A DNA stretch of 64,000 nucleotides. Source: Sedimenticola sp. GTDB taxonomy: Bacteria; Pseudomonadota; Gammaproteobacteria; Chromatiales; Chromatiaceae. Location: positions 1 to 64,000 of the forward strand of contig JALXAM010000068.1 of NCBI GenBank assembly GCA_026992075.1, read 5' to 3'. Below the pieces are notes generated by a model. That model ran no database searches and had not been told where the DNA came from. It worked only from the letters and a program-made list of their open reading frames with translations. The translations under genes were made by a program, and so were the position numbers. This document shows, in pieces, positions 1-64,000 of the stretch. Position 1 is the stretch's first letter. Every line of letters begins with the position of its first letter.

Positions 1-126
1 GCAATTTTTCTCCACGCAAACCGAAAACGCGGTTTCCGGTTTGCTTCATTTTCAATCACTTGCGTGATTGAAAATGGCGGGACTTCCATATCCCGCACGG
101 GCACCTCGAATTTTTCGAGGTGCCCT
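1..126. repeat. Four-hairpin structured repeat, copy A (left edge cut by window)
   Basis: This stretch is identical, base for base, to 905-1030. It folds into four consecutive hairpins. The first has a 13-bp stem with one mismatch around a GCG loop. The second has a 12-bp stem around TTGC (ATTTTCAATCAC/GTGATTGAAAAT). The third has a 6-bp GCGGGA/TCCCGC stem. The fourth has a 12-bp stem around TTT (GGGCACCTCGAA/TTCGAGGTGCCC). A fifth upstream hairpin seen in copy B would lie outside the window here; only its right arm is visible at 1-10. The repeat lies just downstream of the minus-strand gene at 147-584. Confidence 0.9.
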
Positions 127-146
127 ATTGTTTGGCTGAAGGGGGG

Positions 147-584
147 TTATCGGGCCATCTCGTAGGTTGCCCTCGCAGGCGAGGTGATGCGGCCCTGGCG
201 CTTGAGATAGGCCAGCGTCTGCGGCAGATTGCCCACGGTGATCCCTTTTTCCGATAGCTGCTTCTTCAGCTCGGTGGTGGTGATGCGGCCCGCCTTGGAG
301 ATTATCTCGATCACGGCTTCGGTGGTGCTGCTGCGCCCTTTACCCCCTCTTCTGGAAACGCCTTTTCCTTGCAGCCTGGCGATCTCGTTGTCGATGGCGG
401 CCAGCTCCTTGCGATGCTTGGCCAGCAACGCGCGACGCTGGGCCCGGAGCTCCTTGAGTTTTTCTTTTCTCGCCTCTTCCTGTTGGCGCTGCTCTTCTTC
501 TTTCCTCTGCTTGGCCAATTCAAACAATTCCTCGGATGAAAGTTCCTCGATGGATGCAGTGGGCACGGGTTTCTTTTTTGCCAT
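147..584 (-). CDS. Small coiled-coil protein with C-terminal winged-helix-like domain
   Basis: The product is 145 residues and I do not recognise the family. Residues about 12-75 are almost wholly E, K, R, Q, A and L and look like a long charged coiled coil. A basic linker follows (RRGGKGR). The last 60 residues (from TEAVIEIISKAGRITTTELK to TYEMAR) have the helix-turn-helix-strand pattern of a winged helix, so binding to DNA or RNA is possible but inferred. The ATG is preceded by AGAGG at a suitable distance. The gene sits alone between two identical copies of a multi-hairpin repeat, with an AT-rich upstream region. Confidence 0.75.
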   Translation of the reverse strand: MAKKKPVPTASIEELSSEELFELAKQRKEEEQRQQEEARKEKLKELRAQRRALLAKHRKELAAIDNEIARLQGKGVSRRGGKGRSSTTEAVIEIISKAGRITTTELKKQLSEKGITVGNLPQTLAYLKRQGRITSPARATYEMAR

Positions 585-887
585 TTTTGTCCTCTATGTT
601 TGTCAAAAATTGGAAAGGGAATGCTCGTCGTGCTTTCAATTCCAACCATCCATGTATATAGCACACGGGGGAAATATAAGAAAAAAGTTTGTAAATGGCA
701 AATTGATTGACTCAAGGAAATATGAAGTTTATCGAAGCAGATCGTTCTTCTCCGATCCAAGTAGGAGGCAAAGTTCTTGTCAATAACTGGCTATTGGCAA
801 GAACTTCAACACGGCAATCGGGCCGGAGGGGTGCAAGGTGCGAGTTCATGGATTGGATCGGAGGTTCCTTTGATTTAAGGGGATCTT
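585..887. other. Intergenic, partly AT-rich region upstream of the small coiled-coil gene
   Basis: No gene is seen. The part at about 595-720 is clearly more AT-rich than the surroundings and probably contains the promoter of the minus-strand gene ending its leader at 585; I cannot assign a -35/-10 pair with confidence. The right part holds a 14-bp-stem hairpin (771-806) described separately. Confidence 0.5.
771..806. repeat. Hairpin repeat, TTCTTG family, copy 1
   Basis: AAGTTCTTG-T-CAAT pairs with ATTG-G-CAAGAACTT around the loop AACTGGCT, a 14-bp stem with one T-G wobble. A related hairpin at 1083-1112 keeps the TTCTTG/CAAGAA ends and a similar CTGG loop but changes the inner stem in a base-pair-preserving way. 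The two copies flank the multi-hairpin repeat at 888-1030. Confidence 0.75.
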
Positions 888-1030
888 GAAAAATTGCCGT
901 CCAGGCAATTTTTCTCCACGCAAACCGAAAACGCGGTTTCCGGTTTGCTTCATTTTCAATCACTTGCGTGATTGAAAATGGCGGGACTTCCATATCCCGC
1001 ACGGGCACCTCGAATTTTTCGAGGTGCCCT
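888..1030. repeat. Five-hairpin structured repeat, copy B
   Basis: Positions 905-1030 repeat 1-126 exactly. Copy B also shows an extra first hairpin at 888-914: GAAAAATTGCC pairs perfectly with GGCAATTTTTC around GTCCA. A diverged relative at 60806-60911 has hairpins two to five in the same order with different stems but the same loop motifs. No open frame with coding character is present, so this is a non-coding element. It is transcribed, if at all, from flanking genes. Confidence 0.9.
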
Positions 1031-1082
1031 TAACCCCGGGTTAGGAAAATTGTGCCTCTCCGGTTCGAATACAATTATGAAA

Positions 1083-1112
1083 TTCTTGCCGATGGCTGGT
1101 TATCGGCAAGAA
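1083..1112. repeat. Hairpin repeat, TTCTTG family, copy 2
   Basis: TTCTTGCCGAT pairs perfectly with ATCGGCAAGAA around GGCTGGTT. Compared with copy 1 (771-806), the inner CAAT/ATTG pairing has become CGAT/ATCG and a wobble has become a G-C pair. A second hairpin follows directly (CGACCCG/CGGGTCG around GTGAA). The element lies about 70 bp downstream of the mnmH stop codon. Confidence 0.75.
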
Positions 1113-1182
1113 CTTCGACCCGGTGAACGGGTCGGGGGGATGGAAAAAGCGAACTCATCGAACAATCCAGGGAAAAAAGGGT

Positions 1183-2280
1183 TTACCGGTTTCTCAGATA
1201 ATCGATCACCGATTGCATATCACCGCTAAAACAGATTCGCTCCCTTTTCTGTTCCAGTTGATAGTCGTACATGGGATCGTAATATTCGGTCAACAGCCGG
1301 GAGATCCAGCCGGCATGTGCCTCCGGGGAAGCTCCTTTCTCCATGGCCTCGATGGCTGCGTCGAGCTCGGAAGCCATTTCCCGATAGCGCAGGCCGCCCA
1401 GACGGCGGGAGATGCGTTGCAGGCTGTTTTTCGCATAGTCCGCCCAGCGTACGAATCCCTCTTCCTCTCCATGTTCCTCCTGGTACTCCTGTAACGCTTG
1501 GATCACATATTCCCGTATGGAATTTTGGATGCGTTCCTCCAAAGTGGCTTCCAGGATCACCACCGGGCTTTGCGACATGCGTTCATAGAGAGACGGTGGA
1601 AGATGACGTGAACCGATGGCCTTGCTTTCATCTTCCAGGATCACCGTTTTCCCCTTGCGGGCCAGGTGACGCAGCAGGGCGATGGAGAGGCGGTTTTCGA
1701 AATCGACCTGTGTGGGCTGGGGCGTGGCGTGGCGGCCAAAGGCGGAACCCCGGTGCCAGGCCAAGCCCTCCAGGTCGATGCTGTTATCCAGCTTGTTGAT
1801 GAGAATGGTCTTGCCCACGCCGGTGCGGCCACCCACGATGAGGGGCTGGATGCGCTCGACCGAACGCTCCAGCTCCTCGATGAGGAAACGGCGCAGGGCC
1901 TTGTAACCCCCCTTGACCCGGGGATAGGCGATGCCGGTGGCCTCCAGGATCCACTGCTGCACGATCTTCGAGCGCATGCCGCCGCGAAAACAGTAGAGCA
2001 CCCCCTCGGGATGGGCGCGGACGAACTCGGCCCACCGGGCGGTGCGCTCGGCGCGAGGCACCCCGTCCACCAGCTCGCGGCCCAGTTCCACCGCCGCCTC
2101 CTGTCCCCCCTCTTTGTAACGAATACCGATGAGATGGCGCTCCTCGTCGGTGAGGAGGGGCAGGTTGGTGGCCCGGGGAAAGGCGCCGGCGGCGAACTCC
2201 ACCGGCGCGCGCACGTCCAGCAGGGGCCGCTCCTCGAGGAAGAGGCGGGCGTAGTCGTCGATTTCGGGTAGCTCCATCAT
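1183..2280 (-). CDS. mnmH: tRNA 2-selenouridine synthase
   Basis: MnmH (SelU/YbbB) replaces sulfur by selenium at the wobble 2-thiouridine of tRNAs for Lys, Glu and Gln, using selenophosphate from SelD. The 365-residue product has an N-terminal rhodanese domain with the catalytic cysteine at residue 97 ([12 protein letters not shown]), the same position as in E. coli, and a P-loop GGRTGVGKT at about 150-158. Length matches the E. coli protein (364). The start is the first of two adjacent ATGs; its ATG overlaps the selD stop (ATGA), implying translational coupling and one selD-mnmH transcript. A longer in-frame extension upstream lies inside selD and is not used. Selenouridine tRNA modification is the supported role; selA/selB are not in the window. 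Confidence 0.96.
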
Positions 2281-3311
2281 TTCACCTGGATGCGAGGGCC
2301 ACCTTCCCAGAGCTTGAGCCGGCCCAGGGGTGCCAGTTCGAGGCCGTGGGCGCGCACCACTTCCTGGAAGTCCCCCTCGGTCTCGGGGCGTACCGCCACC
2401 AGCAGGCCACCGGAGGTCTGGGGGTCGCACAGCAGCTTGCGTCGGGTTTCGTCCAGGGGCGCCACCTGGTCGCTGTAGCTGGCGTAGTTGCGCTCGGCGC
2501 CGCCGGGCGAACAGCCCATGGCCAGGTACTCTTTCACCCGGGGCAGGAAGGGCACCCGGTCGAATTCGACCTCGGCCGCCAGATCGCTGCCGCGGCAGAT
2601 CTCCAGCAGGTGGCCCAGCAGGCCGAAACCGGTGACGTCGGTCATGGCGGTGACCCCCTCCAGCCGCGCCAGTTCGGCGCCGATGCGGTTGAGGCGGCAC
2701 ATGGTGTCAGGAGCGATACGCTCGTGCTCCGGGGCCAGCTTCTTCTGCTTCTGGGCGGTGGTGAGGATGCCGATGCCCAGGGGCTTGGTGAGGTAGAGTA
2801 GGCAGCCAGCCTCGGCGCTGTCGTTGCGCTTGAGGTGGCGGTTCTCCACCGTGCCGGTCACCGCCAGGCCGAAGATGGGCTCGGGGGCATCGATGGAGTG
2901 GCCGCCGGCCAGGGGGATGCCGGCTTCACGGCAGGTGTGGCGGCCGCCGTCGATCACCTGTTGCGCCACCTCGGGGCCCAGCTTGTCGATGGGCCAGCCG
3001 AAGATGGCGATGGCCATGAGCGGACTGCCGCCCATGGCGTAGATGTCGCTGATGGCGTTGGTGGCGGCGATGCGGCCGAACTCGAAAGGGTCGTCCACGA
3101 TGGGCATGAAGAAGTCGGTGGTGGAGATCACCGAGCGCCCGTCCCCCAGGTCATAGACGGCGGCGTCATCCCGGCTGTCGTTCCCCACCAGCAGCTTGGG
3201 ATCCTCCGGCATGCCGATGGCGCCCTCGAGGATCTCGTCCAGCAGTCGCGGCGCGATCTTGCATCCACAGCCCGATCCGTGGCTGTATTCGGTGAGTCGT
3301 ATACGGGTCAT
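2277..3311 (-). CDS. selD: Selenide, water dikinase (selenophosphate synthase)
   Basis: SelD makes selenophosphate from selenide and ATP, the selenium donor for MnmH and, where present, for selenocysteine synthesis. The 344-residue protein carries the N-terminal catalytic signature [10 protein letters not shown] with Cys15, Cys17 and Lys18, which corresponds to Cys17 and Lys20 of E. coli SelD. It also has the AIRS-family nucleotide-binding segments ([31 protein letters not shown]). The active-site position is cysteine, not selenocysteine. The gene is first in an operon with mnmH. Upstream DNA (3312-3608) contains a long inverted repeat and separates it from divergent tcdA. Confidence 0.97.
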
Positions 3312-3441
3312 TTCGATCGGGAGGTCTGTTCCGTGAAAAACTATCTAATATAACATCGCCTGATTCATGCTTCAGTACAAACAACGGGCGCCTTCCCGAG
3401 GCAGGTGGGGAGCTTCTGTTGGCGAGGTTTCGATAGCAGGG

Positions 3442-3513
3442 GTAGGATGGGCAAAGGCCGACAGGCCGTGCCCATCAATCTGCGGTGGGCACGCGATGCT
3501 TTGCCCACCCTAC
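3442..3513. repeat. Cruciform-like repeat (GTAGG..GGGCAAAG family), copy 1
   Basis: An outer stem GTAGGATGGGCAAAG pairs with CTTTGCCCACCCTAC. Inside it are a small GCC/GGC hairpin and a second stem CGTGCCCA/TGGGCACG. The same layout recurs at 60717-60797 with different stem letters. It sits in the selD/tcdA intergenic region, which otherwise holds no gene. Confidence 0.8.
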
Positions 3514-3608
3514 GATGATCGGCTAAGCCGACCTATTGTATTCTGATACAGATTATGTAACTCGACTTCGAGAAATATTCCTTTGTTTTCCCTGTACCCT
3601 GTGCCTCT

Positions 3609-4373
3609 GTGACAGATCTCTCCAGACGTTTCGGCGGCATCGCCCGGCTCTACGGTGCCGAGGCCCTGGCGCGTTTTCAGCAGGCGCGGGTCTGCGTCAT
3701 CGGCATCGGTGGCGTCGGCTCCTGGGTGGTGGAGGCCTTGGCGCGCAGCGCGGTGGGGGAACTGGTGCTGGTGGACATGGATCACCTGGTGGAGTCCAAC
3801 ATCAACCGCCAGCTTCCCGCCTTGGAGAGCACACTCGGCCGCTCCAAGATCGAGGTGATGGTCGAGCGGGTGGAGCAGATCAATTCCCAGGCCAGGGTGA
3901 AGGGGGTGGACGACTTTCTCACCCTGGAGAACCTGGAGCGCCTGATCCGGCCCGATCTCCACTGGGTGGTGGACTGCATCGACGACTACCGTGTCAAGGC
4001 GGCGCTGGTGAACCATTGCCGGCGGCGGCGCATCCCCCTGGTCACCCTGGGCGGTGCCGGCGGGCAGCTCGATCCCACCCGCATCCGGGTGAGCGATCTC
4101 TCCCGCACCGAGCAGGACCCCCTGCTGGCCCGCACCCGCCGGCTGTTGCGCCAGGAGTATGGTTTCAGCCGCAACCCCAGGCGCCGCTTTGGCGTGCCGG
4201 CGGTCTGGTCGGATGAGCCGCCGGTGCGGCAGGTGGTGGAAGGGGAGTCGTGTGAGGGCCGCGCCACCGGCGGGCTCAACTGCGGCGGTTACGGTTCCTG
4301 CACTCCGGTCACCACCACCTTCGGCATGGTGGCGGCGGGGTGGGTGCTGCGGAAGCTGGCTTCGGGCCGGTAG
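3609..4373 (+). CDS. tcdA: tRNA threonylcarbamoyladenosine dehydratase
   Basis: TcdA (CsdL) is an E1-like ATP-dependent enzyme that cyclises t6A at tRNA position 37 to ct6A. The 254-residue product starts with a typical MTDLSRRFGG N-terminus, then a Rossmann/ThiF nucleotide-binding motif GIGGVGSW at about 32-39 and the RQLPAL segment that follows it. The arginine-rich middle (RNPRRRFGVPAVWSDE) and the C-terminal cysteine-containing TPVTTTFGMVAAGWV segment are also family features. The start codon is GTG and the ribosome-binding site is weak. The TAG stop codon is formed by the first bases of a short palindromic repeat that begins at 4370. E. coli TcdA is slightly longer (268). Confidence 0.94.
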   Translation: MTDLSRRFGGIARLYGAEALARFQQARVCVIGIGGVGSWVVEALARSAVGELVLVDMDHLVESNINRQLPALESTLGRSKIEVMVERVEQINSQARVKGVDDFLTLENLERLIRPDLHWVVDCIDDYRVKAALVNHCRRRRIPLVTLGGAGGQLDPTRIRVSDLSRTEQDPLLARTRRLLRQEYGFSRNPRRRFGVPAVWSDEPPVRQVVEGESCEGRATGGLNCGGYGSCTPVTTTFGMVAAGWVLRKLASGR

Positions 4374-4779
4374 GTCGGGCTTCAGCCCGACGAACTGCAT
4401 TGTCGGTTCAAAGGCATTTGCGGGGCCGGCGGGGGAACCTTCCTGGCGGGGACGCCGTGAATACTTTTGCGCTACGCTTCCTGCTCCGCGCAAAAGCCCT
4501 GCCCCTCCATCCGTGGCGGGGCGTTCGGCGGGCTTCCTTCACCCGCCGGGTGAAGGGTCCCGCCTCACCCCTGTAGGCTCTGCGGCAGCTTTGTAGCTTC
4601 GCATTCCATGCTTCACTACAAAGTCCAGCCTTGCCATCCCTGGCAAGGCGTTCGCCAACTGCGAAAGCCCACTGGGCTTTCGGTTTGGCTCACCCCTGCT
4701 GCCGAAGCCCCGCCAGGAAGGTTCCCCCACCGGCCTTCCGGCTTTATTACATGGTTCGTCGGGCTGAAGCCCGACCTAC
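4370..4779. repeat. Long composite structured repeat framed by inverted palindromes, copy 1
   Basis: The element is bounded by a 22-bp palindromic unit (GTAGGTCGGGCTT..., 4370-4391) and its inverted copy (4758-4779). Inside that frame a long-range stem pairs about 4430-4452 (GGGGGAACCTTCCTGGCGGG) with about 4709-4732 (CCCGCCAGGAAGGTTCCCCC). Within it lie CCTTGCCA/TGGCAAGG, CGAAAGCCC/GGGCTTTCG and CTTTGTAG/CTACAAAG hairpins. The single-stranded-looking motif CGCCGTGAATAC is at about 4453. A related element at 48447-48740 has the same parts with compensated stems. Copy 1 has an extra block of hairpins at about 4465-4568. The first G of the element is the last base of the tcdA coding region's final sense codon. 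Confidence 0.85.
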
Positions 4780-4815
4780 CATGTTTGACCAACCGCGTAA
4801 GCGGATACTTCGTCC

Positions 4816-4839
4816 CCCTCTCCCGCTTGCGGGAGAGGG
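4816..4839. repeat. Palindromic hairpin upstream of purL
   Basis: CCCTCTCCCGC pairs with GCGGGAGAGGG, followed by GCTGGGGTGAGGG. The reverse-complement form with a changed but still paired stem occurs just downstream of prk (60947-60970). It lies in the purL leader, 56 bp before the start codon. It lacks a T-run, so it is not a standard terminator. Confidence 0.7.
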
Positions 4840-4895
4840 CTGGGGTGAGGGTGTGTAGTATCATTCCCCCTGCTGTTTCCCACCGAGGTTTTCTC

Positions 4896-7800
4896 ATGCT
4901 CAAGCTCCGTGGCGCACCGGCGCTGTCGCCGTTCCGGCTGAAGAAACTGCAACAGAAAATCCAGGAGAAGACCGGTCGCACCGTCGGCCTCTACGCCGAG
5001 TTCATCCACCTGGTGGAGCTCTTCGAGACCCTGGAGGAAGAGGAGCTGGCGGTTCTCGAACGGATACTGCAGTACGGCCCGGCGCTGGAGGTGCATGAGC
5101 CGGCGGGCCGGCTGCTGTTGGTGACGCCGCGTCCGGGCACCATCTCGCCCTGGTCTTCCAAGGCCACCGACATCGCCCACAACTGCGGTCTGGAGAAGGT
5201 GGAGCGGATCGAGCGCGGGGTGGTCTACTACCTCGAGGGAGAGCTGGACGAACACCAGTTGCAGCAGGCGGCGGCGCTGCTCCACGACCGCATGACCGAA
5301 TCGGTCTTCCAGAGCCTGGACGAGGCCGAGTCCCTCTTCTTCCACGCCGAGCCCAGAACCTATACCGTGGTGGACGTGCTGGGCGGCGGGCGCCAGGCCC
5401 TGGAGCGGGCCAACGGCGAGCTGGGGCTGGCCCTGTCGGAGGACGAGATCGACTACCTGGTGGAGAGCTTCCAGGGGTTGGGGCGCAATCCCACCGACGT
5501 GGAACTGATGATGTTCGCCCAGGCCAACTCGGAGCACTGTCGCCACAAGATCTTCAACGCCCAGTGGATCATCGACGGTCGGCGCCAGGAGAAAAGTCTC
5601 TTCCAGATGATCCGCAACACCACCGAGTGCTCCCCCCAGGGAGTGCTCTCGGCCTACAAGGACAACGCGGCGGTGATCGAAGGGACCGAGGGGAGCCGCT
5701 TCTTCCCGGCGCCGGAGGGCCGGGTCTACGGCGAGCACAGCGAGCCCATCCACATCCTGATGAAGGTGGAGACCCACAACCACCCCACCGCCATCTCCCC
5801 CGATCCCGGCGCCGCCACCGGCTCCGGTGGCGAGATCCGCGACGAGGGGGCCACCGGGCGCGGCTCCAAGCCCAAGGCGGGGCTGTGCGGCTTCTCCGTC
5901 TCCAACCTGCGCATCCCCGGCTTCGAACAGCCCTGGGAGCGGGACTTCGGCAGGCCGGGGCGCATCGTCTCGGCGCTGGAGATCATGCTCGAAGGACCCA
6001 TCGGCGCCGCCGCCTTCAACAACGAGTTCGGGCGTCCCAACCTCTGCGGCTATTTCCGTACCTTCGAGATGGAGGTGCCGGCCCCCGGCGGCACCGAGCT
6101 GCGCGGTTACCACAAGCCCATCATGCTGGCGGGCGGCCTGGGCAACATCCGCGAGGAGCACGTGGAGAAGCACCCTTTTCCCGCCGGCTCCCCCCTGGTG
6201 GTGCTGGGCGGGCCGGCCATGCTCATCGGCCTGGGCGGGGGCGCCGCCTCCTCCATGGCCTCGGGCGCCTCGGCCGAGGATCTCGACTTCGCCTCGGTGC
6301 AGCGCGCCAACCCCGAGATGCAGCGCCGCTGCCAGGAGGTGATCGACCGCTGCTGCGCCCTGGGGGAGGGGAGCCCCATTCTCTTCATCCACGACGTGGG
6401 CGCCGGCGGCCTCTCCAACGCCCTGCCGGAGCTGATCCACGACGCCGGCCTGGGCGGCCGCTTCGAGCTGCGCACCATTCCCACCGCCGATCCCGGCATG
6501 ACCCCCATGGAGATCTGGTGCAACGAGGCCCAGGAGCGCTACGTGCTGGCCATCGACGCCGACCGGCTGGAGCAGTTCCAGGCCATCTGCGAGCGCGAGC
6601 GCTGCCCCTTCGCCGTGGTGGGCGAGGCGGTGGACGAGGAGCGGCTGCTGCTCGGCGACGGCCTGTTCGAGAACAACCCCATCGACATGCCCATGGGGCT
6701 GCTCTTCGGCAAGCCGCCGAAGATGGTGCGCGAAGTGAGCCGGCTGGAGCCTCCAAGGGAGCCCCTGCGGCTCCAGGGCATCGACATCGGCCAGGCCCTG
6801 GAGCGGGTGCTGCGCCTGCCCACGGTGGCCGACAAGACCTTCCTCATCACCATCGGCGACCGCTCCATCACCGGCCTGGTGGCGCGCGACCAGATGGTGG
6901 GGCCCTGGCAGGTGCCGGTGGCCGACGTGGCGGTGACCCTGGCCGACTACCAGGGCTACGCCGGCGAGGCCATGGCCATGGGCGAGCGCACCCCCCTGGC
7001 GCTGGTGGACGCCCCCGCCTCGGGACGCATGGCCATCGGCGAGGCCATCACCAACCTCATGGCCGCGCCCATCGGGGCGCTGGGGCAGGTCAAGCTCTCG
7101 GCCAACTGGATGGCCGCCGCCGGTCACCCCGGCGAGGACGCCCGCCTCTACGACACGGTGAAGGCGGTGGGCATGGAGCTCTGCCCGGCTCTGGGCATCG
7201 CCATCCCGGTGGGCAAGGACTCCATGTCCATGAAGACGGTGTGGGAGGTGGAGGGCCACAGGCGCGAGATGGCCGCGCCCCTCTCCCTCATCATCAGCGC
7301 TTTCGCCCCGGTGGAGGATGTGCGCCGTACCCTCACGCCGCAACTGCGCACCGACCTGGGGGACACCGACCTGCTGCTGGTGGACCTGGGCGAGGGGCGC
7401 AACCGGCTGGGCGGCTCGGCCCTGGCCCAGGTCTACGACCAGCTGGGTGACCGGGTGCCCGACCTGGATCGCCCGGCGCTCCTGAAAACCTGCTTCGAAA
7501 CGGTGCAGGCCCTCAACCGCGACGGCCTGCTGCTGGCCTTCCACGACCGTTCCGACGGCGGCCTGATCGTCACCTTGCTGGAGATGGCCTTTGCCGGCCG
7601 CTGCGGCCTGGAGGTGGAGATCGCCGCCTTGGGCGACGACCCCCTGGCGGCGCTCTTCAGCGAGGAGCTGGGGGTGGTGCTGCAGGTGCGCCATGCCGAC
7701 AGCGACGACGTGCTCAAGGCGCTGGAGGACGCCGGGCTGGGGGAGTGCAGCTTCCTTCTCGGCACCACCCGCGAGGACGACCGCATCCGCATCACCCGCG

Positions 7801-8765
7801 CCGGCGAGCCGCTGCTGGAGCGGGAAAGGGGAGAACTGCAGAAGATCTGGTCGGAGACCAGCTTCCAGATGCAATCCCTGCGCGACAACCCCGACTGCGC
7901 CCGCGAGGCCTTCGAGCGCATCGACCGGCCCGATCCCGGCCTCTCGGTCCATCTCACCTTCGACCCGGAGGAGGATCCGGCGGCGCCCTTCATCGAACGC
8001 CACCGGCCGCCCCTGGCCATCCTCCGGGAGGAGGGGGTCAACGGCCAGCAGGAGATGGCCTGGGCTTTCCACCGCGCCGGCTTCGAGTGCGTGGATGTGC
8101 ACATGTCGGACCTGCTCTCCGGCGAGGTGACCCTGGACCGCTTCCGTGGCCTGGTGGCCTGCGGCGGCTTCAGCTATGGCGACGTGCTGGGCGCCGGCGA
8201 GGGGTGGGCCAAGTCGATCCTGTTCCATTCCCGCGCGCGGGACCAGTTCCAGGCCTTCTTCGAGCGCGACGACACCTTCGCCCTGGGGGTGTGCAACGGC
8301 TGCCAGATGCTCTCCAACCTCAAGGAACTGATCCCCGGCGCGGACCACTGGCCCCACTTCGTGCGCAACCGCTCGGAGCAGTTCGAGGCCCGTTTCGTGC
8401 GGGTGGAAGTGACCCCCAGCCCCTCCATCCTCCTCGCCGGCATGGAGGGCTCGCGCCTCCCCATCGCCGTGGCCCACGGCGAGGGCAGGGCGGAGTACCC
8501 CGAGCCGGCGGCGGATCTGGCAAAAGGGGTGGCGCTGCGCTACATTGAAAACAGTGGCGAGGTGGCCGAACGCTACCCGGCCAATCCCAACGGATCCCCC
8601 CGGGGGATCACCGGCCTGACCAGCGAGGATGGCCGGGTCACCATCATGATGCCCCACCCGGAGCGCGTGGTGCGCACGGTGCAGAACTCCTGGCACCCCA
8701 ACGAGTGGGGCGAGGACGGGCCCTGGATGCGGCTGTTTCGCAATGCCAGGGCGTGGGTAGGGTAA
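4896..8765 (+). CDS. purL: Phosphoribosylformylglycinamidine synthase
   Basis: PurL catalyses the fourth step of de novo purine synthesis, converting FGAR, glutamine and ATP to FGAM. The 1289-residue protein is the large single-chain gammaproteobacterial type (E. coli 1295). It has an N-terminal PurS-like and linker region, two AIRS-like ATP-binding halves (for example [25 protein letters not shown], and [11 protein letters not shown] in the second half), and a C-terminal class I glutamine amidotransferase domain with the nucleophile in GVCNGCQML. The start chosen ([13 protein letters not shown]) matches the family N-terminus; the reading frame continues upstream through repeat DNA, which is not coding. 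clpS begins 8 bp after the stop. Confidence 0.97.
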
Positions 8766-8773
8766 GCAAGACC

Positions 8774-9094
8774 ATGAGCGAGCACTTCAAGGATCACGAC
8801 AACGGGGAACTTATCACCCAGGAGAGCCGTCCCAAGCTCAAGAAGCCGCCCTTGTACAAGGTGCTGCTGCTGAACGACGACTACACCCCCATGGATTTCG
8901 TGGTGGAGGTGTTGCAAACCTACTTCCACATGAGCGAGGAGAAGGCGACCCAGATCATGCTCCACGTGCACACCCGCGGCGTGGGGGTGTGCGGTGTCTT
9001 CACCCGCGAGATCGCCGAGACCAAGGTGGCGCAGGTGAACGACTACGCCCGTGCCAACCAGCATCCGCTGTTGTGCACCATGGAGGAGGTTTGA
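8774..9094 (+). CDS. clpS: ATP-dependent Clp protease adapter ClpS
   Basis: ClpS binds the N-domain of ClpA and delivers N-degron substrates to ClpAP. The 106-residue product equals the E. coli length. It has a variable acidic N-terminal tail followed by the conserved core: [20 protein letters not shown], where the NDD...MDFVV segment forms the N-degron pocket, and [23 protein letters not shown]. The ATG at 8774 is 8 bp after purL and 435 bp before clpA. The spacing and strand suggest a clpS-clpA unit, with a pair of palindromic repeats in between. Confidence 0.96.
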
Positions 9095-9108
9095 GGAAGG
9101 TCATGGGC

Positions 9109-9182
9109 GTCGGGCTAAAGCCCGACCTACCCTGAAAATATGAATCACTGCTGGAGAAGGGTAGGTCGGGCTTCAGCCCGAC
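9109..9182. repeat. Pair of divergent 22-bp palindromic units between clpS and clpA
   Basis: A unit in reverse orientation (9109-9130, ending ...CCCGACCTAC) is followed 30 bp later by a forward unit (9161-9182, beginning GTAGGTCGGG). Each folds on itself (GTCGGGCT/AGCCCGAC). The second unit ends 27 bp before the clpA start codon, so it would lie in the clpA leader. This may affect the clpS-to-clpA expression ratio; that is inference. Confidence 0.85.
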
Positions 9183-9209
9183 GACCGAAGAGAACCCGAG
9201 AAACCAGAG

Positions 9210-11477
9210 ATGCTTAGCCAGGAACTGGAATACGTGCTCAACCAGGCCTTCATCAAGGCCACGCGCAAGCGCCAGGAGTTCATCACCATCGAACACCTGC
9301 TGTTGGCGCTGCTGGGCAACCCCTCCGCGGTGGATGTGCTCAAGGCGTGCGGCGCGGATCTCGATGCCTTGGCGGAGCAGCTGAACAACTTCATCGAGGA
9401 GACCTGCCCGGTGCTGCCCGAGGGCGAGGAGCGGGAGGCCCAGCCCACCCTCGGCTTTCAGCGGGTGCTGCAGCGGGCGGTCTTCCATGTCCAGGCCTCG
9501 GGCAAGAAAGAGGTGACGGGCGCCAACGTGCTGGTGGCGCTCTTCAGCGAGAAGGACTCCCAGGCGGTCTATTTCCTCAACCAGCAGGGGATCACCCGGT
9601 TGGACGTGGTCAACTACATCTCCCATGGCGTCTCCAAGGTGAAGGACGAGGAACACGGCGATGACGAGGAGGTGCCCCGCTCCGGTGAGGAGGCAGTACG
9701 GGAGGGGGAGCAAAAGAACTCCGCCCTGGAGTCCTGGACCACCAACCTCAATGAGCTGGCGCGCCAAGGCCGTATCGACCCCCTCATCGGCCGTGAGGCT
9801 GAGGTGGAGAGGGCGGTACAGATCCTCTGCCGGCGCCGCAAAAACAACCCCCTGCTGGTGGGCGAGGCCGGCGTGGGCAAGACCGCCATCGCCGAAGGGC
9901 TGGCGCGCAAGATCGTCGAGGGCGAGATCCCCGAGGTGCTCAAGGATGCCACCATCTACGCTCTCGATCTGGGCGGCCTGGTGGCCGGCACCAAGTACCG
10001 CGGCGAGTTCGAAAAGCGGCTCAAGGCGGTGCTGCGCGAGCTGAAGAAGATCCCGAACAGCATTCTCTTCATCGACGAGATCCACACCATCATCGGCGCC
10101 GGTGCCGCCTCGGGCGGCACCATGGACGCCTCCAACCTCATCAAGCCCATGCTGGCGGCGGGCGAGCTGCGTTGCATCGGATCCACCACCTACCAGGAGT
10201 TCCGCGGCATCTTCGAGAAGGATCACGCGCTCAACCGCCGCTTCCAGAAGATCGACGTGGTGGAGCCCTCGGTGGAGGAGGTGGTGGAGATCCTCAAGGG
10301 GCTGCGCGAGCGCTTCGAGGAGCACCACAATGTTCGGTACAGTGACGAGGCGCTCCAGGCCGCCGCCGAGCTCTCGGCCAAGTACATCAACGACCGCCAC
10401 ATGCCGGACAAGGCCATCGACGTGATCGACGAAGCGGGCGCCGCCACCCGGCTGCAGCCGGAGGCGTCGCGTGTCACCCGAGTGGAGGTGGAGCAGGTGG
10501 AGGCGGTGGTGGCGCGCATGGCGCGCATTCCCGAGCGCAAGGTCTCCACCTCCGATGTGGAGGCGCTGCGCAACCTGGACCGAGATCTGCGCATGGTGAT
10601 CTACGGCCAGGACGAGGCCATCGACGCCCTCACCACCGCCATCCGCATGAACCGCTCCGGCCTCGCCGACGAAAACAAGCCGGTGGGTTCCTTCCTCTTC
10701 GCCGGTCCCACCGGGGTGGGCAAGACCGAGGTGACCCGCCAGCTCGCCCGGATCCTGGGGCTGGAGCTGATCCGCTTCGACATGTCGGAGTACATGGAGC
10801 GCCACGCGGTGTCGCGGCTCATCGGCGCGCCGCCCGGCTACGTGGGGTTCGACCAGGGCGGACTGCTCACCGAGGAGATCACCAAGCACCCCCACTCGGT
10901 GCTGCTGCTGGACGAGATCGAGAAGGCTCATCCCGACGTCTTCAACCTGCTGCTGCAGGTGATGGACCATGGCACCCTTACCGACAACAACGGGCGCAAG
11001 GCCGATTTCCGCAATGTCATCATCGTCATGACCACCAACGCCGGCGCCGCCGAGATGAGCCGCCGCTCCATCGGTTTCACCAGCCAGGACCACAGCAGCG
11101 ACGGCCGCGAGGCGATCAACCGCATGTTCACACCCGAGTTCCGCAACCGGCTGGACGCCATCGTCCAGTTCCGGCCCCTGGGTCTGGAACACGTGCGCAA
11201 GGTGGTGGACAAGTTCCTCTTCGAGCTGGAGGGGCAACTGGCGGAGAAGTCGGTCACCTTCAGCGTGGATGACGAGGTGCGGCTGTGGCTGGCCGAGCGG
11301 GGCTACGACCCCAAGATGGGCGCCCGTCCCATGGCGCGGCTTATCCAGGAGAAGATCAAGAAGCCGCTGGCGGAAGAGCTGCTATTCGGCGCCCTCAGCG
11401 GTGGCGGCCACGTGCGCATCCGCCTCAAGGAGGACGAGCTGGCGTTCGATTTCGAGAAACAGCCGGAAGAGGCTTGA
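9210..11477 (+). CDS. clpA: ATP-dependent Clp protease ATP-binding subunit ClpA
   Basis: ClpA is the hexameric AAA+ unfoldase that feeds ClpP. The 755-residue protein has the N-domain (1-145, with [14 protein letters not shown]), an acidic linker, the first AAA+ module with Walker [10 protein letters not shown] and Walker B LFIDEIHT, and the second with GPTGVGKTE and [12 protein letters not shown]. The IGL/IGF-type ClpP-contact loop is present as RRSIGFTSQ, as expected of ClpA rather than ClpB, and no ClpB middle domain is present. E. coli ClpA is 758 residues. The ribosome-binding site is weak. infA lies convergently downstream across a palindromic repeat, the usual neighbourhood in gammaproteobacteria. 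Confidence 0.97.
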
Positions 11478-11504
11478 GCCCCGGTGGGCGATTTGCAGGC
11501 AGGT

Positions 11505-11526
11505 GTAGGTCGGGCTTCAGCCCGAC
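11505..11526. repeat. 22-bp palindromic unit between clpA and infA
   Basis: Forward unit of the GTAGGTCGGGCTT...CCCGAC family, 27 bp after the clpA stop and 30 bp from the infA stop, so it lies between two convergent genes. It could serve as a bidirectional RNA 3' end, though it has no T-run. Confidence 0.85.
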
Positions 11527-11555
11527 GCGAAACGATCAATTGACAGGGAAGAAGC

Positions 11556-11774
11556 TCACCGCTCGCGATAAACGATGCGTCCCTTGGTGAGGTCGTAAGG
11601 GGTCATCTCCACCTTCACCCGGTCACCGGTGAGGATGCGGATGTAGTGCTTGCGCATCTTGCCGGAGATGTGGGCCGTGATCACGTGGCCGTTGTCCAGC
11701 TCCACCCGGAACATGGTGTTGGGAAGGGTCTCCTTCACCACCCCTTCCATCTCGATTACATCTTCTTTCGCCAT
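11556..11774 (-). CDS. infA: Translation initiation factor IF-1
   Basis: IF-1 binds the A site of the 30S subunit during initiation. The 72-residue product ([15 protein letters not shown]... to GRIVYRER) is full length and matches the S1/OB-fold IF-1 family throughout, including [14 protein letters not shown]. It is a single gene convergent with clpA. An extended -10 promoter is visible upstream (11818-11826). Confidence 0.98.
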
Positions 11775-11817
11775 CTGGATCTTGTTATCCGCAGTAATAT
11801 TCCCGTGATGGCGGCGG

Positions 11818-11826
11818 ATTATAGCA
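11818..11826 (-). promoter_or_regulatory. Likely extended -10 promoter of infA
   Basis: On the minus strand the sequence reads TGCTATAAT, a perfect TATAAT with an upstream TGn extension, about 45 bp before the infA ATG. No good -35 hexamer is found at 16-18 bp, which is typical of extended -10 promoters. Confidence 0.5.
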
Positions 11827-11988
11827 CTCCGTGCCTCGTCATGAGCAAGCGTTCGTGGGCGCAGCTCACCCTACGAACCTCTATCGATCCTGGTCGGACG
11901 GGCGTTCCATTCGATTCCGAAATCAGCTTCAGAGTGGGCTGTGCCCGCCATTGGTTGCTCTTTCGAAAAACGGGGAGACGTAAGGGAC

Positions 11989-12117
11989 TCAGTGGCCGGC
12001 GTAAAGCGCCGTCACCTCCTCCGAGTGGCACTCGATGATGCGGTTCCGCCGCAGCTTGAGCGTCGGCGTGAGCAGGCCGCTCTCCGGCGTCATGGGCTCG
12101 TCCAGTATGGCCACCTT
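11989..12117 (-). pseudogene. Remnant of the 3' end of a long-chain acyl-CoA ligase gene
   Basis: The minus strand encodes KVAILDEPMTPESGLLTPTL and onward to LYAGH and a stop. These 42 residues match the last 42 residues of the ligase at 13053-14849 with five differences. The match ends abruptly upstream; preceding residues (about 12118 onward) have no relation to the ligase, and the terminator of the next gene follows within 25 bp. No start codon or other ligase domain is present, so this is a non-functional fragment. DNA between 11775 and 11988 shows no gene. Confidence 0.85.
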
Positions 12118-12137
12118 GACCAGTCGGAGTTGGCACG

Positions 12138-12165
12138 AAAAAAACGGCCCCGCCTGAGCGGGGCC
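12138..12165 (-). terminator. Intrinsic terminator of the PEP-CTERM gene
   Basis: On the minus strand GGCCCCGC-TCAG-GCGGGGCC is followed by G and a run of seven T. The 8-bp GC-only stem plus T-run is a textbook rho-independent terminator, 25 bp after the stop codon of the PEP-CTERM gene. Confidence 0.9.
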
Positions 12166-12190
12166 ACGGTGTGGGTTTGACAATCTAGCG

Positions 12191-12886
12191 TCAGGGCTTC
12201 CTTTGACATTTGCGCCGGTATCCGATCCCCGCCAGGCCAAGGCCCAGAAGGGCGAGGGTGGCAGGCTCGGGAACATTCGCCGGCCCACCCGGCTGGTCGA
12301 TGGTCACCCGAACGTTGTCGATGCCCCACCACTCGTCGGTTTGGGTCGTGGGGCCTCCAAAGGTGACCGTAAAGGTGCTGCTGGTGTGCGAAATCAGGAA
12401 CTCATCCCCGCTACCGGTGGGGTCCAGTCCCAGATAGACATAGGTCGCGCCCATGTTTCCGGCAGTTCCATAGGGGATGAGATCGGGCGAGCCGGGATAG
12501 CTTTGGCCTTCCGGTTGGTGGTTGGTGAAGGTCCAGGAGCCCTCGATGTCACCGGACAAGCTGAAGAAATCCTTGCCCCAGCGGGTGTTTTCGCCATCCC
12601 AGGTGTTGAAAAGATAGAGATCGAACTGCAATGACAGTTGGGTATGGGTTGGCAATCCGGTGAGGGTGAGCGTGGTGCTGTCCGAAAGGGAGTAGTTGCC
12701 GTGATAGTAGCTGTTGATGGCTCCCAGCTCCGTTGGGGCATCGGTTCGGTTGGCATCGCTCCATTCGGGGCCGACATTGATTTCGAAGTCATTGAAATAG
12801 ACTTGCAGCGGCAATGCTGACGCCTGTTGGCTCAATCCGAAGAGTCCGGCAGCCGCTGCCATTAGGGAAATGATTTTTGTCCTCAT
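12191..12886 (-). CDS. PEP-CTERM sorting-domain exported protein
   Basis: A 231-residue exported protein of unknown specific function. It has a signal peptide (MRTKIISLMAAAAGLFGL, cleavage near ASA), a beta-rich body of jelly-roll appearance with many T, S, G and aromatic residues, and a C-terminal PEP-CTERM signal: VPEPATLALLGLGLAG then GYRRK and a basic tail. Proteins of this type are recognised by an exosortase and are linked in other bacteria to exopolysaccharide and surface matrix. The start (12886) follows GGAGGAGG at about 7 nt. The gene has its own terminator and an AT-rich upstream region (about 12905-13040) unlike its neighbours, and lies between a ligase gene and a duplicated ligase end, which suggests it was inserted. 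Confidence 0.9.
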   Translation of the reverse strand: MRTKIISLMAAAAGLFGLSQQASALPLQVYFNDFEINVGPEWSDANRTDAPTELGAINSYYHGNYSLSDSTTLTLTGLPTHTQLSLQFDLYLFNTWDGENTRWGKDFFSLSGDIEGSWTFTNHQPEGQSYPGSPDLIPYGTAGNMGATYVYLGLDPTGSGDEFLISHTSSTFTVTFGGPTTQTDEWWGIDNVRVTIDQPGGPANVPEPATLALLGLGLAGIGYRRKCQRKP

Positions 12887-13052
12887 TAGCAGCCTCCTCC
12901 TCATGGTGGTAATTGGAAGTGCTATAAAAACCAGCAATTATCGTGCCTTTCATAAAAACAAGCGTAAAACCAATACGTTGCAATTGTTCAAAAATGTAAC
13001 TTAATAAAATAATGTTAATTATTCTGACATCGCTTCGTCATATTCGGCACTT

Positions 13053-14849
13053 TCAGTGTCCGGCATAGAGATCGTCCACTTCGGCTGAATGACATTCCAG
13101 GATCCGGTTGCGCCGCAGCTTGAGCGTCGGCGTGAGCAGGCCGTTCTCCGGCGTCATGGGCTCGTCCAGGATGGCCACCTTGTGGATCCGGGCATAGCCG
13201 GGAAAGGTGGCGGTGCGGGTCTGCACCCGTTCCAGCACCAGTGCCAGCAGCCGTGGGTCCTTCAGGCTGGCCGGATCGTCGGGGTCCAGTCCCAGCCGTT
13301 CAGCTTCTTGCCGCCGCGCCTCGGGGTTGAGCACCACCAGCGCGGCGAGGTAGGGACGCCCTTCGCCGATCACCATGGCCTGGTCGATGAGGGGGTCGAG
13401 GGTGATGGCGTTCTCCATGTCGGCGGGGGGCACCTTCTCGCCGGTGGCCAGCACGATGATCTCCTTGAGCCGCCCGGTGATGTAGATGTGGCCGCTGGCG
13501 TCGATGCGCGCCCGGTCGCCGGTGTGGAGCCAGCCGTCGCGGTCGATCATTTCGGCGGTGGCCTCGGGGTTGTTCCAGTAGCCCAGCATCACCGAGGGGC
13601 TGCGGGTGAGCAGCTCGTCCTGTTCGCCCAGCTTCACCTCGATGCCGGGGAAGGGAAGGCCCACCGAGGCGGGAATGTTGTCTTCCAGCGTGTTGGCGGA
13701 GATCACCGGGCTGGTCTCGGTGAGGCCGTAGCCCTGCACCACCGGCACGCCAAGGCCGATGAAAAAGCGCGCCACGTCGGGCGAGAGGGCGGCGCCGCCG
13801 CAGACGGTGAAGCGCAGCCGCCCGCCCAGCCGCCCGCGCACCTTGGCGCCCACTAGCCGGTCCAGGAGGGGGTGGAGCAGGAGTGCCGGTGACCAGCCGG
13901 CCCGTCCCTGTTCGTGCTCGAACTTCCGCCAGCCCACCTCCACCGCCTTCAGGAAGAGCTTGCGCCTGGAGGCCGGCTCGCCCCGCAGCTTCTCCATGAT
14001 GCGGCCGTAGATACGCTCGAAGATGCGCGGCACCGAGATCATCAGGGTGGGGCGGATGAGGGTCAGATCCTCGGCCAGCAGCGGAATGGCGCGGTTGTAG
14101 GCGATGCTGGCGCCGCAGGTCATGGGCAGGTAGTAGCCCACGGTGCGTTCGAAGGTGTGGGAGAGGGGCAGGAAGGAGAGGAAGCGGTTGTCGGCGGCGA
14201 TGTCGAACCGCTCGAGGGCGGCCTGGATGTTCCACAGGATATTGTGGTGGCTCAGCATCACCCCCTTGGGGCGGCCGGTGGTGCCGGAGGTGTAGACGAT
14301 GGTGGCCAACGAGTGGGGCTCGCTCTCCTCCTCCGCCAGTCCATCACCGGTTTTGGGGAGCCAGTCGTCGAGCTGCCTGAGCCGCGGGTGGCCGGCCTCC
14401 ACCGGTTCGAGCGCGACGATGGTGTGCACCGTCTCCAGACGGTCGAGCACCGGCTCCAGGGTCCGCCACTGCTCGGGGCCCTGGATCACCAGCAGCGAGG
14501 CCTGGCAGTCGTTGGCCATCCAGGCGATGTTCTCCGCCCGGTCGTTCATGAACACCGGCACCAGCACCAGCCCGAGCCCCAGCGCCGCCTGGTCGCAGAC
14601 CACCCAGCGCCAGCCGTTGCGCGCCATGAGCATCACCCGCTCGCCCCGCTTCACCCCCGCCTGCTTCAGCGCCTTCTGCCAGCGCGCCACCTCCCCGGCC
14701 GTCTCCCGCCAGCTGTATTCCCGCCACTGGCCGGCGCCGGGATCGTGCTGCACGTAGGCGGTCTTTTCTCCCGACCGCGCCACCCGCTCGCGGAAGAGCG
14801 CAGCCAGGGTGGGGGCCTGTTCCAGGGTGATGGGTTCGGTTGGTGGCAT
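13053..14849 (-). CDS. Long-chain fatty acid-CoA ligase (AMP-forming)
   Basis: Activates fatty acids to acyl-CoA via an acyl-adenylate; belongs to the AMP-binding superfamily, COG1022 (FAA1/FadD15-like) type of about 600 residues. The 598-residue product shows the P-loop TIVYTSGTTGRPKGVMLSHH, the adenine-binding VQGYGLTETSPV, the hinge-region motif DGWLHTGDRARID and a C-terminal lysine-containing segment TPTLKLRRNRI. It sits directly downstream, on the same strand, of the beta-oxidation operon and is separated from fadJ only by a palindromic repeat, so it probably supplies acyl-CoA to that pathway. The last 42 codons are duplicated at 11989-12117. Confidence 0.93.
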   Translation of the reverse strand: MPPTEPITLEQAPTLAALFRERVARSGEKTAYVQHDPGAGQWREYSWRETAGEVARWQKALKQAGVKRGERVMLMARNGWRWVVCDQAALGLGLVLVPVFMNDRAENIAWMANDCQASLLVIQGPEQWRTLEPVLDRLETVHTIVALEPVEAGHPRLRQLDDWLPKTGDGLAEEESEPHSLATIVYTSGTTGRPKGVMLSHHNILWNIQAALERFDIAADNRFLSFLPLSHTFERTVGYYLPMTCGASIAYNRAIPLLAEDLTLIRPTLMISVPRIFERIYGRIMEKLRGEPASRRKLFLKAVEVGWRKFEHEQGRAGWSPALLLHPLLDRLVGAKVRGRLGGRLRFTVCGGAALSPDVARFFIGLGVPVVQGYGLTETSPVISANTLEDNIPASVGLPFPGIEVKLGEQDELLTRSPSVMLGYWNNPEATAEMIDRDGWLHTGDRARIDASGHIYITGRLKEIIVLATGEKVPPADMENAITLDPLIDQAMVIGEGRPYLAALVVLNPEARRQEAERLGLDPDDPASLKDPRLLALVLERVQTRTATFPGYARIHKVAILDEPMTPENGLLTPTLKLRRNRILECHSAEVDDLYAGH

Positions 14850-14897
14850 GGCTTGGTGCTGATCCGTTCCGCTGTTTACCTACATTGTAGGCCGTGG

Positions 14898-14919
14898 GTC
14901 GGGCTGAAGCCCGAACTAC
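14898..14919. repeat. 22-bp palindromic unit supplying the fadJ stop codon
   Basis: The unit reads GTCGGGCTGAAGC...CGAACTAC on the plus strand. On the minus strand its first bases, GTAG, provide the TAG that ends fadJ (14916-14918). This is the same arrangement as at tcdA (4370). Confidence 0.85.
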
Positions 14920-16937
14920 GGCTGTTCCAGAAGTTCCCACCCCTCGTCCGGCTGGAAGCGCTCGCCCTGTTCCCGGGCCAGTGCTTCGAGGCGGGCGACG
15001 AGCCGGTTGACGCCCTGCTGCCTGGCCCAGTGGAGGGGGCCGCCACGGAAGGGGGCGAAGCCGGTGCCGAAGACGATGCCGGCGTCCACGAGGTCGGCCT
15101 CTTCGACGATGCCTTCGCGCAGGCAGGCCACCGCTTCGTTCACCAGGCGCAGGATCAGCCGGTCGCCGAGGGGTTCCAGGTCGTTGCCGTCCGCCGCCTT
15201 CTCCTTTTTCGGCTTGCCTTTCTCCCAGTGATAGAAGCCGCGTCCCGACTTGCGCCCGAGGTGGCCCTCTTCCACCAGGGTGGCGAGCACGCCGGGCACC
15301 TCCAGGCCGAAGGGTTCGGCCAGTTCACGCGCCACCGACAGGGCGATGTCCAGCCCCACGGTGTCGGCCAGCTCGATGGGCCCCATGGGCATGCCGAAGG
15401 CGAGGGCGGCCTCGTCGATGAGTTCCGGTTTCACTCCCTCCTCGTGGAGGGCCACCGCCTCCAGCAGGTAGGGCATGAGCACCCGGTTGACCAGGAAACC
15501 GGGGTGGCTCTTCACCGGCAGGGGCAGCTTGCCGATCCCCTTGGCGAAGGCGATGGCATGGGCGAGGGTCTCGGGCGCGGTGTTGTCGCCCCGCACCACC
15601 TCCACCAGGGGCATCTTGGCCACCGGGTTGAAGAAGTGGAGGCCCACCAGCCGCCCGGGCTGTTCGAGATTCCTGGAGAGCAGCTCCAGGGGGATGCCGG
15701 AGGTGTTGGTGGCCAGCAGGGCGCCGGGCTTCATGCGCGGTTCCAGCTCGGCATAGAGGGTGCGCTTGGCGTCGGCGTCCTCGAAGATCGCCTCGATCAC
15801 CAGGTCGGCGCGGGCGGCGCCCAGACCTTCGGGATCTGGGATGTAGCGGTCCACCGCCTCCTGCACCCGATAGCGATCCTTGAGCCGCTTGCGAAAGAGA
15901 TCGTGGGCTCGCCGCACCGCGCGGGTGAGGTATTCGGGCGCCCGGTCCTGGAGGGTGACGATGAGCCCCCGCATGGCACACCAGGCGGCGATGTCGCCAC
16001 CCATGACGCCACCGCCCACCACGTGGACGTGGCGTGCCTGGAAGTCGCTTTCGGCCAGGGATTTGAGGCGGTCCTGGAGGAGGAAGACACGGATCAGGTT
16101 CTGGGCGGTGGCGCCGGTGAGCAGCTCGGCCACCGTCTTGGCCTCGCTCTGGTACATGGCGCTGGGGCGCCCGGCGCTGCGCCGCCAGTGGTCGATGAGG
16201 CGGTAGGGGGCGGGATAGTGGTCGGGGCGTGCCCGCTTGCGCACCTGGTTCTTCATCAGCCTGGCCACCAGGGGGCGCAGGGGCGCCGCGCCGGCCAGCC
16301 GCTGAGTCAGGGGCGGCGGCCGCAGGGTCGGCTGTTCTTCGATCAGCTTCACCGCGGCGTTGCGCAACTGGCGGCGGGGCACCGCCAGCTCCACCAGCCC
16401 CTGGCGCCTGGCGGCGCGGGCGTCGAGGTTGCGGCCCGAGAGCATCAGCTCGAGGGCGCGCAGGTGGCCCATGCGGTGCACGCTACGGACGGTGCCGCCG
16501 AAGCCGGGGAAGATCCCCAGCCGCACCTCGGGAAAGCCGATGCGGGTGTCGGGACCGGTGTCGGCCACGCGGTAGCGGCAGGCCAGGGCCAGCTCCAGGC
16601 CGCCGCCCAGGCAGAAGCCGTGGATCATGGCGACGGTGGGAAAGGAGAGGGATTCCAGGCGGTGAAAGATGTCGTGGGCGCGGTGGATGAGCGCCTCGGC
16701 CTCGGCGGCGTCGGTGAGCCGGGCGAAGGACTTGACGTCGGCGCCGGCGATGAAGCCCGAGGGCTTGTCGGAGAGGATCACCAGCCCCTTGGGATGGCGC
16801 TGGGCCACCGCCACCAGCACCTCGTCCAGCGCCTCCAGGATCTGTGCCGTGAGCACGTTGGTGCCGCTCCCGGTCCGGTCCAGGTGGAGCCAGGCGATGT
16901 TCCGGTCGTCCACTTCCAGTCGCCAGTCGTCGTTCAT
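14916..16937 (-). CDS. fadJ: Multifunctional fatty-acid oxidation protein: enoyl-CoA hydratase / 3-hydroxyacyl-CoA dehydrogenase
   Basis: The 673-residue alpha subunit carries out hydration and NAD-dependent oxidation in beta-oxidation. Residues about 1-190 are a crotonase domain with the oxyanion-hole segment FIAGADVKSF, the glycine-rich IHGFCLGGGLELALACRYRV and FPEVRLGIFPGFGGT. Residues about 300-670 are the dehydrogenase, with the Rossmann motif VVGGGVMGGDIA and the NTSGIPL and HFFNPVAKMPLVEVV segments. Its ATG overlaps the fadI stop by 4 bp (ATGA). Its stop TAG lies in a repeat unit. It is shorter than E. coli FadB (729) and FadJ (714). The symbol follows the fadI-fadJ pairing; fadB would be an alternative label. 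Confidence 0.93.
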   Translation of the reverse strand: MNDDWRLEVDDRNIAWLHLDRTGSGTNVLTAQILEALDEVLVAVAQRHPKGLVILSDKPSGFIAGADVKSFARLTDAAEAEALIHRAHDIFHRLESLSFPTVAMIHGFCLGGGLELALACRYRVADTGPDTRIGFPEVRLGIFPGFGGTVRSVHRMGHLRALELMLSGRNLDARAARRQGLVELAVPRRQLRNAAVKLIEEQPTLRPPPLTQRLAGAAPLRPLVARLMKNQVRKRARPDHYPAPYRLIDHWRRSAGRPSAMYQSEAKTVAELLTGATAQNLIRVFLLQDRLKSLAESDFQARHVHVVGGGVMGGDIAAWCAMRGLIVTLQDRAPEYLTRAVRRAHDLFRKRLKDRYRVQEAVDRYIPDPEGLGAARADLVIEAIFEDADAKRTLYAELEPRMKPGALLATNTSGIPLELLSRNLEQPGRLVGLHFFNPVAKMPLVEVVRGDNTAPETLAHAIAFAKGIGKLPLPVKSHPGFLVNRVLMPYLLEAVALHEEGVKPELIDEAALAFGMPMGPIELADTVGLDIALSVARELAEPFGLEVPGVLATLVEEGHLGRKSGRGFYHWEKGKPKKEKAADGNDLEPLGDRLILRLVNEAVACLREGIVEEADLVDAGIVFGTGFAPFRGGPLHWARQQGVNRLVARLEALAREQGERFQPDEGWELLEQP

Positions 16938-18238
16938 GGTTGGGTTCCTGTTTCCACCAGCATCGCACCTCCCTGGCCACCACCGATACAGATGCTGGCC
17001 ATGCCGCGCCGGGCCTTTTCGCGGTTCAGCACCTCCAGCAGGTGGAGGATGATGCGCGCGCCGCTGGCGCCCACGGGGTGGCCGATGGCCACGGCGCCGC
17101 CGTCCACGTTGAGGCGGGATTCGTCGATGGGGGCGAAGGGGGCTTCCCGTCCCAGTTCCTCCTTGCAGAAGTCGGCATCCTGCCAGGCGGCGAGGCAGGC
17201 GAGCACCTGGGCGGCAAAGGCCTCGTTGATCTCCCAGTAGTCGATGTCGCCGCTGTCGAGCCCCTGCCGTTCCATGATGGGGGCCATGGCGTACACCGGC
17301 CCCAGTCCCATGATCCGGGGGGAGAGCCCGGCCCACTGGCTGTCGAGGATCCGGCCCAGCACCGGCAGATCGTGTTTCTCCACCGCCTCTTCCGAGGCCA
17401 GCAGCAGGCAGGCGGCGCCGTCGGTGATCTGGGCGCTGTTGCCGGCGGTGACCCGGCCCACGGGGCGGTCGAAGACCGGCCGGAGCCTGGCCAGCGCCTC
17501 CAGGCTGGTGTCGGGGCGCACGCCGGTGTCCTCCAGGTAGAGGTTGCCGCGGCTGTCGTAGAGGGGCACCATGCGGCCCAGCCGCCCCTGCTCGCGCGCT
17601 TCCACCACCCGCTGGTGGCTGCGCAGGGCGAAGGCGTCCATGGCCTGGCGGGAGATGCCGAAGCGCTCGGCCAGCTCCTCGGCGGTCTGGCCCATGGAGA
17701 GGCCGGTGACCGGGTCGGTGAGGCCGCGCAGCAGGGCGAGGATGGGGGCCAGGTGGGCCGGGCGCAGCCGGGCCAGCGCCCTGGCCTTCTGTCCGGCGCT
17801 GCGGGCGCGGTTCCACTGCGCCAGCCAGGCCACCATCTTCTCGCTGAGCATCACCGGGTGGTGGCTCATGGCCTCGGTGCCGCCCACCAGCACCAGGTGG
17901 GCGCGGCCGCAGAGGATCTCGAAGGCCCCGCTCTCCACCGCCTGCATGCCGGACGCGCAGTTGCGCTGCACCGTCATCGCCGGCGTGCGCTCGACGCACC
18001 CCATGCGCAGGGCCGCCACCCGGCCGATGTTGGCCTCGTCGGGCCCGGAGGAGACGCACCCCAGCACCACGGCGTCCAGCGCATCCGGTTCGAATGGCAT
18101 GCCCAGCAGCAGGGCGCGCCCGGCGGCCACCGCCAGGTCGGCGGCATGGAAGGGGCCGGGCGGGCCGGCCGCCTTGAGGAAGGGGGTGCGACAGCCGTCC
18201 ACCACGTAGACGGGCTTCTGCTTCCAGGGCAGGCTCAT
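16934..18238 (-). CDS. fadI: Acetyl-CoA C-acyltransferase (3-ketoacyl-CoA thiolase)
   Basis: Thiolase that cleaves 3-ketoacyl-CoA to acetyl-CoA and a shortened acyl-CoA. The 434-residue length matches FadI (436) better than FadA (387). The nucleophilic cysteine is in QRNCASGMQAVE near residue 92. The C-terminal catalytic segments are AIGHPVGASGARI and SICIGGGQGGAMLVE. Both ends overlap neighbouring genes by 4 bp (ATGA), fadE before and fadJ after, so the three are translated as a coupled set. Confidence 0.95.
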   Translation of the reverse strand: MSLPWKQKPVYVVDGCRTPFLKAAGPPGPFHAADLAVAAGRALLLGMPFEPDALDAVVLGCVSSGPDEANIGRVAALRMGCVERTPAMTVQRNCASGMQAVESGAFEILCGRAHLVLVGGTEAMSHHPVMLSEKMVAWLAQWNRARSAGQKARALARLRPAHLAPILALLRGLTDPVTGLSMGQTAEELAERFGISRQAMDAFALRSHQRVVEAREQGRLGRMVPLYDSRGNLYLEDTGVRPDTSLEALARLRPVFDRPVGRVTAGNSAQITDGAACLLLASEEAVEKHDLPVLGRILDSQWAGLSPRIMGLGPVYAMAPIMERQGLDSGDIDYWEINEAFAAQVLACLAAWQDADFCKEELGREAPFAPIDESRLNVDGGAVAIGHPVGASGARIILHLLEVLNREKARRGMASICIGGGQGGAMLVETGTQP

Positions 18239-20715
18239 CCGCGTCTCTCCTGTTGCCGGGTTTCGTTTTCCATCAGTACCAACAGGTTCCTGCGGCCGTA
18301 GTCACGGAAGCTGTCCACCGCGATCACCCGCCGGCGCAGCATGCGCATCTTCTCCAGCGTCTTGTATTCGGTCTCGCTGATGAGGCCGCCGGCCAGCGCC
18401 TCGCGCGCCTGGGCCATGGGTTCGCGTGCCCGCACCGCGCCGGCGCGCCGCGCCTCACGCAGGGTCTTCTCGATGGGGGCCACCCGCGCCGCCTGGAGGA
18501 AGGCCTGCTCGATGATCCCTTCGCGAAAGCTGTCGTCGTGGCTGACGAAGATGCCGGCGGTAAGCCGGTCGCGCGCCTCCGAGGGGTGCAGCAGCACCTG
18601 GGCCGCCTGGTGGCCGAGGCGGTCGTCGGGCCCGGTCCAGGGGTAGCCGCTGGGGAAGACGAGCAGCCGCAGCGTCCAGGCCAGGGGGCGGAAGGGGAGG
18701 TTGCGCAGCAGCAGCCGCAGGCTCTCCTGCATGCGGTAGAAGGAGGTCTCGCAGGCCCAGCGCACCAGCGGCCAGTCGGCTTCCGGCGAACCGTCGTCGT
18801 GGTACTGCTTGAGCACCGCCGAGGTGAGGTACATCTCGCTCAACAGGTCACCCAGGCGCGCCGAGAGCCGCTCCTTGCGCTTCAGGGCGCCACCCAGGGT
18901 CATCATGGCGGCGTCGGCGGCCAGGGCGAAGCTGGCGCTCATCCAGTTGAGCTGCTGGAAGTAGCGCCGCGTGGGCCCGCTCACCGGCGCGCGTGAGAGG
19001 CGGCCGCGGGTGAGGCCGAGAAAGAGGCTGCGCGCGATGTTGCCGAGCAGGTAGCCCAGGTGGCCGAAGACGGCGTGGTCGAAGTCGGCCAGGGCCTGGC
19101 GGCGGTCGGGGTTTTGGGCGGCGGCGAACTCCTTGAGGATCCAGGGGTGGCAGCGCATGGCGCCCTGGCCGAAGATGATCATGGAGCGGGTGAGGATGTT
19201 GGCTCCCTCCACGGTGATGGCGATGGGCAGCGCCTGGTAGGCGCGGGCGATGAGGTTGGAGGGGCCGAGCATGATGCCGCTGCCGCCCTGCACGTCCATG
19301 GCGTCGTTGATGAGCTGCCGGTAGCGCTCGGTGAGGTGGTACTTGATGATGGCCGAGATCACCGAGGGACTCTCGCCGATGTCCAGGGCCGACAGGGTGA
19401 GCCGGCGGGCGGCGTCCATCTGGTAGGTGAGGCCGGCGATGCGCGCCAACGCCTCCTCCACCCCCTCGAAGCGGCCGATGGGCATGTTGAACTGCTGGCG
19501 GATGGCGGCGTAAGCGCCGGTGTAGCGGCTGGCGGTCTTGCCGGCGCCCACCGCCAGCGCCGGCAGCGAGATGCCACGCCCCTCCGCTAGGCTCTCCACC
19601 AGCATCCGCCAGCCCTGGCCGATTTGCTTCTCCTCGCCGATGAGCTGGCTCATGGGAAGAAAGACGTCGCGTCCCCAGTTGGGGCCGTTCTGGAAGGGGA
19701 TGTCCAGGGGGATGTGGCGGGCGCCGATGGTGACGCCGGGGGTGTTCCTGGGCACCAGCGCCAGGGTGATGCCGAGATCCTCCTCGTCGCCCAGCAGGTG
19801 GTCCGGGTCGTGAAGGCGGAAGGCCAGTCCGATGAGGGTGGCCACCGGCCCCAGGGTGATGTAGCGCTTCTCCCAGTTGAGGCGCACGCCCAGCACCCGC
19901 TGCCCGTTCCACTCGCCCCAGGCCACCACCCCGCGGTCGGGAATGGCGCCGGCGTCGCTGCCGGCGTCGGGGCCGGTGAGGGCGAAGCAGGGGATCTCCT
20001 CGCCCCGCGCCAGCCGCGGCAGGTAGTAATCCCGCTGGCGCTGGGTGCCGTAGTGGAGCAGCAGCTTGCCGGGCCCCAGGGAGTTGGGCACCATCACCGT
20101 CACCGCCGCCACCACGCTGCGGCTGGCCAGCTTCATCACCACCTCGGAGTGGGCGCGGGCGGAGAAGCCCAGGCCGCCGTACTCCTCCGGCAGGATGAGA
20201 CCGAAGAAACGGTGCTTGCGGAGGTAGTCCCACACCTCCTCCGGCAGATCCTTCTCTTCGTGGGTGATGCGCCAGTCGTCCAGCATCTGGCAGAGGGTCT
20301 CCACCGGGCCGTCGAGGAAGGCCTGCTCGCGGGGCGAGAGACGGGCCGGCGGCGTGGCCAGCAGCCGCTCCCAGTGGGGCCGGCCGCTGAACAGCTCGGC
20401 ATCCCACCAGACGCTGCCCGCTTCGAGTGCCTCGCGCTCGGTGCGCGACATGGGCGGGATCACCTTCTGGAACTGGCGCAGCAGGCGGGTGGTGACCTGG
20501 CGCTGGCGGATGGCCGGCACCCCAAGCAGCAGCACCAGCGCCGCGGCGCCGAGCCAGAGCGGGGTGGTGAGATACCAGGGCAGGTCGCTGGCCAGGGTGA
20601 CGGTCACCAGGCTGGCCAGCAGCACCCCGATCCAGAGGGCGGCGCCGGCGCCCTGGTAGGCGAGGAACCAGACGATGGCAAGGGTTGCCAGCAGTGCGGT
20701 GAGCCACATGATCAT
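18235..20715 (-). CDS. fadE: Acyl-CoA dehydrogenase (FadE type)
   Basis: FAD-dependent enzyme for the first oxidation of beta-oxidation. The 826-residue protein resembles E. coli FadE (814). Two N-terminal membrane segments (about 1-70) tether it to the inner membrane. The central acyl-CoA dehydrogenase domain contains FALTGPDAGSDAGA and the VQGGSGIMLGPSN active-site region. The C-terminal 250 residues are the FadE-specific DUF1974-like domain. The first ATG (20715) overlaps the stop of the upstream peptidase-like gene (ATGA); a second ATG two codons on is an alternative start. Confidence 0.95.
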   Translation of the reverse strand: MIMWLTALLATLAIVWFLAYQGAGAALWIGVLLASLVTVTLASDLPWYLTTPLWLGAAALVLLLGVPAIRQRQVTTRLLRQFQKVIPPMSRTEREALEAGSVWWDAELFSGRPHWERLLATPPARLSPREQAFLDGPVETLCQMLDDWRITHEEKDLPEEVWDYLRKHRFFGLILPEEYGGLGFSARAHSEVVMKLASRSVVAAVTVMVPNSLGPGKLLLHYGTQRQRDYYLPRLARGEEIPCFALTGPDAGSDAGAIPDRGVVAWGEWNGQRVLGVRLNWEKRYITLGPVATLIGLAFRLHDPDHLLGDEEDLGITLALVPRNTPGVTIGARHIPLDIPFQNGPNWGRDVFLPMSQLIGEEKQIGQGWRMLVESLAEGRGISLPALAVGAGKTASRYTGAYAAIRQQFNMPIGRFEGVEEALARIAGLTYQMDAARRLTLSALDIGESPSVISAIIKYHLTERYRQLINDAMDVQGGSGIMLGPSNLIARAYQALPIAITVEGANILTRSMIIFGQGAMRCHPWILKEFAAAQNPDRRQALADFDHAVFGHLGYLLGNIARSLFLGLTRGRLSRAPVSGPTRRYFQQLNWMSASFALAADAAMMTLGGALKRKERLSARLGDLLSEMYLTSAVLKQYHDDGSPEADWPLVRWACETSFYRMQESLRLLLRNLPFRPLAWTLRLLVFPSGYPWTGPDDRLGHQAAQVLLHPSEARDRLTAGIFVSHDDSFREGIIEQAFLQAARVAPIEKTLREARRAGAVRAREPMAQAREALAGGLISETEYKTLEKMRMLRRRVIAVDSFRDYGRRNLLVLMENETRQQERRG

Positions 20716-21626
20716 CCCTCCTTCCGCCGGCGGGCGGCGTGGAGCAGGTTGTAAAGACGTTCGTTGACGCTGGCGGCCAGGCCGGGCTGTTCGGCGGATG
20801 TTTCTTCCGGCGGCCTGGGTTGTTCCTCGTAGAACTCGTCGGACGGGTCCCAGGGCAGCCGCCGGTAGAGTCCCACGTCGTTGATGCCGAGGTAGGGGTA
20901 CTTGATGATGCTGAAGTAGGGCGAGTAGTCGAAGTCCCGCGGCGTGAACAGGCGCGGGTTGCGCTTGAACAGCTTCAGGCTGCCGTCCGCTTGGCGGCCG
21001 ATGAAGGGGAGGATAGGAAAGTCCACCGACATGAAGGCCTCGGCGATGAGGGTGGAGCAGACGGTGCGGGTGGTGGGGCCTGCGTTGTGTTCGAACAGGG
21101 TGGAACGCCAGCGCCGCGGCAGTACCGCCCAGGGGAGAAGGAAGCGGGCCAGGTCGAGGATCTGGCGCATGTCGTAGTCGGTGCCCAGCCGCTCGATGGC
21201 GTAGGCCAGCACTTGCTGGGCGTCGTCGGCGGAGATGCCGTCCGGGCGGCAGATGCGCACATGGTCGCGCTGGTACTTGGCCAGGGGGGAGATCACGGTA
21301 CCTTCACCGGCCAGGGCTTCGAGGACGAGTTGCTCTTCCGGGTCACCCTCGAAGTGGGCCTCCACCTTCACCCGCAGTTTCGGATCGCGGATGTCGAAGA
21401 TGCGCCCCAGATAGAGCGCGGCGTGGCTCCAGGGGCTCTGGGTGATGAGGCGGATGACATCAGCGATGCGGCTGCGGCCCTCCACCAGCAGCACGTCGCA
21501 GGGGCGCAGCTCGAAGCGCAGCCGGCCGAAATCGCACAGGGGCGTCTCGTCGGGAGGGCGGTCCCGTGTCAGCCATCGGGTGAGCCACTGGCCCAACCGG
21601 ATCTGCCACTCCATCGAGCCCTTCAT
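20712..21626 (-). CDS. YiiX-like permuted-papain (NlpC/P60 superfamily) cysteine peptidase or amidase
   Basis: Product of 304 residues. It has the layout of the circularly permuted NlpC/P60 group (YiiX/YebB): RPCDVLLVEGRSRIADVIR, then the conserved histidine in SPWSHAALYLG, and later the catalytic cysteine in TVCSTLIAEAF. Known members act on lipid- or peptidoglycan-linked amides; the substrate here is unknown. The ATG at 21626 follows GGGAG at about 7 nt; an upstream in-frame ATG at 21662 has no such site. It is first in the coupled fad operon, which suggests a lipid-related job, as an inference. Confidence 0.82.
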   Translation of the reverse strand: MKGSMEWQIRLGQWLTRWLTRDRPPDETPLCDFGRLRFELRPCDVLLVEGRSRIADVIRLITQSPWSHAALYLGRIFDIRDPKLRVKVEAHFEGDPEEQLVLEALAGEGTVISPLAKYQRDHVRICRPDGISADDAQQVLAYAIERLGTDYDMRQILDLARFLLPWAVLPRRWRSTLFEHNAGPTTRTVCSTLIAEAFMSVDFPILPFIGRQADGSLKLFKRNPRLFTPRDFDYSPYFSIIKYPYLGINDVGLYRRLPWDPSDEFYEEQPRPPEETSAEQPGLAASVNERLYNLLHAARRRKEG

Positions 21627-21790
21627 CCTCGTCTCCCGCGCCGGGTCACTCCCGGGCGTCACCGGTGGATGTCGCGGGGTGACGCAACTCGTTGAGGTAC
21701 CGGGAGGGCTCAGGCAATGGCCGTAGCCGTCCGGCGCTTCTCTTCAGAGTATAGACCGGCCAATGAAAGGAACCCTTTCGCTTCCCAGGG

Positions 21791-23164
21791 TCATTGCAGC
21801 ATGAAGGTTTCGTATTCCAGACGATCCAGCTGGCGGGAGAGCAGGGCCAGCCCCACGAGGCTGGCGATCACAACGGCACCGGCAAAACCGAAGCCGAAGA
21901 ATTGCGGACCCAGTTGGAAGGTGAGCCAGGTGAGGCCGATGTTGCTCACCAGGAATAGCAGACAGATGCCCAGGGCGAGCCCGAGCAGGTCGAGGTAGAA
22001 GAGCACGTTGAGGATGGCCAGCAGCAATACCTGCACCCCCACCCCGATGAGGTCCACGTTGAACAACGGGCGATAGAGGCGCGAGATTCCCAGCGCATCC
22101 AGGATCAGCGGGCCCAGCATGAGCAGCACCACCACTGTCAGCCCCTGTACCTTGAAGATTTCGTAGATGCCCTGGCGGATGATGACCACCATCCGGCGCT
22201 TGTAGTGGCGGATGTGTTCCAGGGTGTCCCCTTCGCGCACGGAGCGGTAGAAGCGGTCGTAGATCTCGGCGAAGTCGGTCTCCATCCGTACCAGGAACAC
22301 CGCCATGCCGGGAATGATGGAGAGGTAGGCGAGGAAGATGGGAATGTCGTAGATCACTGATGCCCGCAGGGGCCCGATGACCGGTTCCGAAGTCGCCGGA
22401 TTGAGCCAGAACAGCAGCTTGTCGGCCCAGATGGCAAGGTTATAGAACAGCCCGGTGAGCGCCAGACTGTAATGAGCCTGGCCGCGCCGGAGAAAGCCGT
22501 ATGCGACGAAACGCTCCCCGGGGTAATGGCGAATCACCAGGGCCAGCATGAGAAAGAACAACAGCGCCTGGCCGACAAAGAAACCCAGCAGCAGCCCTTC
22601 CAGCTTCATGCCGGCGAGTACCAGCAACAGGGCCATGCCCACGGTGGCGCCGTAGCCAACCAGGAACAGCCCCAGGATGAGGCGGTAGGCCTTCATGCCG
22701 GAGAGAAAGATCACCAGGATCCAGATGTCGCACAGCACCACGAAGCTGCCCAGGGCGGAAAGTTCATAGAGGGGGGACTGGTGGAACAGCAGGAGCAGCG
22801 CCAGGCTACCCAGAAGACCACTGGCGAGGGTGGTGAGGGTGAGAGCGCCCATGAGGTTGGGCAACACCACCCGATCCTTTTTCTCGAACAGGCGGTCGGC
22901 GATGTAACGGGTGAAGAGCAGCTGCAGCAGGCCGGTGAGTACCAGGGAGGCGGCCATCAGCCAGGTAACGGTGACCAGGAATTGGACCACCAGGGTGTCG
23001 GGGACCACCCGGCTGGCGCTGAACAGGCCGATGAGCAATACCCCCAGGATGGAGAGCACCCAGGGGCCGGAGCTGATGATGCCCGCGTAGCCATAGGCCT
23101 GCAGCAGCCCCAGGTAGGAGTCCTTGCGCAGCAGCTTGCGCAGCTCGAAACCGATACCGGCCAT
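21791..23164 (-). CDS. pelG: Pel exopolysaccharide inner-membrane protein PelG
   Basis: PelG is the polytopic inner-membrane protein that, with PelD, PelE and PelF, forms the Pel synthesis and export complex. The 457-residue protein (P. aeruginosa PelG 456) begins MAGIGFELRKLLRKDSYLGL and has about 12 hydrophobic segments, as expected of the family, which resembles Wzx/MOP transporters. ATG at 23164 follows GGAGGAGGG and overlaps the pelF stop by one base. Last gene of pelABCDEFG; 164 bp separate it from the next minus-strand gene. Confidence 0.95.
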   Translation of the reverse strand: MAGIGFELRKLLRKDSYLGLLQAYGYAGIISSGPWVLSILGVLLIGLFSASRVVPDTLVVQFLVTVTWLMAASLVLTGLLQLLFTRYIADRLFEKKDRVVLPNLMGALTLTTLASGLLGSLALLLLFHQSPLYELSALGSFVVLCDIWILVIFLSGMKAYRLILGLFLVGYGATVGMALLLVLAGMKLEGLLLGFFVGQALLFFLMLALVIRHYPGERFVAYGFLRRGQAHYSLALTGLFYNLAIWADKLLFWLNPATSEPVIGPLRASVIYDIPIFLAYLSIIPGMAVFLVRMETDFAEIYDRFYRSVREGDTLEHIRHYKRRMVVIIRQGIYEIFKVQGLTVVVLLMLGPLILDALGISRLYRPLFNVDLIGVGVQVLLLAILNVLFYLDLLGLALGICLLFLVSNIGLTWLTFQLGPQFFGFGFAGAVVIASLVGLALLSRQLDRLEYETFMLQ

Positions 23165-24726
23165 CAGGCCCTCCTCCTGCGCGGCGTATCTTTTTCCAGG
23201 CAGTGACGGTAGAGCTTCCGGTATTCCCGGAACATGCGGGATTGGGTGTAATAACGCTCCACGCGGCGGATGCCGGCTTCCCGGCATGCCTGCCATCGTT
23301 GCGGATCCGAGAGCAATCCGATGGCGGCGGCTGCGGTCTGATCGGGATTGGCGATGGGCACTACGGCGCCGGCGCGTCCCAGTTGACGGTCCTCTTCGTT
23401 GCTGCCTTCGATGAGTTCCCGGCAGGCGCCCACGTCGGTGGCCAGCGCAGGGACGCCGGCGGCGAACCCCTCCAGCAGCACCAGGGGCAGTGCTTCCGAG
23501 ATGGAGGTGAGCACCAGTAGGCCAATCTCCGGGAGGATCTCCTCCATCCTGCGAAAGCCGAGGAAGCGGACCCTTTCCTGCAATCCCAGGCTGACCACCA
23601 GGTTGCGGCACTCCTCCACGTACTCGGGGTCCTCGTCTTCCGGGCCGACGATCCAGCCTTCCGCCTCGGGCAGGGCGTTGCAGACGCTGCGCATCGCCCG
23701 GATGAAGGTCTTGATGTCCTTGATGGGGACCACCCGGCCCACCAGCGCCAGTACCGGACGCGGTGGGATCCTCTGTCGCTGCCGGACTGCCAGGAACCGC
23801 TCCAGATCGATGCCGTTGGGTACGATACGACAGCGTTCCGGATCGGCACCGTCGGTGATCTGGCGCTGGCGGTTGCCCTGGTAGAGGGAGACGATCACCT
23901 CCGCCGCGTCATAGGCCAGGCGCCCGAGCCCCTCGAAGAAGCGGATCCAGAGGCGCCGGATGTAACCCACATCGTCCTCCAGGGTGCCGCCGAAGGCCTC
24001 CCGGGGATCCTGGATCCAGTCGGCCTGGGAGAGGTCGATCTTGCGCTCCTTGGTGTAGATGCCGTGCTCGGTGAGCAGCAGCGGACGGTGCCGGCGGTGA
24101 TGGGCCAGCGCGCCCAGCATGCCGGCATAGCCGGTGGAGACCGAGTGCAGCATGCGCGAAGGGGGCAGGCCGTCTGCGATCTCCGAGAGCAGGAAAAGAG
24201 GGGCGTGCATGGTGCGCACGGTCCAGAAGTAGTCCACGAAGGAGGGATCGGTGCAGAAACGCTGGTAGTGGTCGGTGATCATGGACCAGGCCTGTTCGCT
24301 GAACAGGAAGTCCTCCCGCGAGAGCCTGCCGCGCCGCCCCAGCATCTGCAGCAGCTCTTCCGTCACCTGCCGAGGCATTTCCCGCGGCTGTTCCCGGAAG
24401 GCGGCATGCAGATCCCGCACCCGGGAGAAGACCTGTGCTCTGCCCCGGCGGGGCTGGATGGCGGTCCGCTGCCATGATTCCATCAGGTAGTGGCGTTCCA
24501 GGTGTACCACGTTGGAGGGCAGCGGGTAGCGGATCTCCCCGTAGTTTTCCGGGCTGCCCCCAAGGAACACCAGGGAGAAACGGAACCGGGGAAACCCGGT
24601 GACGATCTGGTGCACCCAGCTCGAGACCCCGCCGCTGACATAGGGATAGGTCCCTTCCAGCAACAGGGTGATGTCGGCCTCCGCCCCGCTGTCGATGACC
24701 CGATTCCAATCCGTCGCCCGGCTCAT
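23164..24726 (-). CDS. pelF: Pel exopolysaccharide glycosyltransferase PelF
   Basis: PelF is the cytoplasmic GT4-family transferase that polymerises the GalNAc-rich Pel chain from UDP-sugar. The 520-residue protein has the N-terminal TYPYVSGGVSSWVHQ loop typical of PelF, a GT-B fold, the LVGRVVPIKDIKTFI nucleotide-sugar segment and the E...E motif SISEALPLVLLEGFA. It overlaps pelE by 4 bp and touches pelG by 1 bp. Confidence 0.96.
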   Translation of the reverse strand: MSRATDWNRVIDSGAEADITLLLEGTYPYVSGGVSSWVHQIVTGFPRFRFSLVFLGGSPENYGEIRYPLPSNVVHLERHYLMESWQRTAIQPRRGRAQVFSRVRDLHAAFREQPREMPRQVTEELLQMLGRRGRLSREDFLFSEQAWSMITDHYQRFCTDPSFVDYFWTVRTMHAPLFLLSEIADGLPPSRMLHSVSTGYAGMLGALAHHRRHRPLLLTEHGIYTKERKIDLSQADWIQDPREAFGGTLEDDVGYIRRLWIRFFEGLGRLAYDAAEVIVSLYQGNRQRQITDGADPERCRIVPNGIDLERFLAVRQRQRIPPRPVLALVGRVVPIKDIKTFIRAMRSVCNALPEAEGWIVGPEDEDPEYVEECRNLVVSLGLQERVRFLGFRRMEEILPEIGLLVLTSISEALPLVLLEGFAAGVPALATDVGACRELIEGSNEEDRQLGRAGAVVPIANPDQTAAAAIGLLSDPQRWQACREAGIRRVERYYTQSRMFREYRKLYRHCLEKDTPRRRRA

Positions 24727-25727
24727 GGGATGCTGGTCCAGTAGTCGGCCACCAGGGCCAGGGGAGGTTCGGCACGGGCCAGAGGGTCCAGCACCGACAG
24801 CAGCTCACGTACTCGCCTCCAGCGCCGCTGCAGGTAGGCCACCTCGGCCAGATAGGGGTTGACGTCCATCTCGCTCATGCCCAGGTCGAGGGCACGCTGC
24901 AGGGACTGTTCCGCATCTTCCAGTCGCTTCAGCTGCAGCAGTACCCGGCCACGCAGAAACAGCAAGCCGATCTCCTCGCCCAGCAGTTCCGAAGCCCGGT
25001 CCAGGTGAGCCAGGGATTCACCCAGCACGTGCTGAAGGACGTCCCCGCTGGCCAGTCCCAGGTAGGCCAGCTCCCAGTACTGGATGGCCAGCTGTTCGTG
25101 CAGATGGCCAGTGGCTCCTTTCGGCAACGTCTCCAATTGCCGGGAAAGATCCCGGATCCTGCTGTTGATCTTCTGCTCTTTCCCGTCGAGCAACGAATAG
25201 GACAACAGCCGCACGTCGTCCTCCGGATCGTGCAACGCGATGCGCAGGATGGGGATGGCATCCTTGTCCCGCAACTGGCGGGTGGCCAGAACGGCGCCCA
25301 CCCTTCGCTCGGTATCCGGTGCGTTGCGGATCACCGCGGCCAGCCCCCCGTGTCCGAATCGGGGTTGCCCGCTCACCTTCAGGGGCCGGTAAGGTAGTTC
25401 GGGAATGGATACGCTGGTGCAAAGCTCCGGTTTTTTCCGCCGGGGACGCCGCAGGCCGAAGGTGAGGCTGGCCAGGGCCGCAGCCACTCCCAGGAAGGGA
25501 ACGAAGAAAACCACCAGGAACAGGGTGAAGCCCGTGGCCAGCGGTGGCCGGCGGTAGCGGGGTGGAAACAGGCGCAGCAGGGCCAGCACCGTCAGGGCGG
25601 CTGCCAGCAGATGCAGCGCCAGGTAAAAATGGAGAGGATGAGAGACGGCGCCCAGATGCACCAGCAGGGGCAGGGATCCCACCGACTCCAGTAGCAGTGC
25701 GCTAACGATCAGCAGAAGAGTCGTCAT
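24723..25727 (-). CDS. pelE: Pel exopolysaccharide inner-membrane protein PelE
   Basis: A 334-residue membrane protein in the pelE position. Hydrophobic segments lie at about 1-20, 32-52 and 63-92; the rest is cytoplasmic and alpha-helical, with tetratricopeptide-like pairs near the C-terminus (LFLRGRVLLQLKRLEDAEQS). PelE is thought to link PelD and the other inner-membrane components. Sequence conservation of this family is low, so the assignment rests on both topology and gene order. It overlaps pelD by 26 bp and pelF by 4 bp. Confidence 0.9.
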   Translation of the reverse strand: MTTLLLIVSALLLESVGSLPLLVHLGAVSHPLHFYLALHLLAAALTVLALLRLFPPRYRRPPLATGFTLFLVVFFVPFLGVAAALASLTFGLRRPRRKKPELCTSVSIPELPYRPLKVSGQPRFGHGGLAAVIRNAPDTERRVGAVLATRQLRDKDAIPILRIALHDPEDDVRLLSYSLLDGKEQKINSRIRDLSRQLETLPKGATGHLHEQLAIQYWELAYLGLASGDVLQHVLGESLAHLDRASELLGEEIGLLFLRGRVLLQLKRLEDAEQSLQRALDLGMSEMDVNPYLAEVAYLQRRWRRVRELLSVLDPLARAEPPLALVADYWTSIP

Positions 25728-27060
25728 GGATTCCGGCCGTCTCGTACATGCGTTCGAGAATGTCTTTCACGCTGTCCTTTTTGCCCAGTGGAAGGGGCAG
25801 CATCTGGATGCCGATCTCCCTCAGATCGCTGCCGAACGACTCTTTCAGCAGGCGGTCCATACGCTGGCGGTAGGCTTCGGCCTCGTGCTCGGCGGTGAGC
25901 GGCATGAGCAGGAACAGCAGGTCGGGCCGGCCCCGGGCATCCAGCCGCCAGGGATGATCCAGGCCCCGCACCTGCCCCAGGAAAAGTTCCACCAGCCTGT
26001 CCAGTTGCGGATGCCGGGCCGGAAAGCGGATCACCAACACCAGGGCTGGCAGGTCGTGCACCTGGTAGTCGTGCAGTGAGCGTTGCAGATAATTGAGGAA
26101 CTTGCGCGCCTCCGGGCTCTTTTCATCCAGCGTGCCCTGACTGGTGGAGAGAATGTCGGCGATGTGGCCTCCAAGCACCGCCAGCAGGCGCAGGTTCTCC
26201 TGCTGCAACGCGATGAAAGGCATTTCCTGGATCACCAGCAATCCCCAAGGGTGCCGCTGGACGTCCACCAGGGGCACAGCGGCGATCAGTGACTGCCCGG
26301 CAGAGTCGGTTGCAAGCAACTCTTCCCGCAGGCTCACCAGTTCTCCCTCCAGCAGTGCATGGCGCACCAGGGGATCGAAGGGATCCACCGGGCGCAGTTC
26401 GCCCAGGGTGGCCACTGGTGCCGGCGCCAGGTGTCGGTCGCGCACTTCGAACAGTCCTGCCACCTGCACCCAGCCGAAGCTGGCGAATATGCCGATGATC
26501 TCCTGTGCCACCTCTTTCACCGGGTTGTCGCCGAATTCCTGTCCCGCCAACCGCCTGCGCAGATCCAGCAGCGCGCCCCTCAGGCTGTGGGTGCCCGCGG
26601 CCAGACGCTGTTCCAGGCGATCATGAGAGATCTTCAGCAGGTGATAATTCCGGGTGAATTCGTCCAGGCGCATGCGCTGGTAGTCGTTCACCACCCGCTG
26701 CTGTTCGATACGGCGCCGGTAGATATCGGCGAATTCGCCGGCGATCATGCCCACCAGCAGCAGTCCAACCACCAGCGGGGCGGGAAAACCGTCCGGGACC
26801 AGTCCGGTGCGCCAACCCAGCGTGATCAGGGCGATGAGTATCAGGGCACTGATGAAGCCGTGGGCGAAGCCGTATCGCAGGGCCGAGAGCAGTGGTGCCA
26901 GAAGGATCCAGGGAAAATGGGCGGCAACGAAGAAAGGATCCTGTGGACGTGTCCACCAGCCCAGTGCGGGAAGCAAAAGGCAGAGAAACAGGGTCTCTCC
27001 CCAGGCCAGCAGAGGTGGTGCTGCTGCCGGTGGATCGCCAATCACTGGTTCCTGTGCCAC
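25702..27060 (-). CDS. pelD: Cyclic-di-GMP receptor PelD
   Basis: PelD binds c-di-GMP and activates Pel synthesis post-translationally. The 452-residue protein has four N-terminal membrane segments (about 20-110), a coiled region, a GAF domain (about 175-305) and a degenerate GGDEF domain without an active site. An RxxD inhibitory-site motif is visible as RGLD at 365-368, and Arg400 lies where the second c-di-GMP-contacting arginine is expected. These positions are within two residues of R367, D370 and R402 of P. aeruginosa PelD, so c-di-GMP binding is likely retained. pelC ends 10 bp upstream. Confidence 0.95.
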   Translation of the reverse strand: MAQEPVIGDPPAAAPPLLAWGETLFLCLLLPALGWWTRPQDPFFVAAHFPWILLAPLLSALRYGFAHGFISALILIALITLGWRTGLVPDGFPAPLVVGLLLVGMIAGEFADIYRRRIEQQRVVNDYQRMRLDEFTRNYHLLKISHDRLEQRLAAGTHSLRGALLDLRRRLAGQEFGDNPVKEVAQEIIGIFASFGWVQVAGLFEVRDRHLAPAPVATLGELRPVDPFDPLVRHALLEGELVSLREELLATDSAGQSLIAAVPLVDVQRHPWGLLVIQEMPFIALQQENLRLLAVLGGHIADILSTSQGTLDEKSPEARKFLNYLQRSLHDYQVHDLPALVLVIRFPARHPQLDRLVELFLGQVRGLDHPWRLDARGRPDLLFLLMPLTAEHEAEAYRQRMDRLLKESFGSDLREIGIQMLPLPLGKKDSVKDILERMYETAGIHDDSSADR

Positions 27061-27070
27061 CGGAATTCCG

Positions 27071-27604
27071 CTACCGGCTGGTTTCCCCTTCCAGCTCGAG
27101 TCCGGAAAGGAGCCTGTCGATCACCTTGTTGGCGGTGCCACTGAGACTTTCGTATCCCCAGCCGGTTCTGGCCCCGGAGGCGGCCCAGAGAATGGAGCCG
27201 CTGGGGATGTCGATGACCCGCAGGCTGATTCCCACCGCCGGCTCACCATCCAGACCGGTCTTGTAACGCCACTCCTGAACCGAGCCGGTCACTCCGTATC
27301 GAAAGCCCTGGTTGCGTGCCCACTGCAACGCCTGCTGGAACCGCTTCTCTTCATCCAGCAAAGCCAGCGGGTCGGCAGGCTGTTTCACCGGATAATGGGC
27401 CGGCTGCAGTCCCCGAACTCGCAGAGCGGTCTCCACCAGCACCTCGGCGCGCTCACCGGCCTGTGGTGTCTGAGACTGGTTGACGATGGGCAACAACGCC
27501 CAACCCGCGGTCCGGGCCAAGGGCTCGGATGTTTTTTCAACCTGTTGCGTGGTGCAGGCTGCAGCCAGCAGGGACAGTAACAGAAAGATCAGCCGGTGAT
27601 TCAT
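27071..27604 (-). CDS. pelC: Outer-membrane lipoprotein PelC
   Basis: PelC forms a ring at the inner face of the outer membrane that guides Pel toward the PelB channel. The 177-residue product has a lipoprotein signal with the lipobox LAAAC (Cys17) and a compact alpha/beta domain (VEKTSEP... to LLSGLELEG). Length agrees with P. aeruginosa PelC (172). A 51-bp gap separates it from pelB, the largest gap in the cluster. Confidence 0.93.
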   Translation of the reverse strand: MNHRLIFLLLSLLAAACTTQQVEKTSEPLARTAGWALLPIVNQSQTPQAGERAEVLVETALRVRGLQPAHYPVKQPADPLALLDEEKRFQQALQWARNQGFRYGVTGSVQEWRYKTGLDGEPAVGISLRVIDIPSGSILWAASGARTGWGYESLSGTANKVIDRLLSGLELEGETSR

Positions 27605-27655
27605 GTCATCCTCCTGGATGGTGCTAGTCTATCAGAGTTGGTTGGCATGCCGTTA

Positions 27656-30600
27656 TCAACGCCCGAAGAAATAACGGTATCGAAGCCACAGCCCCTGGGA
27701 GGATTGGCCCGAACCGATGTTGAGCGTGCTGCTGTTGTAGTAGTAGCTGAGCGACAGCTCATCGCTTCCCAACACCCGGCCGCCCGCGGCGGCGGAGAAG
27801 CCGAACGCCGGTTGGTCGGCTGGCCACTCCCAGCCGATCCAGCCGTCCAGCTGGTACCGCAGTCCCCCTACCAGGGGAGCCCGCCCCTGGGGCTCCCCAC
27901 GGGCCAGCGCGGCGCCGATGCCCAGGGAGGAATAGCGTTCGTCGATCACGTCGGACACACTGCTGCCCGGCGGCATGCGCGAGGCCATCTCGGGTGGCAG
28001 CCGGTCGGCCAGCCGGTTATTGAGCCAGGATCCCTGCAGGCGCAGATTGAGTTCGTTGGTTCCCAGCATCTGCTTGTCGATGAAGGCGAATTCCGCCAGT
28101 TCGCCATCGGCGAGCCGGCTGTTCTCACGGCTGGTGAGATGGTGGTGATCGAGGCCGAGCTGGAAGCTGATACGGGGAGTGAGGTCGCTCTGCCACTCCA
28201 GGCGGAGCCTGTCCACCACGGTATCGGCGCGCACGATCTGGGTGGCATCGCTGTGGTCGTTGAGAACCCCGGAGAGGCGGAAACGGTTGCGCTCGGTAAG
28301 CCGGTGTTCCCATGCCATGAGGGCGTAGGGGAGTGAACCATCGTCGCGACGGCGAAGGCCCAGGTCCAGGCTCAGCCGGTTGGCCGGCCCCCACCATTCC
28401 AGGCCGGCCACCAGTTGTTGCTCATGGTCGCGCCCTTTCAGGTCGTAGATGGAAGAGGGGATCTCCAACCGTTCCCGGGCCAGGGATAGGTGTAGGGAGA
28501 GGTTCCGGCGGCTGATACGGCCGCCCACCGCCTGCCGGTGAACATCCAGCTTGCCTATGCCGGTCCAGCCCAGTCCGATATCGGCGCTGGTGGGGAGGCG
28601 GTGGTAGAGACTTGCCGCCCACTGGGTGGCGGCCTGCCGGACGTCTGCGGACAGCTCCTGGTCCACCAGAAGCAAGGCGTGGGAGAGAGCCGGATCGTAA
28701 CGCCCCAGCCGCTCCTCGGCCCGCACCCGATCCAGTAGCGCCAGTCGATCCTCCTGTAGCAGCCGATCGATGCGCTGCTGATCGTTTTCCAGCAGTGCCA
28801 GGCTCAGCCGCTCCCAGGCGGGAAGCTGCACGCGCCGGACGTGGCGCAAAGCCAGCCAGCGGCGCGCCCGGTCGTCCCTTTCCCGACTCAACTCCCAGCT
28901 CGCCAGGAACATCGCTCCAACCCGACCCTCCAGTGCGGCCTGTTCCACACCAGGTTGCAGCCGCGGGCGTCCCAATTCACGCTCGAGGGCGAGCAGCAAT
29001 TGTTGTCGGAGCGTTTCCAGGCGGTCCCCGGCCGCCGGCCGTTCGCGGAGCCTGGGCTGCAGCAGTGCCAGGGCATGGCGACGGATCTTCCAGGCGTCGG
29101 CCCGCCGGTCGAGCTGATCCAGGAGATCGGCGTAGTTGAACAGCCAGAGCGGGTCGGAAGGGGTACGGGCCAGCTGCTTGTGGTACCAGGGAAGGGCGGC
29201 GCGGGGTTTGCCCAGCAGCTCCCAACCGGCGGCATAGACCGGCCAGTAACGGGAATCCACAGCGGCCGCTTGTTGCCACTGTGGCAGGAGATGGCGTAAC
29301 CGGTCAGGCTCCTGGGTATCGACATAGAGCCAGAGCAGACCGAGGCGGGCCTCGTGCGACCCGGGATCCAGCTGCAGTGCCAGGCGGTAAAGCCTGGCCA
29401 CCTCTTTCGGCCCCTGGTTTTGTCGTCGTTGGGCCGCGGCCAGGAGCACCAGCAGCCGGCTGGCCAGCCGGGGGTCAGTCCCCTGCTCCAGCACTTCATG
29501 CGCCAGCTGATCCATCATCGCCCATTGTTGTCGGCGCATGGCCAGGCGCATCGCCTGGAGCAGCAGGTTTTCATTCTTCCATGCGCGCCATCCCTCCCGC
29601 GCAGCTTTCATGGCGAGCCGGGAATCGCCCTGCCGGTCTGCCAGCAGCACCAGCCGTTCCAGCGTGATCTGCTGTACCCGTTCATACTCATTCCGGTCCC
29701 ACTCCTTGGGGGAGTGATCCGCCTTTGTCATGACATACAGATGACGGTAGAGGGCAAAGGCCTGCTCCAGCGCCCCTGTCCGCCAGGCCAGCTCCCCGTA
29801 AATTTCCAGGTCGGCAAGACTGGCGTTATCGAACGGCCGGGAAAGGGATTGCAACAAGGACCAGGCTTCCGCTTCCCGGTTGGCCATCCAGAGTACGCGT
29901 GCCTTCCTGCGAATCAGTTCCTGGCGGTTGCCCGGCAGAAGGGCCTGCTGGTCCAGGATCCGGAGCTGGAGATCGAAATCCCCCATCTCCTCCGCCAGTT
30001 GCAAGCGCCGTTGCCAGAACCGGATTTCATTAGGGTGGCGGCTGAGGTAGCGGGCCAGTGTTTTCTCCGCCTGCTCGGGCTCTCCCAGTCCCTCCTCCAG
30101 CTCCGCCTTGCGCCAACTCTCGTCCCGTTCCAGAGGGCGGTTTTCCTCGAGCCGTCGCAGCATGGCCAGTTCGGTCTGCAGATCCCCCAGCATGCGCGCC
30201 AGGCGTATCACCTGTTGGCGATTGCCTGGAGAGGGGGCGGATTTCTCCAGGGCTTGCCAGGCTTGCAAGGCTTGCCGCGGTTTTCCGTTCCACTCCAACA
30301 CCTGGGCGAGCAATCCCCGGTCTTCCATGGTCGCTTTCGGGTGCCTGACCACGGCTTGCGCCCAGTGAAGCCCTTCCGGGAGAGAACCAAGCGCCAGGCT
30401 GATGTCACGCTGGCGTCGCAGTGCGTCGACATCACCGGGATGAAGGGAAAGGTGGCGGGTGTTCCATTCCAGGGCCTGGGGCAGGTTGCTGGTGGCCAGG
30501 GCGATCTTTATCCCCCGTTGCAACAGCGTTTCCTCTTCGGGCCAGCGCCGAAGAAACTCTTCCAAGTATGAGAAGGCCAGCCCTGGTTTTGCCGCCATGA

Positions 30601-31288
30601 GCGCGGCGTCCAGGGCCCGGGTGGCCAGTTCCCGGGCCTGCTGCTGGGTATCCACTGCCAGGGCACCGGAGCGGTAATGGCGAGCCGCCGAGAGCGGGTC
30701 ACCGGCGGCCAGGGCCCAGTCTCCCGCCTTGGTCCACCAATGGGCAGCCCGTTCGGGCTCCGTGTGGGCCAGGGCCTGCCCGATGCGGGACAAAATGGCC
30801 GGACCGGCGCCGAGGTCGCGTCCCATTTCCAGGGTCTTCAGCAGCTTTTCCGTCGGAAGCCGCTCCAGGGGGAGTTCCTGCAGCTGCGATAGTAGAGAGG
30901 ATCTCTGTATTTCCGCTCGTCGAGGGTCGCTGGTGGCCTGTAGCTGCAGCAACATGATCTTCATCCGGAGCAGCTTCTTGGTGAGGCCCAGTGACCGGGG
31001 ATGTTCCGGCAGAGGTCGAAGGATGGCTTCCGCTTCCCGGAGTTTCCCCAGCCGGATCAGCTCCTGCACCAGCGCCAGGCGTATGTCGTTGCGCCCCGGA
31101 TCGCTGCGCAACACTGCTTTGAGATAGGCGATGGAAAGGGAATCGGGATGTTTCAGCAGGCTTGGATCCTCGAATACGGCGCGCTTGGGAACCAAAAGGT
31201 AGAGGACGCCGAGGATGACCACCAGCATGAGCAGTAGGCCGGGCAGGCTGACCAGTCGTACCGGCTTATCGGCAGTTAAGCGTCCCAT
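27656..31288 (-). CDS. pelB: Pel export outer-membrane porin and TPR scaffold PelB
   Basis: PelB is the large export protein: N-terminal transmembrane helix (about 12-35), a long periplasmic tetratricopeptide superhelix (about 50-900) and a C-terminal outer-membrane beta-barrel of alternating aromatic strands, ending YRYFFGR with a terminal aromatic-type strand. The 1210 residues are close to P. aeruginosa PelB (1193). The start MGRLTADKPVRLVSLPG at 31288 lies inside the 3' end of pelA (23-bp overlap) with AAAGGG upstream; an in-frame ATG at 31336 is a less likely alternative. Confidence 0.94.
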   Translation of the reverse strand: MGRLTADKPVRLVSLPGLLLMLVVILGVLYLLVPKRAVFEDPSLLKHPDSLSIAYLKAVLRSDPGRNDIRLALVQELIRLGKLREAEAILRPLPEHPRSLGLTKKLLRMKIMLLQLQATSDPRRAEIQRSSLLSQLQELPLERLPTEKLLKTLEMGRDLGAGPAILSRIGQALAHTEPERAAHWWTKAGDWALAAGDPLSAARHYRSGALAVDTQQQARELATRALDAALMAAKPGLAFSYLEEFLRRWPEEETLLQRGIKIALATSNLPQALEWNTRHLSLHPGDVDALRRQRDISLALGSLPEGLHWAQAVVRHPKATMEDRGLLAQVLEWNGKPRQALQAWQALEKSAPSPGNRQQVIRLARMLGDLQTELAMLRRLEENRPLERDESWRKAELEEGLGEPEQAEKTLARYLSRHPNEIRFWQRRLQLAEEMGDFDLQLRILDQQALLPGNRQELIRRKARVLWMANREAEAWSLLQSLSRPFDNASLADLEIYGELAWRTGALEQAFALYRHLYVMTKADHSPKEWDRNEYERVQQITLERLVLLADRQGDSRLAMKAAREGWRAWKNENLLLQAMRLAMRRQQWAMMDQLAHEVLEQGTDPRLASRLLVLLAAAQRRQNQGPKEVARLYRLALQLDPGSHEARLGLLWLYVDTQEPDRLRHLLPQWQQAAAVDSRYWPVYAAGWELLGKPRAALPWYHKQLARTPSDPLWLFNYADLLDQLDRRADAWKIRRHALALLQPRLRERPAAGDRLETLRQQLLLALERELGRPRLQPGVEQAALEGRVGAMFLASWELSRERDDRARRWLALRHVRRVQLPAWERLSLALLENDQQRIDRLLQEDRLALLDRVRAEERLGRYDPALSHALLLVDQELSADVRQAATQWAASLYHRLPTSADIGLGWTGIGKLDVHRQAVGGRISRRNLSLHLSLARERLEIPSSIYDLKGRDHEQQLVAGLEWWGPANRLSLDLGLRRRDDGSLPYALMAWEHRLTERNRFRLSGVLNDHSDATQIVRADTVVDRLRLEWQSDLTPRISFQLGLDHHHLTSRENSRLADGELAEFAFIDKQMLGTNELNLRLQGSWLNNRLADRLPPEMASRMPPGSSVSDVIDERYSSLGIGAALARGEPQGRAPLVGGLRYQLDGWIGWEWPADQPAFGFSAAAGGRVLGSDELSLSYYYNSSTLNIGSGQSSQGLWLRYRYFFGR

Positions 31289-34118
31289 CGACGACCCTTT
31301 TGTCGTGGAACCGGAAACGGACCCGATGACGGGCATCGGCGGTGGCTTTCAACACCTTGCCGTTCTTCAGCCGCAGGCTGCACTCCTTGCGCACCCCTGC
31401 CATTTCCAGAAGCGCCGGCACATGGGCCCGCAGAAGGATGTCAAAAGTGCCCTTTCCCGAGGTCCGCCAGCGTTCCAGGTGGCCGTTCGCCTGATGCAGG
31501 AAAGGTCTGGTCGGTGGCGAATCCCCGCTGGCCAGTCGTATCACCGGCCGGTCGCCGGAAAGGTGCAGATAGAGTCCATCCTGCAGCCTGCGTTGGCCGG
31601 CCAGCTGACGGGACTGGTCCAGCTTCACCGAGCCTCGGAAAAGGCGCAGCTCCCGCAACCGCTGAATGCCACGATACTGCAACCGGCCATCACTGCGCCG
31701 GGCCAGGCTGATCCGCCGGAACTCGGTCACCAGGGGAATGTACTCACTGGCGAAGACCGGTGTGGTCTCCTGCCGCTGTGCCCAGTCGTAGACCTGTTCC
31801 AGCGCTTTCAGCGATGCGGGCTTGGTTCCAGAATAGAAGTGGTAGTAGATATCGATGGGTTTCAGTCGACGCGGCCGGTCGGTGAGCTCGAAGGTCTCGA
31901 TCACCTTGCGGAAACCCCAGAAGGGACCGGTCCAGTTGCCGGTATAGACATTCTCGTTCATCACCGGGGCGTAAGCCTGCAGGTAGGATTCCACCGGTCG
32001 TGCCATGGGGGAGACATGAACCAGGAAAGGCATTTTGCGGGTGATGATGGTGTCGCCTCCGTTCATGTCGAGAAAGCCTTGCTCCTCCACCAGGGCAAGT
32101 TCTTTTTTCCCCGGCAGCGCGTCTCCGGTCCACAGGAAGATGCGGCATTTCTCTCCAGGGGGAAGCAGCTGTTCCACGTAGCGCATGGAGCCGAGGATTT
32201 CGCGCCTGGCATCATAGCGGTAGCCCGGAATGGGCAGGTGGTATCCCTCCGCATGCTCCGGCCGGGCAGCGGCGGCGCTCCAGGCGAAGGGGTGACTGTA
32301 GCTGTGGCTGGCCGGTTCCACATTGGGCAGGCGGAAGATGCTGCGCGCGACGGCCTCGTACTCCTTGGAATGCCGGGGATATAGCCCTTCCGGGCCGATT
32401 TCGCCCTCGATCACGGAAACGGTGTGGGGAAAATCGTAGCGTTTCAGGATCCGGTCACGGATCACTTCAGCGGCCAGCGGCTGATCTGGAAACTCCGCCC
32501 GGCTTACGAACCCGTCTCCATCGATGTGATTCATCCAGAGCCGCCGCCCGTTCAAGGTAGTGACATTGGGCAACGGCAGATCCTCCAGTTTCAGGGCCTT
32601 GCGGATGAGGGCGAAGGGGTCGACGATCCAGCGGGTGCGGTCCTCCGGCCCTTCGTCCAGCAGCCAGGGGGAGAGAGCCAAGCCACCCCAGGTAGCAGTG
32701 ATCACTACGCCGTGAGTCTTTCCACTTTCATCCACCACTGAGAGGTGGATCTGTGGCGCTTTCGATGCTTTTCCCCGGGGCAGGGTGAGGAAGCCTTCGG
32801 TCTCACCATCAGTCATGCGTGGTGGCTGTGCTTCGAAACCGATCAGCGAATCACTGGCGGCCACTTTCCAGGGGCCGTAGGCGGGGGGCTCCGCTCGTGT
32901 GAGGCCCATGCGGGTGAGCAACCCGTCATCGGGTTCAAAGCCGAGGCTGCCCAGCATAAGGATGGGGGTTCCCTCGGCGATGCGAGCAGCGATCCATTCA
33001 GCATGGCCGGGAATCGCGGTTGGTCCGCCAAACCAGCTGATCACCCCGGCGTAACGCCCCCGCAGGGTTCCCTTGGGCAACCCCTGCCGCAAATCGTGAT
33101 AGACCGGCACATAACCCAGGTATTCCACGGGTAGTGCAGCCAAGCGGTGAATGTCCGTGTAGACGAGTTCTCCCCTCGGCCCCTGACTGCTGTCGTAGAG
33201 CATGAGGATCTCCCGCGGCAGCACCTCAACCTCGCCTACGCCCAGCTGGTCCAGGGAGGCATTGGTCACCCAGGGAATGAAGCCGGCTTGGCGGATCTTC
33301 CGGGCCACCTCTCTTGCCTGGTCACGTCGATTGGGAGGCAGGTAGTCGATCACCACCAGGGAGAGTTTGGGAAACTGCTGCTGGACCCCCTTCAGCCTGT
33401 TCAGGAGCCACTCACGGTCCTCCCTATTTACCTCACGATAGCGATTTGTGGCGGGATCCCAGCCCTGGAACAGGGATTCCGCCGCCATGCCGTTCACGAA
33501 TTCTCCCACCCGGTCGATCACTTCGAATCCACGGTTGAGCAGGATCACCGATTCCGGAAACTCCCTTCGCAGCCGTTCGATGATGGTGGCCAGGCCTGCC
33601 AGCTGCCTTTGCCGGGCTGCCGGGTCCATGGCCACTTGCAGGTGACTGTCCAGGGTATCCAGAAAGAATCCGCGGTAGCCCAGTTTCCACAGGGGCCGGA
33701 AACGGTACTGGAACAGGTAGTCCTGCCAGCCCTGGCTGGAGAGATCCATGATGCGGCTGTTCCAGTCCGGGTTCCGGCCCAATTGCCAGGCGGGATCGAG
33801 TTCGCCGGCCCAGTTGCGTTCGCTGCCCACCTCGCCGACGCTCACGTAGGCCAATGGTAGGGAGCCGTTCCGGACCAACTCCCGCGGCACCGATTTCGGC
33901 AGGTGGTCCGGTTCCAGCACCACCTGGTGGAAATGGACCAGCAGGTGCACAGGCGCCTCGCTGCCGTAATAGAAAGCAATGGAATCCCGGGCCAGCCCCT
34001 GGAGCGGCAGTGACAGAAGGGCGGCCACCACTCCCCAGAGAAAGATGAAAGGCCGTTTTCCACAGGTAGGAGCCGCTTTGGCCGGGAGCCCTTCGCGCCC
34101 GGGATGATCCTTCTTCAC
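31266..34118 (-). CDS. pelA: Pel polysaccharide deacetylase/hydrolase PelA
   Basis: PelA is periplasmic and trims and partly deacetylates the Pel polymer. The 950-residue protein has a signal anchor at about 22-43, an N-terminal GH166-type glycoside hydrolase domain with Asp154 (GFFLDTLD) and Glu214 (MAAESLF) at the expected acid positions, and a polysaccharide deacetylase domain with the metal ligands in HIDGDGF (Asp533, Asp535) and SHSYSHPF (His605, His609). A beta-rich C-terminal domain follows. All key catalytic residues are present. It is the first gene of the cluster; the 187 bp before it, shared with the divergent DUF1631 gene, should hold the pel promoter. Confidence 0.96.
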   Translation of the reverse strand: MKKDHPGREGLPAKAAPTCGKRPFIFLWGVVAALLSLPLQGLARDSIAFYYGSEAPVHLLVHFHQVVLEPDHLPKSVPRELVRNGSLPLAYVSVGEVGSERNWAGELDPAWQLGRNPDWNSRIMDLSSQGWQDYLFQYRFRPLWKLGYRGFFLDTLDSHLQVAMDPAARQRQLAGLATIIERLRREFPESVILLNRGFEVIDRVGEFVNGMAAESLFQGWDPATNRYREVNREDREWLLNRLKGVQQQFPKLSLVVIDYLPPNRRDQAREVARKIRQAGFIPWVTNASLDQLGVGEVEVLPREILMLYDSSQGPRGELVYTDIHRLAALPVEYLGYVPVYHDLRQGLPKGTLRGRYAGVISWFGGPTAIPGHAEWIAARIAEGTPILMLGSLGFEPDDGLLTRMGLTRAEPPAYGPWKVAASDSLIGFEAQPPRMTDGETEGFLTLPRGKASKAPQIHLSVVDESGKTHGVVITATWGGLALSPWLLDEGPEDRTRWIVDPFALIRKALKLEDLPLPNVTTLNGRRLWMNHIDGDGFVSRAEFPDQPLAAEVIRDRILKRYDFPHTVSVIEGEIGPEGLYPRHSKEYEAVARSIFRLPNVEPASHSYSHPFAWSAAAARPEHAEGYHLPIPGYRYDARREILGSMRYVEQLLPPGEKCRIFLWTGDALPGKKELALVEEQGFLDMNGGDTIITRKMPFLVHVSPMARPVESYLQAYAPVMNENVYTGNWTGPFWGFRKVIETFELTDRPRRLKPIDIYYHFYSGTKPASLKALEQVYDWAQRQETTPVFASEYIPLVTEFRRISLARRSDGRLQYRGIQRLRELRLFRGSVKLDQSRQLAGQRRLQDGLYLHLSGDRPVIRLASGDSPPTRPFLHQANGHLERWRTSGKGTFDILLRAHVPALLEMAGVRKECSLRLKNGKVLKATADARHRVRFRFHDKRVVDGTLNCR

Positions 34119-34305
34119 GTGAAACAGCCATCAGAGGGGGAAAGCTAGATTCTACCTGAAGTTTTTGTCATCCATGATCCCGACCTGCCACGATTCCTGT
34201 CGCAGTGATCACCGGGAAGGGGATGTGAGCTGGCGCACAGAATGGTGCCGTGGCCTCTCTTATAGTTGGATTCAACCTCGCCTTTTTCTGCCCCGGTCCA
34301 TTCCG

Positions 34306-36555
34306 ATGAAAGAATCCTCCAAAGTCGTCTACCTGGAAAAGAACCAGTCACCCCATGGGCCCGTGGTGAAGGCAGGTGAATACGGCAAGGTGGCCGGCAC
34401 CTGTCGGGGCATCCTGTTCGAGACTCTCAACGAGGCGATGCGGGAGCTTTTCGCCCAGGTGGACGATGACCTCTACAAGCTGGCGGAAAACTCCACCAGC
34501 AATGCCCAGCAGACGCTCTTCTTCGATGCCATGCGCACCATCCGCCTGCGCCAGAAGGAGATCGAAGGTGGATACCTTCGGCTGGTGGAGGAGTCCTACC
34601 AAGCCTTCTGGGATGGGGGCACCATTCTCTCCGCCAGGCTGGCCGAGGCGCCGGAAGAGATGAGTCTGGCCCTGGTGGAAAAGGAAGAGCTGGAAGAGGA
34701 GCTGGCGGTGACCACCATGGTCACCAAGACCACGGATCACTGTCACCGGGAACTGGTTCCCCTGAACGCCCGCTTCGCTCACATGCTGAAACGGCAGGAC
34801 CTGCCGCTGGAGGCCAACCCGGTTTCCCCCGCGCTGCTGGCCATGGCGTTTAGGGAAGCCCTGTCGGTGTGGGATGGCGAGATGCTGGCCCGCATCGTGG
34901 TCTACAAGTGCTTCGAGCGCGTGGTCCTCTCCCGCATGCAGAGTTGTTATGCGGCCATGAACCGGCATCTGGCGGAAAACGGAGTGCTGCCCGATTTTCG
35001 TCATGGCGCCGCGGTGCGCCAGCCGGCCCGTGCTGGTGCAGGCACCGCCGCCGGCAGCCCGGTCCCGGAAGTTCCGGCGGATGGCGGAGAGGCCGCGACC
35101 GAAACGGCCGAAGCAGCTGTTCCCAGCCTTCAGCAGCTCTGGCAGGCTCTGCAGCAGCTGGGGCAGGCGGCCGCTTTTCCGGGACTTCCCCTGCCGGTGG
35201 ATCCCCGCTTGCCGGTGATGCCCAGGGCCGGCGTGGTTCAGGCCTTGGGACAGTTGCAGCAGGACCTGCTCTCGGATCCGGAGTTGCAGCGTATGGATAC
35301 GGCGCTGCAGCAGGAGTTCATCCGTCAGCAGCTGGTGGTTTTGCTGGGGCGCAACGAGGATGGTCGGGAGACCCATCGTGTGGGTGACTCGGAGAAGCGG
35401 ACCATCGATCTGATCCTGGCGCTGTTCAACCATGTGCTGGACGATCCCAACCTGCCGGATGCCATGCGGGCCCTCATCGCCCGGCTGCAGATTCCGGTGC
35501 TCAAGGCGGCCATTGCCGATGCCGGTTTCATAGAGAACGAGTCTCATCCCGCACGGCGGCTCATCGATGACCTTGCGCGCGCCAGCATGGGGTGGCGGGA
35601 CGATGGGGACCGCAGCGAGAAGAGCCTCTACTTTCAGGTGAAGCGCGCGGTGGAACGCATCGTTCACGAATTCGAGGATGACGTAGCCCTGTTCGAAGAG
35701 GTGCGTGCGGAATTCGGTGAATGGATGGCGGAGCGTGAGCGGGTGCGCCAGATCATGGAGGAGCGGCTGGCGCAGGCGGTCTCCGGAGAGGAGCGCCTCA
35801 CGGTTGCCAAGATGAAGGTGGATGAGCTTCTCGAGGAGCTGGAGATCGATACGCTTCCCGAGCATGCGCAGAAGATTCTGCAAGGGCCCTGGAAAAAACT
35901 TCTCACCATCCTCTGGCTGCGGGAGGGGGAAGATGGCAACAACTGGAAAAAGGCGGTGGAAATCGCCGGCCTCATGGGCAAATACCTCTCCGGTACCCAG
36001 CAGAACTTCCGGCGAGAAGAGCTGCTGGCGGACATTCCCGAAATCATCGGCGGCCTGAAGAAAGGCTTCACCTACATCTCGCTGGATCAGAAAAAATCCG
36101 CCCGTTTGCTGAATGGGCTGCAGAGCTGTTTCATCGAGGCGTTGCGACCCCTGCCGTCCCGCCCCCGCAAAGAGCCGCCTCCGCCTTCGGATGGGGCGGC
36201 GCCGGTGGAGAACCAAGAGGAAGAGACTTCTCCCGAGCCGGACGAATACGATCGCCAGGTGGCGGCCATCACGGAAGGAACCTGGATCCGGCTGCTGCCG
36301 GAGACCGAAGAGGGCGAGCCCATGGTCTGCAAGCTGGTCTGGCGCAGCAAGTACACCGGCACCATGGTGTTCGTGGATGGCCAGGGCAACAAGGCGGCGC
36401 AGCTCAAGGAGGAGGAGCTGGCGGAAGCTTTCCGCCAGGGGAGAGGGGCGTTGCTGGAAGAGGCCCAGGCGCCGCTCATCGATCGGGCCCTGCGCAAGAT
36501 GATGCGGGTCCTCAATGCCGAGATCGTGGGTCTGCGGCTGAAGATGGCGGACTGA
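34306..36555 (+). CDS. DUF1631 family protein
   Basis: A 749-residue cytoplasmic protein of the DUF1631 family, whose role is not established (some members are mislabelled thymidine phosphorylase). It is mostly helical; an alanine/proline/glutamine-rich linker lies at about 235-310. The C-terminal part (about 660-720, from TWIRLLPE through CKLVWRSKYTGTMVFVDGQG) has the strand pattern of a PilZ-like barrel, but I do not see the RxxxR motif that binds c-di-GMP. The ATG at 34306 is chosen because residues encoded upstream have no family-like character. It is divergent from pelA, so a shared regulatory region is likely. Confidence 0.85.
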   Translation: MKESSKVVYLEKNQSPHGPVVKAGEYGKVAGTCRGILFETLNEAMRELFAQVDDDLYKLAENSTSNAQQTLFFDAMRTIRLRQKEIEGGYLRLVEESYQAFWDGGTILSARLAEAPEEMSLALVEKEELEEELAVTTMVTKTTDHCHRELVPLNARFAHMLKRQDLPLEANPVSPALLAMAFREALSVWDGEMLARIVVYKCFERVVLSRMQSCYAAMNRHLAENGVLPDFRHGAAVRQPARAGAGTAAGSPVPEVPADGGEAATETAEAAVPSLQQLWQALQQLGQAAAFPGLPLPVDPRLPVMPRAGVVQALGQLQQDLLSDPELQRMDTALQQEFIRQQLVVLLGRNEDGRETHRVGDSEKRTIDLILALFNHVLDDPNLPDAMRALIARLQIPVLKAAIADAGFIENESHPARRLIDDLARASMGWRDDGDRSEKSLYFQVKRAVERIVHEFEDDVALFEEVRAEFGEWMAERERVRQIMEERLAQAVSGEERLTVAKMKVDELLEELEIDTLPEHAQKILQGPWKKLLTILWLREGEDGNNWKKAVEIAGLMGKYLSGTQQNFRREELLADIPEIIGGLKKGFTYISLDQKKSARLLNGLQSCFIEALRPLPSRPRKEPPPPSDGAAPVENQEEETSPEPDEYDRQVAAITEGTWIRLLPETEEGEPMVCKLVWRSKYTGTMVFVDGQGNKAAQLKEEELAEAFRQGRGALLEEAQAPLIDRALRKMMRVLNAEIVGLRLKMAD

Positions 36556-36587
36556 GGCGGCAGACCTTTCCTACGGAAAGCGGTCTC

Positions 36588-37223
36588 CTAGTCTCCGGTG
36601 CTCGAGGGGGTGACGTCCCCTTCGTTTCTCATCTCTTCATCGGGGCTCTCGAGGTTGGGTTGCCCTTCCATCTGCTCGCCTGCGGCCTTTCCCTCTGCCT
36701 GACGCAGCCCTTCACCCGTCATCTTCTCCAGGCCCACCGTGTGTATCAGCTGTTCGAACAGGGTGCGAGGTGGCGGGTTCCAGTCGGGCACCCGGATCAC
36801 TCCCTCTTCCTTCATCTCGGCGCCTTTGCCTTGCAGGGGGGGCAGGGGCCGGTAGTCTCCCTCTATACGAGCCAACCGGTCCTGATCGTCGAAAAACAGG
36901 GTGAGCCGCTTTTCCAGTTCGATCTTGCCGATCCCCACTCCGTAGTAATAGTCCCATCGCTGGTCATGGAAGACGTCCTGCAACAGCGGGGTTCCCATCA
37001 CCAGCTGCACCTGTTTCTTGTGCATGCCTGGCTTCAGCCGGTTGACGTTGTCCTGGGTGATGAGGTTGCCCTGGACGATGAGCGGGCGGTAGACGAAAGG
37101 CAGCTTTTCCAGGGAGCGGGGAATGACGTTGCCGAACAGGTCCCAGCTGTCGGAATCGATGTCGATGCTGCTGCAGCCGGAGAGGGTTGCGCCAAGGGCA
37201 ATGGAAATGAGAAGCTTGCGCAT
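36588..37223 (-). CDS. bamE: Outer-membrane protein assembly lipoprotein BamE, with C-terminal extension
   Basis: BamE (SmpA/OmlA) is a lipoprotein of the BAM complex that inserts outer-membrane proteins. The lipobox is LSGC (Cys17). The fold signature is present: VIVQGN-like VQGNLITQDNVNRLKPGM, VQLVMGTPLL and WDYYYGVG. The product is 211 residues, much longer than E. coli BamE (113); residues about 125-211 form an acidic, low-complexity tail of unknown role. The divergent pairing with fur is the known omlA-fur arrangement of pseudomonads and xanthomonads. It is convergent with the DUF1631 gene. Confidence 0.93.
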   Translation of the reverse strand: MRKLLISIALGATLSGCSSIDIDSDSWDLFGNVIPRSLEKLPFVYRPLIVQGNLITQDNVNRLKPGMHKKQVQLVMGTPLLQDVFHDQRWDYYYGVGIGKIELEKRLTLFFDDQDRLARIEGDYRPLPPLQGKGAEMKEEGVIRVPDWNPPPRTLFEQLIHTVGLEKMTGEGLRQAEGKAAGEQMEGQPNLESPDEEMRNEGDVTPSSTGD

Positions 37224-37308
37224 TGACGTGCTCAATGATCTCCCGGAGAGGTCTGGCGGCACATGATAGCGGATTCCAGGGCCGGCGGCATCCGGTGGAG
37301 GAGTGGAA

Positions 37309-37737
37309 ATGGAAAAGCAGGTCATTCGCAAGGCGGGGTTGAAGGTGACGCTGCCCCGTATGAAGATCCTGGAGATTCTGGAGCAGAGCCCCCTGCGCCA
37401 CATGACCGCGGAGGATGTCTACAAGGAGCTGCTGGCGCGGGAAGAGGACATCGGTCTGGCCACCGTCTACCGGGTGCTCACCCAGTTCGAGGCCGCCGGG
37501 CTGGTGGAACGGCACCACTTCGAGGGCGGCCAGGCGGTGTTCGAGCTCAACCGGGGCGAGCATCACGACCACCTGGTCTGTCTCGATTGTGGCAAGGTGG
37601 AAGAGTTTCTCGATCCCACCATCGAGAAGTGCCAGGAGAAGATCGCCCATAAGCATGGCTTCCGCATTCGCGACCACACCCTCATCATCCACGGGGAGTG
37701 CCTGGACCCGGAGTGCCCCAACCGCCCCAGGGAATGA
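37309..37737 (+). CDS. fur: Ferric uptake regulator Fur
   Basis: Fur represses iron-uptake genes when loaded with Fe(II). The 142-residue protein has the N-terminal winged helix (VTLPRMKILEIL, ATVYRVLTQFEAAGLV) and the metal-binding core EHHDHLVCLDCGKVEEF. A second cysteine pair lies near the C-terminus (ECLDPECPN). ATG 37309 follows GGAGGAG at 5 nt; a GTG two codons upstream overlaps that site and is unlikely. The gene is divergent from bamE (85 bp between) and ends 3 bp before convergent recN. I do not see a clear Fur box in the intergenic DNA. Confidence 0.96.
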   Translation: MEKQVIRKAGLKVTLPRMKILEILEQSPLRHMTAEDVYKELLAREEDIGLATVYRVLTQFEAAGLVERHHFEGGQAVFELNRGEHHDHLVCLDCGKVEEFLDPTIEKCQEKIAHKHGFRIRDHTLIIHGECLDPECPNRPRE

Positions 37738-37740
37738 TCG

Positions 37741-39411
37741 TCAGCCCGCTGCCTGGATCAGCTCCTCGGCATGGGCCAGGGTCTGTCGGGTGATGCGACG
37801 CCCCCCCACCATACGTGCGATCTCCCGAATCCGTTCTTCCCGGCTCAGTGGGGTGATCCGGGTGCGTACTGCGCCCTTGTGCCGGCTCTTGGTCACCTGC
37901 AAATGATGATCGGCCTGGGCCGCCACCTGGGCCAGGTGGGTGACACAGAGCACCTGGCGGGAGGCACCCAGCTCCCGCAGCGACCGGCCCACGGTTTCGG
38001 CCACCGCGCCGCCGATGCCCACGTCCACCTCGTCGAAGATGAGGGTGGGCACCTCACCGAGACTGGTGGTGGCCACCTGGATGGCGAGGCTCAGGCGGGA
38101 GAGCTCGCCGCCGGAGGCCACCGAGGAGAGTGGGGCGGGCTCCTGCCCCGGGTTGGTGGCCACCAGGAACTCCACCCGTTCCAGGCCGCTCGCGGCGGCC
38201 TGCTCTTCCGGCAGGGGTTGCAGGCGCACCTCGAAACGGCCCCCGGCCATAGCCAGCCCCTGCATACGTTCGGTGATCTCGGCGGCGAGGCTGCCGGCGG
38301 CCTTCCTGCGGCTGGCGGTGAGCTCCCGGCAGGCTTCCCGATAGGCCTGCCAGTGGTGCTCCACTGCCTGCCGGCCCTGTCCGAGCGCCGTTTCCAGGCC
38401 CTGTAGCTCCTCCAGCTCCGTTTCCATCTCCTGCAACAGGTCGGGAAGCTGCTCCGGCGGAATCCTGTGCTTGCGCGCGGCATCGTGAACACGGGCCAGG
38501 CGCCGGTCCAGCGCTTCCAGCGCCTCGGGGTCGGGTTCCAGCCCGGTGGCGAATTCCCGCACCAGGGCTGCCGCCTCCTCCGCCTGGATGCGGGCGCTCT
38601 CCAGCAATTCGGCCGCCGGCGCCAGCTCCGGGGCCAGGCGTTGCGCCAGGCCCTCGATCTCCTGTTGTGCCCGGCCCAGAAGAGTCTGAGCGTCGGGTTC
38701 GCCCTCGGCGAGCATCTCCTGCAGGCGGGCACACTCCTGTAAGAGTTCGTTGGCGTTGGCCAGGCGGCGCTGTTCCCCCTCCAGCTGTGGCAGCTCCCGG
38801 GCGTCGTCGGCCACCCGCCGGAGCTCCTCCAACTGGAATTCCAGATAGTCCAGCCGCTGTTCGCGTTCCCGGACCCGCTCCTGCAGCGACTCCAGCTCTC
38901 GCGCCGCCTCGCGCCAGCGGGCATGGTGGGCGGCCACGGTCTCCAGCAGGGAGCCATGGCCCGCCCAGGCGTCCAGCAGCTGGCGATGCATCGCCGGTCG
39001 CAGCAGGCGCTGGTGCTCGTGCTGGCCATGAATCTCCACCAGCTGCTCGCCCAGCTCGGCCAGCTGCTGACGGGGCACCGGCCGGCCGTTGATGAAGGCG
39101 CGGGAGCGGCCGTTGCGGTTCAGCACCCGCCGCAGGAAACACTCCTCGCCCTCCAGCAGGGAGTGCGCCTCCAGCCATGCCCGCACTCCGGGCAGGGCGG
39201 TGAGATCGAACACCGCGGTCACCTCGGCCTGATCGGAGCCGGGCCGGATGAGGGAGCGCTCCGCCCGGTCGCCCAGCGCCAGGGCCAGGGCATCCACCAG
39301 GATCGACTTGCCGGCCCCGGTCTCGCCGGTGAGCACGGTCATGCCCGGCTCCAGTTCCAGGGCCAGGGATTCCACCACCACCAGGTTTCGGACCTGCAGG
39401 TGACGCAGCAT
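37741..39411 (-). CDS. recN: DNA repair protein RecN
   Basis: RecN is an SMC-like ATPase used in double-strand-break repair. The 556-residue protein (E. coli 553) has the N-terminal Walker A LTGETGAGKSILVDAL, a long coiled coil (about 150-370), and the C-terminal ABC signature and Walker B region ASGGELSRLSLAIQ and LIFDEVDVGIGG. It overlaps the nadK stop by one base, so the two are probably co-transcribed. No LexA box was confidently identified near the operon start. Confidence 0.97.
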   Translation of the reverse strand: MLRHLQVRNLVVVESLALELEPGMTVLTGETGAGKSILVDALALALGDRAERSLIRPGSDQAEVTAVFDLTALPGVRAWLEAHSLLEGEECFLRRVLNRNGRSRAFINGRPVPRQQLAELGEQLVEIHGQHEHQRLLRPAMHRQLLDAWAGHGSLLETVAAHHARWREAARELESLQERVREREQRLDYLEFQLEELRRVADDARELPQLEGEQRRLANANELLQECARLQEMLAEGEPDAQTLLGRAQQEIEGLAQRLAPELAPAAELLESARIQAEEAAALVREFATGLEPDPEALEALDRRLARVHDAARKHRIPPEQLPDLLQEMETELEELQGLETALGQGRQAVEHHWQAYREACRELTASRRKAAGSLAAEITERMQGLAMAGGRFEVRLQPLPEEQAAASGLERVEFLVATNPGQEPAPLSSVASGGELSRLSLAIQVATTSLGEVPTLIFDEVDVGIGGAVAETVGRSLRELGASRQVLCVTHLAQVAAQADHHLQVTKSRHKGAVRTRITPLSREERIREIARMVGGRRITRQTLAHAEELIQAAG

Positions 39412-40286
39412 CAGGGGTGGCCTCCCCAGCCCAGCTTGGCCCGCAACAGGTCGAAATGGTCATGATTCTCCGGATGGAACAGGCGGATGGGGTGACGGTA
39501 CTTGCGCACCCGGAGCCTCTCCCCCGGCTCCAGCCGCAGACTCGCCTGGCCGTCGCAGGTGATGCGCACGTGTTCGTGGTCGGTGCGGCCGCTGGTGTCG
39601 ATGACCACTTCGCTGTCGCCGTGGATGACGATGGGACGGTTGCTGAGCCGGTGGGGGCAGATGGGTACCAGCAGCATGGCGTCCAGATGGGGCTGCAGCA
39701 GCGGACCACCGCCGGAGAGGGCATAGGCGGTGGAGCCGGTGGGTGTGGAGATGATGATGCCGTCGGAGCGCTGGGAATCGACGTAATGGCCGTCCACCCA
39801 GGTCTCGAATTCGATCATCCGGGCGATGTTCCACTTGTGCAGCACCACGTCGTTCAGCGCCAGCTGGCGCTGCCGATCGCCAATGCGGGCCTCCAGCAGG
39901 TAGCGGCGGTCCTCGAGGTAGCGTCCGGCGAGTATGGAGTCCAGCGCCTCGGTCATGCGCTCCGGAGAGATGTCCACCAGGAACCCGAGCCGTCCCAGGT
40001 TGATCCCCACCAGGGGGATGTCATGGCCGGCCAGCTCCCGAGCCGCGCTCAGGAAGCTGCCGTCCCCGCCCACCACGATGGCCAGGTCGCAATTTCCAGC
40101 CAGTTCCGGGAGTTCGGCCCCCTGATTCTCCAGCTCCAGCGCGGCAGCGGCGCTGGGGGAAAGGGTGACCCGCAGCCCCCGTTCGATGAGATAGACGCGC
40201 AGGGCGGCCAGAGTGGGCACCAGTGCCGGGTCTCCAGGTTTGGCAAAGAGCCCCACCTGCTGGAACAGACGGTTGAATTCGGGCAC
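39411..40286 (-). CDS. nadK: NAD kinase
   Basis: NadK phosphorylates NAD to NADP. With a GTG start at 40286 (VPEFNRLFQQVGLFAKPG) the product is 291 residues, against 292 in E. coli; an ATG further upstream would add an unrelated extension. Motifs: GGDGSFLSAARELAG (the GGDG loop with the catalytic Asp), INLGRLGFL, NDVVLHK and STPTGSTAYALSGGGP. GTGGGG lies a few bases before the start. The gene is divergent from hrcA and upstream of recN, a common gammaproteobacterial order. Confidence 0.96.
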   Translation of the reverse strand: MPEFNRLFQQVGLFAKPGDPALVPTLAALRVYLIERGLRVTLSPSAAAALELENQGAELPELAGNCDLAIVVGGDGSFLSAARELAGHDIPLVGINLGRLGFLVDISPERMTEALDSILAGRYLEDRRYLLEARIGDRQRQLALNDVVLHKWNIARMIEFETWVDGHYVDSQRSDGIIISTPTGSTAYALSGGGPLLQPHLDAMLLVPICPHRLSNRPIVIHGDSEVVIDTSGRTDHEHVRITCDGQASLRLEPGERLRVRKYRHPIRLFHPENHDHFDLLRAKLGWGGHP

Positions 40287-40370
40287 GCAGACCCCACATG
40301 CAGCAACGAAAAAACGAGTAAAAGATAACATTCGTTCCAAAAAAGGAAAGGGGAGTACCCGGTTCCCGTT

Positions 40371-40376
40371 TATAAT
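40371..40376 (+). promoter_or_regulatory. Possible -10 box of the hrcA promoter
   Basis: A perfect TATAAT sits 44 bp before the hrcA start codon in the nadK/hrcA divergent region. The spacing-appropriate -35 region (about 40348) is A/G-rich and does not match TTGACA, so the promoter would be weak or need an activator. No CIRCE operator is seen here. Confidence 0.35.
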
Positions 40377-40420
40377 GGGCGCCGCACTGCATTCGTGCAG
40401 GCACCTTTCTGATCCGGAAT

Positions 40421-41464
40421 ATGGCTGCACAACACCCCGAGCTCACAGATCGCGCCCGACATTTCCTGAAGGTGCTCATCGAACGGTACATTCGTGATGG
40501 GCAGCCGGTGGGTTCGCGCACCCTGGCCAAGGACGCCGGCACCGATCTGAGCCCGGCCACCATCCGCAACGTGATGGCGGATCTGGAGGAGATGGGACTG
40601 GTCACCTCGCCGCACACTTCGGCGGGGCGGGTACCTACGGTGCTGGGCTATCGCTTCTTCGTCGATTCGCTCATCTCGCTGCGTCCGCTGGACGAGCGCG
40701 ACATCAACCGCCTTCGTAGCCAGCTCGGCGGCGAGGAGGGGCCGCAGCAGCTGCTGGAGAGCGCCTCCCGGCTGCTTTCGGGCATCACCCACATGGCGGG
40801 AGTGGTGATGGTGCCCAGGCACGAGCGCCTGGTGATCCGGGAACTCCAGTTCATCCCGCTGTCGGAGCGCCGTGTTCTGGCCATCCTGGTCACCAGCCAG
40901 GGCGAAGTGTTCAACCGCATCGTGGAGACTTCGCGCAGCTTCTCCCGCAGCGAACTGGAGCAGGCCAGCCGCTTCATCAACCAGCATTACGCCGGCCACG
41001 ACCTGGAGACCATCAAGCAGCTTCTGGTGGAGGAGATGAGCCAGCACAAGCGGGACATGGACCGGCTCATGGGCGAGGCGCTCACCATCGCCGACCGGGC
41101 GTTGGAGGTCCCGCCGGGCGAGGACGAGTTCCTGGTCACCGGACAGACCAATCTCATGGATTTCGACGAACTGGCCCAGCTCGACCGATTGAAGGAGCTG
41201 TTCGAAGCCTTCTCCGAGAAGCAGGAGCTGCTTCACCTGCTGGAGCGTTGCACCCGGGCCCAGGGAGTGCAGCTCTTCATCGGTGAGGAGTCGGGATACG
41301 GTCCGCTGGAGCAATGCAGCCTGGTCACCGCCTCCTACAGCGCTGGCGATCAGGTGGTGGGTGTGCTGGGGGTCATCGGCCCCACGCGCATGGCCTACGA
41401 CCGGGTGATTCCCCTGGTGGACGTCACCGCCAAGTTGCTGGGCGCCGCCTTGAAATCGGGCTGA
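40421..41464 (+). CDS. hrcA: Heat-inducible transcription repressor HrcA
   Basis: HrcA represses groE/dnaK-type operons by binding the CIRCE inverted repeat. The 347-residue protein has the N-terminal winged helix (LTDRARHFLKVLIERYIRDG, SPATIRNVMADLEEMG, PHTSAGRVPT) and the C-terminal GAF-like domain ending in GVLGVIGPTRMAYDRVIPLV. It heads the hrcA-grpE-dnaK-dnaJ series. The sigma-32 promoter of grpE overlaps its last codons. No CIRCE sequence occurs in front of any gene in this series, so its target here is not evident. Confidence 0.96.
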   Translation: MAAQHPELTDRARHFLKVLIERYIRDGQPVGSRTLAKDAGTDLSPATIRNVMADLEEMGLVTSPHTSAGRVPTVLGYRFFVDSLISLRPLDERDINRLRSQLGGEEGPQQLLESASRLLSGITHMAGVVMVPRHERLVIRELQFIPLSERRVLAILVTSQGEVFNRIVETSRSFSRSELEQASRFINQHYAGHDLETIKQLLVEEMSQHKRDMDRLMGEALTIADRALEVPPGEDEFLVTGQTNLMDFDELAQLDRLKELFEAFSEKQELLHLLERCTRAQGVQLFIGEESGYGPLEQCSLVTASYSAGDQVVGVLGVIGPTRMAYDRVIPLVDVTAKLLGAALKSG

Positions 41465-41476
41465 CCAGCCCCATCT
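41449..41476 (+). promoter_or_regulatory. Sigma-32 (heat-shock) promoter of grpE
   Basis: CTTGAAA (-35) and CCCCATCT (-10) are separated by 13 bp, a near-perfect match to the RpoH consensus CTTGAAA/CCCCATnT. It overlaps the end of hrcA; transcription would start near 41483, giving a leader of about 75 nt before grpE. Confidence 0.9.
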
Positions 41477-41501
41477 GGAGGGCTGGTTTCTCCAGCAAGA
41501 A

Positions 41502-41537
41502 ACCTTCTGTTCCCCGGTGGTCGGGGGAAGGTCTTTT
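41502..41537 (+). promoter_or_regulatory. Stem-loop in the grpE leader
   Basis: ACCTTC pairs with GAAGGT and CCCC with GGGG, with a TGTT bulge on the 5' side and loop GGTGGTC, followed by CTTTTATT. The structure ends 21 bp before the grpE start codon. It resembles an intrinsic terminator with an imperfect T-run. It could act as an attenuator, or as the end of the hrcA transcript. Confidence 0.5.
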
Positions 41538-41558
41538 ATTGCAGACAGAGGCTTGGAA

Positions 41559-42107
41559 ATGAGCGAAGAACGGGAACAGGCACAGACGGAAGAGGTACAG
41601 GAGCCACAAGAGGCTTCCTCCACGGAGGAGCTCTCCGCGGAGGAGCTGGCGAAGCTGCTGGAGGAGGCGCGCGCCCAGGCCAGCGAGCACTGGGACAAGG
41701 TGGTGCGTGCCCAGGCGGAGATGGACAACCTCAAGAAACGTCACCAGCGGGAGCTGGAGCAGGCCCACAAGTTCGGCCTGGAGAAGTTCGTTGCCGAGTT
41801 GTTGGGCGTGTGGGACAGCCTGGAACTGGGCTACGAGGCGGCAAAGGAAAATCATGACATCGACAAGCTGCTGGAGGGCACCGAGCTCACCCTGAAGATG
41901 CTGGCCGACGCCATGGGCAAGTTCGGGGTGGAACAGATCGACCCCAAGGGGGAACCCTTCGATCCCGAGAAGCACCAGGCCATGCAGGTGGTGGAGCGGG
42001 ACGACGTGCCCCCCAACACCGTGGTGGAGGTGATCCAGAAGGGTTACAGCCTCAATGGCCGGCTGGTGCGGCCGGCGCTGGTGATGGTCTCCAAGGCCCC
42101 CGCCTGA
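41559..42107 (+). CDS. grpE: Nucleotide exchange factor GrpE
   Basis: GrpE releases ADP from DnaK. The 182-residue product has an acidic, disordered N-terminus, a long paired helix (about 25-110, with WDKVVRAQAEMDNLKKR) and the C-terminal beta domain (GEPFDPEKHQAMQVVE and VIQKGYSLNGRLVRPALV). ATG 41559 follows a GAGG site; an earlier in-frame start would run through the leader hairpin. Driven by the sigma-32 promoter at 41449. Confidence 0.97.
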   Translation: MSEEREQAQTEEVQEPQEASSTEELSAEELAKLLEEARAQASEHWDKVVRAQAEMDNLKKRHQRELEQAHKFGLEKFVAELLGVWDSLELGYEAAKENHDIDKLLEGTELTLKMLADAMGKFGVEQIDPKGEPFDPEKHQAMQVVERDDVPPNTVVEVIQKGYSLNGRLVRPALVMVSKAPA

Positions 42108-42109
42108 GT

Positions 42110-42137
42110 CTTGAACTCCGCCGAACAGCCCCCATCT
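42110..42137 (+). promoter_or_regulatory. Sigma-32 (heat-shock) promoter of dnaK
   Basis: CTTGAAC and CCCCATCT are separated by 14 bp, again close to the RpoH consensus. It begins 3 bp after the grpE stop and would start transcription near 42144, about 54 nt before the dnaK ATG. It gives dnaK its own heat-shock promoter in addition to that of grpE. Confidence 0.88.
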
Positions 42138-42197
42138 GAGAGGGCAGATCGGATTTAGCCAACCAGTTTCAACGAATTACAACGGAGAGAACCAACA

Positions 42198-44138
42198 ATG
42201 GGCAAGATTATCGGCATCGACCTGGGTACCACCAACTCCTGCGTCGCAGTGATGGAGGGGGACAAGGCCAAGGTGATCGAGAACGCGGAGGGCGATCGCA
42301 CCACTCCCTCGGTGGTGGCCTTCACCCCGGAAGGTGAGGTGCTGGTGGGCAAGGCCGCCAAGCGCCAGGCGGTGACCAACCCCCACAACACCCTGTTCGC
42401 CATCAAGCGGCTCATCGGGCGCAAGTTCGACGATCCCGTGGTGCAGAAGGACATCGAGATGGTGCCCTACAAGATCGTCAAGGCGGACAACGGTGACGCC
42501 TGGGTGGAGGTGAACGGCAAGAAGATGGCCCCGCCGGAGATCTCGGCCAAGGTGCTGCAGAAGATGAAGCAGACCGCCGAGGACTACCTGGGCGAGCCGG
42601 TGACCGAGGCGGTGATCACGGTGCCCGCCTACTTCAACGACTCTCAGCGCCAGGCCACCAAGGATGCTGGCCGTATCGCCGGGCTGGAGGTGAAACGGAT
42701 CATCAACGAGCCCACCGCGGCGGCGCTGGCCTACGGCCTGGACAAGTCGCCGGGTGACCGCAAGATCGCGGTGTACGACCTGGGTGGCGGTACCTTCGAT
42801 ATCTCCATCATCGAGATCGCCGAGGTGGAGGGCGAGCATCAGTTCGAGGTGCTCTCCACCAACGGGGACACCTTCCTGGGTGGGGAGGACTTCGACCTGC
42901 GCATCATCGACTACCTGGTGGAGGAGTTCCAGAAGGAGCAAGGGGTCGATCTGCGCAACGATCCGCTGGCCCTGCAGCGCCTGAAGGAGGCCGCCGAGAA
43001 GGCCAAGATCGAGCTCAGCTCGGCGCAGCAGACCGATATCAATCTGCCCTACATCACCGCCGACGCCAGCGGGCCCAAGCACCTGAACGTGAAGCTCACC
43101 CGGGCCAAGCTGGAGTCCCTGGTGGAGGATCTCATCGAGCGCTCCATCGAGCCTTGCAAGATCGCACTCAAGGATGCCGGGCTCTCCGCCTCCGACATCG
43201 ACGACGTGATCCTGGTGGGCGGCCAGACCCGCATGCCGGCGGTGCAGAAGAAGGTGGAAGAGTTCTTCGGCAAGGCACCGCGCAAGGACGTCAACCCGGA
43301 CGAGGCGGTGGCCATCGGAGCGGCCATCCAGGGTGGCGTACTTTCCGGCGCGGTGAAGGATGTGCTGCTGCTCGACGTCACTCCGCTGAGCCTGGGGATC
43401 GAGACGCTGGGTGGTGTGATGACCAAGCTCATCGAGAAGAACACCACCATTCCCACCACCGCGTCGCAGATCTTCTCCACCGCGGAGGACAACCAGTCGG
43501 CGGTGACGGTGCACGTGCTCCAGGGTGAGCGCGAGCGGGCGGCGGACAACAAGTCCCTGGGCCGCTTCGACCTCACCGACATTCCGCCGGCGCCGCGCGG
43601 GGTGCCGCAGATCGAGGTCACCTTCGACATCGACGCCAACGGCATCCTGCACGTCTCGGCCAAGGACAAGGCCACCGGCAAGGAGCAGTCGATCAAGATC
43701 ACTGCCTCTTCCGGCCTCACCGAGGAGGAGATCGAGCGCATGCGCAAGGACGCCGAGGCCCACGCCGAAGAGGACCGCAAGTTCCGCGAGCTGGTGGAGG
43801 CGCGCAACCAGGCCGATGCGCTCATCCACGCCACCCGCAAGTCGCTGGACGAGCTGGGTGAGAAGGTGGACGGTGCCGAGCGCGCCAACATCGAGAGCCT
43901 GATCAAGGAGCTCGAAGAGGCGGTGAAGGGCGAGAACAAGGACGTCATCGAGACCAAGAGCAAGGCGCTGGCCGAGGCCTCCGGCAAGCTGGCCGAGAAG
44001 ATGTACCAGGGCCAGGAGTCGGCAGGTGCACAGGGCGCGGCCGGTGGCGCAGGTGCCGCTGGCGCAGGCCAGTCCACGGCTTCCGACGAGGATGTGGTGG
44101 ATGCCGAGTTCGAGGAAGTGGACGACGACAAGAAGTAA
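42198..44138 (+). CDS. dnaK: Molecular chaperone DnaK (Hsp70)
   Basis: The 646-residue Hsp70 starts [19 protein letters not shown] with the phosphate-1 motif; the actin-like ATPase motifs [12 protein letters not shown] and [14 protein letters not shown] and the substrate domain segment [13 protein letters not shown] follow. The C-terminal tail is G/A/Q-rich and ends in the DnaJ/GrpE-system EEVDDDKK-type acidic motif. Length is like E. coli DnaK (638). A strong ribosome-binding site (GGAGAG) precedes the ATG. A terminator-like hairpin separates it from dnaJ. Confidence 0.98.
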
Positions 44139-44179
44139 CCGCCGGGCCGGCCGCTTTCGGCCGGTTCGTGGATGACCCC

Positions 44180-44210
44180 GGGGGCAGCGGAAAGCTGCTC
44201 CCGGCTTTTT
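44180..44210 (+). terminator. Terminator or attenuator between dnaK and dnaJ
   Basis: A 9-bp stem (GGGGGCAGC/GCTGCTCCC with one G-T pair, loop GGAAA) is followed after GGC by five T and, further on, by GCGTTTT. It lies 42 bp after dnaK and 28 bp before dnaJ. Partial read-through would lower dnaJ expression relative to dnaK; no separate dnaJ promoter is seen. Confidence 0.75.
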
Positions 44211-44237
44211 GCGTTTTGGGAATCACGAGAGCAGAGC

Positions 44238-45377
44238 ATGTCCAAGCGTGACTACTACGAAGTGCTGGGCGTAAGTCGCACCGCCACCGCAGTGGAGATC
44301 AAGAAGGCCTACCGCCGCCTGGCGATGAAATACCATCCCGACCGCAACGAAGGGGATGCCGAGGCGGAGCAGCGTTTCAAGGAGGTGAAGGAAGCCTACG
44401 AGGTGCTCAGCGACGAGCAGAAACGGGCCGCCTACGATCAGTTCGGGCATGCGGGCGTCAATACCGGAGCCGGTGGTGGTCCGGGAGGCGGAGCCGGTGC
44501 CGGCTTCGGGGCCAGTTTCAGCGACATCTTCGGCGACGTCTTCGGCGACATCTTCGGCGGCGGGCGTGGTACTCATCGGGCCTATCGCGGCTCGGACATG
44601 CAGTACAACCTGGAGATCTCCCTGGAGGAGGCGGTCAAGGGCACCACGGTGAAGATCCGGGTGCCCACCCAGTCGGTGTGTGAGGTTTGTGGCGGCACCG
44701 GCGCCAAGCCGGGCACCTCGCCGCGCACCTGTCCCACCTGCGGGGGCGTAGGCCAGGTGCGGATGCAGCAGGGTTTCTTCATCGCTCAGCAGACCTGTCC
44801 CACCTGCCACGGGCAGGGCACCGTGGTGGAGGATCCCTGTCCCGCCTGTCGCGGCCACGGCCGGGTGCGCGATCACAAGACCCTGTCGGTGAAGGTGCCG
44901 CCGGGAGTGGATACCGGGGACCGCATCCGTCTTGCCGGCGAGGGCGAGATGGGGGAGAAGGGTGGCCCTCCAGGGGATCTCTATGTACAGATCCGGGTGA
45001 AGGAACACCCCATCTTCAAGCGTGAGGATGCCAACCTGCGTTGCGAGATGCCCATTCCCATCACCACCGCTGCCCTGGGAGGTGAGCTGGAGGTGCCCAC
45101 ACTGGATGGCAAGGTAAAGCTCAAGATTCCGGCCGGCACCCAGACCGGCAAGGTATTCCGGGTGCGTGGCAGGGGAGTGGCGCCGGTGCGGGGAGGCCCT
45201 CCTGGTGATCTCTTGTGCCAGGTGGTGGTGGAGACACCGGTGAATCTCAACGAGGAGCAGAAGGAGCTGTTCGAGAAGCTGGCGGAATCCCTGGGCAAGG
45301 GCGGCAGCCGCCACAGCCCCAACAGCAGCTCCTGGCTGGACCGGGTCAAGGGCTTCTTCAAGGAGATGGGACTTTAA
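44238..45377 (+). CDS. dnaJ: Chaperone protein DnaJ (Hsp40)
   Basis: The 379-residue type I Hsp40 has the J domain ([18 protein letters not shown], with HPD in YHPDRNEG), a G/F-rich linker (about 75-115), four zinc-binding CxxCxGxG motifs ([32 protein letters not shown]) and the C-terminal substrate-binding domains. E. coli DnaJ is 376. The ATG is preceded by GAGAGCAGAG. It stimulates DnaK ATPase activity. Confidence 0.98.
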
Positions 45378-45400
45378 CCTGGAACACCCTGTCTGCCTGA

Positions 45401-46282
<882 letters not shown>

Positions 46283-46496
46283 GTTTGCAACCCGCCGGCG
46301 AGTGTACCGGGGTCACGGAACGGGCTGATGTGAGGGTGGGCCTCCGCGCCGAATAACGAGCCACGTGATTCAGGATTCACGGCGAAGAGACTACCCCTGT
46401 GATTCAAGGTTTGTTCATGATCCGGATGAATTCAGGGCTCATGGGAGCTAGGATGAATCAGGTGAACCAAAGCATGAATCCCGCGAGGCCTGCTCC

Positions 46497-47651
46497 ATGA
46501 CCTACCTGCTCTGGCTGCTGCTGCCGGTGGCCGCCGCCTCCGGCTGGTGGACCGCCCGGCGGGTTTCCTGCGGTCGTGCCGGCAAGGGCTCCCACACCAC
46601 GCCGGCCTACTTTCGAGGACTCAATTACCTGCTCAACGAGGAGCCGGATAAGGCCATCGACGTCTTCGTCCAGCTGCTGGAGGTGGACAGCGAGACGGTG
46701 GAGACCCACCTGGCGCTGGGCAGCCTGTTCCGCCGTCGGGGGGAGGTGGAGCGGGCCATTCGCATCCACCAGAATCTCATCGCCCGGCCGGGGCTGGACG
46801 AGGAGAACCGCGCCAACGCCCTGCTGGAGCTGGGCAAGGATTACATGCGCGCCGGGCTCTACGACCGTGCCGAAAACCTCTTTCGGGAACTGGAGGAGAG
46901 CGGCCATCACGTACGCAAGGCGCTGGAGAACCTGCTCGTCATCTACCAGCAGGAGAAAGACTGGGAATCCTGTCTCGAGGTCTCCGAGGCGCTCCAACCC
47001 CTGGTGAAGGAGCCTCTGGGCCAGTCGCGCGCCCACTATTATTGCGAGCTGGCCGAGCAGGCGATGGCGCGCAACGACCGGGAAACCGCGGCGGAACTGC
47101 TGGAACAGGCGGTGGTGGCCGATCCCCAGAGCATCCGGCCCAGGCATCTGCAGGCGCGCATGGCGCGAGAGACGGGGGACTGCCAGGCCGCTATCGCCCT
47201 GCTGCATCGCATCGCCGACAGCCATCCCCATTACATTTCCGAGATCCTGGAGGACCTGCGTCGTTGCCATGCCGTCCGGGGCGACCTCGGGGGGCTTCGC
47301 AGTTACCTGGAAAATTTCCTCAGGGAGCGCTTCGACGTGGACGTGATGCTGGCGCTGGCCGACCTCATCGAGCAGCAGGACGGGGAACGGGCGGCCATGC
47401 GCTTTCTCACCGCCCGGCTGGAGAACCGGCCCGCCATTCGCGGCCTGCTGCGCCTCATGGAGCTGAATGCCACCCTGCCGGACGCCACTGCCGGCCGGAT
47501 CCTGGTGGGACTGAAGGATCACCTGGCCCGCCTCATGGCCGAGCGGCCCGCCTACCAGTGCACCCATTGCGGCTATGCCGCCAGCTCGCTCTACTGGCAA
47601 TGTCCCAGCTGCCGGCACTGGAGCACCTTTCGGCGCCGACAGGAGCCCTGA
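46497..47651 (+). CDS. lapB: Lipopolysaccharide assembly protein LapB
   Basis: LapB (YciM) is an inner-membrane-anchored TPR protein that regulates LPS synthesis by controlling LpxC turnover. The 384-residue product has one N-terminal membrane helix ([17 protein letters not shown]), about nine TPR units and a C-terminal rubredoxin-like zinc module with CTHC and CPSC. E. coli LapB is 389. lapB-pyrF order is as in E. coli, but the lapA that usually precedes lapB is missing; the 214-bp upstream gap is too short for it. Confidence 0.96.
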
Positions 47652-47697
47652 CATGGGAGAAACTTCTTGGTCAGCTCCCCCAACCCGGAGAAAAGCA

Positions 47698-48396
47698 ATG
47701 AAAACCAGCCCGGTCATCGTGGCATTGGACTATCCCGACCAGGCCAGTGCTCTGGCCCTGGTGGAGCGCCTGGATCCCACGCTCTGTCGCCTCAAGGTGG
47801 GCAAGGAGCTCTTCACCCGGGCTGGTCCCCCGGTGGTGGAGGCGCTGGTGAAGCGGGGCTACGAGGTCTTCCTGGACCTGAAATTCCACGACATTCCCAA
47901 TACCGTGGCCGCAGCCTGCGACGCCGCGGCGGACCTGGGGGTGTGGATGATGAACCTGCACGCCTCCGGCGGGAGGCGAATGATGGAAGCTGCGCGCGAA
48001 CGGCTGGAAAAGCGCTCCCAGCGTCCCAGGCTCATTGCCGTCACCATCCTCACCAGTCTTGGCGAGGCCGACTTGGCGGAGATCGGCTTCACCGGCACAC
48101 CGGCGGAGAACGTGAGCCGCCTGGCCGCCCTGGCCGACGACTGCGGCCTCGATGGCGTGGTCTGCTCGCCGCGGGAGGCCGCAGCGCTTCGGCGTGAAAG
48201 GGGGCCGGAGTTCCTGCTGGTGACTCCGGGCGTGCGCCCGGCCAGCACCTCGCTGGACGATCAGAAAAGGGTGATGACCCCGGCCGACGCCCTCGCCGCC
48301 GGCGCCAGCCACCTGGTCATCGGCCGTCCGGTGACGGCCGCCGAGGATCCCGTTGCCGCGTTACAGGCCATACTCCAATCTTTGAAACAAAATTAA
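47698..48396 (+). CDS. pyrF: Orotidine 5'-phosphate decarboxylase
   Basis: PyrF makes UMP from OMP. The 232-residue TIM-barrel protein has VIVALDYPD, the catalytic [11 protein letters not shown] signature and VTPGVRP phosphate-binding segment. ATG 47698 follows GGAGAAAAGCA and matches the family N-terminus. It is 46 bp downstream of lapB and probably co-transcribed with it. A composite repeat begins 50 bp downstream. Confidence 0.97.
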
Positions 48397-48446
48397 AAAT
48401 TCATCATAAGTTACGGAATAAGAATATATTTCCTTCTGCTCCCATC

Positions 48447-48740
48447 GTAGGTCGGGCTTCAGCCCGACAGTTGCTATGCTTTCGTGGAGCCGGTAGGTGG
48501 TCCTTATTGGCGGGGACGCCGTGAATACGTCCCTGTAGGCTCTGCGGCAGCTTTGTAACTTCGCAATCCATGCTTCGCCACAAAGCCCGGCCTCGCCATC
48601 CCTGGCGAGGCGTTCGCTGGCTGCGAAAGTCCACTGGACTTTCGGTCCAGCTCACCCCTGCTGCCGAAACCTCGCAAATAAGGACCCCCACCGGCCTGCA
48701 AGCGTTGTTGATTGTTCTGTCGGGCTGAAGCCCGACCTAC
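48447..48740. repeat. Long composite structured repeat framed by inverted palindromes, copy 2
   Basis: A palindromic unit (48447-48468) and its inverted copy (48719-48740) frame the element. Inside, GGTGGTCCTTATTGGCGGGG (about 48496-48515) pairs with the segment from CCTCGCAAATAAGGACC to CCACC about 155 nt later. Hairpins CCTCGCCA/TGGCGAGG, CGAAAGTCC/GGACTTTCG and GCTTTGT/ACAAAGC follow the same order as in copy 1 (4370-4779). The CGCCGTGAATAC motif is at about 48518. The pyrF-sat gap of 488 bp contains no gene; the part after 48740 holds the sat leader with a TTCTGGT/ACCAGAA hairpin (48823-48847). Confidence 0.85.
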
Positions 48741-48884
48741 AGGCACTATACGAGACGGGTTGCCCGATCAGGCAAAAATTTACTGACGTCATAAAGAGAA
48801 GTTAGCGGCGACAAAACCCGCCTTCTGGTACTGTTTGCGCACCAGAATTTCCGTCTCCCCAATTTCGTTCAGGAGAAAACCCAG

Positions 48885-50081
48885 ATGATCAACCCCATTG
48901 GTTCTGACGAGCTGCAACCTCTGTTCGTCTACGACGTGGACGAGCACGAAGCCCTCACCCACGAGGCCGAGAGCCTGCCTTCCGTAGTCATCACCTCCCA
49001 GGCGGCGGGTAACGCCGTGATGATGGGGGGTGGTTATTTCTCGCCCCTGAAGGGCTACATGAACGTGGCCGACGCCATGGGCGCCGCCGACAAGATGACC
49101 CTCACCGACGGCTCCTTCTTCCCGGTGCCGGTGATGTGCCTCATCGACGACGAGCAGCTGGCCTCCATCGGAGACGCCAAGCGCATCGCCCTGCGCGACC
49201 CCAACGTGGAAGGCAACCCGGTGCTGGCGGTGATGGATGTCGAGAACATCGAGAAGGTCACCGAAGAGCAGATGGGCTTCATGCGCGACAAGGTGTACCG
49301 CACCGACGACATGGAGCACCCCGGCGTCGCCACCTGGATGAGCCAGGGCCGCAACGCCCTCTCCGGGCCCATCAAGGTGCTCAACTTCTCCTACTTCATC
49401 ACCGACTTCCCCGACACCTTCCGCACCGCGGTGGAGATCCGCAACGAGATCAAGGAGCGCGGCTGGAAGAAGGTGGTGGCCTTCCAGACCCGCAACCCCA
49501 TGCACCGCGCCCACGAGGAGCTGTGCCACATGGCCATGGAGCGCCTCGGCTGCGACGGCCTGGTGATCCACATGCTGCTGGGCAAGCTCAAGCCGGGCGA
49601 CATTCCCGCGCCGGTGCGCGATGCCGCCATCCGCAAGATGGTGGAACTCTACTTCCCGCCCAACAGCGTGATGATCACCGGCTACGGCTTCGACATGCTC
49701 TACGCCGGCCCCCGCGAAGCGGTGCTGCACGCCTACTTCCGCCAGAACATGGGTGCCGACTACTTCATCGTCGGTCGCGACCATGCCGGCGTGGGCGACT
49801 ACTACGGCGCCTTCGACGCCCAGACCATCTTCGACGAGGAGGTGCCCAAGGGCGCGCTGCAGATCGAGATCTTCAAGGCCGACCACACCGCCTACTCCAA
49901 GAAGCTGGGCAAGGTGGTGATGATGCGCGAGGCCCCCGACCACACCAAGGAGGACTTCGTGCTGCTGTCGGGCACCAAGGTGCGCGAGATGCTGGGCCGT
50001 GGCGAGGCGCCGCCGCCCGAGTTCTCCCGTCCCGAGGTGGCCAAGATCCTCATGGACTACTACCAGTCGCTGAACAAGTAA
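48885..50081 (+). CDS. sat: Sulfate adenylyltransferase (ATP sulfurylase)
   Basis: Sat interconverts APS and PPi with sulfate and ATP. The 398-residue homo-oligomeric type is the one used in dissimilatory sulfur metabolism, distinct from assimilatory CysDN; in sulfur oxidisers it runs toward ATP and sulfate. Nucleotide-binding motifs QTRNPMHRAHEEL and VGRDHAGVGDYYG are intact. AGGAG precedes the ATG. No aprAB is nearby. The gene stands alone with its own terminator, so it is probably monocistronic. Confidence 0.95.
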   Translation: MINPIGSDELQPLFVYDVDEHEALTHEAESLPSVVITSQAAGNAVMMGGGYFSPLKGYMNVADAMGAADKMTLTDGSFFPVPVMCLIDDEQLASIGDAKRIALRDPNVEGNPVLAVMDVENIEKVTEEQMGFMRDKVYRTDDMEHPGVATWMSQGRNALSGPIKVLNFSYFITDFPDTFRTAVEIRNEIKERGWKKVVAFQTRNPMHRAHEELCHMAMERLGCDGLVIHMLLGKLKPGDIPAPVRDAAIRKMVELYFPPNSVMITGYGFDMLYAGPREAVLHAYFRQNMGADYFIVGRDHAGVGDYYGAFDAQTIFDEEVPKGALQIEIFKADHTAYSKKLGKVVMMREAPDHTKEDFVLLSGTKVREMLGRGEAPPPEFSRPEVAKILMDYYQSLNK

Positions 50082-50105
50082 GGCTTGCCAGCCTGGTAGA
50101 ATCGA

Positions 50106-50135
50106 AGCCCGCCGACCGGCGGGCTTTTTATTTTC
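50106..50135 (+). terminator. Intrinsic terminator of sat
   Basis: AGCCCGCC-GACC-GGCGGGCT is followed by TTTTATTTT. The stem is 8 bp, starts 24 bp after the sat stop and has a clear T-run. Confidence 0.92.
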
Positions 50136-50158
50136 GACGGCCTGCCGCTGTTTCGGGA

Positions 50159-50259
50159 CAGGGCGCCATCCCCTTCAGCGGGATTTCGGAGGCAGGATGC
50201 CGACGCAAATCCTGCAGGGAGGTATTCACGGCGGTCCCGATGAAGGGGATGGCGCCCTG
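50159..50259. repeat. Long inverted repeat, minimal relative of the composite repeats
   Basis: Two 25-bp arms, 50159-50183 and 50235-50259, are complementary with a single mismatch (CAGGGCGCCATCCCCTTCA.. and ..TGAAGGGGATGGCGCCCTG). The 51-nt interior contains, on the minus strand, GCCGTGAATACCTCCCTG, the same conserved motif as in the elements at 4370 and 48447, plus an inner GCAGGA/TCCTGC pairing. It ends 15 bp before the nudix gene. Confidence 0.85.
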
Positions 50260-50273
50260 GCTGCGGAAAGCGT

Positions 50274-50888
50274 GTGAGTGACCAGCAGATGGGAAAAGAC
50301 AAAGCCTACAGGATCATCGAGAGCGAGGAGGCCTGGCAGGGTTTCCTCGAACTGAAACGCTACCGCCTGCAGCACAGCTGCTTCGCCGGCGGCTGGTGCC
50401 CGGAGCTGGTGCGCGAGCGGGTGGAGGGGAATCACGCCGTGTCGGTGCTGCTCTACGACCCCCGCGAGGATGCCGTGGTGCTCATCGAGCAGTTCCGCAT
50501 CGGCGCCCTGGGGCACCAGGAGCCGCCCTGGCTGCTGGAGACCGTGGGCGGTTACCGGGAGGAGGGCGAGTCTCCGGAGGAGGTGGCGCGGCGCGAGACC
50601 CGGGAGGAGGCCGGCTGCGATCTGGAGCGGCTCATCCCCATCGGCACCTTCTTCACCACCCCTGGCTGGTGCGGCGAGCGCATCACGCTGTACTGCGGAC
50701 TGGTGGACAGCCGTGGCGCCGGCGGGGTCCACGGCCTGGACGAGGAGGGGGAGGACATCCGGGTGGTGGTGATGCCGGCCGGGGAGGCCATCGGCGAGCT
50801 GTTCCGCCACGCCAACTCCACCTCCATTGTGGTGGGGCTGCAGTGGCTGGCGGCCAACCGGGAACGGATCAGGCGGGGCGAAGCCTGA
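50274..50888 (+). CDS. nudF: NUDIX hydrolase, probable ADP-ribose pyrophosphatase
   Basis: The 204-residue protein has the Nudix box GGYREEGESPEEVARRETRE...EEAG at about 92-115, in the context LLETVGGYREEGE and the GTFFTTPGWCGERI segment typical of NudF/TrgB ADP-ribose pyrophosphatases. The start may be GTG 50274 (GGAAAG upstream) or ATG 50289; the difference is five residues. It overlaps the 3' end of the convergent acetyltransferase gene by 20 bp. Confidence 0.9.
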   Translation: MSDQQMGKDKAYRIIESEEAWQGFLELKRYRLQHSCFAGGWCPELVRERVEGNHAVSVLLYDPREDAVVLIEQFRIGALGHQEPPWLLETVGGYREEGESPEEVARRETREEAGCDLERLIPIGTFFTTPGWCGERITLYCGLVDSRGAGGVHGLDEEGEDIRVVVMPAGEAIGELFRHANSTSIVVGLQWLAANRERIRRGEA

Positions 50889-51306
50889 GCTCCATGCGCC
50901 GGTGGGGAATGCCGGCATCCTCGAACACCTCCCCCAGGGCGCGAAAACCGGCCCGCTCGTAGAAGGGCACCGCCTCGAGCTGGGCGCTGAGCACCAGCCG
51001 CTCGAGTCCTCTCCTGCGCCCTTCCTCCACCATCGCCCGGAGCAGGGCGGTGCCTACTCCACGCCCGCGCCAAGGGCGAACCACCGCCATGCGGCCGATG
51101 TGCCCCTCGGGCAGCAGCCTCGCCATGCCGATGGGATGGCCTCGTCGGTCCTCTGCCAGCAGGTGGAAGGCTTGCGCGTCCCGGCCGTCCCATTCCAATT
51201 CCAGCGGCACCCCCTGCTCCTGCACGAACACCTGTTCCCGCACCAGCTGCAGCGCCTCCCAGTCCTCCGGCCACCGGGCGCGCCGGATATGGAAAGGCTC
51301 ACTCAT
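50869..51306 (-). CDS. GNAT family N-acetyltransferase
   Basis: A 145-residue acetyltransferase of the GNAT fold. Acetyl-CoA-binding motif A is RMAVVRPWRGRGVGTALLRA (Q/RxxGxG/A), and the substrate side begins with VREQVFVQEQGVP, as in the ElaA/YjcF-like group. The substrate is unknown. The ATG lies 8 bp inside the end of roxA, implying co-transcription. Confidence 0.9.
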   Translation of the reverse strand: MSEPFHIRRARWPEDWEALQLVREQVFVQEQGVPLELEWDGRDAQAFHLLAEDRRGHPIGMARLLPEGHIGRMAVVRPWRGRGVGTALLRAMVEEGRRRGLERLVLSAQLEAVPFYERAGFRALGEVFEDAGIPHRRMELRLRPA

Positions 51307-52456
51307 CGTGCCATTCCAGCTGGCCCTGGTTGAACAGCCCGGCCAGGAGCTGCATACAGGGCTCCCGGTACGGCTCGGGGAGCAGCGCCTCTTTTCCCAG
51401 AGAAGGGGCGCTGCAGAGCCGCTCCAGCCACTCCTCCGGCAGCTTCGTGGGGCGGGCCTCTCCGCTGGTGAAGAGCCAGTAGCCACCGGCCCCGCGCCGG
51501 CACCAGGCGAAGCGGGCGAAGGGGTGGCGCTGCAGCCGCGCGCCTGCTGCCAGTCGCGTTTCCAGGGTTTCCTGAGAGAGCGGTTCGTCGGGCGGCTCGA
51601 TGGCCAGGTGGGGCTTCACCTCGGTCATGAAGCTGCCGAACCAGGCCTCGCGCAGTTCGTCGTTCGCCAGCCACCGGTCCAGCGCCTCGAAGGTATGGTT
51701 GCGTGTCGCCGAGGGAATTCGGCCGGGCTGCCGGGTGGGTGCCAGGAACGGATCCCGGTAGTGCTCCCCGGGTGGTATCCGCTCCAGCAGGAATTGGGCG
51801 AAGCTGTCGAACAGCTCCTGGTGGGAGGGCGCCCGCAGGCCCACCGACCAGTTCATGGTGGGCGTTTCGGCGACGCCCCAGTGGGCCACCCCCGGCGGCA
51901 GGTAGAGGACGTCGCCCTGTTCCAGCACCCACTGCTGTTTCGGCTCGAACTCCGCCAGGATGCGCACCGGCAGATCGGGCAGGAGCTCGTGGGAAACGGG
52001 GTCGGGATCGATCATCCAGCGCCTTCGGCCGCTTCCCTGTACCAGGAAGACATCATAGGTGTCGATGTGCGGCCCCACCGAGCCCCCAGGCGCGGCGTAG
52101 CTCACCATCACGTCGTCGAACCGCCAGGAGGGGATGAAGCGGAAGGGTTCCAGCAGCCGTGCCACCTCCGGCAGGAACTTGTCCACGTCCTGCACCAGCA
52201 GGGTCCAGTTCTCCTCCGGCAGGGAGAGGAAGGTCTGCTCGTCGAATGGACCATGTTGCAGTTCCCAGCGGTTGTCGCCGCGGTCGGTCACCAGGCGGGA
52301 TTCCACCGCCGGCTCGCAAGCCAGCCCCGCCAGCTCCTCCGGCGAGAGCGGAAAGTCGTATTCCCGGAGCGCACCCGGCATGTGGAGCGGACGCCGTTGC
52401 CAGTACTCCGCCAGAAAGGTTTCCAGCGTGATGCCAGGAGGGAGCTGCAGTTTCAT
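51299..52456 (-). CDS. roxA: 50S ribosomal protein L16 arginine hydroxylase
   Basis: RoxA (YcfD) is an Fe(II)/2-oxoglutarate-dependent JmjC-type oxygenase that hydroxylates an arginine of ribosomal protein L16. The 385-residue protein (E. coli 373) has the iron ligands His130 and Asp132 (GPHIDTYDVF) and His192 (GVAHWG), close to E. coli H125/D127/H187. The C-terminal winged-helix-like region follows. Upstream DNA leads to the tRNA-Ser gene on the other strand. Confidence 0.94.
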   Translation of the reverse strand: MKLQLPPGITLETFLAEYWQRRPLHMPGALREYDFPLSPEELAGLACEPAVESRLVTDRGDNRWELQHGPFDEQTFLSLPEENWTLLVQDVDKFLPEVARLLEPFRFIPSWRFDDVMVSYAAPGGSVGPHIDTYDVFLVQGSGRRRWMIDPDPVSHELLPDLPVRILAEFEPKQQWVLEQGDVLYLPPGVAHWGVAETPTMNWSVGLRAPSHQELFDSFAQFLLERIPPGEHYRDPFLAPTRQPGRIPSATRNHTFEALDRWLANDELREAWFGSFMTEVKPHLAIEPPDEPLSQETLETRLAAGARLQRHPFARFAWCRRGAGGYWLFTSGEARPTKLPEEWLERLCSAPSLGKEALLPEPYREPCMQLLAGLFNQGQLEWHDE

Positions 52457-52489
52457 GGGGCAATCATACCCCGAGAGGCGGGCCCGCCG

Positions 52490-52519
52490 TTTTCAATTCC
52501 CTGTCGATTCCGGTATCCT
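52490..52519 (+). promoter_or_regulatory. Likely promoter of tRNA-Ser(UGA)
   Basis: TTTTCA and TATCCT are spaced by 18 bp, ending 11 bp before the tRNA. Neither box is perfect. Confidence 0.4.
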
Positions 52520-52530
52520 TTGGCGCCCGT

Positions 52531-52620
52531 GGAGAGGTGGCAGAGCGGTTGAATGCACCGGTCTTGAAAACCGGCAGGGGTTAACGCCCCTCCAGGGTTC
52601 GAATCCCTGCCTCTCCGCCA
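52531..52620 (+). tRNA. tRNA-Ser(UGA)
   Basis: A 90-nt class II tRNA. The acceptor stem is GGAGAGG/CCTCTCC with discriminator G and encoded CCA. The anticodon stem is CCGGT/ACCGG with loop CTTGAAA, anticodon TGA at 52565-52567. The long variable arm is AGGGGTTAACGCCCCT and the T arm has GGTTCGAATCC. Confidence 0.97.
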
Positions 52621-52635
52621 TTCTCCCTCATTGCC

Positions 52636-52760
52636 GGAGAGGTGCCGGAGCTGGCCGAACGGGCTTGACTCGACAAGCGGCGCAGCCGCGCAGGACGCCG
52701 GAGCGTAGCGACGGCGCCCCGAAGGGGTGAGGCCGCAGGCCGAATCAAATCAAGTGACCC
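52636..52760 (+). pseudogene. Broken tRNA-Ser(CGA) copy interrupted after the anticodon
   Basis: The first 38 nt (52636-52673) equal the 5' half of the intact tRNA-Ser(CGA) at 52802, through the anticodon CGA. About 74 bp of unrelated hairpin DNA follow. Then AAATCAAGTGACCC (52747-52760) resumes the 3' side of the anticodon stem and the start of the variable arm. No T arm or 3' acceptor strand is present, so no functional tRNA can form. Confidence 0.85.
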
Positions 52761-52779
52761 ACTCACGCGAAGCGTGAGT
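52677..52779. repeat. Array of five GNA-triloop hairpins
   Basis: Five hairpins in a row, each closed by a GNA triloop: GCGGC-GCA-GCCGC (52677-52689); CGCCG-GA-GC-GTA-GC-GA-CGGCG (52696-52716), which includes a tandem GA/GA mismatch; CCCC-GAA-GGGG (52717-52727); GGCC-GCA-GGCC (52731-52741); and ACTCACGC-GAA-GCGTGAGT (52761-52779). The first four lie in the insertion that splits the tRNA-Ser copy; the fifth replaces its variable arm. Confidence 0.85.
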
Positions 52780-52801
52780 TGAAACAAGGCGACCGTTTTT
52801 C

Positions 52802-52892
52802 GGAGAGGTGCCGGAGCTGGCCGAACGGGCTTGACTCGAAATCAAGTGACCCCTCACGGGGTCCGTGGGTTCGAATCCCACCCTCTCCGCCA
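52802..52892 (+). tRNA. tRNA-Ser(CGA)
   Basis: A 91-nt class II tRNA with acceptor stem GGAGAGG/CCTCTCC, encoded GCCA end, anticodon stem CTTGA/TCAAG and loop CTCGAAA, anticodon CGA at 52837-52839. The variable arm is ACCCCTCACGGGGT and the T arm has GGTTCGAATCC. The base before it (52801) begins a 39-bp direct repeat shared with the broken copy at 52635. Confidence 0.96.
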
Positions 52893-52897
52893 TCTAA

Positions 52898-53233
52898 TCA
52901 AAAAAATTGTAATAAAAGCAATCTGTTATCAAGCATCAACCAACTGCTACCCCCAACCAGTCCCCCAATTAAACCCTTTTCCCATACCATCCAGTGGCGC
53001 CCACGAGCGTCTGCCCACCCACCACTACACTCTGCCAAGGATTTGATAATCGCTTTGATCGCCTGCTGCTGTTCCGGCGGCAGGCTGTCCCACTGGCTTG
53101 CCATTCCGATTGCCTCGTAACTCAACTCCGACAGCTTTACCGCTCGGTCGTCCTGTTCGCTATAGAGCCTGGCCACGGGCACGCCGAGGGTTTTGGCGAG
53201 GCCATGAGCTGGCTTGGGGTGCCATGTTGTCAT
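52898..53233 (-). pseudogene. Probable remnant of an XRE-type transcriptional regulator
   Basis: The minus-strand frame encodes KPAHGLAKTLGVPVARLYSE and then SYEAIGMASQWDSLPPEQQQ, which resembles the region after the helix-turn-helix of phage-type XRE repressors (LAxALGVPxxxLFxE... LPPEQQxAL). The helix-turn-helix itself is missing upstream, and the tail (WMVWEKGLIGGLV...) looks unrelated. No ribosome-binding site is evident. Its place next to a tRNA gene suggests the residue of an integrated element. A short functional protein cannot be ruled out. Confidence 0.45.
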
Positions 53234-53239
53234 CCGGAA

Positions 53240-54031
53240 TCAGCGGTCCCGCTCGCCCCTTGTTTCGCCAAGTTCGAGGATATATCCGTCCCGGAGATCC
53301 GACCGAGAGCCGACCAACACCCGGAACCTCCGTGCATCCTCCACCATCCGGTCGTTGTTGAACAGCACCAGGTTGGGCCAGGCACGGCTCAGCCTGTTGC
53401 GCAGCTCGGCCAGCTCGGCGTCCCTGTATTGATAGTGGTAGTGATAGGCGGGGCGTCCGTGGAGGCGGAAATAACGCAGCCCACGGCCCACCGGGCGGCG
53501 CAGGAAGGGATCCACGGCGTGGATCAGCCGCAGGTCGCGTAGCAGGGGACGGAGCAGTTCGTCGGTCCAGGCATCGCCGCGGGGTTCGAAGGCGAAGCGG
53601 AGCCCTTCCCGCGGCGCTTCGGTGAAGAAACGGCGTAGTCTTTCAAGGTTTGCGGCGTTGGGCTGGAAGCTGCGGGGAAGCTGGAAGAGCACCACCTGTG
53701 CCTGCAGCGCCAGGGCGATCTCCAGCGTCCGTTCCCAAGCCATGTGGGTGACGGCATTCCAACGGAAGCCTCCCGCCTGCTGCAGTTGCCGGGGGGAGAG
53801 GGGCTCACGCAGCCGGCGGTAGGTGGGGCTTTTGGGCTCGTGGGTGATGAGCTGCCAGGCCTTGAGGGTGAACAGGAAATCCCTGGGTGCCTGTTCGCGC
53901 CAGCCTCGCGCGGTTCGCGGCCGGGGTGGCTGGTAGAAGGTCTGCTGGATCTCCACCAGGTCGAAATCCTGGAAGGTGCGGGCGTGGGATTCGGCGAACC
54001 CGCAGGTTCCTACCCGGATGCGGCTGCTCAT
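53240..54031 (-). CDS. DUF72 domain-containing protein
   Basis: The 263-residue protein belongs to the DUF72 (YecE-like) TIM-barrel family of unknown function. Family hallmarks: the N-terminal RVGTCGFAESHARTFQDFDL followed by VEIQQTFYQPP, the FLFTLKAWQLITHEP strand, and the C-terminal YFRLHGRPAYHYHYQYRDAE and YVLFNN-like LVLFNND. It starts with MSSRIRVG; an earlier in-frame ATG at 54073 is less likely. The product probably acts in the cytoplasm. Confidence 0.9.
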   Translation of the reverse strand: MSSRIRVGTCGFAESHARTFQDFDLVEIQQTFYQPPRPRTARGWREQAPRDFLFTLKAWQLITHEPKSPTYRRLREPLSPRQLQQAGGFRWNAVTHMAWERTLEIALALQAQVVLFQLPRSFQPNAANLERLRRFFTEAPREGLRFAFEPRGDAWTDELLRPLLRDLRLIHAVDPFLRRPVGRGLRYFRLHGRPAYHYHYQYRDAELAELRNRLSRAWPNLVLFNNDRMVEDARRFRVLVGSRSDLRDGYILELGETRGERDR

Positions 54032-54334
54032 GGGACGGCCGGTAACTTCAACCTTCGCCTTGCCGGATCGCATCGTCCGATCGGGGATGGGACAACAGTT
54101 GGAGGTGCACAGGTGCTGCCCAGCGGCTGGTAGCCCGGCAACAGCCCCTGGAGTCGTCGTGAAAACGGAGACGGCATGATGGAATTCTCCCTACTTTTCC
54201 AAGTCTTGCCGTCCATTGCAGCATGGAATTGGGCCCGTTGCCACAGGGGTCGAAAGGATGAACCTCGCCTATGTTCAATCACCAGCTCCGGCGGTAAACT
54301 TCGCACCTTGGATTCAAGCCGGCGAGGTTTCCAG
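54032..54334. other. Intergenic region between DUF72 gene and CNP1-like gene
   Basis: About 300 bp without a recognisable gene. It should contain promoters for both divergent genes, but no clear -35/-10 pair stands out. A weak inverted pair ACCTCGCC/GGCGAGGT spans 54263-54328, just before the CNP1-like start. Confidence 0.4.
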
Positions 54335-54916
54335 TTGCTCTCGTTACCCAGAATTTCACTGTTGCTTCTGTGCGGGTTGCTGCTCGGCCAGGGCGGAGTG
54401 AATGCGGTCACCGACCGTTATGACGAGATCACCCGCGACCAGGATTTCGACGTGGTGGAGAAACCCTGGAAAGAGGAGCGTGGTGAGATTCCGCCCTTGC
54501 CTGGCCAGGGAGACTGGACGGAGGTGCGGCTGGACACCCTTCCCAAGAACCAACATGCATTTCTCGATCTCAACAGCCTCGGCGTGGGGCGGCAGGACCA
54601 GGTGGTGCGCTACTGGATCCGCATCCGCTCCAATGGTGGTGGCGAGATGATCACCTATGAAGGCATGCATTGCGGCCAGCGCAACTACATCGTCTACGCC
54701 TATGCCCACCCCAGGAGGAAACCGCCCGTTCGCAAGGTGAGCCTGCCCAAGTGGAAGCCGGTGGAGGGACGGGCGCTGAATGCCTACCGCGAGGAGCTGA
54801 TGCGGGATGTCTTCTGTTCCGGGGAGGTGCCCCGCACCCTGCGCCAGATCCGCCAGGCAGCGCGCGGCCGTTACGAGCAGATGAATCCCTTCGACAACTG
54901 GACCAACGATGACTGA
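54335..54916 (+). CDS. CNP1-like exported protein
   Basis: A 193-residue protein that resembles the CNP1-like family of betaproteobacteria and gammaproteobacteria, whose function is unknown. A TTG start at 54335, with GGCGAGG 7 nt before it, gives a proper signal peptide (LLSLPRISLLLLCGLLLGQG, cleavage near VNA). An ATG at 54176 would add an implausible 53-residue leader. The mature part has tryptophan- and tyrosine-rich strands and a pair of cysteines (MHCGQRNYIVYAYA and DVFCSGEVP) that could form a disulfide. Its end overlaps parE by 8 bp. Confidence 0.8.
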   Translation: MLSLPRISLLLLCGLLLGQGGVNAVTDRYDEITRDQDFDVVEKPWKEERGEIPPLPGQGDWTEVRLDTLPKNQHAFLDLNSLGVGRQDQVVRYWIRIRSNGGGEMITYEGMHCGQRNYIVYAYAHPRRKPPVRKVSLPKWKPVEGRALNAYREELMRDVFCSGEVPRTLRQIRQAARGRYEQMNPFDNWTNDD

Positions 54917-56825
54917 CGCCTACGACGCCTCCGCCATCGAGGTGCTCAGCGGCCTCGAGCCGGTGCGCAAGCGGCCCGGCATGTATACCGACACCAGCCG
55001 TCCCAACCACCTGGCGCAGGAGGTGATCGACAACTCGGTGGACGAGGCCATCGCCGGCTACGCCAAGCGTATCCAGGTGACCCTGCACGAGGATGGGTCG
55101 CTGGAGGTGGAGGACGACGGCCGCGGCATGCCGGTGGACATCCACCCGGAGGAGGGGGTGCCCGGGGTGGAGGTGATCCTCACCCGGCTCCATGCCGGCG
55201 GCAAGTTCTCCAACAAGTCCTACCAGTTCTCCGGTGGGCTGCACGGGGTGGGGGTCTCGGTGGTGAACGCGCTCTCCCGCCACCTGGAGGTGTGGGTGAA
55301 GCGGGACGGCGCCGAGTACAACATCGCCTTCGCCAACGGTGAGAAGATCTCCGACCTGGAGAAGGTGGGGAGCGTGGGGCGCCGCAATACCGGCACCCGC
55401 ATCCGCTTCTGGCCCGACGCCCGCTTCTTCGACAGCCCGAAGTTCAACGTGCGCCAGCTCAAGCACGTGTTGCGCGCCAAGGCGGTGCTCTGCCCGGGCC
55501 TGGAGGTGATCTTCCGGGACGAGAACAGCGGCGAGGAGGTGCGCTGGCAGTACGAGGACGGCCTCAAGGACTATCTGCTGGAGGCGCTGCAGGGGCTGGA
55601 ACTGGTCCCCGCCGATCCTTTCACCGGCAGCATGGCGGGCCGGGAGGAGGCGGCGGACTGGGCGGTGGTCTGGCTGCCGGAGGGAGGCGAACCGGTCACC
55701 GAGAGCTACGTCAACCTGATTCCCACCCCCCAGGGGGGTACCCATGTCAACGGTCTGCGCACCGGCCTCACCGAGGCGGTGCGGGAGTTCTGCGAGTTCC
55801 GCAACCTGCTGCCGCGGGGGGTGAAGATCGCTCCCGAGGATGTCTGGGGGCGGGTCAGCTACGTGCTCTCGGTGAAGCTGGCCGATCCGCAGTTCTCCGG
55901 GCAGACCAAGGAGCGGCTCTCCTCGCGGGAATGCGCCGCCTTCGTCTCCGGCGTGGTGAAGGATGCCTTCAGCCTCTGGCTCAACCAGCACACGGAGGAA
56001 GGCGAGCGCATCGCCGGCCTGGCCATCAGCGCAGCTCAGACACGCATGCGCGCCGGGCGCAAGGTGGCGCGCAAGAAGGTGACCCAGGGGCCGGCCCTGC
56101 CCGGAAAGCTGGCCGACTGCGCCTCGGACGACGTGAGCCGTACCGAACTCTTCTTGGTGGAGGGGGATTCGGCGGGAGGCTCGGCCAAGCAGGCCCGGGA
56201 CAAGGAGTTCCAGGCCATCATGCCCCTGCGCGGCAAGATCCTGAATACCTGGGAGGTGGACTCCACCGAGGTGCTGGCCTCCCAGGAGGTGCACGACATC
56301 TCCCTGGCCATCGGCGTGGAACCGGGCAGCGACGACCTGAGCAAGCTCCGTTTCGGCAAGATCTGCATCCTGGCCGACGCCGACTCCGACGGCCTGCACA
56401 TCGCCACCCTGCTGTGCGCTCTGTTCGTGCGTCACTTTCCGCGCCTGGTGAAGGAGGGCCATGTCTACGTGGCCATGCCTCCGCTGTATCGCATCGACGT
56501 GGGCAAGCAGGTCTTCTACGCCCTGGACGACGCGGAGAAGGAGGGCATCCTGGACCGTATCGAGGCGGAGAAGATCAAGGGCAAGGTCAACGTACAGCGC
56601 TTCAAGGGGCTGGGCGAGATGAACCCCATGCAGCTGCGGGAGACCACCATCCATCCCGACACCCGGCGGCTGGTGCAGCTGGCCATGGGGTCGGATGAGG
56701 AGACCTACCGGGTGATGGACATGTTGCTGGCCAGGAAACGCGCCGCCGACCGCAAACAGTGGCTGGAGGAACGGGGCGATCGTGCCGAAGTGGCGCGGGA
56801 GCTGCTTGCAGGGGTCGAGGCATGA
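54909..56825 (+). CDS. parE: DNA topoisomerase IV subunit B
   Basis: ParE is the ATPase subunit of topoisomerase IV, which decatenates daughter chromosomes. The 638-residue protein (E. coli 630) has the GHKL ATP-binding motifs EVIDNSVDEAIAG and DDGRGMPVDIHP, the ATP lid QFSGGLHGVGVSVVNALS, and the TOPRIM motif LFLVEGDSAGGSAKQARD with the DADSDGLHI acidic triad. It overlaps the CNP1-like gene by 8 bp. It is followed by two redox-type genes before parC. Confidence 0.97.
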   Translation: MTDAYDASAIEVLSGLEPVRKRPGMYTDTSRPNHLAQEVIDNSVDEAIAGYAKRIQVTLHEDGSLEVEDDGRGMPVDIHPEEGVPGVEVILTRLHAGGKFSNKSYQFSGGLHGVGVSVVNALSRHLEVWVKRDGAEYNIAFANGEKISDLEKVGSVGRRNTGTRIRFWPDARFFDSPKFNVRQLKHVLRAKAVLCPGLEVIFRDENSGEEVRWQYEDGLKDYLLEALQGLELVPADPFTGSMAGREEAADWAVVWLPEGGEPVTESYVNLIPTPQGGTHVNGLRTGLTEAVREFCEFRNLLPRGVKIAPEDVWGRVSYVLSVKLADPQFSGQTKERLSSRECAAFVSGVVKDAFSLWLNQHTEEGERIAGLAISAAQTRMRAGRKVARKKVTQGPALPGKLADCASDDVSRTELFLVEGDSAGGSAKQARDKEFQAIMPLRGKILNTWEVDSTEVLASQEVHDISLAIGVEPGSDDLSKLRFGKICILADADSDGLHIATLLCALFVRHFPRLVKEGHVYVAMPPLYRIDVGKQVFYALDDAEKEGILDRIEAEKIKGKVNVQRFKGLGEMNPMQLRETTIHPDTRRLVQLAMGSDEETYRVMDMLLARKRAADRKQWLEERGDRAEVARELLAGVEA

Positions 56826-56887
56826 GCGGTTCGGATGGCGACAGAGTTTCCAGACGACGAGTAAACAGTGGCTACAGGAGAGAAAAG

Positions 56888-57922
56888 GTGAAAAGAACCG
56901 TTTTTGTGGTGTTGGCGGCCTTGCTGGCCTCGCCACTTTGGGCCGCGCCCGATGGCAAGGCGCTCTACGAGGAGCACTGCAGCGCGTGCCACCAGAGCGA
57001 GGGCAAGGGCGGCATCGGCCTGCCTCTCACCGAGGAGATCCTTTCCCAGCTCACCGACGACTACATCGCCAAGACCATTCGCAGCGGGCGGCCGGGGCGC
57101 ATCATGCCCGCCTTCGTGGCCCTCAGCGATGCTCAGGTGGCGGCCATCCTGAAATATCTTCGCAGCTGGAGCAACAAGCCGGCTCCGGTCTATCCCAAGC
57201 TGGCGGTGAAGGGGGATCCGGCGCGGGGCAAGAGGCTCTACCAGAAGCACTGCCAGCGCTGCCACGGCAAGGACGGGGCGGGCGAGGGCAGCGGCACCGG
57301 AGTCACCCTGTCACGGGAACGCGAATTCATGGTGATGCCTGCGGCGATCAACAATCCCGGCTTCCAGCGCGCCGCCTCGGACGCCATGATCGCCGACATC
57401 ATTCGCCGCGGGCGCAAGGTGGGTGGCATGCCCGCTTTCGACCGCAAGCTCAGTGACGCGGAGATCGGCGACCTGGTCTCCTATGTGCGCACCCTCGAGC
57501 CGTTGCCGCCGGTTCACGGCATGCCGGAGTGGGCCGGAAAGCCGGCCTACATCATGGAGTCCCCTTACGGCTTCGAGGAGACGGTGGATGCCATCAAACA
57601 GGCGCTCACCGGAGCCAATTTCCGCATCTTTCCTGCCAGGTACCTGGAGCAGGGACTCACCGACGAATTCAGCGTCAACACCAGGCAGGTGGCCATCCGC
57701 TTCTGCAACTTCAAGGAACTCTACCACCTGCTCAACATCGATCCTCGTTTGGGCACGGTATTGCCCTGCCGCATCAATGTCATCGAACGCAACGGCAAGG
57801 TGCTGTTGGTCTCGGCCAACATGGTGGAGATCGCCAAGCTGTTCAACAACCGCGAGCTGCTGGAGGTGGCGGTGTTGATGGAAGAGATCATTCTTGGCGT
57901 GATGGAGGAGGCGACGCTATGA
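56888..57922 (+). CDS. Periplasmic diheme cytochrome c fused to a DUF302 domain
   Basis: The 344-residue exported protein has a signal peptide (VKRTVFVVLAALLASPLWA), two c-type cytochrome domains with heme sites CSACH (Cys31, Cys34, His35) and CQRCH (Cys122, Cys125, His126), candidate Met ligands in RIMPAF and VGGMPAF, and a C-terminal DUF302 domain (about 222-344, YGFEETVDAIKQALTGANF). GTG 56888 follows AGGAG at 7 nt and gives a clean signal peptide; ATG 56822, which overlaps the parE stop, would add 22 charged residues. A single-domain DUF302 gene follows with an ATGA overlap. The partners and electron donor are unknown. Confidence 0.9.
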   Translation: MKRTVFVVLAALLASPLWAAPDGKALYEEHCSACHQSEGKGGIGLPLTEEILSQLTDDYIAKTIRSGRPGRIMPAFVALSDAQVAAILKYLRSWSNKPAPVYPKLAVKGDPARGKRLYQKHCQRCHGKDGAGEGSGTGVTLSREREFMVMPAAINNPGFQRAASDAMIADIIRRGRKVGGMPAFDRKLSDAEIGDLVSYVRTLEPLPPVHGMPEWAGKPAYIMESPYGFEETVDAIKQALTGANFRIFPARYLEQGLTDEFSVNTRQVAIRFCNFKELYHLLNIDPRLGTVLPCRINVIERNGKVLLVSANMVEIAKLFNNRELLEVAVLMEEIILGVMEEATL

Positions 57923-58425
57923 AGAGGCTGATTCCGTTCCTGCTGCTCCTCCTGCTGGCCCCGCCGCTCCAGGCCGAGCAGACCCTGCTCATGGTTCGGT
58001 TGGACATGAAGGCCCCGGATGCCATGGAGGTTCTCAAGGAGACCGTGCGCGAATACGGTTACGAGGTGGCGCACGTCCAGCGCTGTGATGGCGGCATGTC
58101 CGAGTTCCACTACAAGACCGACTACTACCGGGTTCTCTTCTTCGGCAAGCTCAACGAAGTGCGGGGCATTCTCGAGCGCTATCCCGAGATGTCGCCCTAT
58201 CTGCCCTTGAAGATCGCTGTGATCGCCGAGGAGGACCAAGCAGTACTGGCGGTATTGGATCCCCGGGCACTCACTGCTCTGTTCGCCCGCACTCCGGAAC
58301 TGGGAGTGCAGTTCGCCCGTTGGCACAATGATCTCGAAGCCATCTTCCAGGAGATGGTGGACTACGCCCGCCAGCGCCAGGGTAGACGCCCAGGTCATCC
58401 AGCCGCTGCCGGTTGCAAGCAGTAG
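57919..58425 (+). CDS. Exported DUF302 domain protein
   Basis: A 168-residue protein with a signal peptide (MKRLIPFLLLLLLAPPLQA) and one DUF302-like domain (LMVRLDMKAPDAMEVLKETV ... YYRVLFFGKLNEVRGILE ... YLPLKIAVIAEE). DUF302 is a small dimeric fold with no settled function. Its start overlaps the stop of the cytochrome-DUF302 gene (ATGA), so the two are translated together and may form a periplasmic complex through their DUF302 domains. It ends 15 bp before parC. Confidence 0.82.
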   Translation: MKRLIPFLLLLLLAPPLQAEQTLLMVRLDMKAPDAMEVLKETVREYGYEVAHVQRCDGGMSEFHYKTDYYRVLFFGKLNEVRGILERYPEMSPYLPLKIAVIAEEDQAVLAVLDPRALTALFARTPELGVQFARWHNDLEAIFQEMVDYARQRQGRRPGHPAAAGCKQ

Positions 58426-58440
58426 CGCCCTGACCACGTC

Positions 58441-60699
58441 ATGAGCGAATCCCAACATTACACCCCGGAGGGGATCGAGCGCATCCCGCTGGCCGAGTTC
58501 ACCGAACGGGCGTACCTGGACTATTCCATGTACGTCATTCTGGACCGGGCTTTGCCACACATTGGAGATGGGCTCAAGCCGGTGCAGCGGCGCATCGTCT
58601 ATGCCATGTCGGAGCTGGGTCTGTCGGCCACCAGCAAGCACAAGAAGTCGGCCCGCACCGTGGGCGACGTGCTGGGCAAGTTCCATCCCCATGGTGACAC
58701 CGCCTGCTACGAGGCCATGGTGCTCATGGCGCAGGATTTCTCCTACCGCTATCCGCTCATCGACGGCCAGGGCAACTGGGGTTCGCCCGACGATCCCAAG
58801 TCCTTCGCCGCCATGCGCTACACCGAGGCGCGTCTCACCCCCTACGCGAAGGTGCTGCTGCGGGAGCTGGGTCAGGGCACGGTGGAATGGGTGCCCAACT
58901 TCGACGGTACCCTGAAGGAGCCGGCGCTGCTGCCGGCGCGGTTGCCCAACGTGTTGCTCAACGGAGCCACCGGCATCGCGGTGGGCATGGCCACCGACAT
59001 CCCGCCGCACAACCTGCGCGAGGTGGCCAGCGCCTGCATTCGCATGCTGGATTCTTCGCGCACCTCCCTGGAGGAGCTGTGCGAGCACATCCAGGGTCCC
59101 GACTATCCCACGGAGGCGGAGATCGTCACGCCGCGGGACGAGCTGCTCAAGCTCTACGCTAGCGGGCGGGGCAGCCTGCGCGCCCGGGCCCGCTGGGAGA
59201 AGGAGGAGGGCAGCATCGTCGTCACCGCCTTGCCCTACCAGGTCTCCGGCGCCCGCATCCTGGAGCAGATCGCCGGCCAGATGCGGGCGAAAAAACTGCC
59301 CTGGATCGAGGACCTGCGCGACGAATCGGATCACGAGAACCCCACGCGGCTGGTGATCGTGCCGCGTTCCAGCCGGGTCAACCTCGAACGGCTGATGTCA
59401 CATTTGTTCGCCACCACCGACCTAGAGCGTAGCTACCGGGTCAACCTCAATGTCATCGGTCTGGATGGCCGGCCGCAGGTGAAGAACCTCAAGCAAATGC
59501 TGCAGGAATGGCTCCGTTTTCGCCTGGCCACGGTGCGGCGGCGCCTGCAGTATCGGCTCAACCAGGTGCTGGACCGCCTCCATCTGCTGGACGGTCTGCT
59601 GGTGGCCTACCTCAACATCGACGAGGTGATCCGCATCATCCGCAGCGAGGACGAGCCCAAGCCGGTGCTGATGCGCCGCTTCGATCTCACCGAAGTGCAG
59701 GCGGACTACATTCTCGACACCAAGCTGCGGCAACTGGCGCGGCTGGAAGAGATGAAGATCCGTGCCGAGCAGGAGAAGCTCACGCAGGAACGGGCGGAGT
59801 TGGAGAAGATTCTGGGTTCCGAGCGGCGCTTGAAGACCCTGGTGAAGAAGGAGCTGGCGGCCGATGCCGAGGAGTTCGGTGACGAGCGCCGTTCCCCTCT
59901 GGTGGAAGACGCGGCTCCCGCCGAGGCCATGGACGAGAGCGAGCTGGCGCCCAGTGAGCCGGTCACCGTGGTGCTGTCGGAGAAGGGCTGGGTGCGTGCC
60001 GCCAAGGGGCACGAGATCGATCCTGCCGGGCTCAGTTACAAGGCGGGAGACGGTTACCTGGGATCGGTGCGGCTGCGCAGCAACCAACCGGTGGTCTTCC
60101 TCGACTCTACCGGACGGGCCTATTCACTGCTGGCTCACACCCTGCCTTCGGCGCGGGGACAGGGAGAGCCTCTCACCGGCCGTTTCTCTCCACCTTCCGG
60201 AGCCGGATTCGTGGCAGTGCTGGGAGGAGAACCGGAGCAGCGCTGGCTGCTCGCCTCCGATGCCGGCTATGGTTTCATCACCCGGGTGAAGTCGCTGTTG
60301 GCCAACAAGAAGAGTGGAAAGGCGGTGCTCAATCTGCCGAAGGGAGCGCGGGTGTTGCCTCCCTCCCCGGTCACCGATCCCGATACCGACCGCCTGGTGG
60401 TGGTGACCAGCAGCGGCCGCATGCTGGTGATTCCGGTGAGTGACCTGCCCGAGCTGGCGCGTGGCAAGGGCAACCGCATCATTGCCATTCCCGGCAAGAA
60501 GGTGGAGAGCCGTGAGGAATACCTGGTGGCCGTGGCGGTGGTGCCGGAGGGGGCGCGGGTGAAGCTGCTCTCGGGCAAGCGCCACCTGAATCTCAAGGCT
60601 GCCGATCTCAATGCCTACGAGGGGGAACGCGGCAAGCGGGGCAAGCTGCTGCCGCGTGGTTTCCAGCGGGTGGATGGGCTGGAGGTGGTCTCCGGCTGA
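58441..60699 (+). CDS. parC: DNA topoisomerase IV subunit A
   Basis: ParC is the DNA-cleaving subunit of topoisomerase IV. The 752-residue protein (E. coli 752) has the quinolone-resistance region [15 protein letters not shown], the catalytic tyrosine in [14 protein letters not shown], a coiled-coil dimer gate (about 420-475) and a C-terminal pinwheel domain. The residue matching Ser80 of E. coli ParC is threonine here. An acidic insert (about 485-510) lies before the C-terminal domain. It follows the DUF302 gene by 15 bp and is probably in the parE transcript. Confidence 0.97.
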
Positions 60700-60716
60700 G
60701 GATTCCGTGAGATTCC

Positions 60717-60797
60717 GTAGGTCGGGCAAAGCGAAGCGTGCCCGACAAAAAGACAAAGAATGTCGGGCACGGCGCTGAGCGCCTTTGCCCGACCTAC
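60717..60797. repeat. Cruciform-like repeat (GTAGG..GGGCAAAG family), copy 2
   Basis: Outer stem GTAGGTCGGGCAAAG/CTTTGCCCGACCTAC, inner stem CGTGCCCGACA/TGTCGGGCACG, and a small GCG-CTGA-CGC-type hairpin, in the arrangement of the element at 3442-3513 but with a C-G pair where that copy has a T-A pair in the outer stem. It lies 18 bp after parC. Confidence 0.8.
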
Positions 60798-60805
60798 CTA
60801 ACTGC

Positions 60806-60911
60806 GCCGCAAACGCGGTTTGCGGCTTGCTACAAAATCAATCGCTTACAGCGATCGATTTTGCCGGCACATCCTTGTGCCGAAGGAAGGCCCGAATTTT
60901 TCAGGCCTTCC
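60806..60911. repeat. Structured multi-hairpin repeat, diverged copy C
   Basis: Four hairpins: GCCGCAAAC-GCG-GTTTGCGGC (60806-60826), CAAAATC-A-ATCGC/GCGAT-C-GATTTTG (60833-60863), CGGCACA-TCCT-TGTGCCG (60865-60882) and GGAAGGCC-C-GAATTTTTC-A-GGCCTTCC (60885-60911). Order, spacing and loops match copies A and B (1-126, 888-1030), while most stem bases differ. The intergenic region 60700-60972 contains no gene. Confidence 0.85.
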
Positions 60912-60946
60912 CTAACTCTCCACCCTTTATCTCATCCCCTCCCCAA

Positions 60947-60970
60947 CCCTCCCCCACAAGCGGGGGAGGG
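60947..60970. repeat. Palindromic hairpin just downstream of prk
   Basis: CCCTCCCCC pairs with GGGGGAGGG around ACAAGC, ending 2 bp from the prk stop codon. In reverse complement it resembles the hairpin at 4816-4839, including the following TTGGGGAGGGG. It may end the prk transcript, but there is no T-run. Confidence 0.65.
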
Positions 60971-60972
60971 GG

Positions 60973-61941
60973 TTACAGGTTGTTTCCCACCGCTTCGCGG
61001 TAGCGGTTTACCAGCTCGTGCACCATGGGGGCGCAGATCACCCGGATGGCGTGTTCGAGCTGTCCGCCGGGAATCACCAGGGTGTTGCGCCGCGACATCC
61101 AGGAGCCCTTGATGCGCTTCAGGAAGTGGGGGAAGTCGTGTCCTTTGGGATCGCGGAAACGGATCACCACGATGCTTTCGTCCAGGCTGGGCACTTCGCG
61201 CAGTACGAAGGGGTTGCTGGTGTCGGTGAGTGGCACCCGCTGGAAGTTGATGTCGGTGAGAGAGAACTGGGGCACGATGTAGCGCACGTAATCGGACATG
61301 CGCCGCTCGATGGTCTGGACGGCGTTCTCCACCGGCTTGTTCTTGTGGTGTGCGTCGCGGTAGATTTTCTGGATCCACTCTAGGTTGATCACCGGCACCA
61401 CGCCGATGAGCAGGTCCACCCAGCGAGCGATGTCCAGTTCCGGCACCTCGCACAGTTTCACCTGGAGACGGCGGCGGATCACTTCCGGGTTGTGGGAAGG
61501 GGAGGTGTGGCGCTGGCTCCAGGGCCTTTCCGCGTAGCCGCCGTGCAGGCCGTCGTAGACCAGCACGTCGGTGCCGCCGGGGATCTCCTCCCAGGGCGTG
61601 AAGGAGCCCACCGGCTGGGCGTACATCTCTGCCAGCTCCTCGTTTTCCACGTAGCGCCGGCATAGGCCGGTGCCGGTGCGGGAATATTCCCGGAACAGCC
61701 CTTCCAGCCGTTCCAGGTGGTTGGCCTCCGGCGAGAAGTGGCTCAGACAGCGCCCCTTTTGGTGATAGCGTTCCACCATGTGGCGCATGGCCTTGCGGTC
61801 GTAACGGCGGAAAGCGTTGCCATCCACCCGGTAGCGGGTGATTCCCTCTTCCTTGAAGAGGCGGTCGAACACCCGTCGGAAAGTGGTGGTGCCGGCCCCC
61901 GACGAGCCGGTGAAGGCGATGATGGGATGCTTTACCGACAT
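60973..61941 (-). CDS. prk: Phosphoribulokinase
   Basis: PRK makes ribulose 1,5-bisphosphate for Rubisco, and its presence implies a Calvin cycle. The 322-residue protein has the proteobacterial (class I) N-terminus with the P-loop FTGSSGAGTTTFRR, the RYRVDGNAFRRYDRKAM substrate segment, and YDGLHGGYAERP and PELDIARWVDLLIGVVPVIN. It is somewhat longer than typical class I PRKs (about 290). In the VDGNAF segment Asp and Asn stand where many class I enzymes read EGDSF, a deviation in an otherwise clear family member. E. coli PrkB-like paralogues are an alternative. The start is followed by the canonical MSVKHPIIAF. Confidence 0.92.
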   Translation of the reverse strand: MSVKHPIIAFTGSSGAGTTTFRRVFDRLFKEEGITRYRVDGNAFRRYDRKAMRHMVERYHQKGRCLSHFSPEANHLERLEGLFREYSRTGTGLCRRYVENEELAEMYAQPVGSFTPWEEIPGGTDVLVYDGLHGGYAERPWSQRHTSPSHNPEVIRRRLQVKLCEVPELDIARWVDLLIGVVPVINLEWIQKIYRDAHHKNKPVENAVQTIERRMSDYVRYIVPQFSLTDINFQRVPLTDTSNPFVLREVPSLDESIVVIRFRDPKGHDFPHFLKRIKGSWMSRRNTLVIPGGQLEHAIRVICAPMVHELVNRYREAVGNNL

Positions 61942-62013
61942 GATTCACCACGAGATTTTTCGGGGCGATTGGCGGTTTTTATAGCACAGTCGGCGGATAA
62001 CCTCATCCATTCG

Positions 62014-62116
62014 GGGGAAATGGGAGCAGGGAAATGGGAGCAGGGAAATGGGGCAGGTAGGTCGGACTTCAGTCCGACGAAACGCCACCTGGATGTCGGG
62101 CTGAAGCCCGACCTAC
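62014..62116. repeat. 14-bp tandem repeat followed by a pair of inverted palindromic units
   Basis: GGGAGCAGGGAAAT occurs twice in tandem (62022-62049) with partial copies on both sides. Then come palindromic units at 62057-62078 (forward) and 62095-62116 (reverse). The first reads GTCGGACTTCAGTCCGAC, an A-T/T-A substituted but still paired version of the usual GTCGGGCTTCAGCCCGAC. The region is upstream of prk and downstream of the BatC-like gene. Confidence 0.8.
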
Positions 62117-62137
62117 GACCCGTTGGGGGTGAGGGCG

Positions 62138-63766
62138 CTACCAGGGGCGCGGTTCGCGCAGAGGGGCGGTTCGGGATCTCACCGCCCGTTGCTCGTCCAG
62201 CAGGAACTGGTTGCGCAGCAGGTAGGCGGGGTTGCCCTCGGCCTGTTCCAGCCACTGTTCCATCAGACCCATGGCGCCGCGGCCGCTGCGCTGGGTCTCC
62301 AGGTCGGTGAGGCTCTCTTCCTGTCCCTCCTGCTGGCTTTCCTCTGAACCTTGGGCGCCGAGCTGGTCGAAGTTCTCCACCGCGCCCTGCTCGCGGCTGG
62401 CGTCCTCGGCGTTGAAGGTCTCGGTTTCGCCAGCAGGACCCCGGGTACGTTCCATGGGGGGCCTTTCTCCCGGTGGGCGGGGGCGCTCGAGCTGTCGTTC
62501 ACTCTCGCCAGCCTGCTCCGGCTCCTCCGGAGCCTGCTCTTCTTCTCCCTTGCCCGTGGCCTGCTGTTGCCGCTGTTCCGCTTCGCCGCCCCGGGTCTCC
62601 TGCTCCTCCTTCTCGCCCTCTCCGGCGCCTGGTTTTTCCTCGGTCCCCTCGGCGCCCTCTTCGAGAGGCTGCTCCCTGGAGGCTTCGGGGGAGGTGCCTC
62701 CCTCCTTCTCCTTGCGTTGCTGCTCTCCGGCACCTTGCTCCTTTTGCTGTTCTCCTTCGCGGGTGCCGGCGGACTCCTCCTTGCGCTCCTTTTCGCCCGA
62801 TTCCGAACCGCCGGGCTGCTCCTGTACCTGCTCACCCCCGGCCTGCTTCTGCTCGGTACCCTGTTCGCCTCCCTTCTGTTCACTCTGGGAGGGTTGTTCT
62901 CCAGCCTGCTGCTCCTCGCTTTCCTGGCCTGTGCCACCCTGGGAGGTCTGGGCCTCCTGCTTCCCCGATTGCTCCTGTTCCGAATTCTCCCCGCCGGATG
63001 ACTGCTGCTCGCTCTGCTGTTCACCCTGCTGTTGTGGTTCCGAGGACTGCTGGCCGCTGGACTGCTGTTCCGACTGCTGCTGCTGGCCGGATTGCTGCTG
63101 CTCCTGTTGCTGCTCTCCGGACTGCTGCTGTTGCTGTTGGCCTTGCTGCTGCTGCTGGGACTGTTGTTGCTCGGACTCCTGCTGTTGTTGCGACTGCTGC
63201 TCCTGGGACTCCTGTTGCTGGGGCTGTTGTTCCTGTTGGTCCTGCTGTTGCTGCCGTGTTTCCTCCTGGGGTTGCTTCTCCTGCTGTTGCTGTCCGCTGG
63301 CCTGTTGTTGCAGGCGTTCTTCCTGGCGCTTCCGTTCCTCTTCTTTTTTCTTTTGTTCCTCCTCCTGTTTCTCGCGTTCGGCCTCCGCGCGCGCCAGCAG
63401 GGCGTTCACCAGCGTGAGGTTGTAGCGGGCATCGGCATGATCGGGCACCTGCTCCAATACCCGCCTGTAGCTTTCCGCGGCGGCCCGAAGGTTGCCCATG
63501 CGCAGTTGACTGTTGCCGAGGTTGTAGAGCGCCTCGGGCAGCCGCTCCTCGTCCCGGACTTTGGCAAAGGCTTCCGCCGCCCGGTCGAAATGGCCGGCCC
63601 GATACCAGGCCACCCCCTGGCGGAAAGGATCGTGGAACCGCTGTGCCGCGGCCAGGTACTCCCCTTTTTCGTACAGCTTCTGCGCCTCCTGCTCGTTGTT
63701 GAGGAAGAGGCTGGCGCCGGCGGGGAGCGAAACCAGCAGCAGGATGGTCAATATCGCCTGGTTCAT
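62138..63766 (-). CDS. TPR protein with long glutamine/glutamate-rich region (BatC/BatE-like)
   Basis: The 542-residue exported protein follows a von Willebrand factor A gene, as in Bat (aerotolerance) operons. It has a signal peptide (MNQAILTILLLVSLPAGAS), TPR units (about 25-125: AQKLYEKGEYLAAAQRF, ALYNLGNSQLRMGNLRAAAESYRRVLEQ), a charged helix, then about 320 residues (about 130-450) made almost only of Q, E, S, G and K, and a short folded C-terminus (GLMEQWLEQAEGNPAYLLRNQFLLDEQ) that may be a second functional element. The ATG overlaps the VWA gene stop (ATGA). The cellular role in non-Bacteroides is unclear. Confidence 0.87.
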   Translation of the reverse strand: MNQAILTILLLVSLPAGASLFLNNEQEAQKLYEKGEYLAAAQRFHDPFRQGVAWYRAGHFDRAAEAFAKVRDEERLPEALYNLGNSQLRMGNLRAAAESYRRVLEQVPDHADARYNLTLVNALLARAEAEREKQEEEQKKKEEERKRQEERLQQQASGQQQQEKQPQEETRQQQQDQQEQQPQQQESQEQQSQQQQESEQQQSQQQQQGQQQQQQSGEQQQEQQQSGQQQQSEQQSSGQQSSEPQQQGEQQSEQQSSGGENSEQEQSGKQEAQTSQGGTGQESEEQQAGEQPSQSEQKGGEQGTEQKQAGGEQVQEQPGGSESGEKERKEESAGTREGEQQKEQGAGEQQRKEKEGGTSPEASREQPLEEGAEGTEEKPGAGEGEKEEQETRGGEAEQRQQQATGKGEEEQAPEEPEQAGESERQLERPRPPGERPPMERTRGPAGETETFNAEDASREQGAVENFDQLGAQGSEESQQEGQEESLTDLETQRSGRGAMGLMEQWLEQAEGNPAYLLRNQFLLDEQRAVRSRTAPLREPRPW

Positions 63767-64000
63767 GGTGCGCCCCTTGCATAACGGGACCGCGGCCCGA
63801 ACAGATAGAGTACCAGCAGCGCCACCGGGAGCAGCGGCAGATAGAAGCGCTCGTTCCACACCCGGGTGGGCTGGCCCTCCACCTGGACGCGGTCGGCCTC
63901 TTCCAGGATTTCTTCTAGTACGGCGCGCACATCCTTGTTGTGGTAGTCGGCCCGTTGGTAGAGGCCACCTCCCAGTTCCGCCAGTCGCTTCAGCTCCTGG
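63763..64000 (-). CDS. VWA domain protein, C-terminal end only (BatB-like)
   Basis: The frame runs in from outside the window. The 78 visible residues are QELKRLAELGGGLYQRADYH through a membrane helix (FYLPLLPVALLVLYLF) to a short cytoplasmic tail ending GAP. BatA/BatB-type VWA proteins end with such a transmembrane segment after the VWA domain, and the next gene is BatC-like with an ATGA overlap. The VWA domain itself lies beyond the window edge, so the family call rests on this end and the neighbour. Confidence 0.75.
   Translation of the reverse strand, partial: QELKRLAELGGGLYQRADYHNKDVRAVLEEILEEADRVQVEGQPTRVWNERFYLPLLPVALLVLYLFGPRSRYARGAP

Follow-up and report, generated by a model that had tools for sequence, protein, structure and literature searches.

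A broken tRNA-Ser(CGA) copy of Sedimenticola with a probable RtT-type hairpin insertion element in its anticodon loop

Between two serine tRNA genes of a Sedimenticola genome, a 5′ copy of tRNA-Ser(CGA) is split by an array of short hairpins. We consider it likely that this array is an RtT-type hairpin insertion element, which has entered the anticodon loop of the duplicated and broken tRNA copy at a GA/A target (a slash marks the insertion point throughout). The tyrT repeats of E. coli (RtT) are its closest known relative.

The features of the locus are listed in Table 1, with positions referring to the window, i.e. the whole analysed stretch of 64,000 nucleotides. The initial annotation had noticed a 39-bp duplication of tRNA-Ser(CGA) with an insert of about 74 bp between the anticodon and the remainder of its loop. 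The duplication is exact (52635-52673 and 52801-52839), and the insert has a length of 74 nt. It starts directly after the anticodon CGA of the broken copy (52671-52673), and the tRNA text resumes behind it with AATCAAGTGACCC. Five hairpins with GNA triloops had been assigned to the array. All five are present, with triloops (GCA, GTA, GAA, GCA, GAA) that are closed by a C-G pair, the second of them, which has an upper stem of only 2 bp, having been read by eye. The fifth, however, is located outside the insert and falls within the variable arm of the tRNA copy: its 5′ arm is the CTCACG of the variable loop itself, while its 3′ arm is an inverted copy (by eye). A tandem GA mismatch had been described for a single hairpin; it is found in the second, but the base of the fourth (T-GA-G ... 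C-GA-A) has one as well.

Table 1. Features of the tRNA-Ser locus in the window.
Feature	Position	Strand	Source or remark
Intact tRNA-Ser(TGA), the first of the two tRNA genes	52531..52620	+	ARAGORN, Rfam
Displaced 5′ copy of tRNA-Ser(CGA), 38 nt: acceptor 5′ strand, D arm, anticodon-stem 5′ strand, anticodon CGA	52636..52673	+	Exact repeat; in G002, absent from G012
Probable RtT-type four-hairpin element, 74 nt, between tRNA positions 36 and 37	52674..52747	+	Model R1 match
Hairpin H1, GCGGC-GCA-GCCGC	52677..52689	+	Read from sequence, hairpin scan
Hairpin H2, CGCCG-GA-GC-GTA-GC-GA-CGGCG, with tandem GA mismatch	52696..52716	+	Sequence, DNA fold
Hairpin H3, CCCC-GAA-GGGG, most constant helix of the family	52717..52727	+	Sequence, family alignment
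Hairpin H4, T-GA-GGCC-GCA-GGCC-GA-A; pair outside tandem GA covaries in the family	52728..52744	+	Family alignment
Resumed tRNA text AATCAAGTGACCC, 13 nt: anticodon loop, stem 3′ strand, start of variable arm	52748..52760	+	Repeat
Fifth hairpin, ACTCACGC-GAA-GCGTGAGT, variable arm of the broken copy	52761..52779	+	Sequence; kept in G002
Spacer ahead of the intact gene	52780..52801	+	Sequence
Intact tRNA-Ser(CGA)	52802..52892	+	ARAGORN, Rfam

The claim that such an array is improbable by chance is borne out. In the window, four strict cGNAg hairpins (stem of at least 4) lie within 100 nt on the + strand, while among 300 simulated order-2 Markov windows the maximum was one such hairpin in 245, two in 54 and three in a single window, four never being reached. 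The global fold of the stretch shows no clear excess over shuffled versions (z -1.2 as DNA, -1.3 as RNA). At gathering score, Rfam returns nothing but tRNA at the window locus and likewise at the loci of 12 relatives, and a promoter scan returned none, even for the tRNA genes themselves. Below the cut-off, matches to the Rfam sX4 sRNA fall on tRNA-Ser genes (window 52519-52642 and L260:1317-1473), and this family may include a tRNA-Ser precursor; matches to RF04351 are likewise found antisense to tRNA-Ser. A short ORF adjoining the tRNA 3′ end (window 52898-53233, - strand) resembles, by eye, part of a phage-type regulator and is perhaps an old integration scar.

Introns of tRNAs often sit at position 37/38, and the initial annotation had pointed to the intron-like position of the insert. 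It is very improbable that the array represents a tRNA intron, whether group I or endonuclease-spliced. The insert does adjoin position 37/38, but the interrupted copy has neither a T arm nor an acceptor 3′ strand and is followed by an intact gene, and none of the Rfam matches obtained here belongs to an intron family. We rejected this reading because the interrupted copy is otherwise not a complete tRNA, so that the insert is not an intron of a working gene.

For the detection of related elements, a covariance model (R1) was built from 12 gapless copies of 75 nt from other genomes, with the flanks excluded. In the window it matches 52678-52747 with 30.3 bits (E 2.2e-5 over 634,455 bases; 9.3e-5 in a genome search). 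The genome of the window (G000) contains a second element (L255, G000:C8:20921-20993), which sits in a T-loop copy, with tRNA-Arg(TCT) on one side and tRNA-His(GTG) on the other, and scores 45.4 bits, above the element in the window. R1 matches 109 of 370 gammaproteobacterial genomes and 47 of 397 genomes of a phylum sample that again includes members of this class. With one Sedimenticola unit as BLAST query, 30 of 194 genomes of the taxonomic family gave matches, among them the genome of the window and that of the query. A search with the unit in 55 genomes, including that of the window, revealed similar arrays adjoining tRNA genes in other species, and in many family loci near-identical units follow in tandem directly after Ser tRNA genes. 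The search for similar arrays near tRNA genes, which the initial annotation had suggested, was thus successful: they are present in many genomes and often adjoin tRNAs. A pattern scan of named genomes matched at least 120 stretches. Of 80 titles listed for these, the ones naming a group are gammaproteobacterial and the rest refer to Proteobacteria, Pseudomonadota or a marine bacterium; some Klebsiella MAG titles in this listing are, at a guess, probably mislabelled.

The family core consists of H1, the dinucleotide GA, H2, H3 and then H4, which is flanked by tandem GA, and it mostly ends with RTCA. In an alignment of 148 matches (133 distinct rows), 96.8% of the pairs over the four helices are standard, both partners vary in 25 of 26 pairs, and the observed value was reached in none of 500 shuffles; the alignment had been fitted to the structure, which biases these values in its favour. 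When the structure was slid along the alignment, pairing dropped to 28-52%. The H4 pair outside the tandem GA (columns 183 and 230) is UA in 99 cases, CG in 26, GC in one and another combination in 5. The genomes G000 and G002 differ at six letters in 106 nt, five of which fall within the 15 triloop letters (P 1.6e-4), so that stems are conserved while loops change. Derivation of the array from a decayed coding gene was considered and tentatively rejected: ORFs cross it on both strands, but the stems are kept while the loops vary between these two genomes.

A role of single-stranded DNA had been proposed in the initial annotation, and here the results diverge with the measure. G-U pairs account for 36 of 2860 pairs in the element (1.3%), compared to 6.0-7.8% in three groups of tRNAs taken from the loci (149 of 1915, 36 of 522, 40 of 670). 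The scarcity of such pairs faintly suggests that DNA rather than RNA is the active form. By energy folding, however, the element (3.9%) hardly differs from terminators (4.3%).

Most tRNA-linked copies are found in sense orientation. Among the matches listed from the pattern scan, 109 of 152 have an intact tRNA gene at most 1 kb away, always on the same strand, the pattern having contained the flank ATCC, which favours sense T-loop sites by construction. The remaining 43 have no tRNA within 1 kb, 24 of them being near the left edge of the stretch. At the best-match loci of R1, 21 of 30 elements have an intact tRNA at a distance of no more than 400 nt, always in sense, and 9 do not (4 near an edge). 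Another 40 R1 matches, hand-picked from the class and phylum lists and in several cases from one genome, comprise 16 tRNA-linked copies in sense, a single one in antisense (L332, with tRNA-Asn at a distance of 390 nt) and 23 unlinked copies (1 near the edge). Given 22-86 tRNA matches per genome, we estimate that about 1% of positions are this close by chance. For some copies with tRNA flanks (e.g. L138, L179, L193, L296, L301), the stretch examined contains no intact tRNA.

The unlinked matches are embedded in ORFs, in other repeats or in one another. A reading in which the elements occur only beside tRNAs was dropped when the flank-free covariance model showed dispersed copies. At L245:1501-2539, two elements in opposite orientation flank a xerD-like gene (by eye), and the first one seems to hold its start codon. 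An origin from plasmids or phages was also rejected: one Thiodiazotropha unit gave no match to plasmids and phages, and in the 20 plasmid matches listed for the window region the matched ranges coincide with the two intact tRNA genes. The only viral contig among the pattern matches listed (L229:11145-11225) carries its copy beside a tRNA-like 3′ end and a terminator.

The comparison of orthologous tRNA-Ser loci in close relatives, also proposed in the initial annotation, led to an empty site. The locus is filled in G000 and G002, while G012, from the same genus, has the same two tRNAs separated by a short spacer without a unit. Filled and empty orthologous sites, by which a mobile element can be recognised, are thus found in G012 versus G000 and G002 and, in addition, in unfilled copies of a repeat described below. 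Presence and absence could also reflect loss.

The orientation bias and the conservation of the stems bear on the possibility that the arrays are functional trailer or spacer RNAs of tRNA operons, which have a regulatory job and in which the tRNA fragments are structural parts rather than scars of insertion; a function of this kind has been proposed for rtT RNA. This would agree with the orientation relative to the nearby tRNA, which is the same in all 109 tRNA-linked pattern matches listed (a scan that favours this outcome), in 37 of 38 R1 cases and in 20 of 20 loci found with the RtT model. The deep covariation and the conserved stems next to changing loops in G000 and G002 also fit, as does the tandem GA, which is known for RtT (PMC7657543, PMC8250186). 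On the other hand, the occurrence is patchy (30 of 194 family genomes by the one BLAST query) and the site is empty in G012; downstream units were located behind a terminator-like hairpin in 20 loci inspected by eye; and copies exist outside tRNA genes, in repeats and ORFs. We regard such a regulatory RNA as a possible but somewhat doubtful explanation.

The insertion reading, which we prefer, gains from the positions of the element. The site in the window is CTTGA-CTCGA/AA-TCAAG, i.e. the element lies in a 7-nt loop closed by a 5-bp stem. For the analysis of flank pairs, 67 of the 73 matches of one set were joined with sets of 148 and 40 matches (255 in total), of which 235 were kept after removal of duplicates and short flanks. 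Both ends were recognised in 178 of these; the left end was sought as GA or TTC(G/A)A, so that the GA rule is presupposed in this set. Around a 5/2 loop, 20 of the 178 flank pairs have five of five stem matches and 22 have four of five. Together these are 42 of 178, compared to a chance of about 1.6% for four or five matches, as estimated with equal letters.

A second placing was made without the GA assumption on 260 matches (including 72 of the 73 matches of one set, with one duplicate locus omitted). For the 161 distinct matches in tRNA-bearing loci, the last tRNA letter before the element falls into the T loop in 51 cases, the D loop in 10 and the anticodon loop in 9, with one case in a stem and one after the 3′ end. 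For the other 89, no position in a tRNA loop could be assigned from the left flank, which corresponds to the inverted tRNA strand in 33 cases and has no 8-letter match in 56. Such inverted flanks would be expected of downstream units, in which the tRNA 3′ end recurs as an inverted copy.

In 46 of the 51 T-loop cases the site reads GGTTCGA/ATC, and T-loop insertions in general follow TTCGA, or TTCAA in tRNAs that have this loop. The nine anticodon-loop cases (window, L021, L055, L112, L121, L189, L201, L311, L316) are without exception in Ser tRNAs with the anticodon CGA, GGA or TGA, the loops of which resemble the T loop. The window and L021 represent one locus seen in two species; for L121 and L311, the fit of the right flank is loose. 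In T loops and anticodon loops alike, the element follows the fifth residue of the 7-nt loop (YTNGA/AN). The D-loop cases are all in Ser tRNAs as well and mostly read CTGA/AGG or CTTA/AGG. Exceptions to GA are insertions after TTA in D loops and the CA found at L321 and L335. An intact copy of the tRNA gene usually adjoins the copy that bears the element, and L201:2567-2825 has one displaced tRNA-Ser(GGA) copy with elements in the D, the anticodon and the T loop.

Outside tRNAs, the left flank is often GA, too. In L319:1480-1600 a whole element is nested in H1 of another one, after CGA and before ATTTGG (by eye). In a dispersed repeat, all 24 unfilled copies read GA/AG before GCGGC (the pattern fixed GA and GCGGC, only the letters AG being free), while filled copies have GA, the element and then CGCGGC. 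The copy in G587 lies in the loop of an inverted repeat and that of L320 at the start of an ORF (by eye). The copies of G573 and G587 belong to larger dispersed repeats and so do not, taken alone, demonstrate movement of the element. The proposal of an element that recognises tRNA genes is therefore reasonable, as insertion into tRNA loops follows a rule. Many relatives, however, are found outside tRNA genes, and the tyrT repeats provide a precedent for the array.

Two further peculiarities were noted. The units of L123:1745-1941 have a D-loop left side and a T-loop right side, as if two elements of a single tRNA copy had recombined. At targets with A/AGG, the right side of the filled site is ACG, a one-letter change which recurs in L047 (D-loop units), L201:2567-2632 and L325-L331.

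The arrays might also be by-products of replication, in which fold-back and template switching at tRNA genes generate duplicated, inverted and hairpin-rich sequence without any specific element or enzyme. The fifth hairpin, an inverted repeat of the variable loop, would be such a product, and the inverted tRNA 3′ ends of downstream units (by eye), the 33 of 161 left flanks that match the inverted strand and the near-identical tandem units fit as well. However, one and the same conserved core recurs across many genera and tRNAs, without a change in its ends or its place in the loop, and copies with the same ends are dispersed far from tRNAs. We consider replication errors a rather unlikely source.

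Under our preferred reading of the array as an insertion element, spreading would proceed by insertion as folded hairpin DNA at GA/A sites exposed in loops, and those insertions that are accompanied by an intact tRNA copy would survive. Insertion into loops and survival next to an intact tRNA would explain where the element sits, how it ends, why it is nested and why an intact gene usually adjoins it. Tandem units would then multiply by unequal recombination, which explains that they are near-identical. The unit in the window begins 15 nt past one tRNA gene and extends up to the next, and because of this it is likely transcribed together with the tRNAs; processing of the operon transcript would then probably release it as a spacer RNA some 180 nt long, which is how the rtT RNA of E. 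coli arises. A DNA target does not account for the sense orientation at tRNAs, because TTCGAA is a palindrome.

As a tentative generalization, we propose that class-wide, protein-free hairpin elements, of which tyrT is one case, choose their target by shape, namely the junction between the fifth and sixth residue of a 7-nt loop (YTNGA/A), and hence occur in T loops and serine anticodon loops. Should the loop rule reflect targeting, an enzyme would be expected that places hairpin DNA, or copies of an RNA, into folded tRNA-like loops. For decades the tyrT repeats of E. coli have remained a curiosity without explanation. Their origin becomes testable once they are regarded as members of a family (109 of 370 genomes) whose structure and target rule are defined, as are most of its ends.

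Elements that are integrated by tyrosine recombinases at tRNA genes use anticodon and T loops and leave a displaced tRNA fragment beside the intact gene. The use of loops and the displaced fragment are shared with the locus in the window. In contrast to such elements, the unit of about 165 bp is too short for an integrase, and its boundaries are those of the hairpin core.

The elements could also be REP-like repeats that are moved by a Y1 transposase (RAYT, IS200/IS605-type) acting on single-stranded DNA, which we consider unlikely. Their palindromic, hairpin-based nature, the nested insertion and the lack of a target duplication at the junctions (by eye) fit a Y1 system, and Y1 genes occur in 22 of 25 element-bearing genomes. 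But no element was found in 30 Y1 loci (about 1.5 kb on each side, E up to 0.05), with more Y1 matches existing beyond these loci, and the element-bearing genomes G030, G734 and G825 have no Y1 match at E 1e-5. A GTAG-type tetranucleotide directly before the hairpin is a feature of REP/RAYT systems (PMC8266576), but in the window there is no GTAG directly before the hairpins; it occurs only across the H2 loop (by eye). Like REP and BIME sequences, the elements are short palindromic repeats and are dispersed in other genomes, but the family differs from REP/RAYT in its four-hairpin core with fixed ends. With PATEs, which are non-autonomous and of IS200/IS605 type, it shares hairpin ends, insertion after a short fixed word and, by eye, the absence of target duplications. 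It differs from them in the sense bias at tRNAs and in that no parent transposase was found in the 30 Y1 loci.

The closest similarity is to the tyrT repeats. In E. coli K-12, tRNA-Tyr is followed by units with ...AAGGTTCGA, hairpins with cGAAg and cGCAg loops, tandem GA, GAGTA or GAATA, and ATCCTTCCCCCACCACCA, and the Rfam model RtT (RF00391) matches four of these units. This model matches 60 of 276 sampled genomes, 18 of them above the cut-off, and its best 20 loci are all within 80 nt of an intact tRNA on the same strand (Ser 9, Tyr 6, Gln 5). Other tRNA-linked relatives score 30.5-43.6 bits, below the cut-off of 45, and in the window (52480-52930, E up to 5) there is no match. Conversely, R1 matches tyrT of E. 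coli weakly (16.1 bits). The two models nevertheless repeatedly mark identical places, e.g. in G306:C140, G382:C36 and G370:C286. Dispersed rtT-like elements upstream of gatY, rbfA and cvpA in enterobacteria have been reported and assigned to BIMEs (PMC2965389). In the literature covered, which excludes most older and most subscription papers, we found no description of RtT-like elements in the loops of other tRNAs.

What the window element and its family have in common with RtT is the core with cGNAg loops, tandem GA and the CCCGNAGGG hairpin (hairpins by eye). In RtT this core follows the TTCGA of a T-loop copy and is succeeded by the tRNA 3′ end, and the units are arranged in tandem by intact tRNAs. 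The copy in the window is instead placed in the anticodon loop of an upstream 5′ tRNA-Ser fragment and is without the RtT outer stem. This stem, formed with the tRNA 3′ end after a T-loop copy, is present in downstream units elsewhere (by eye). The window element shares the RtT core, yet stands outside RtT by the full definition.
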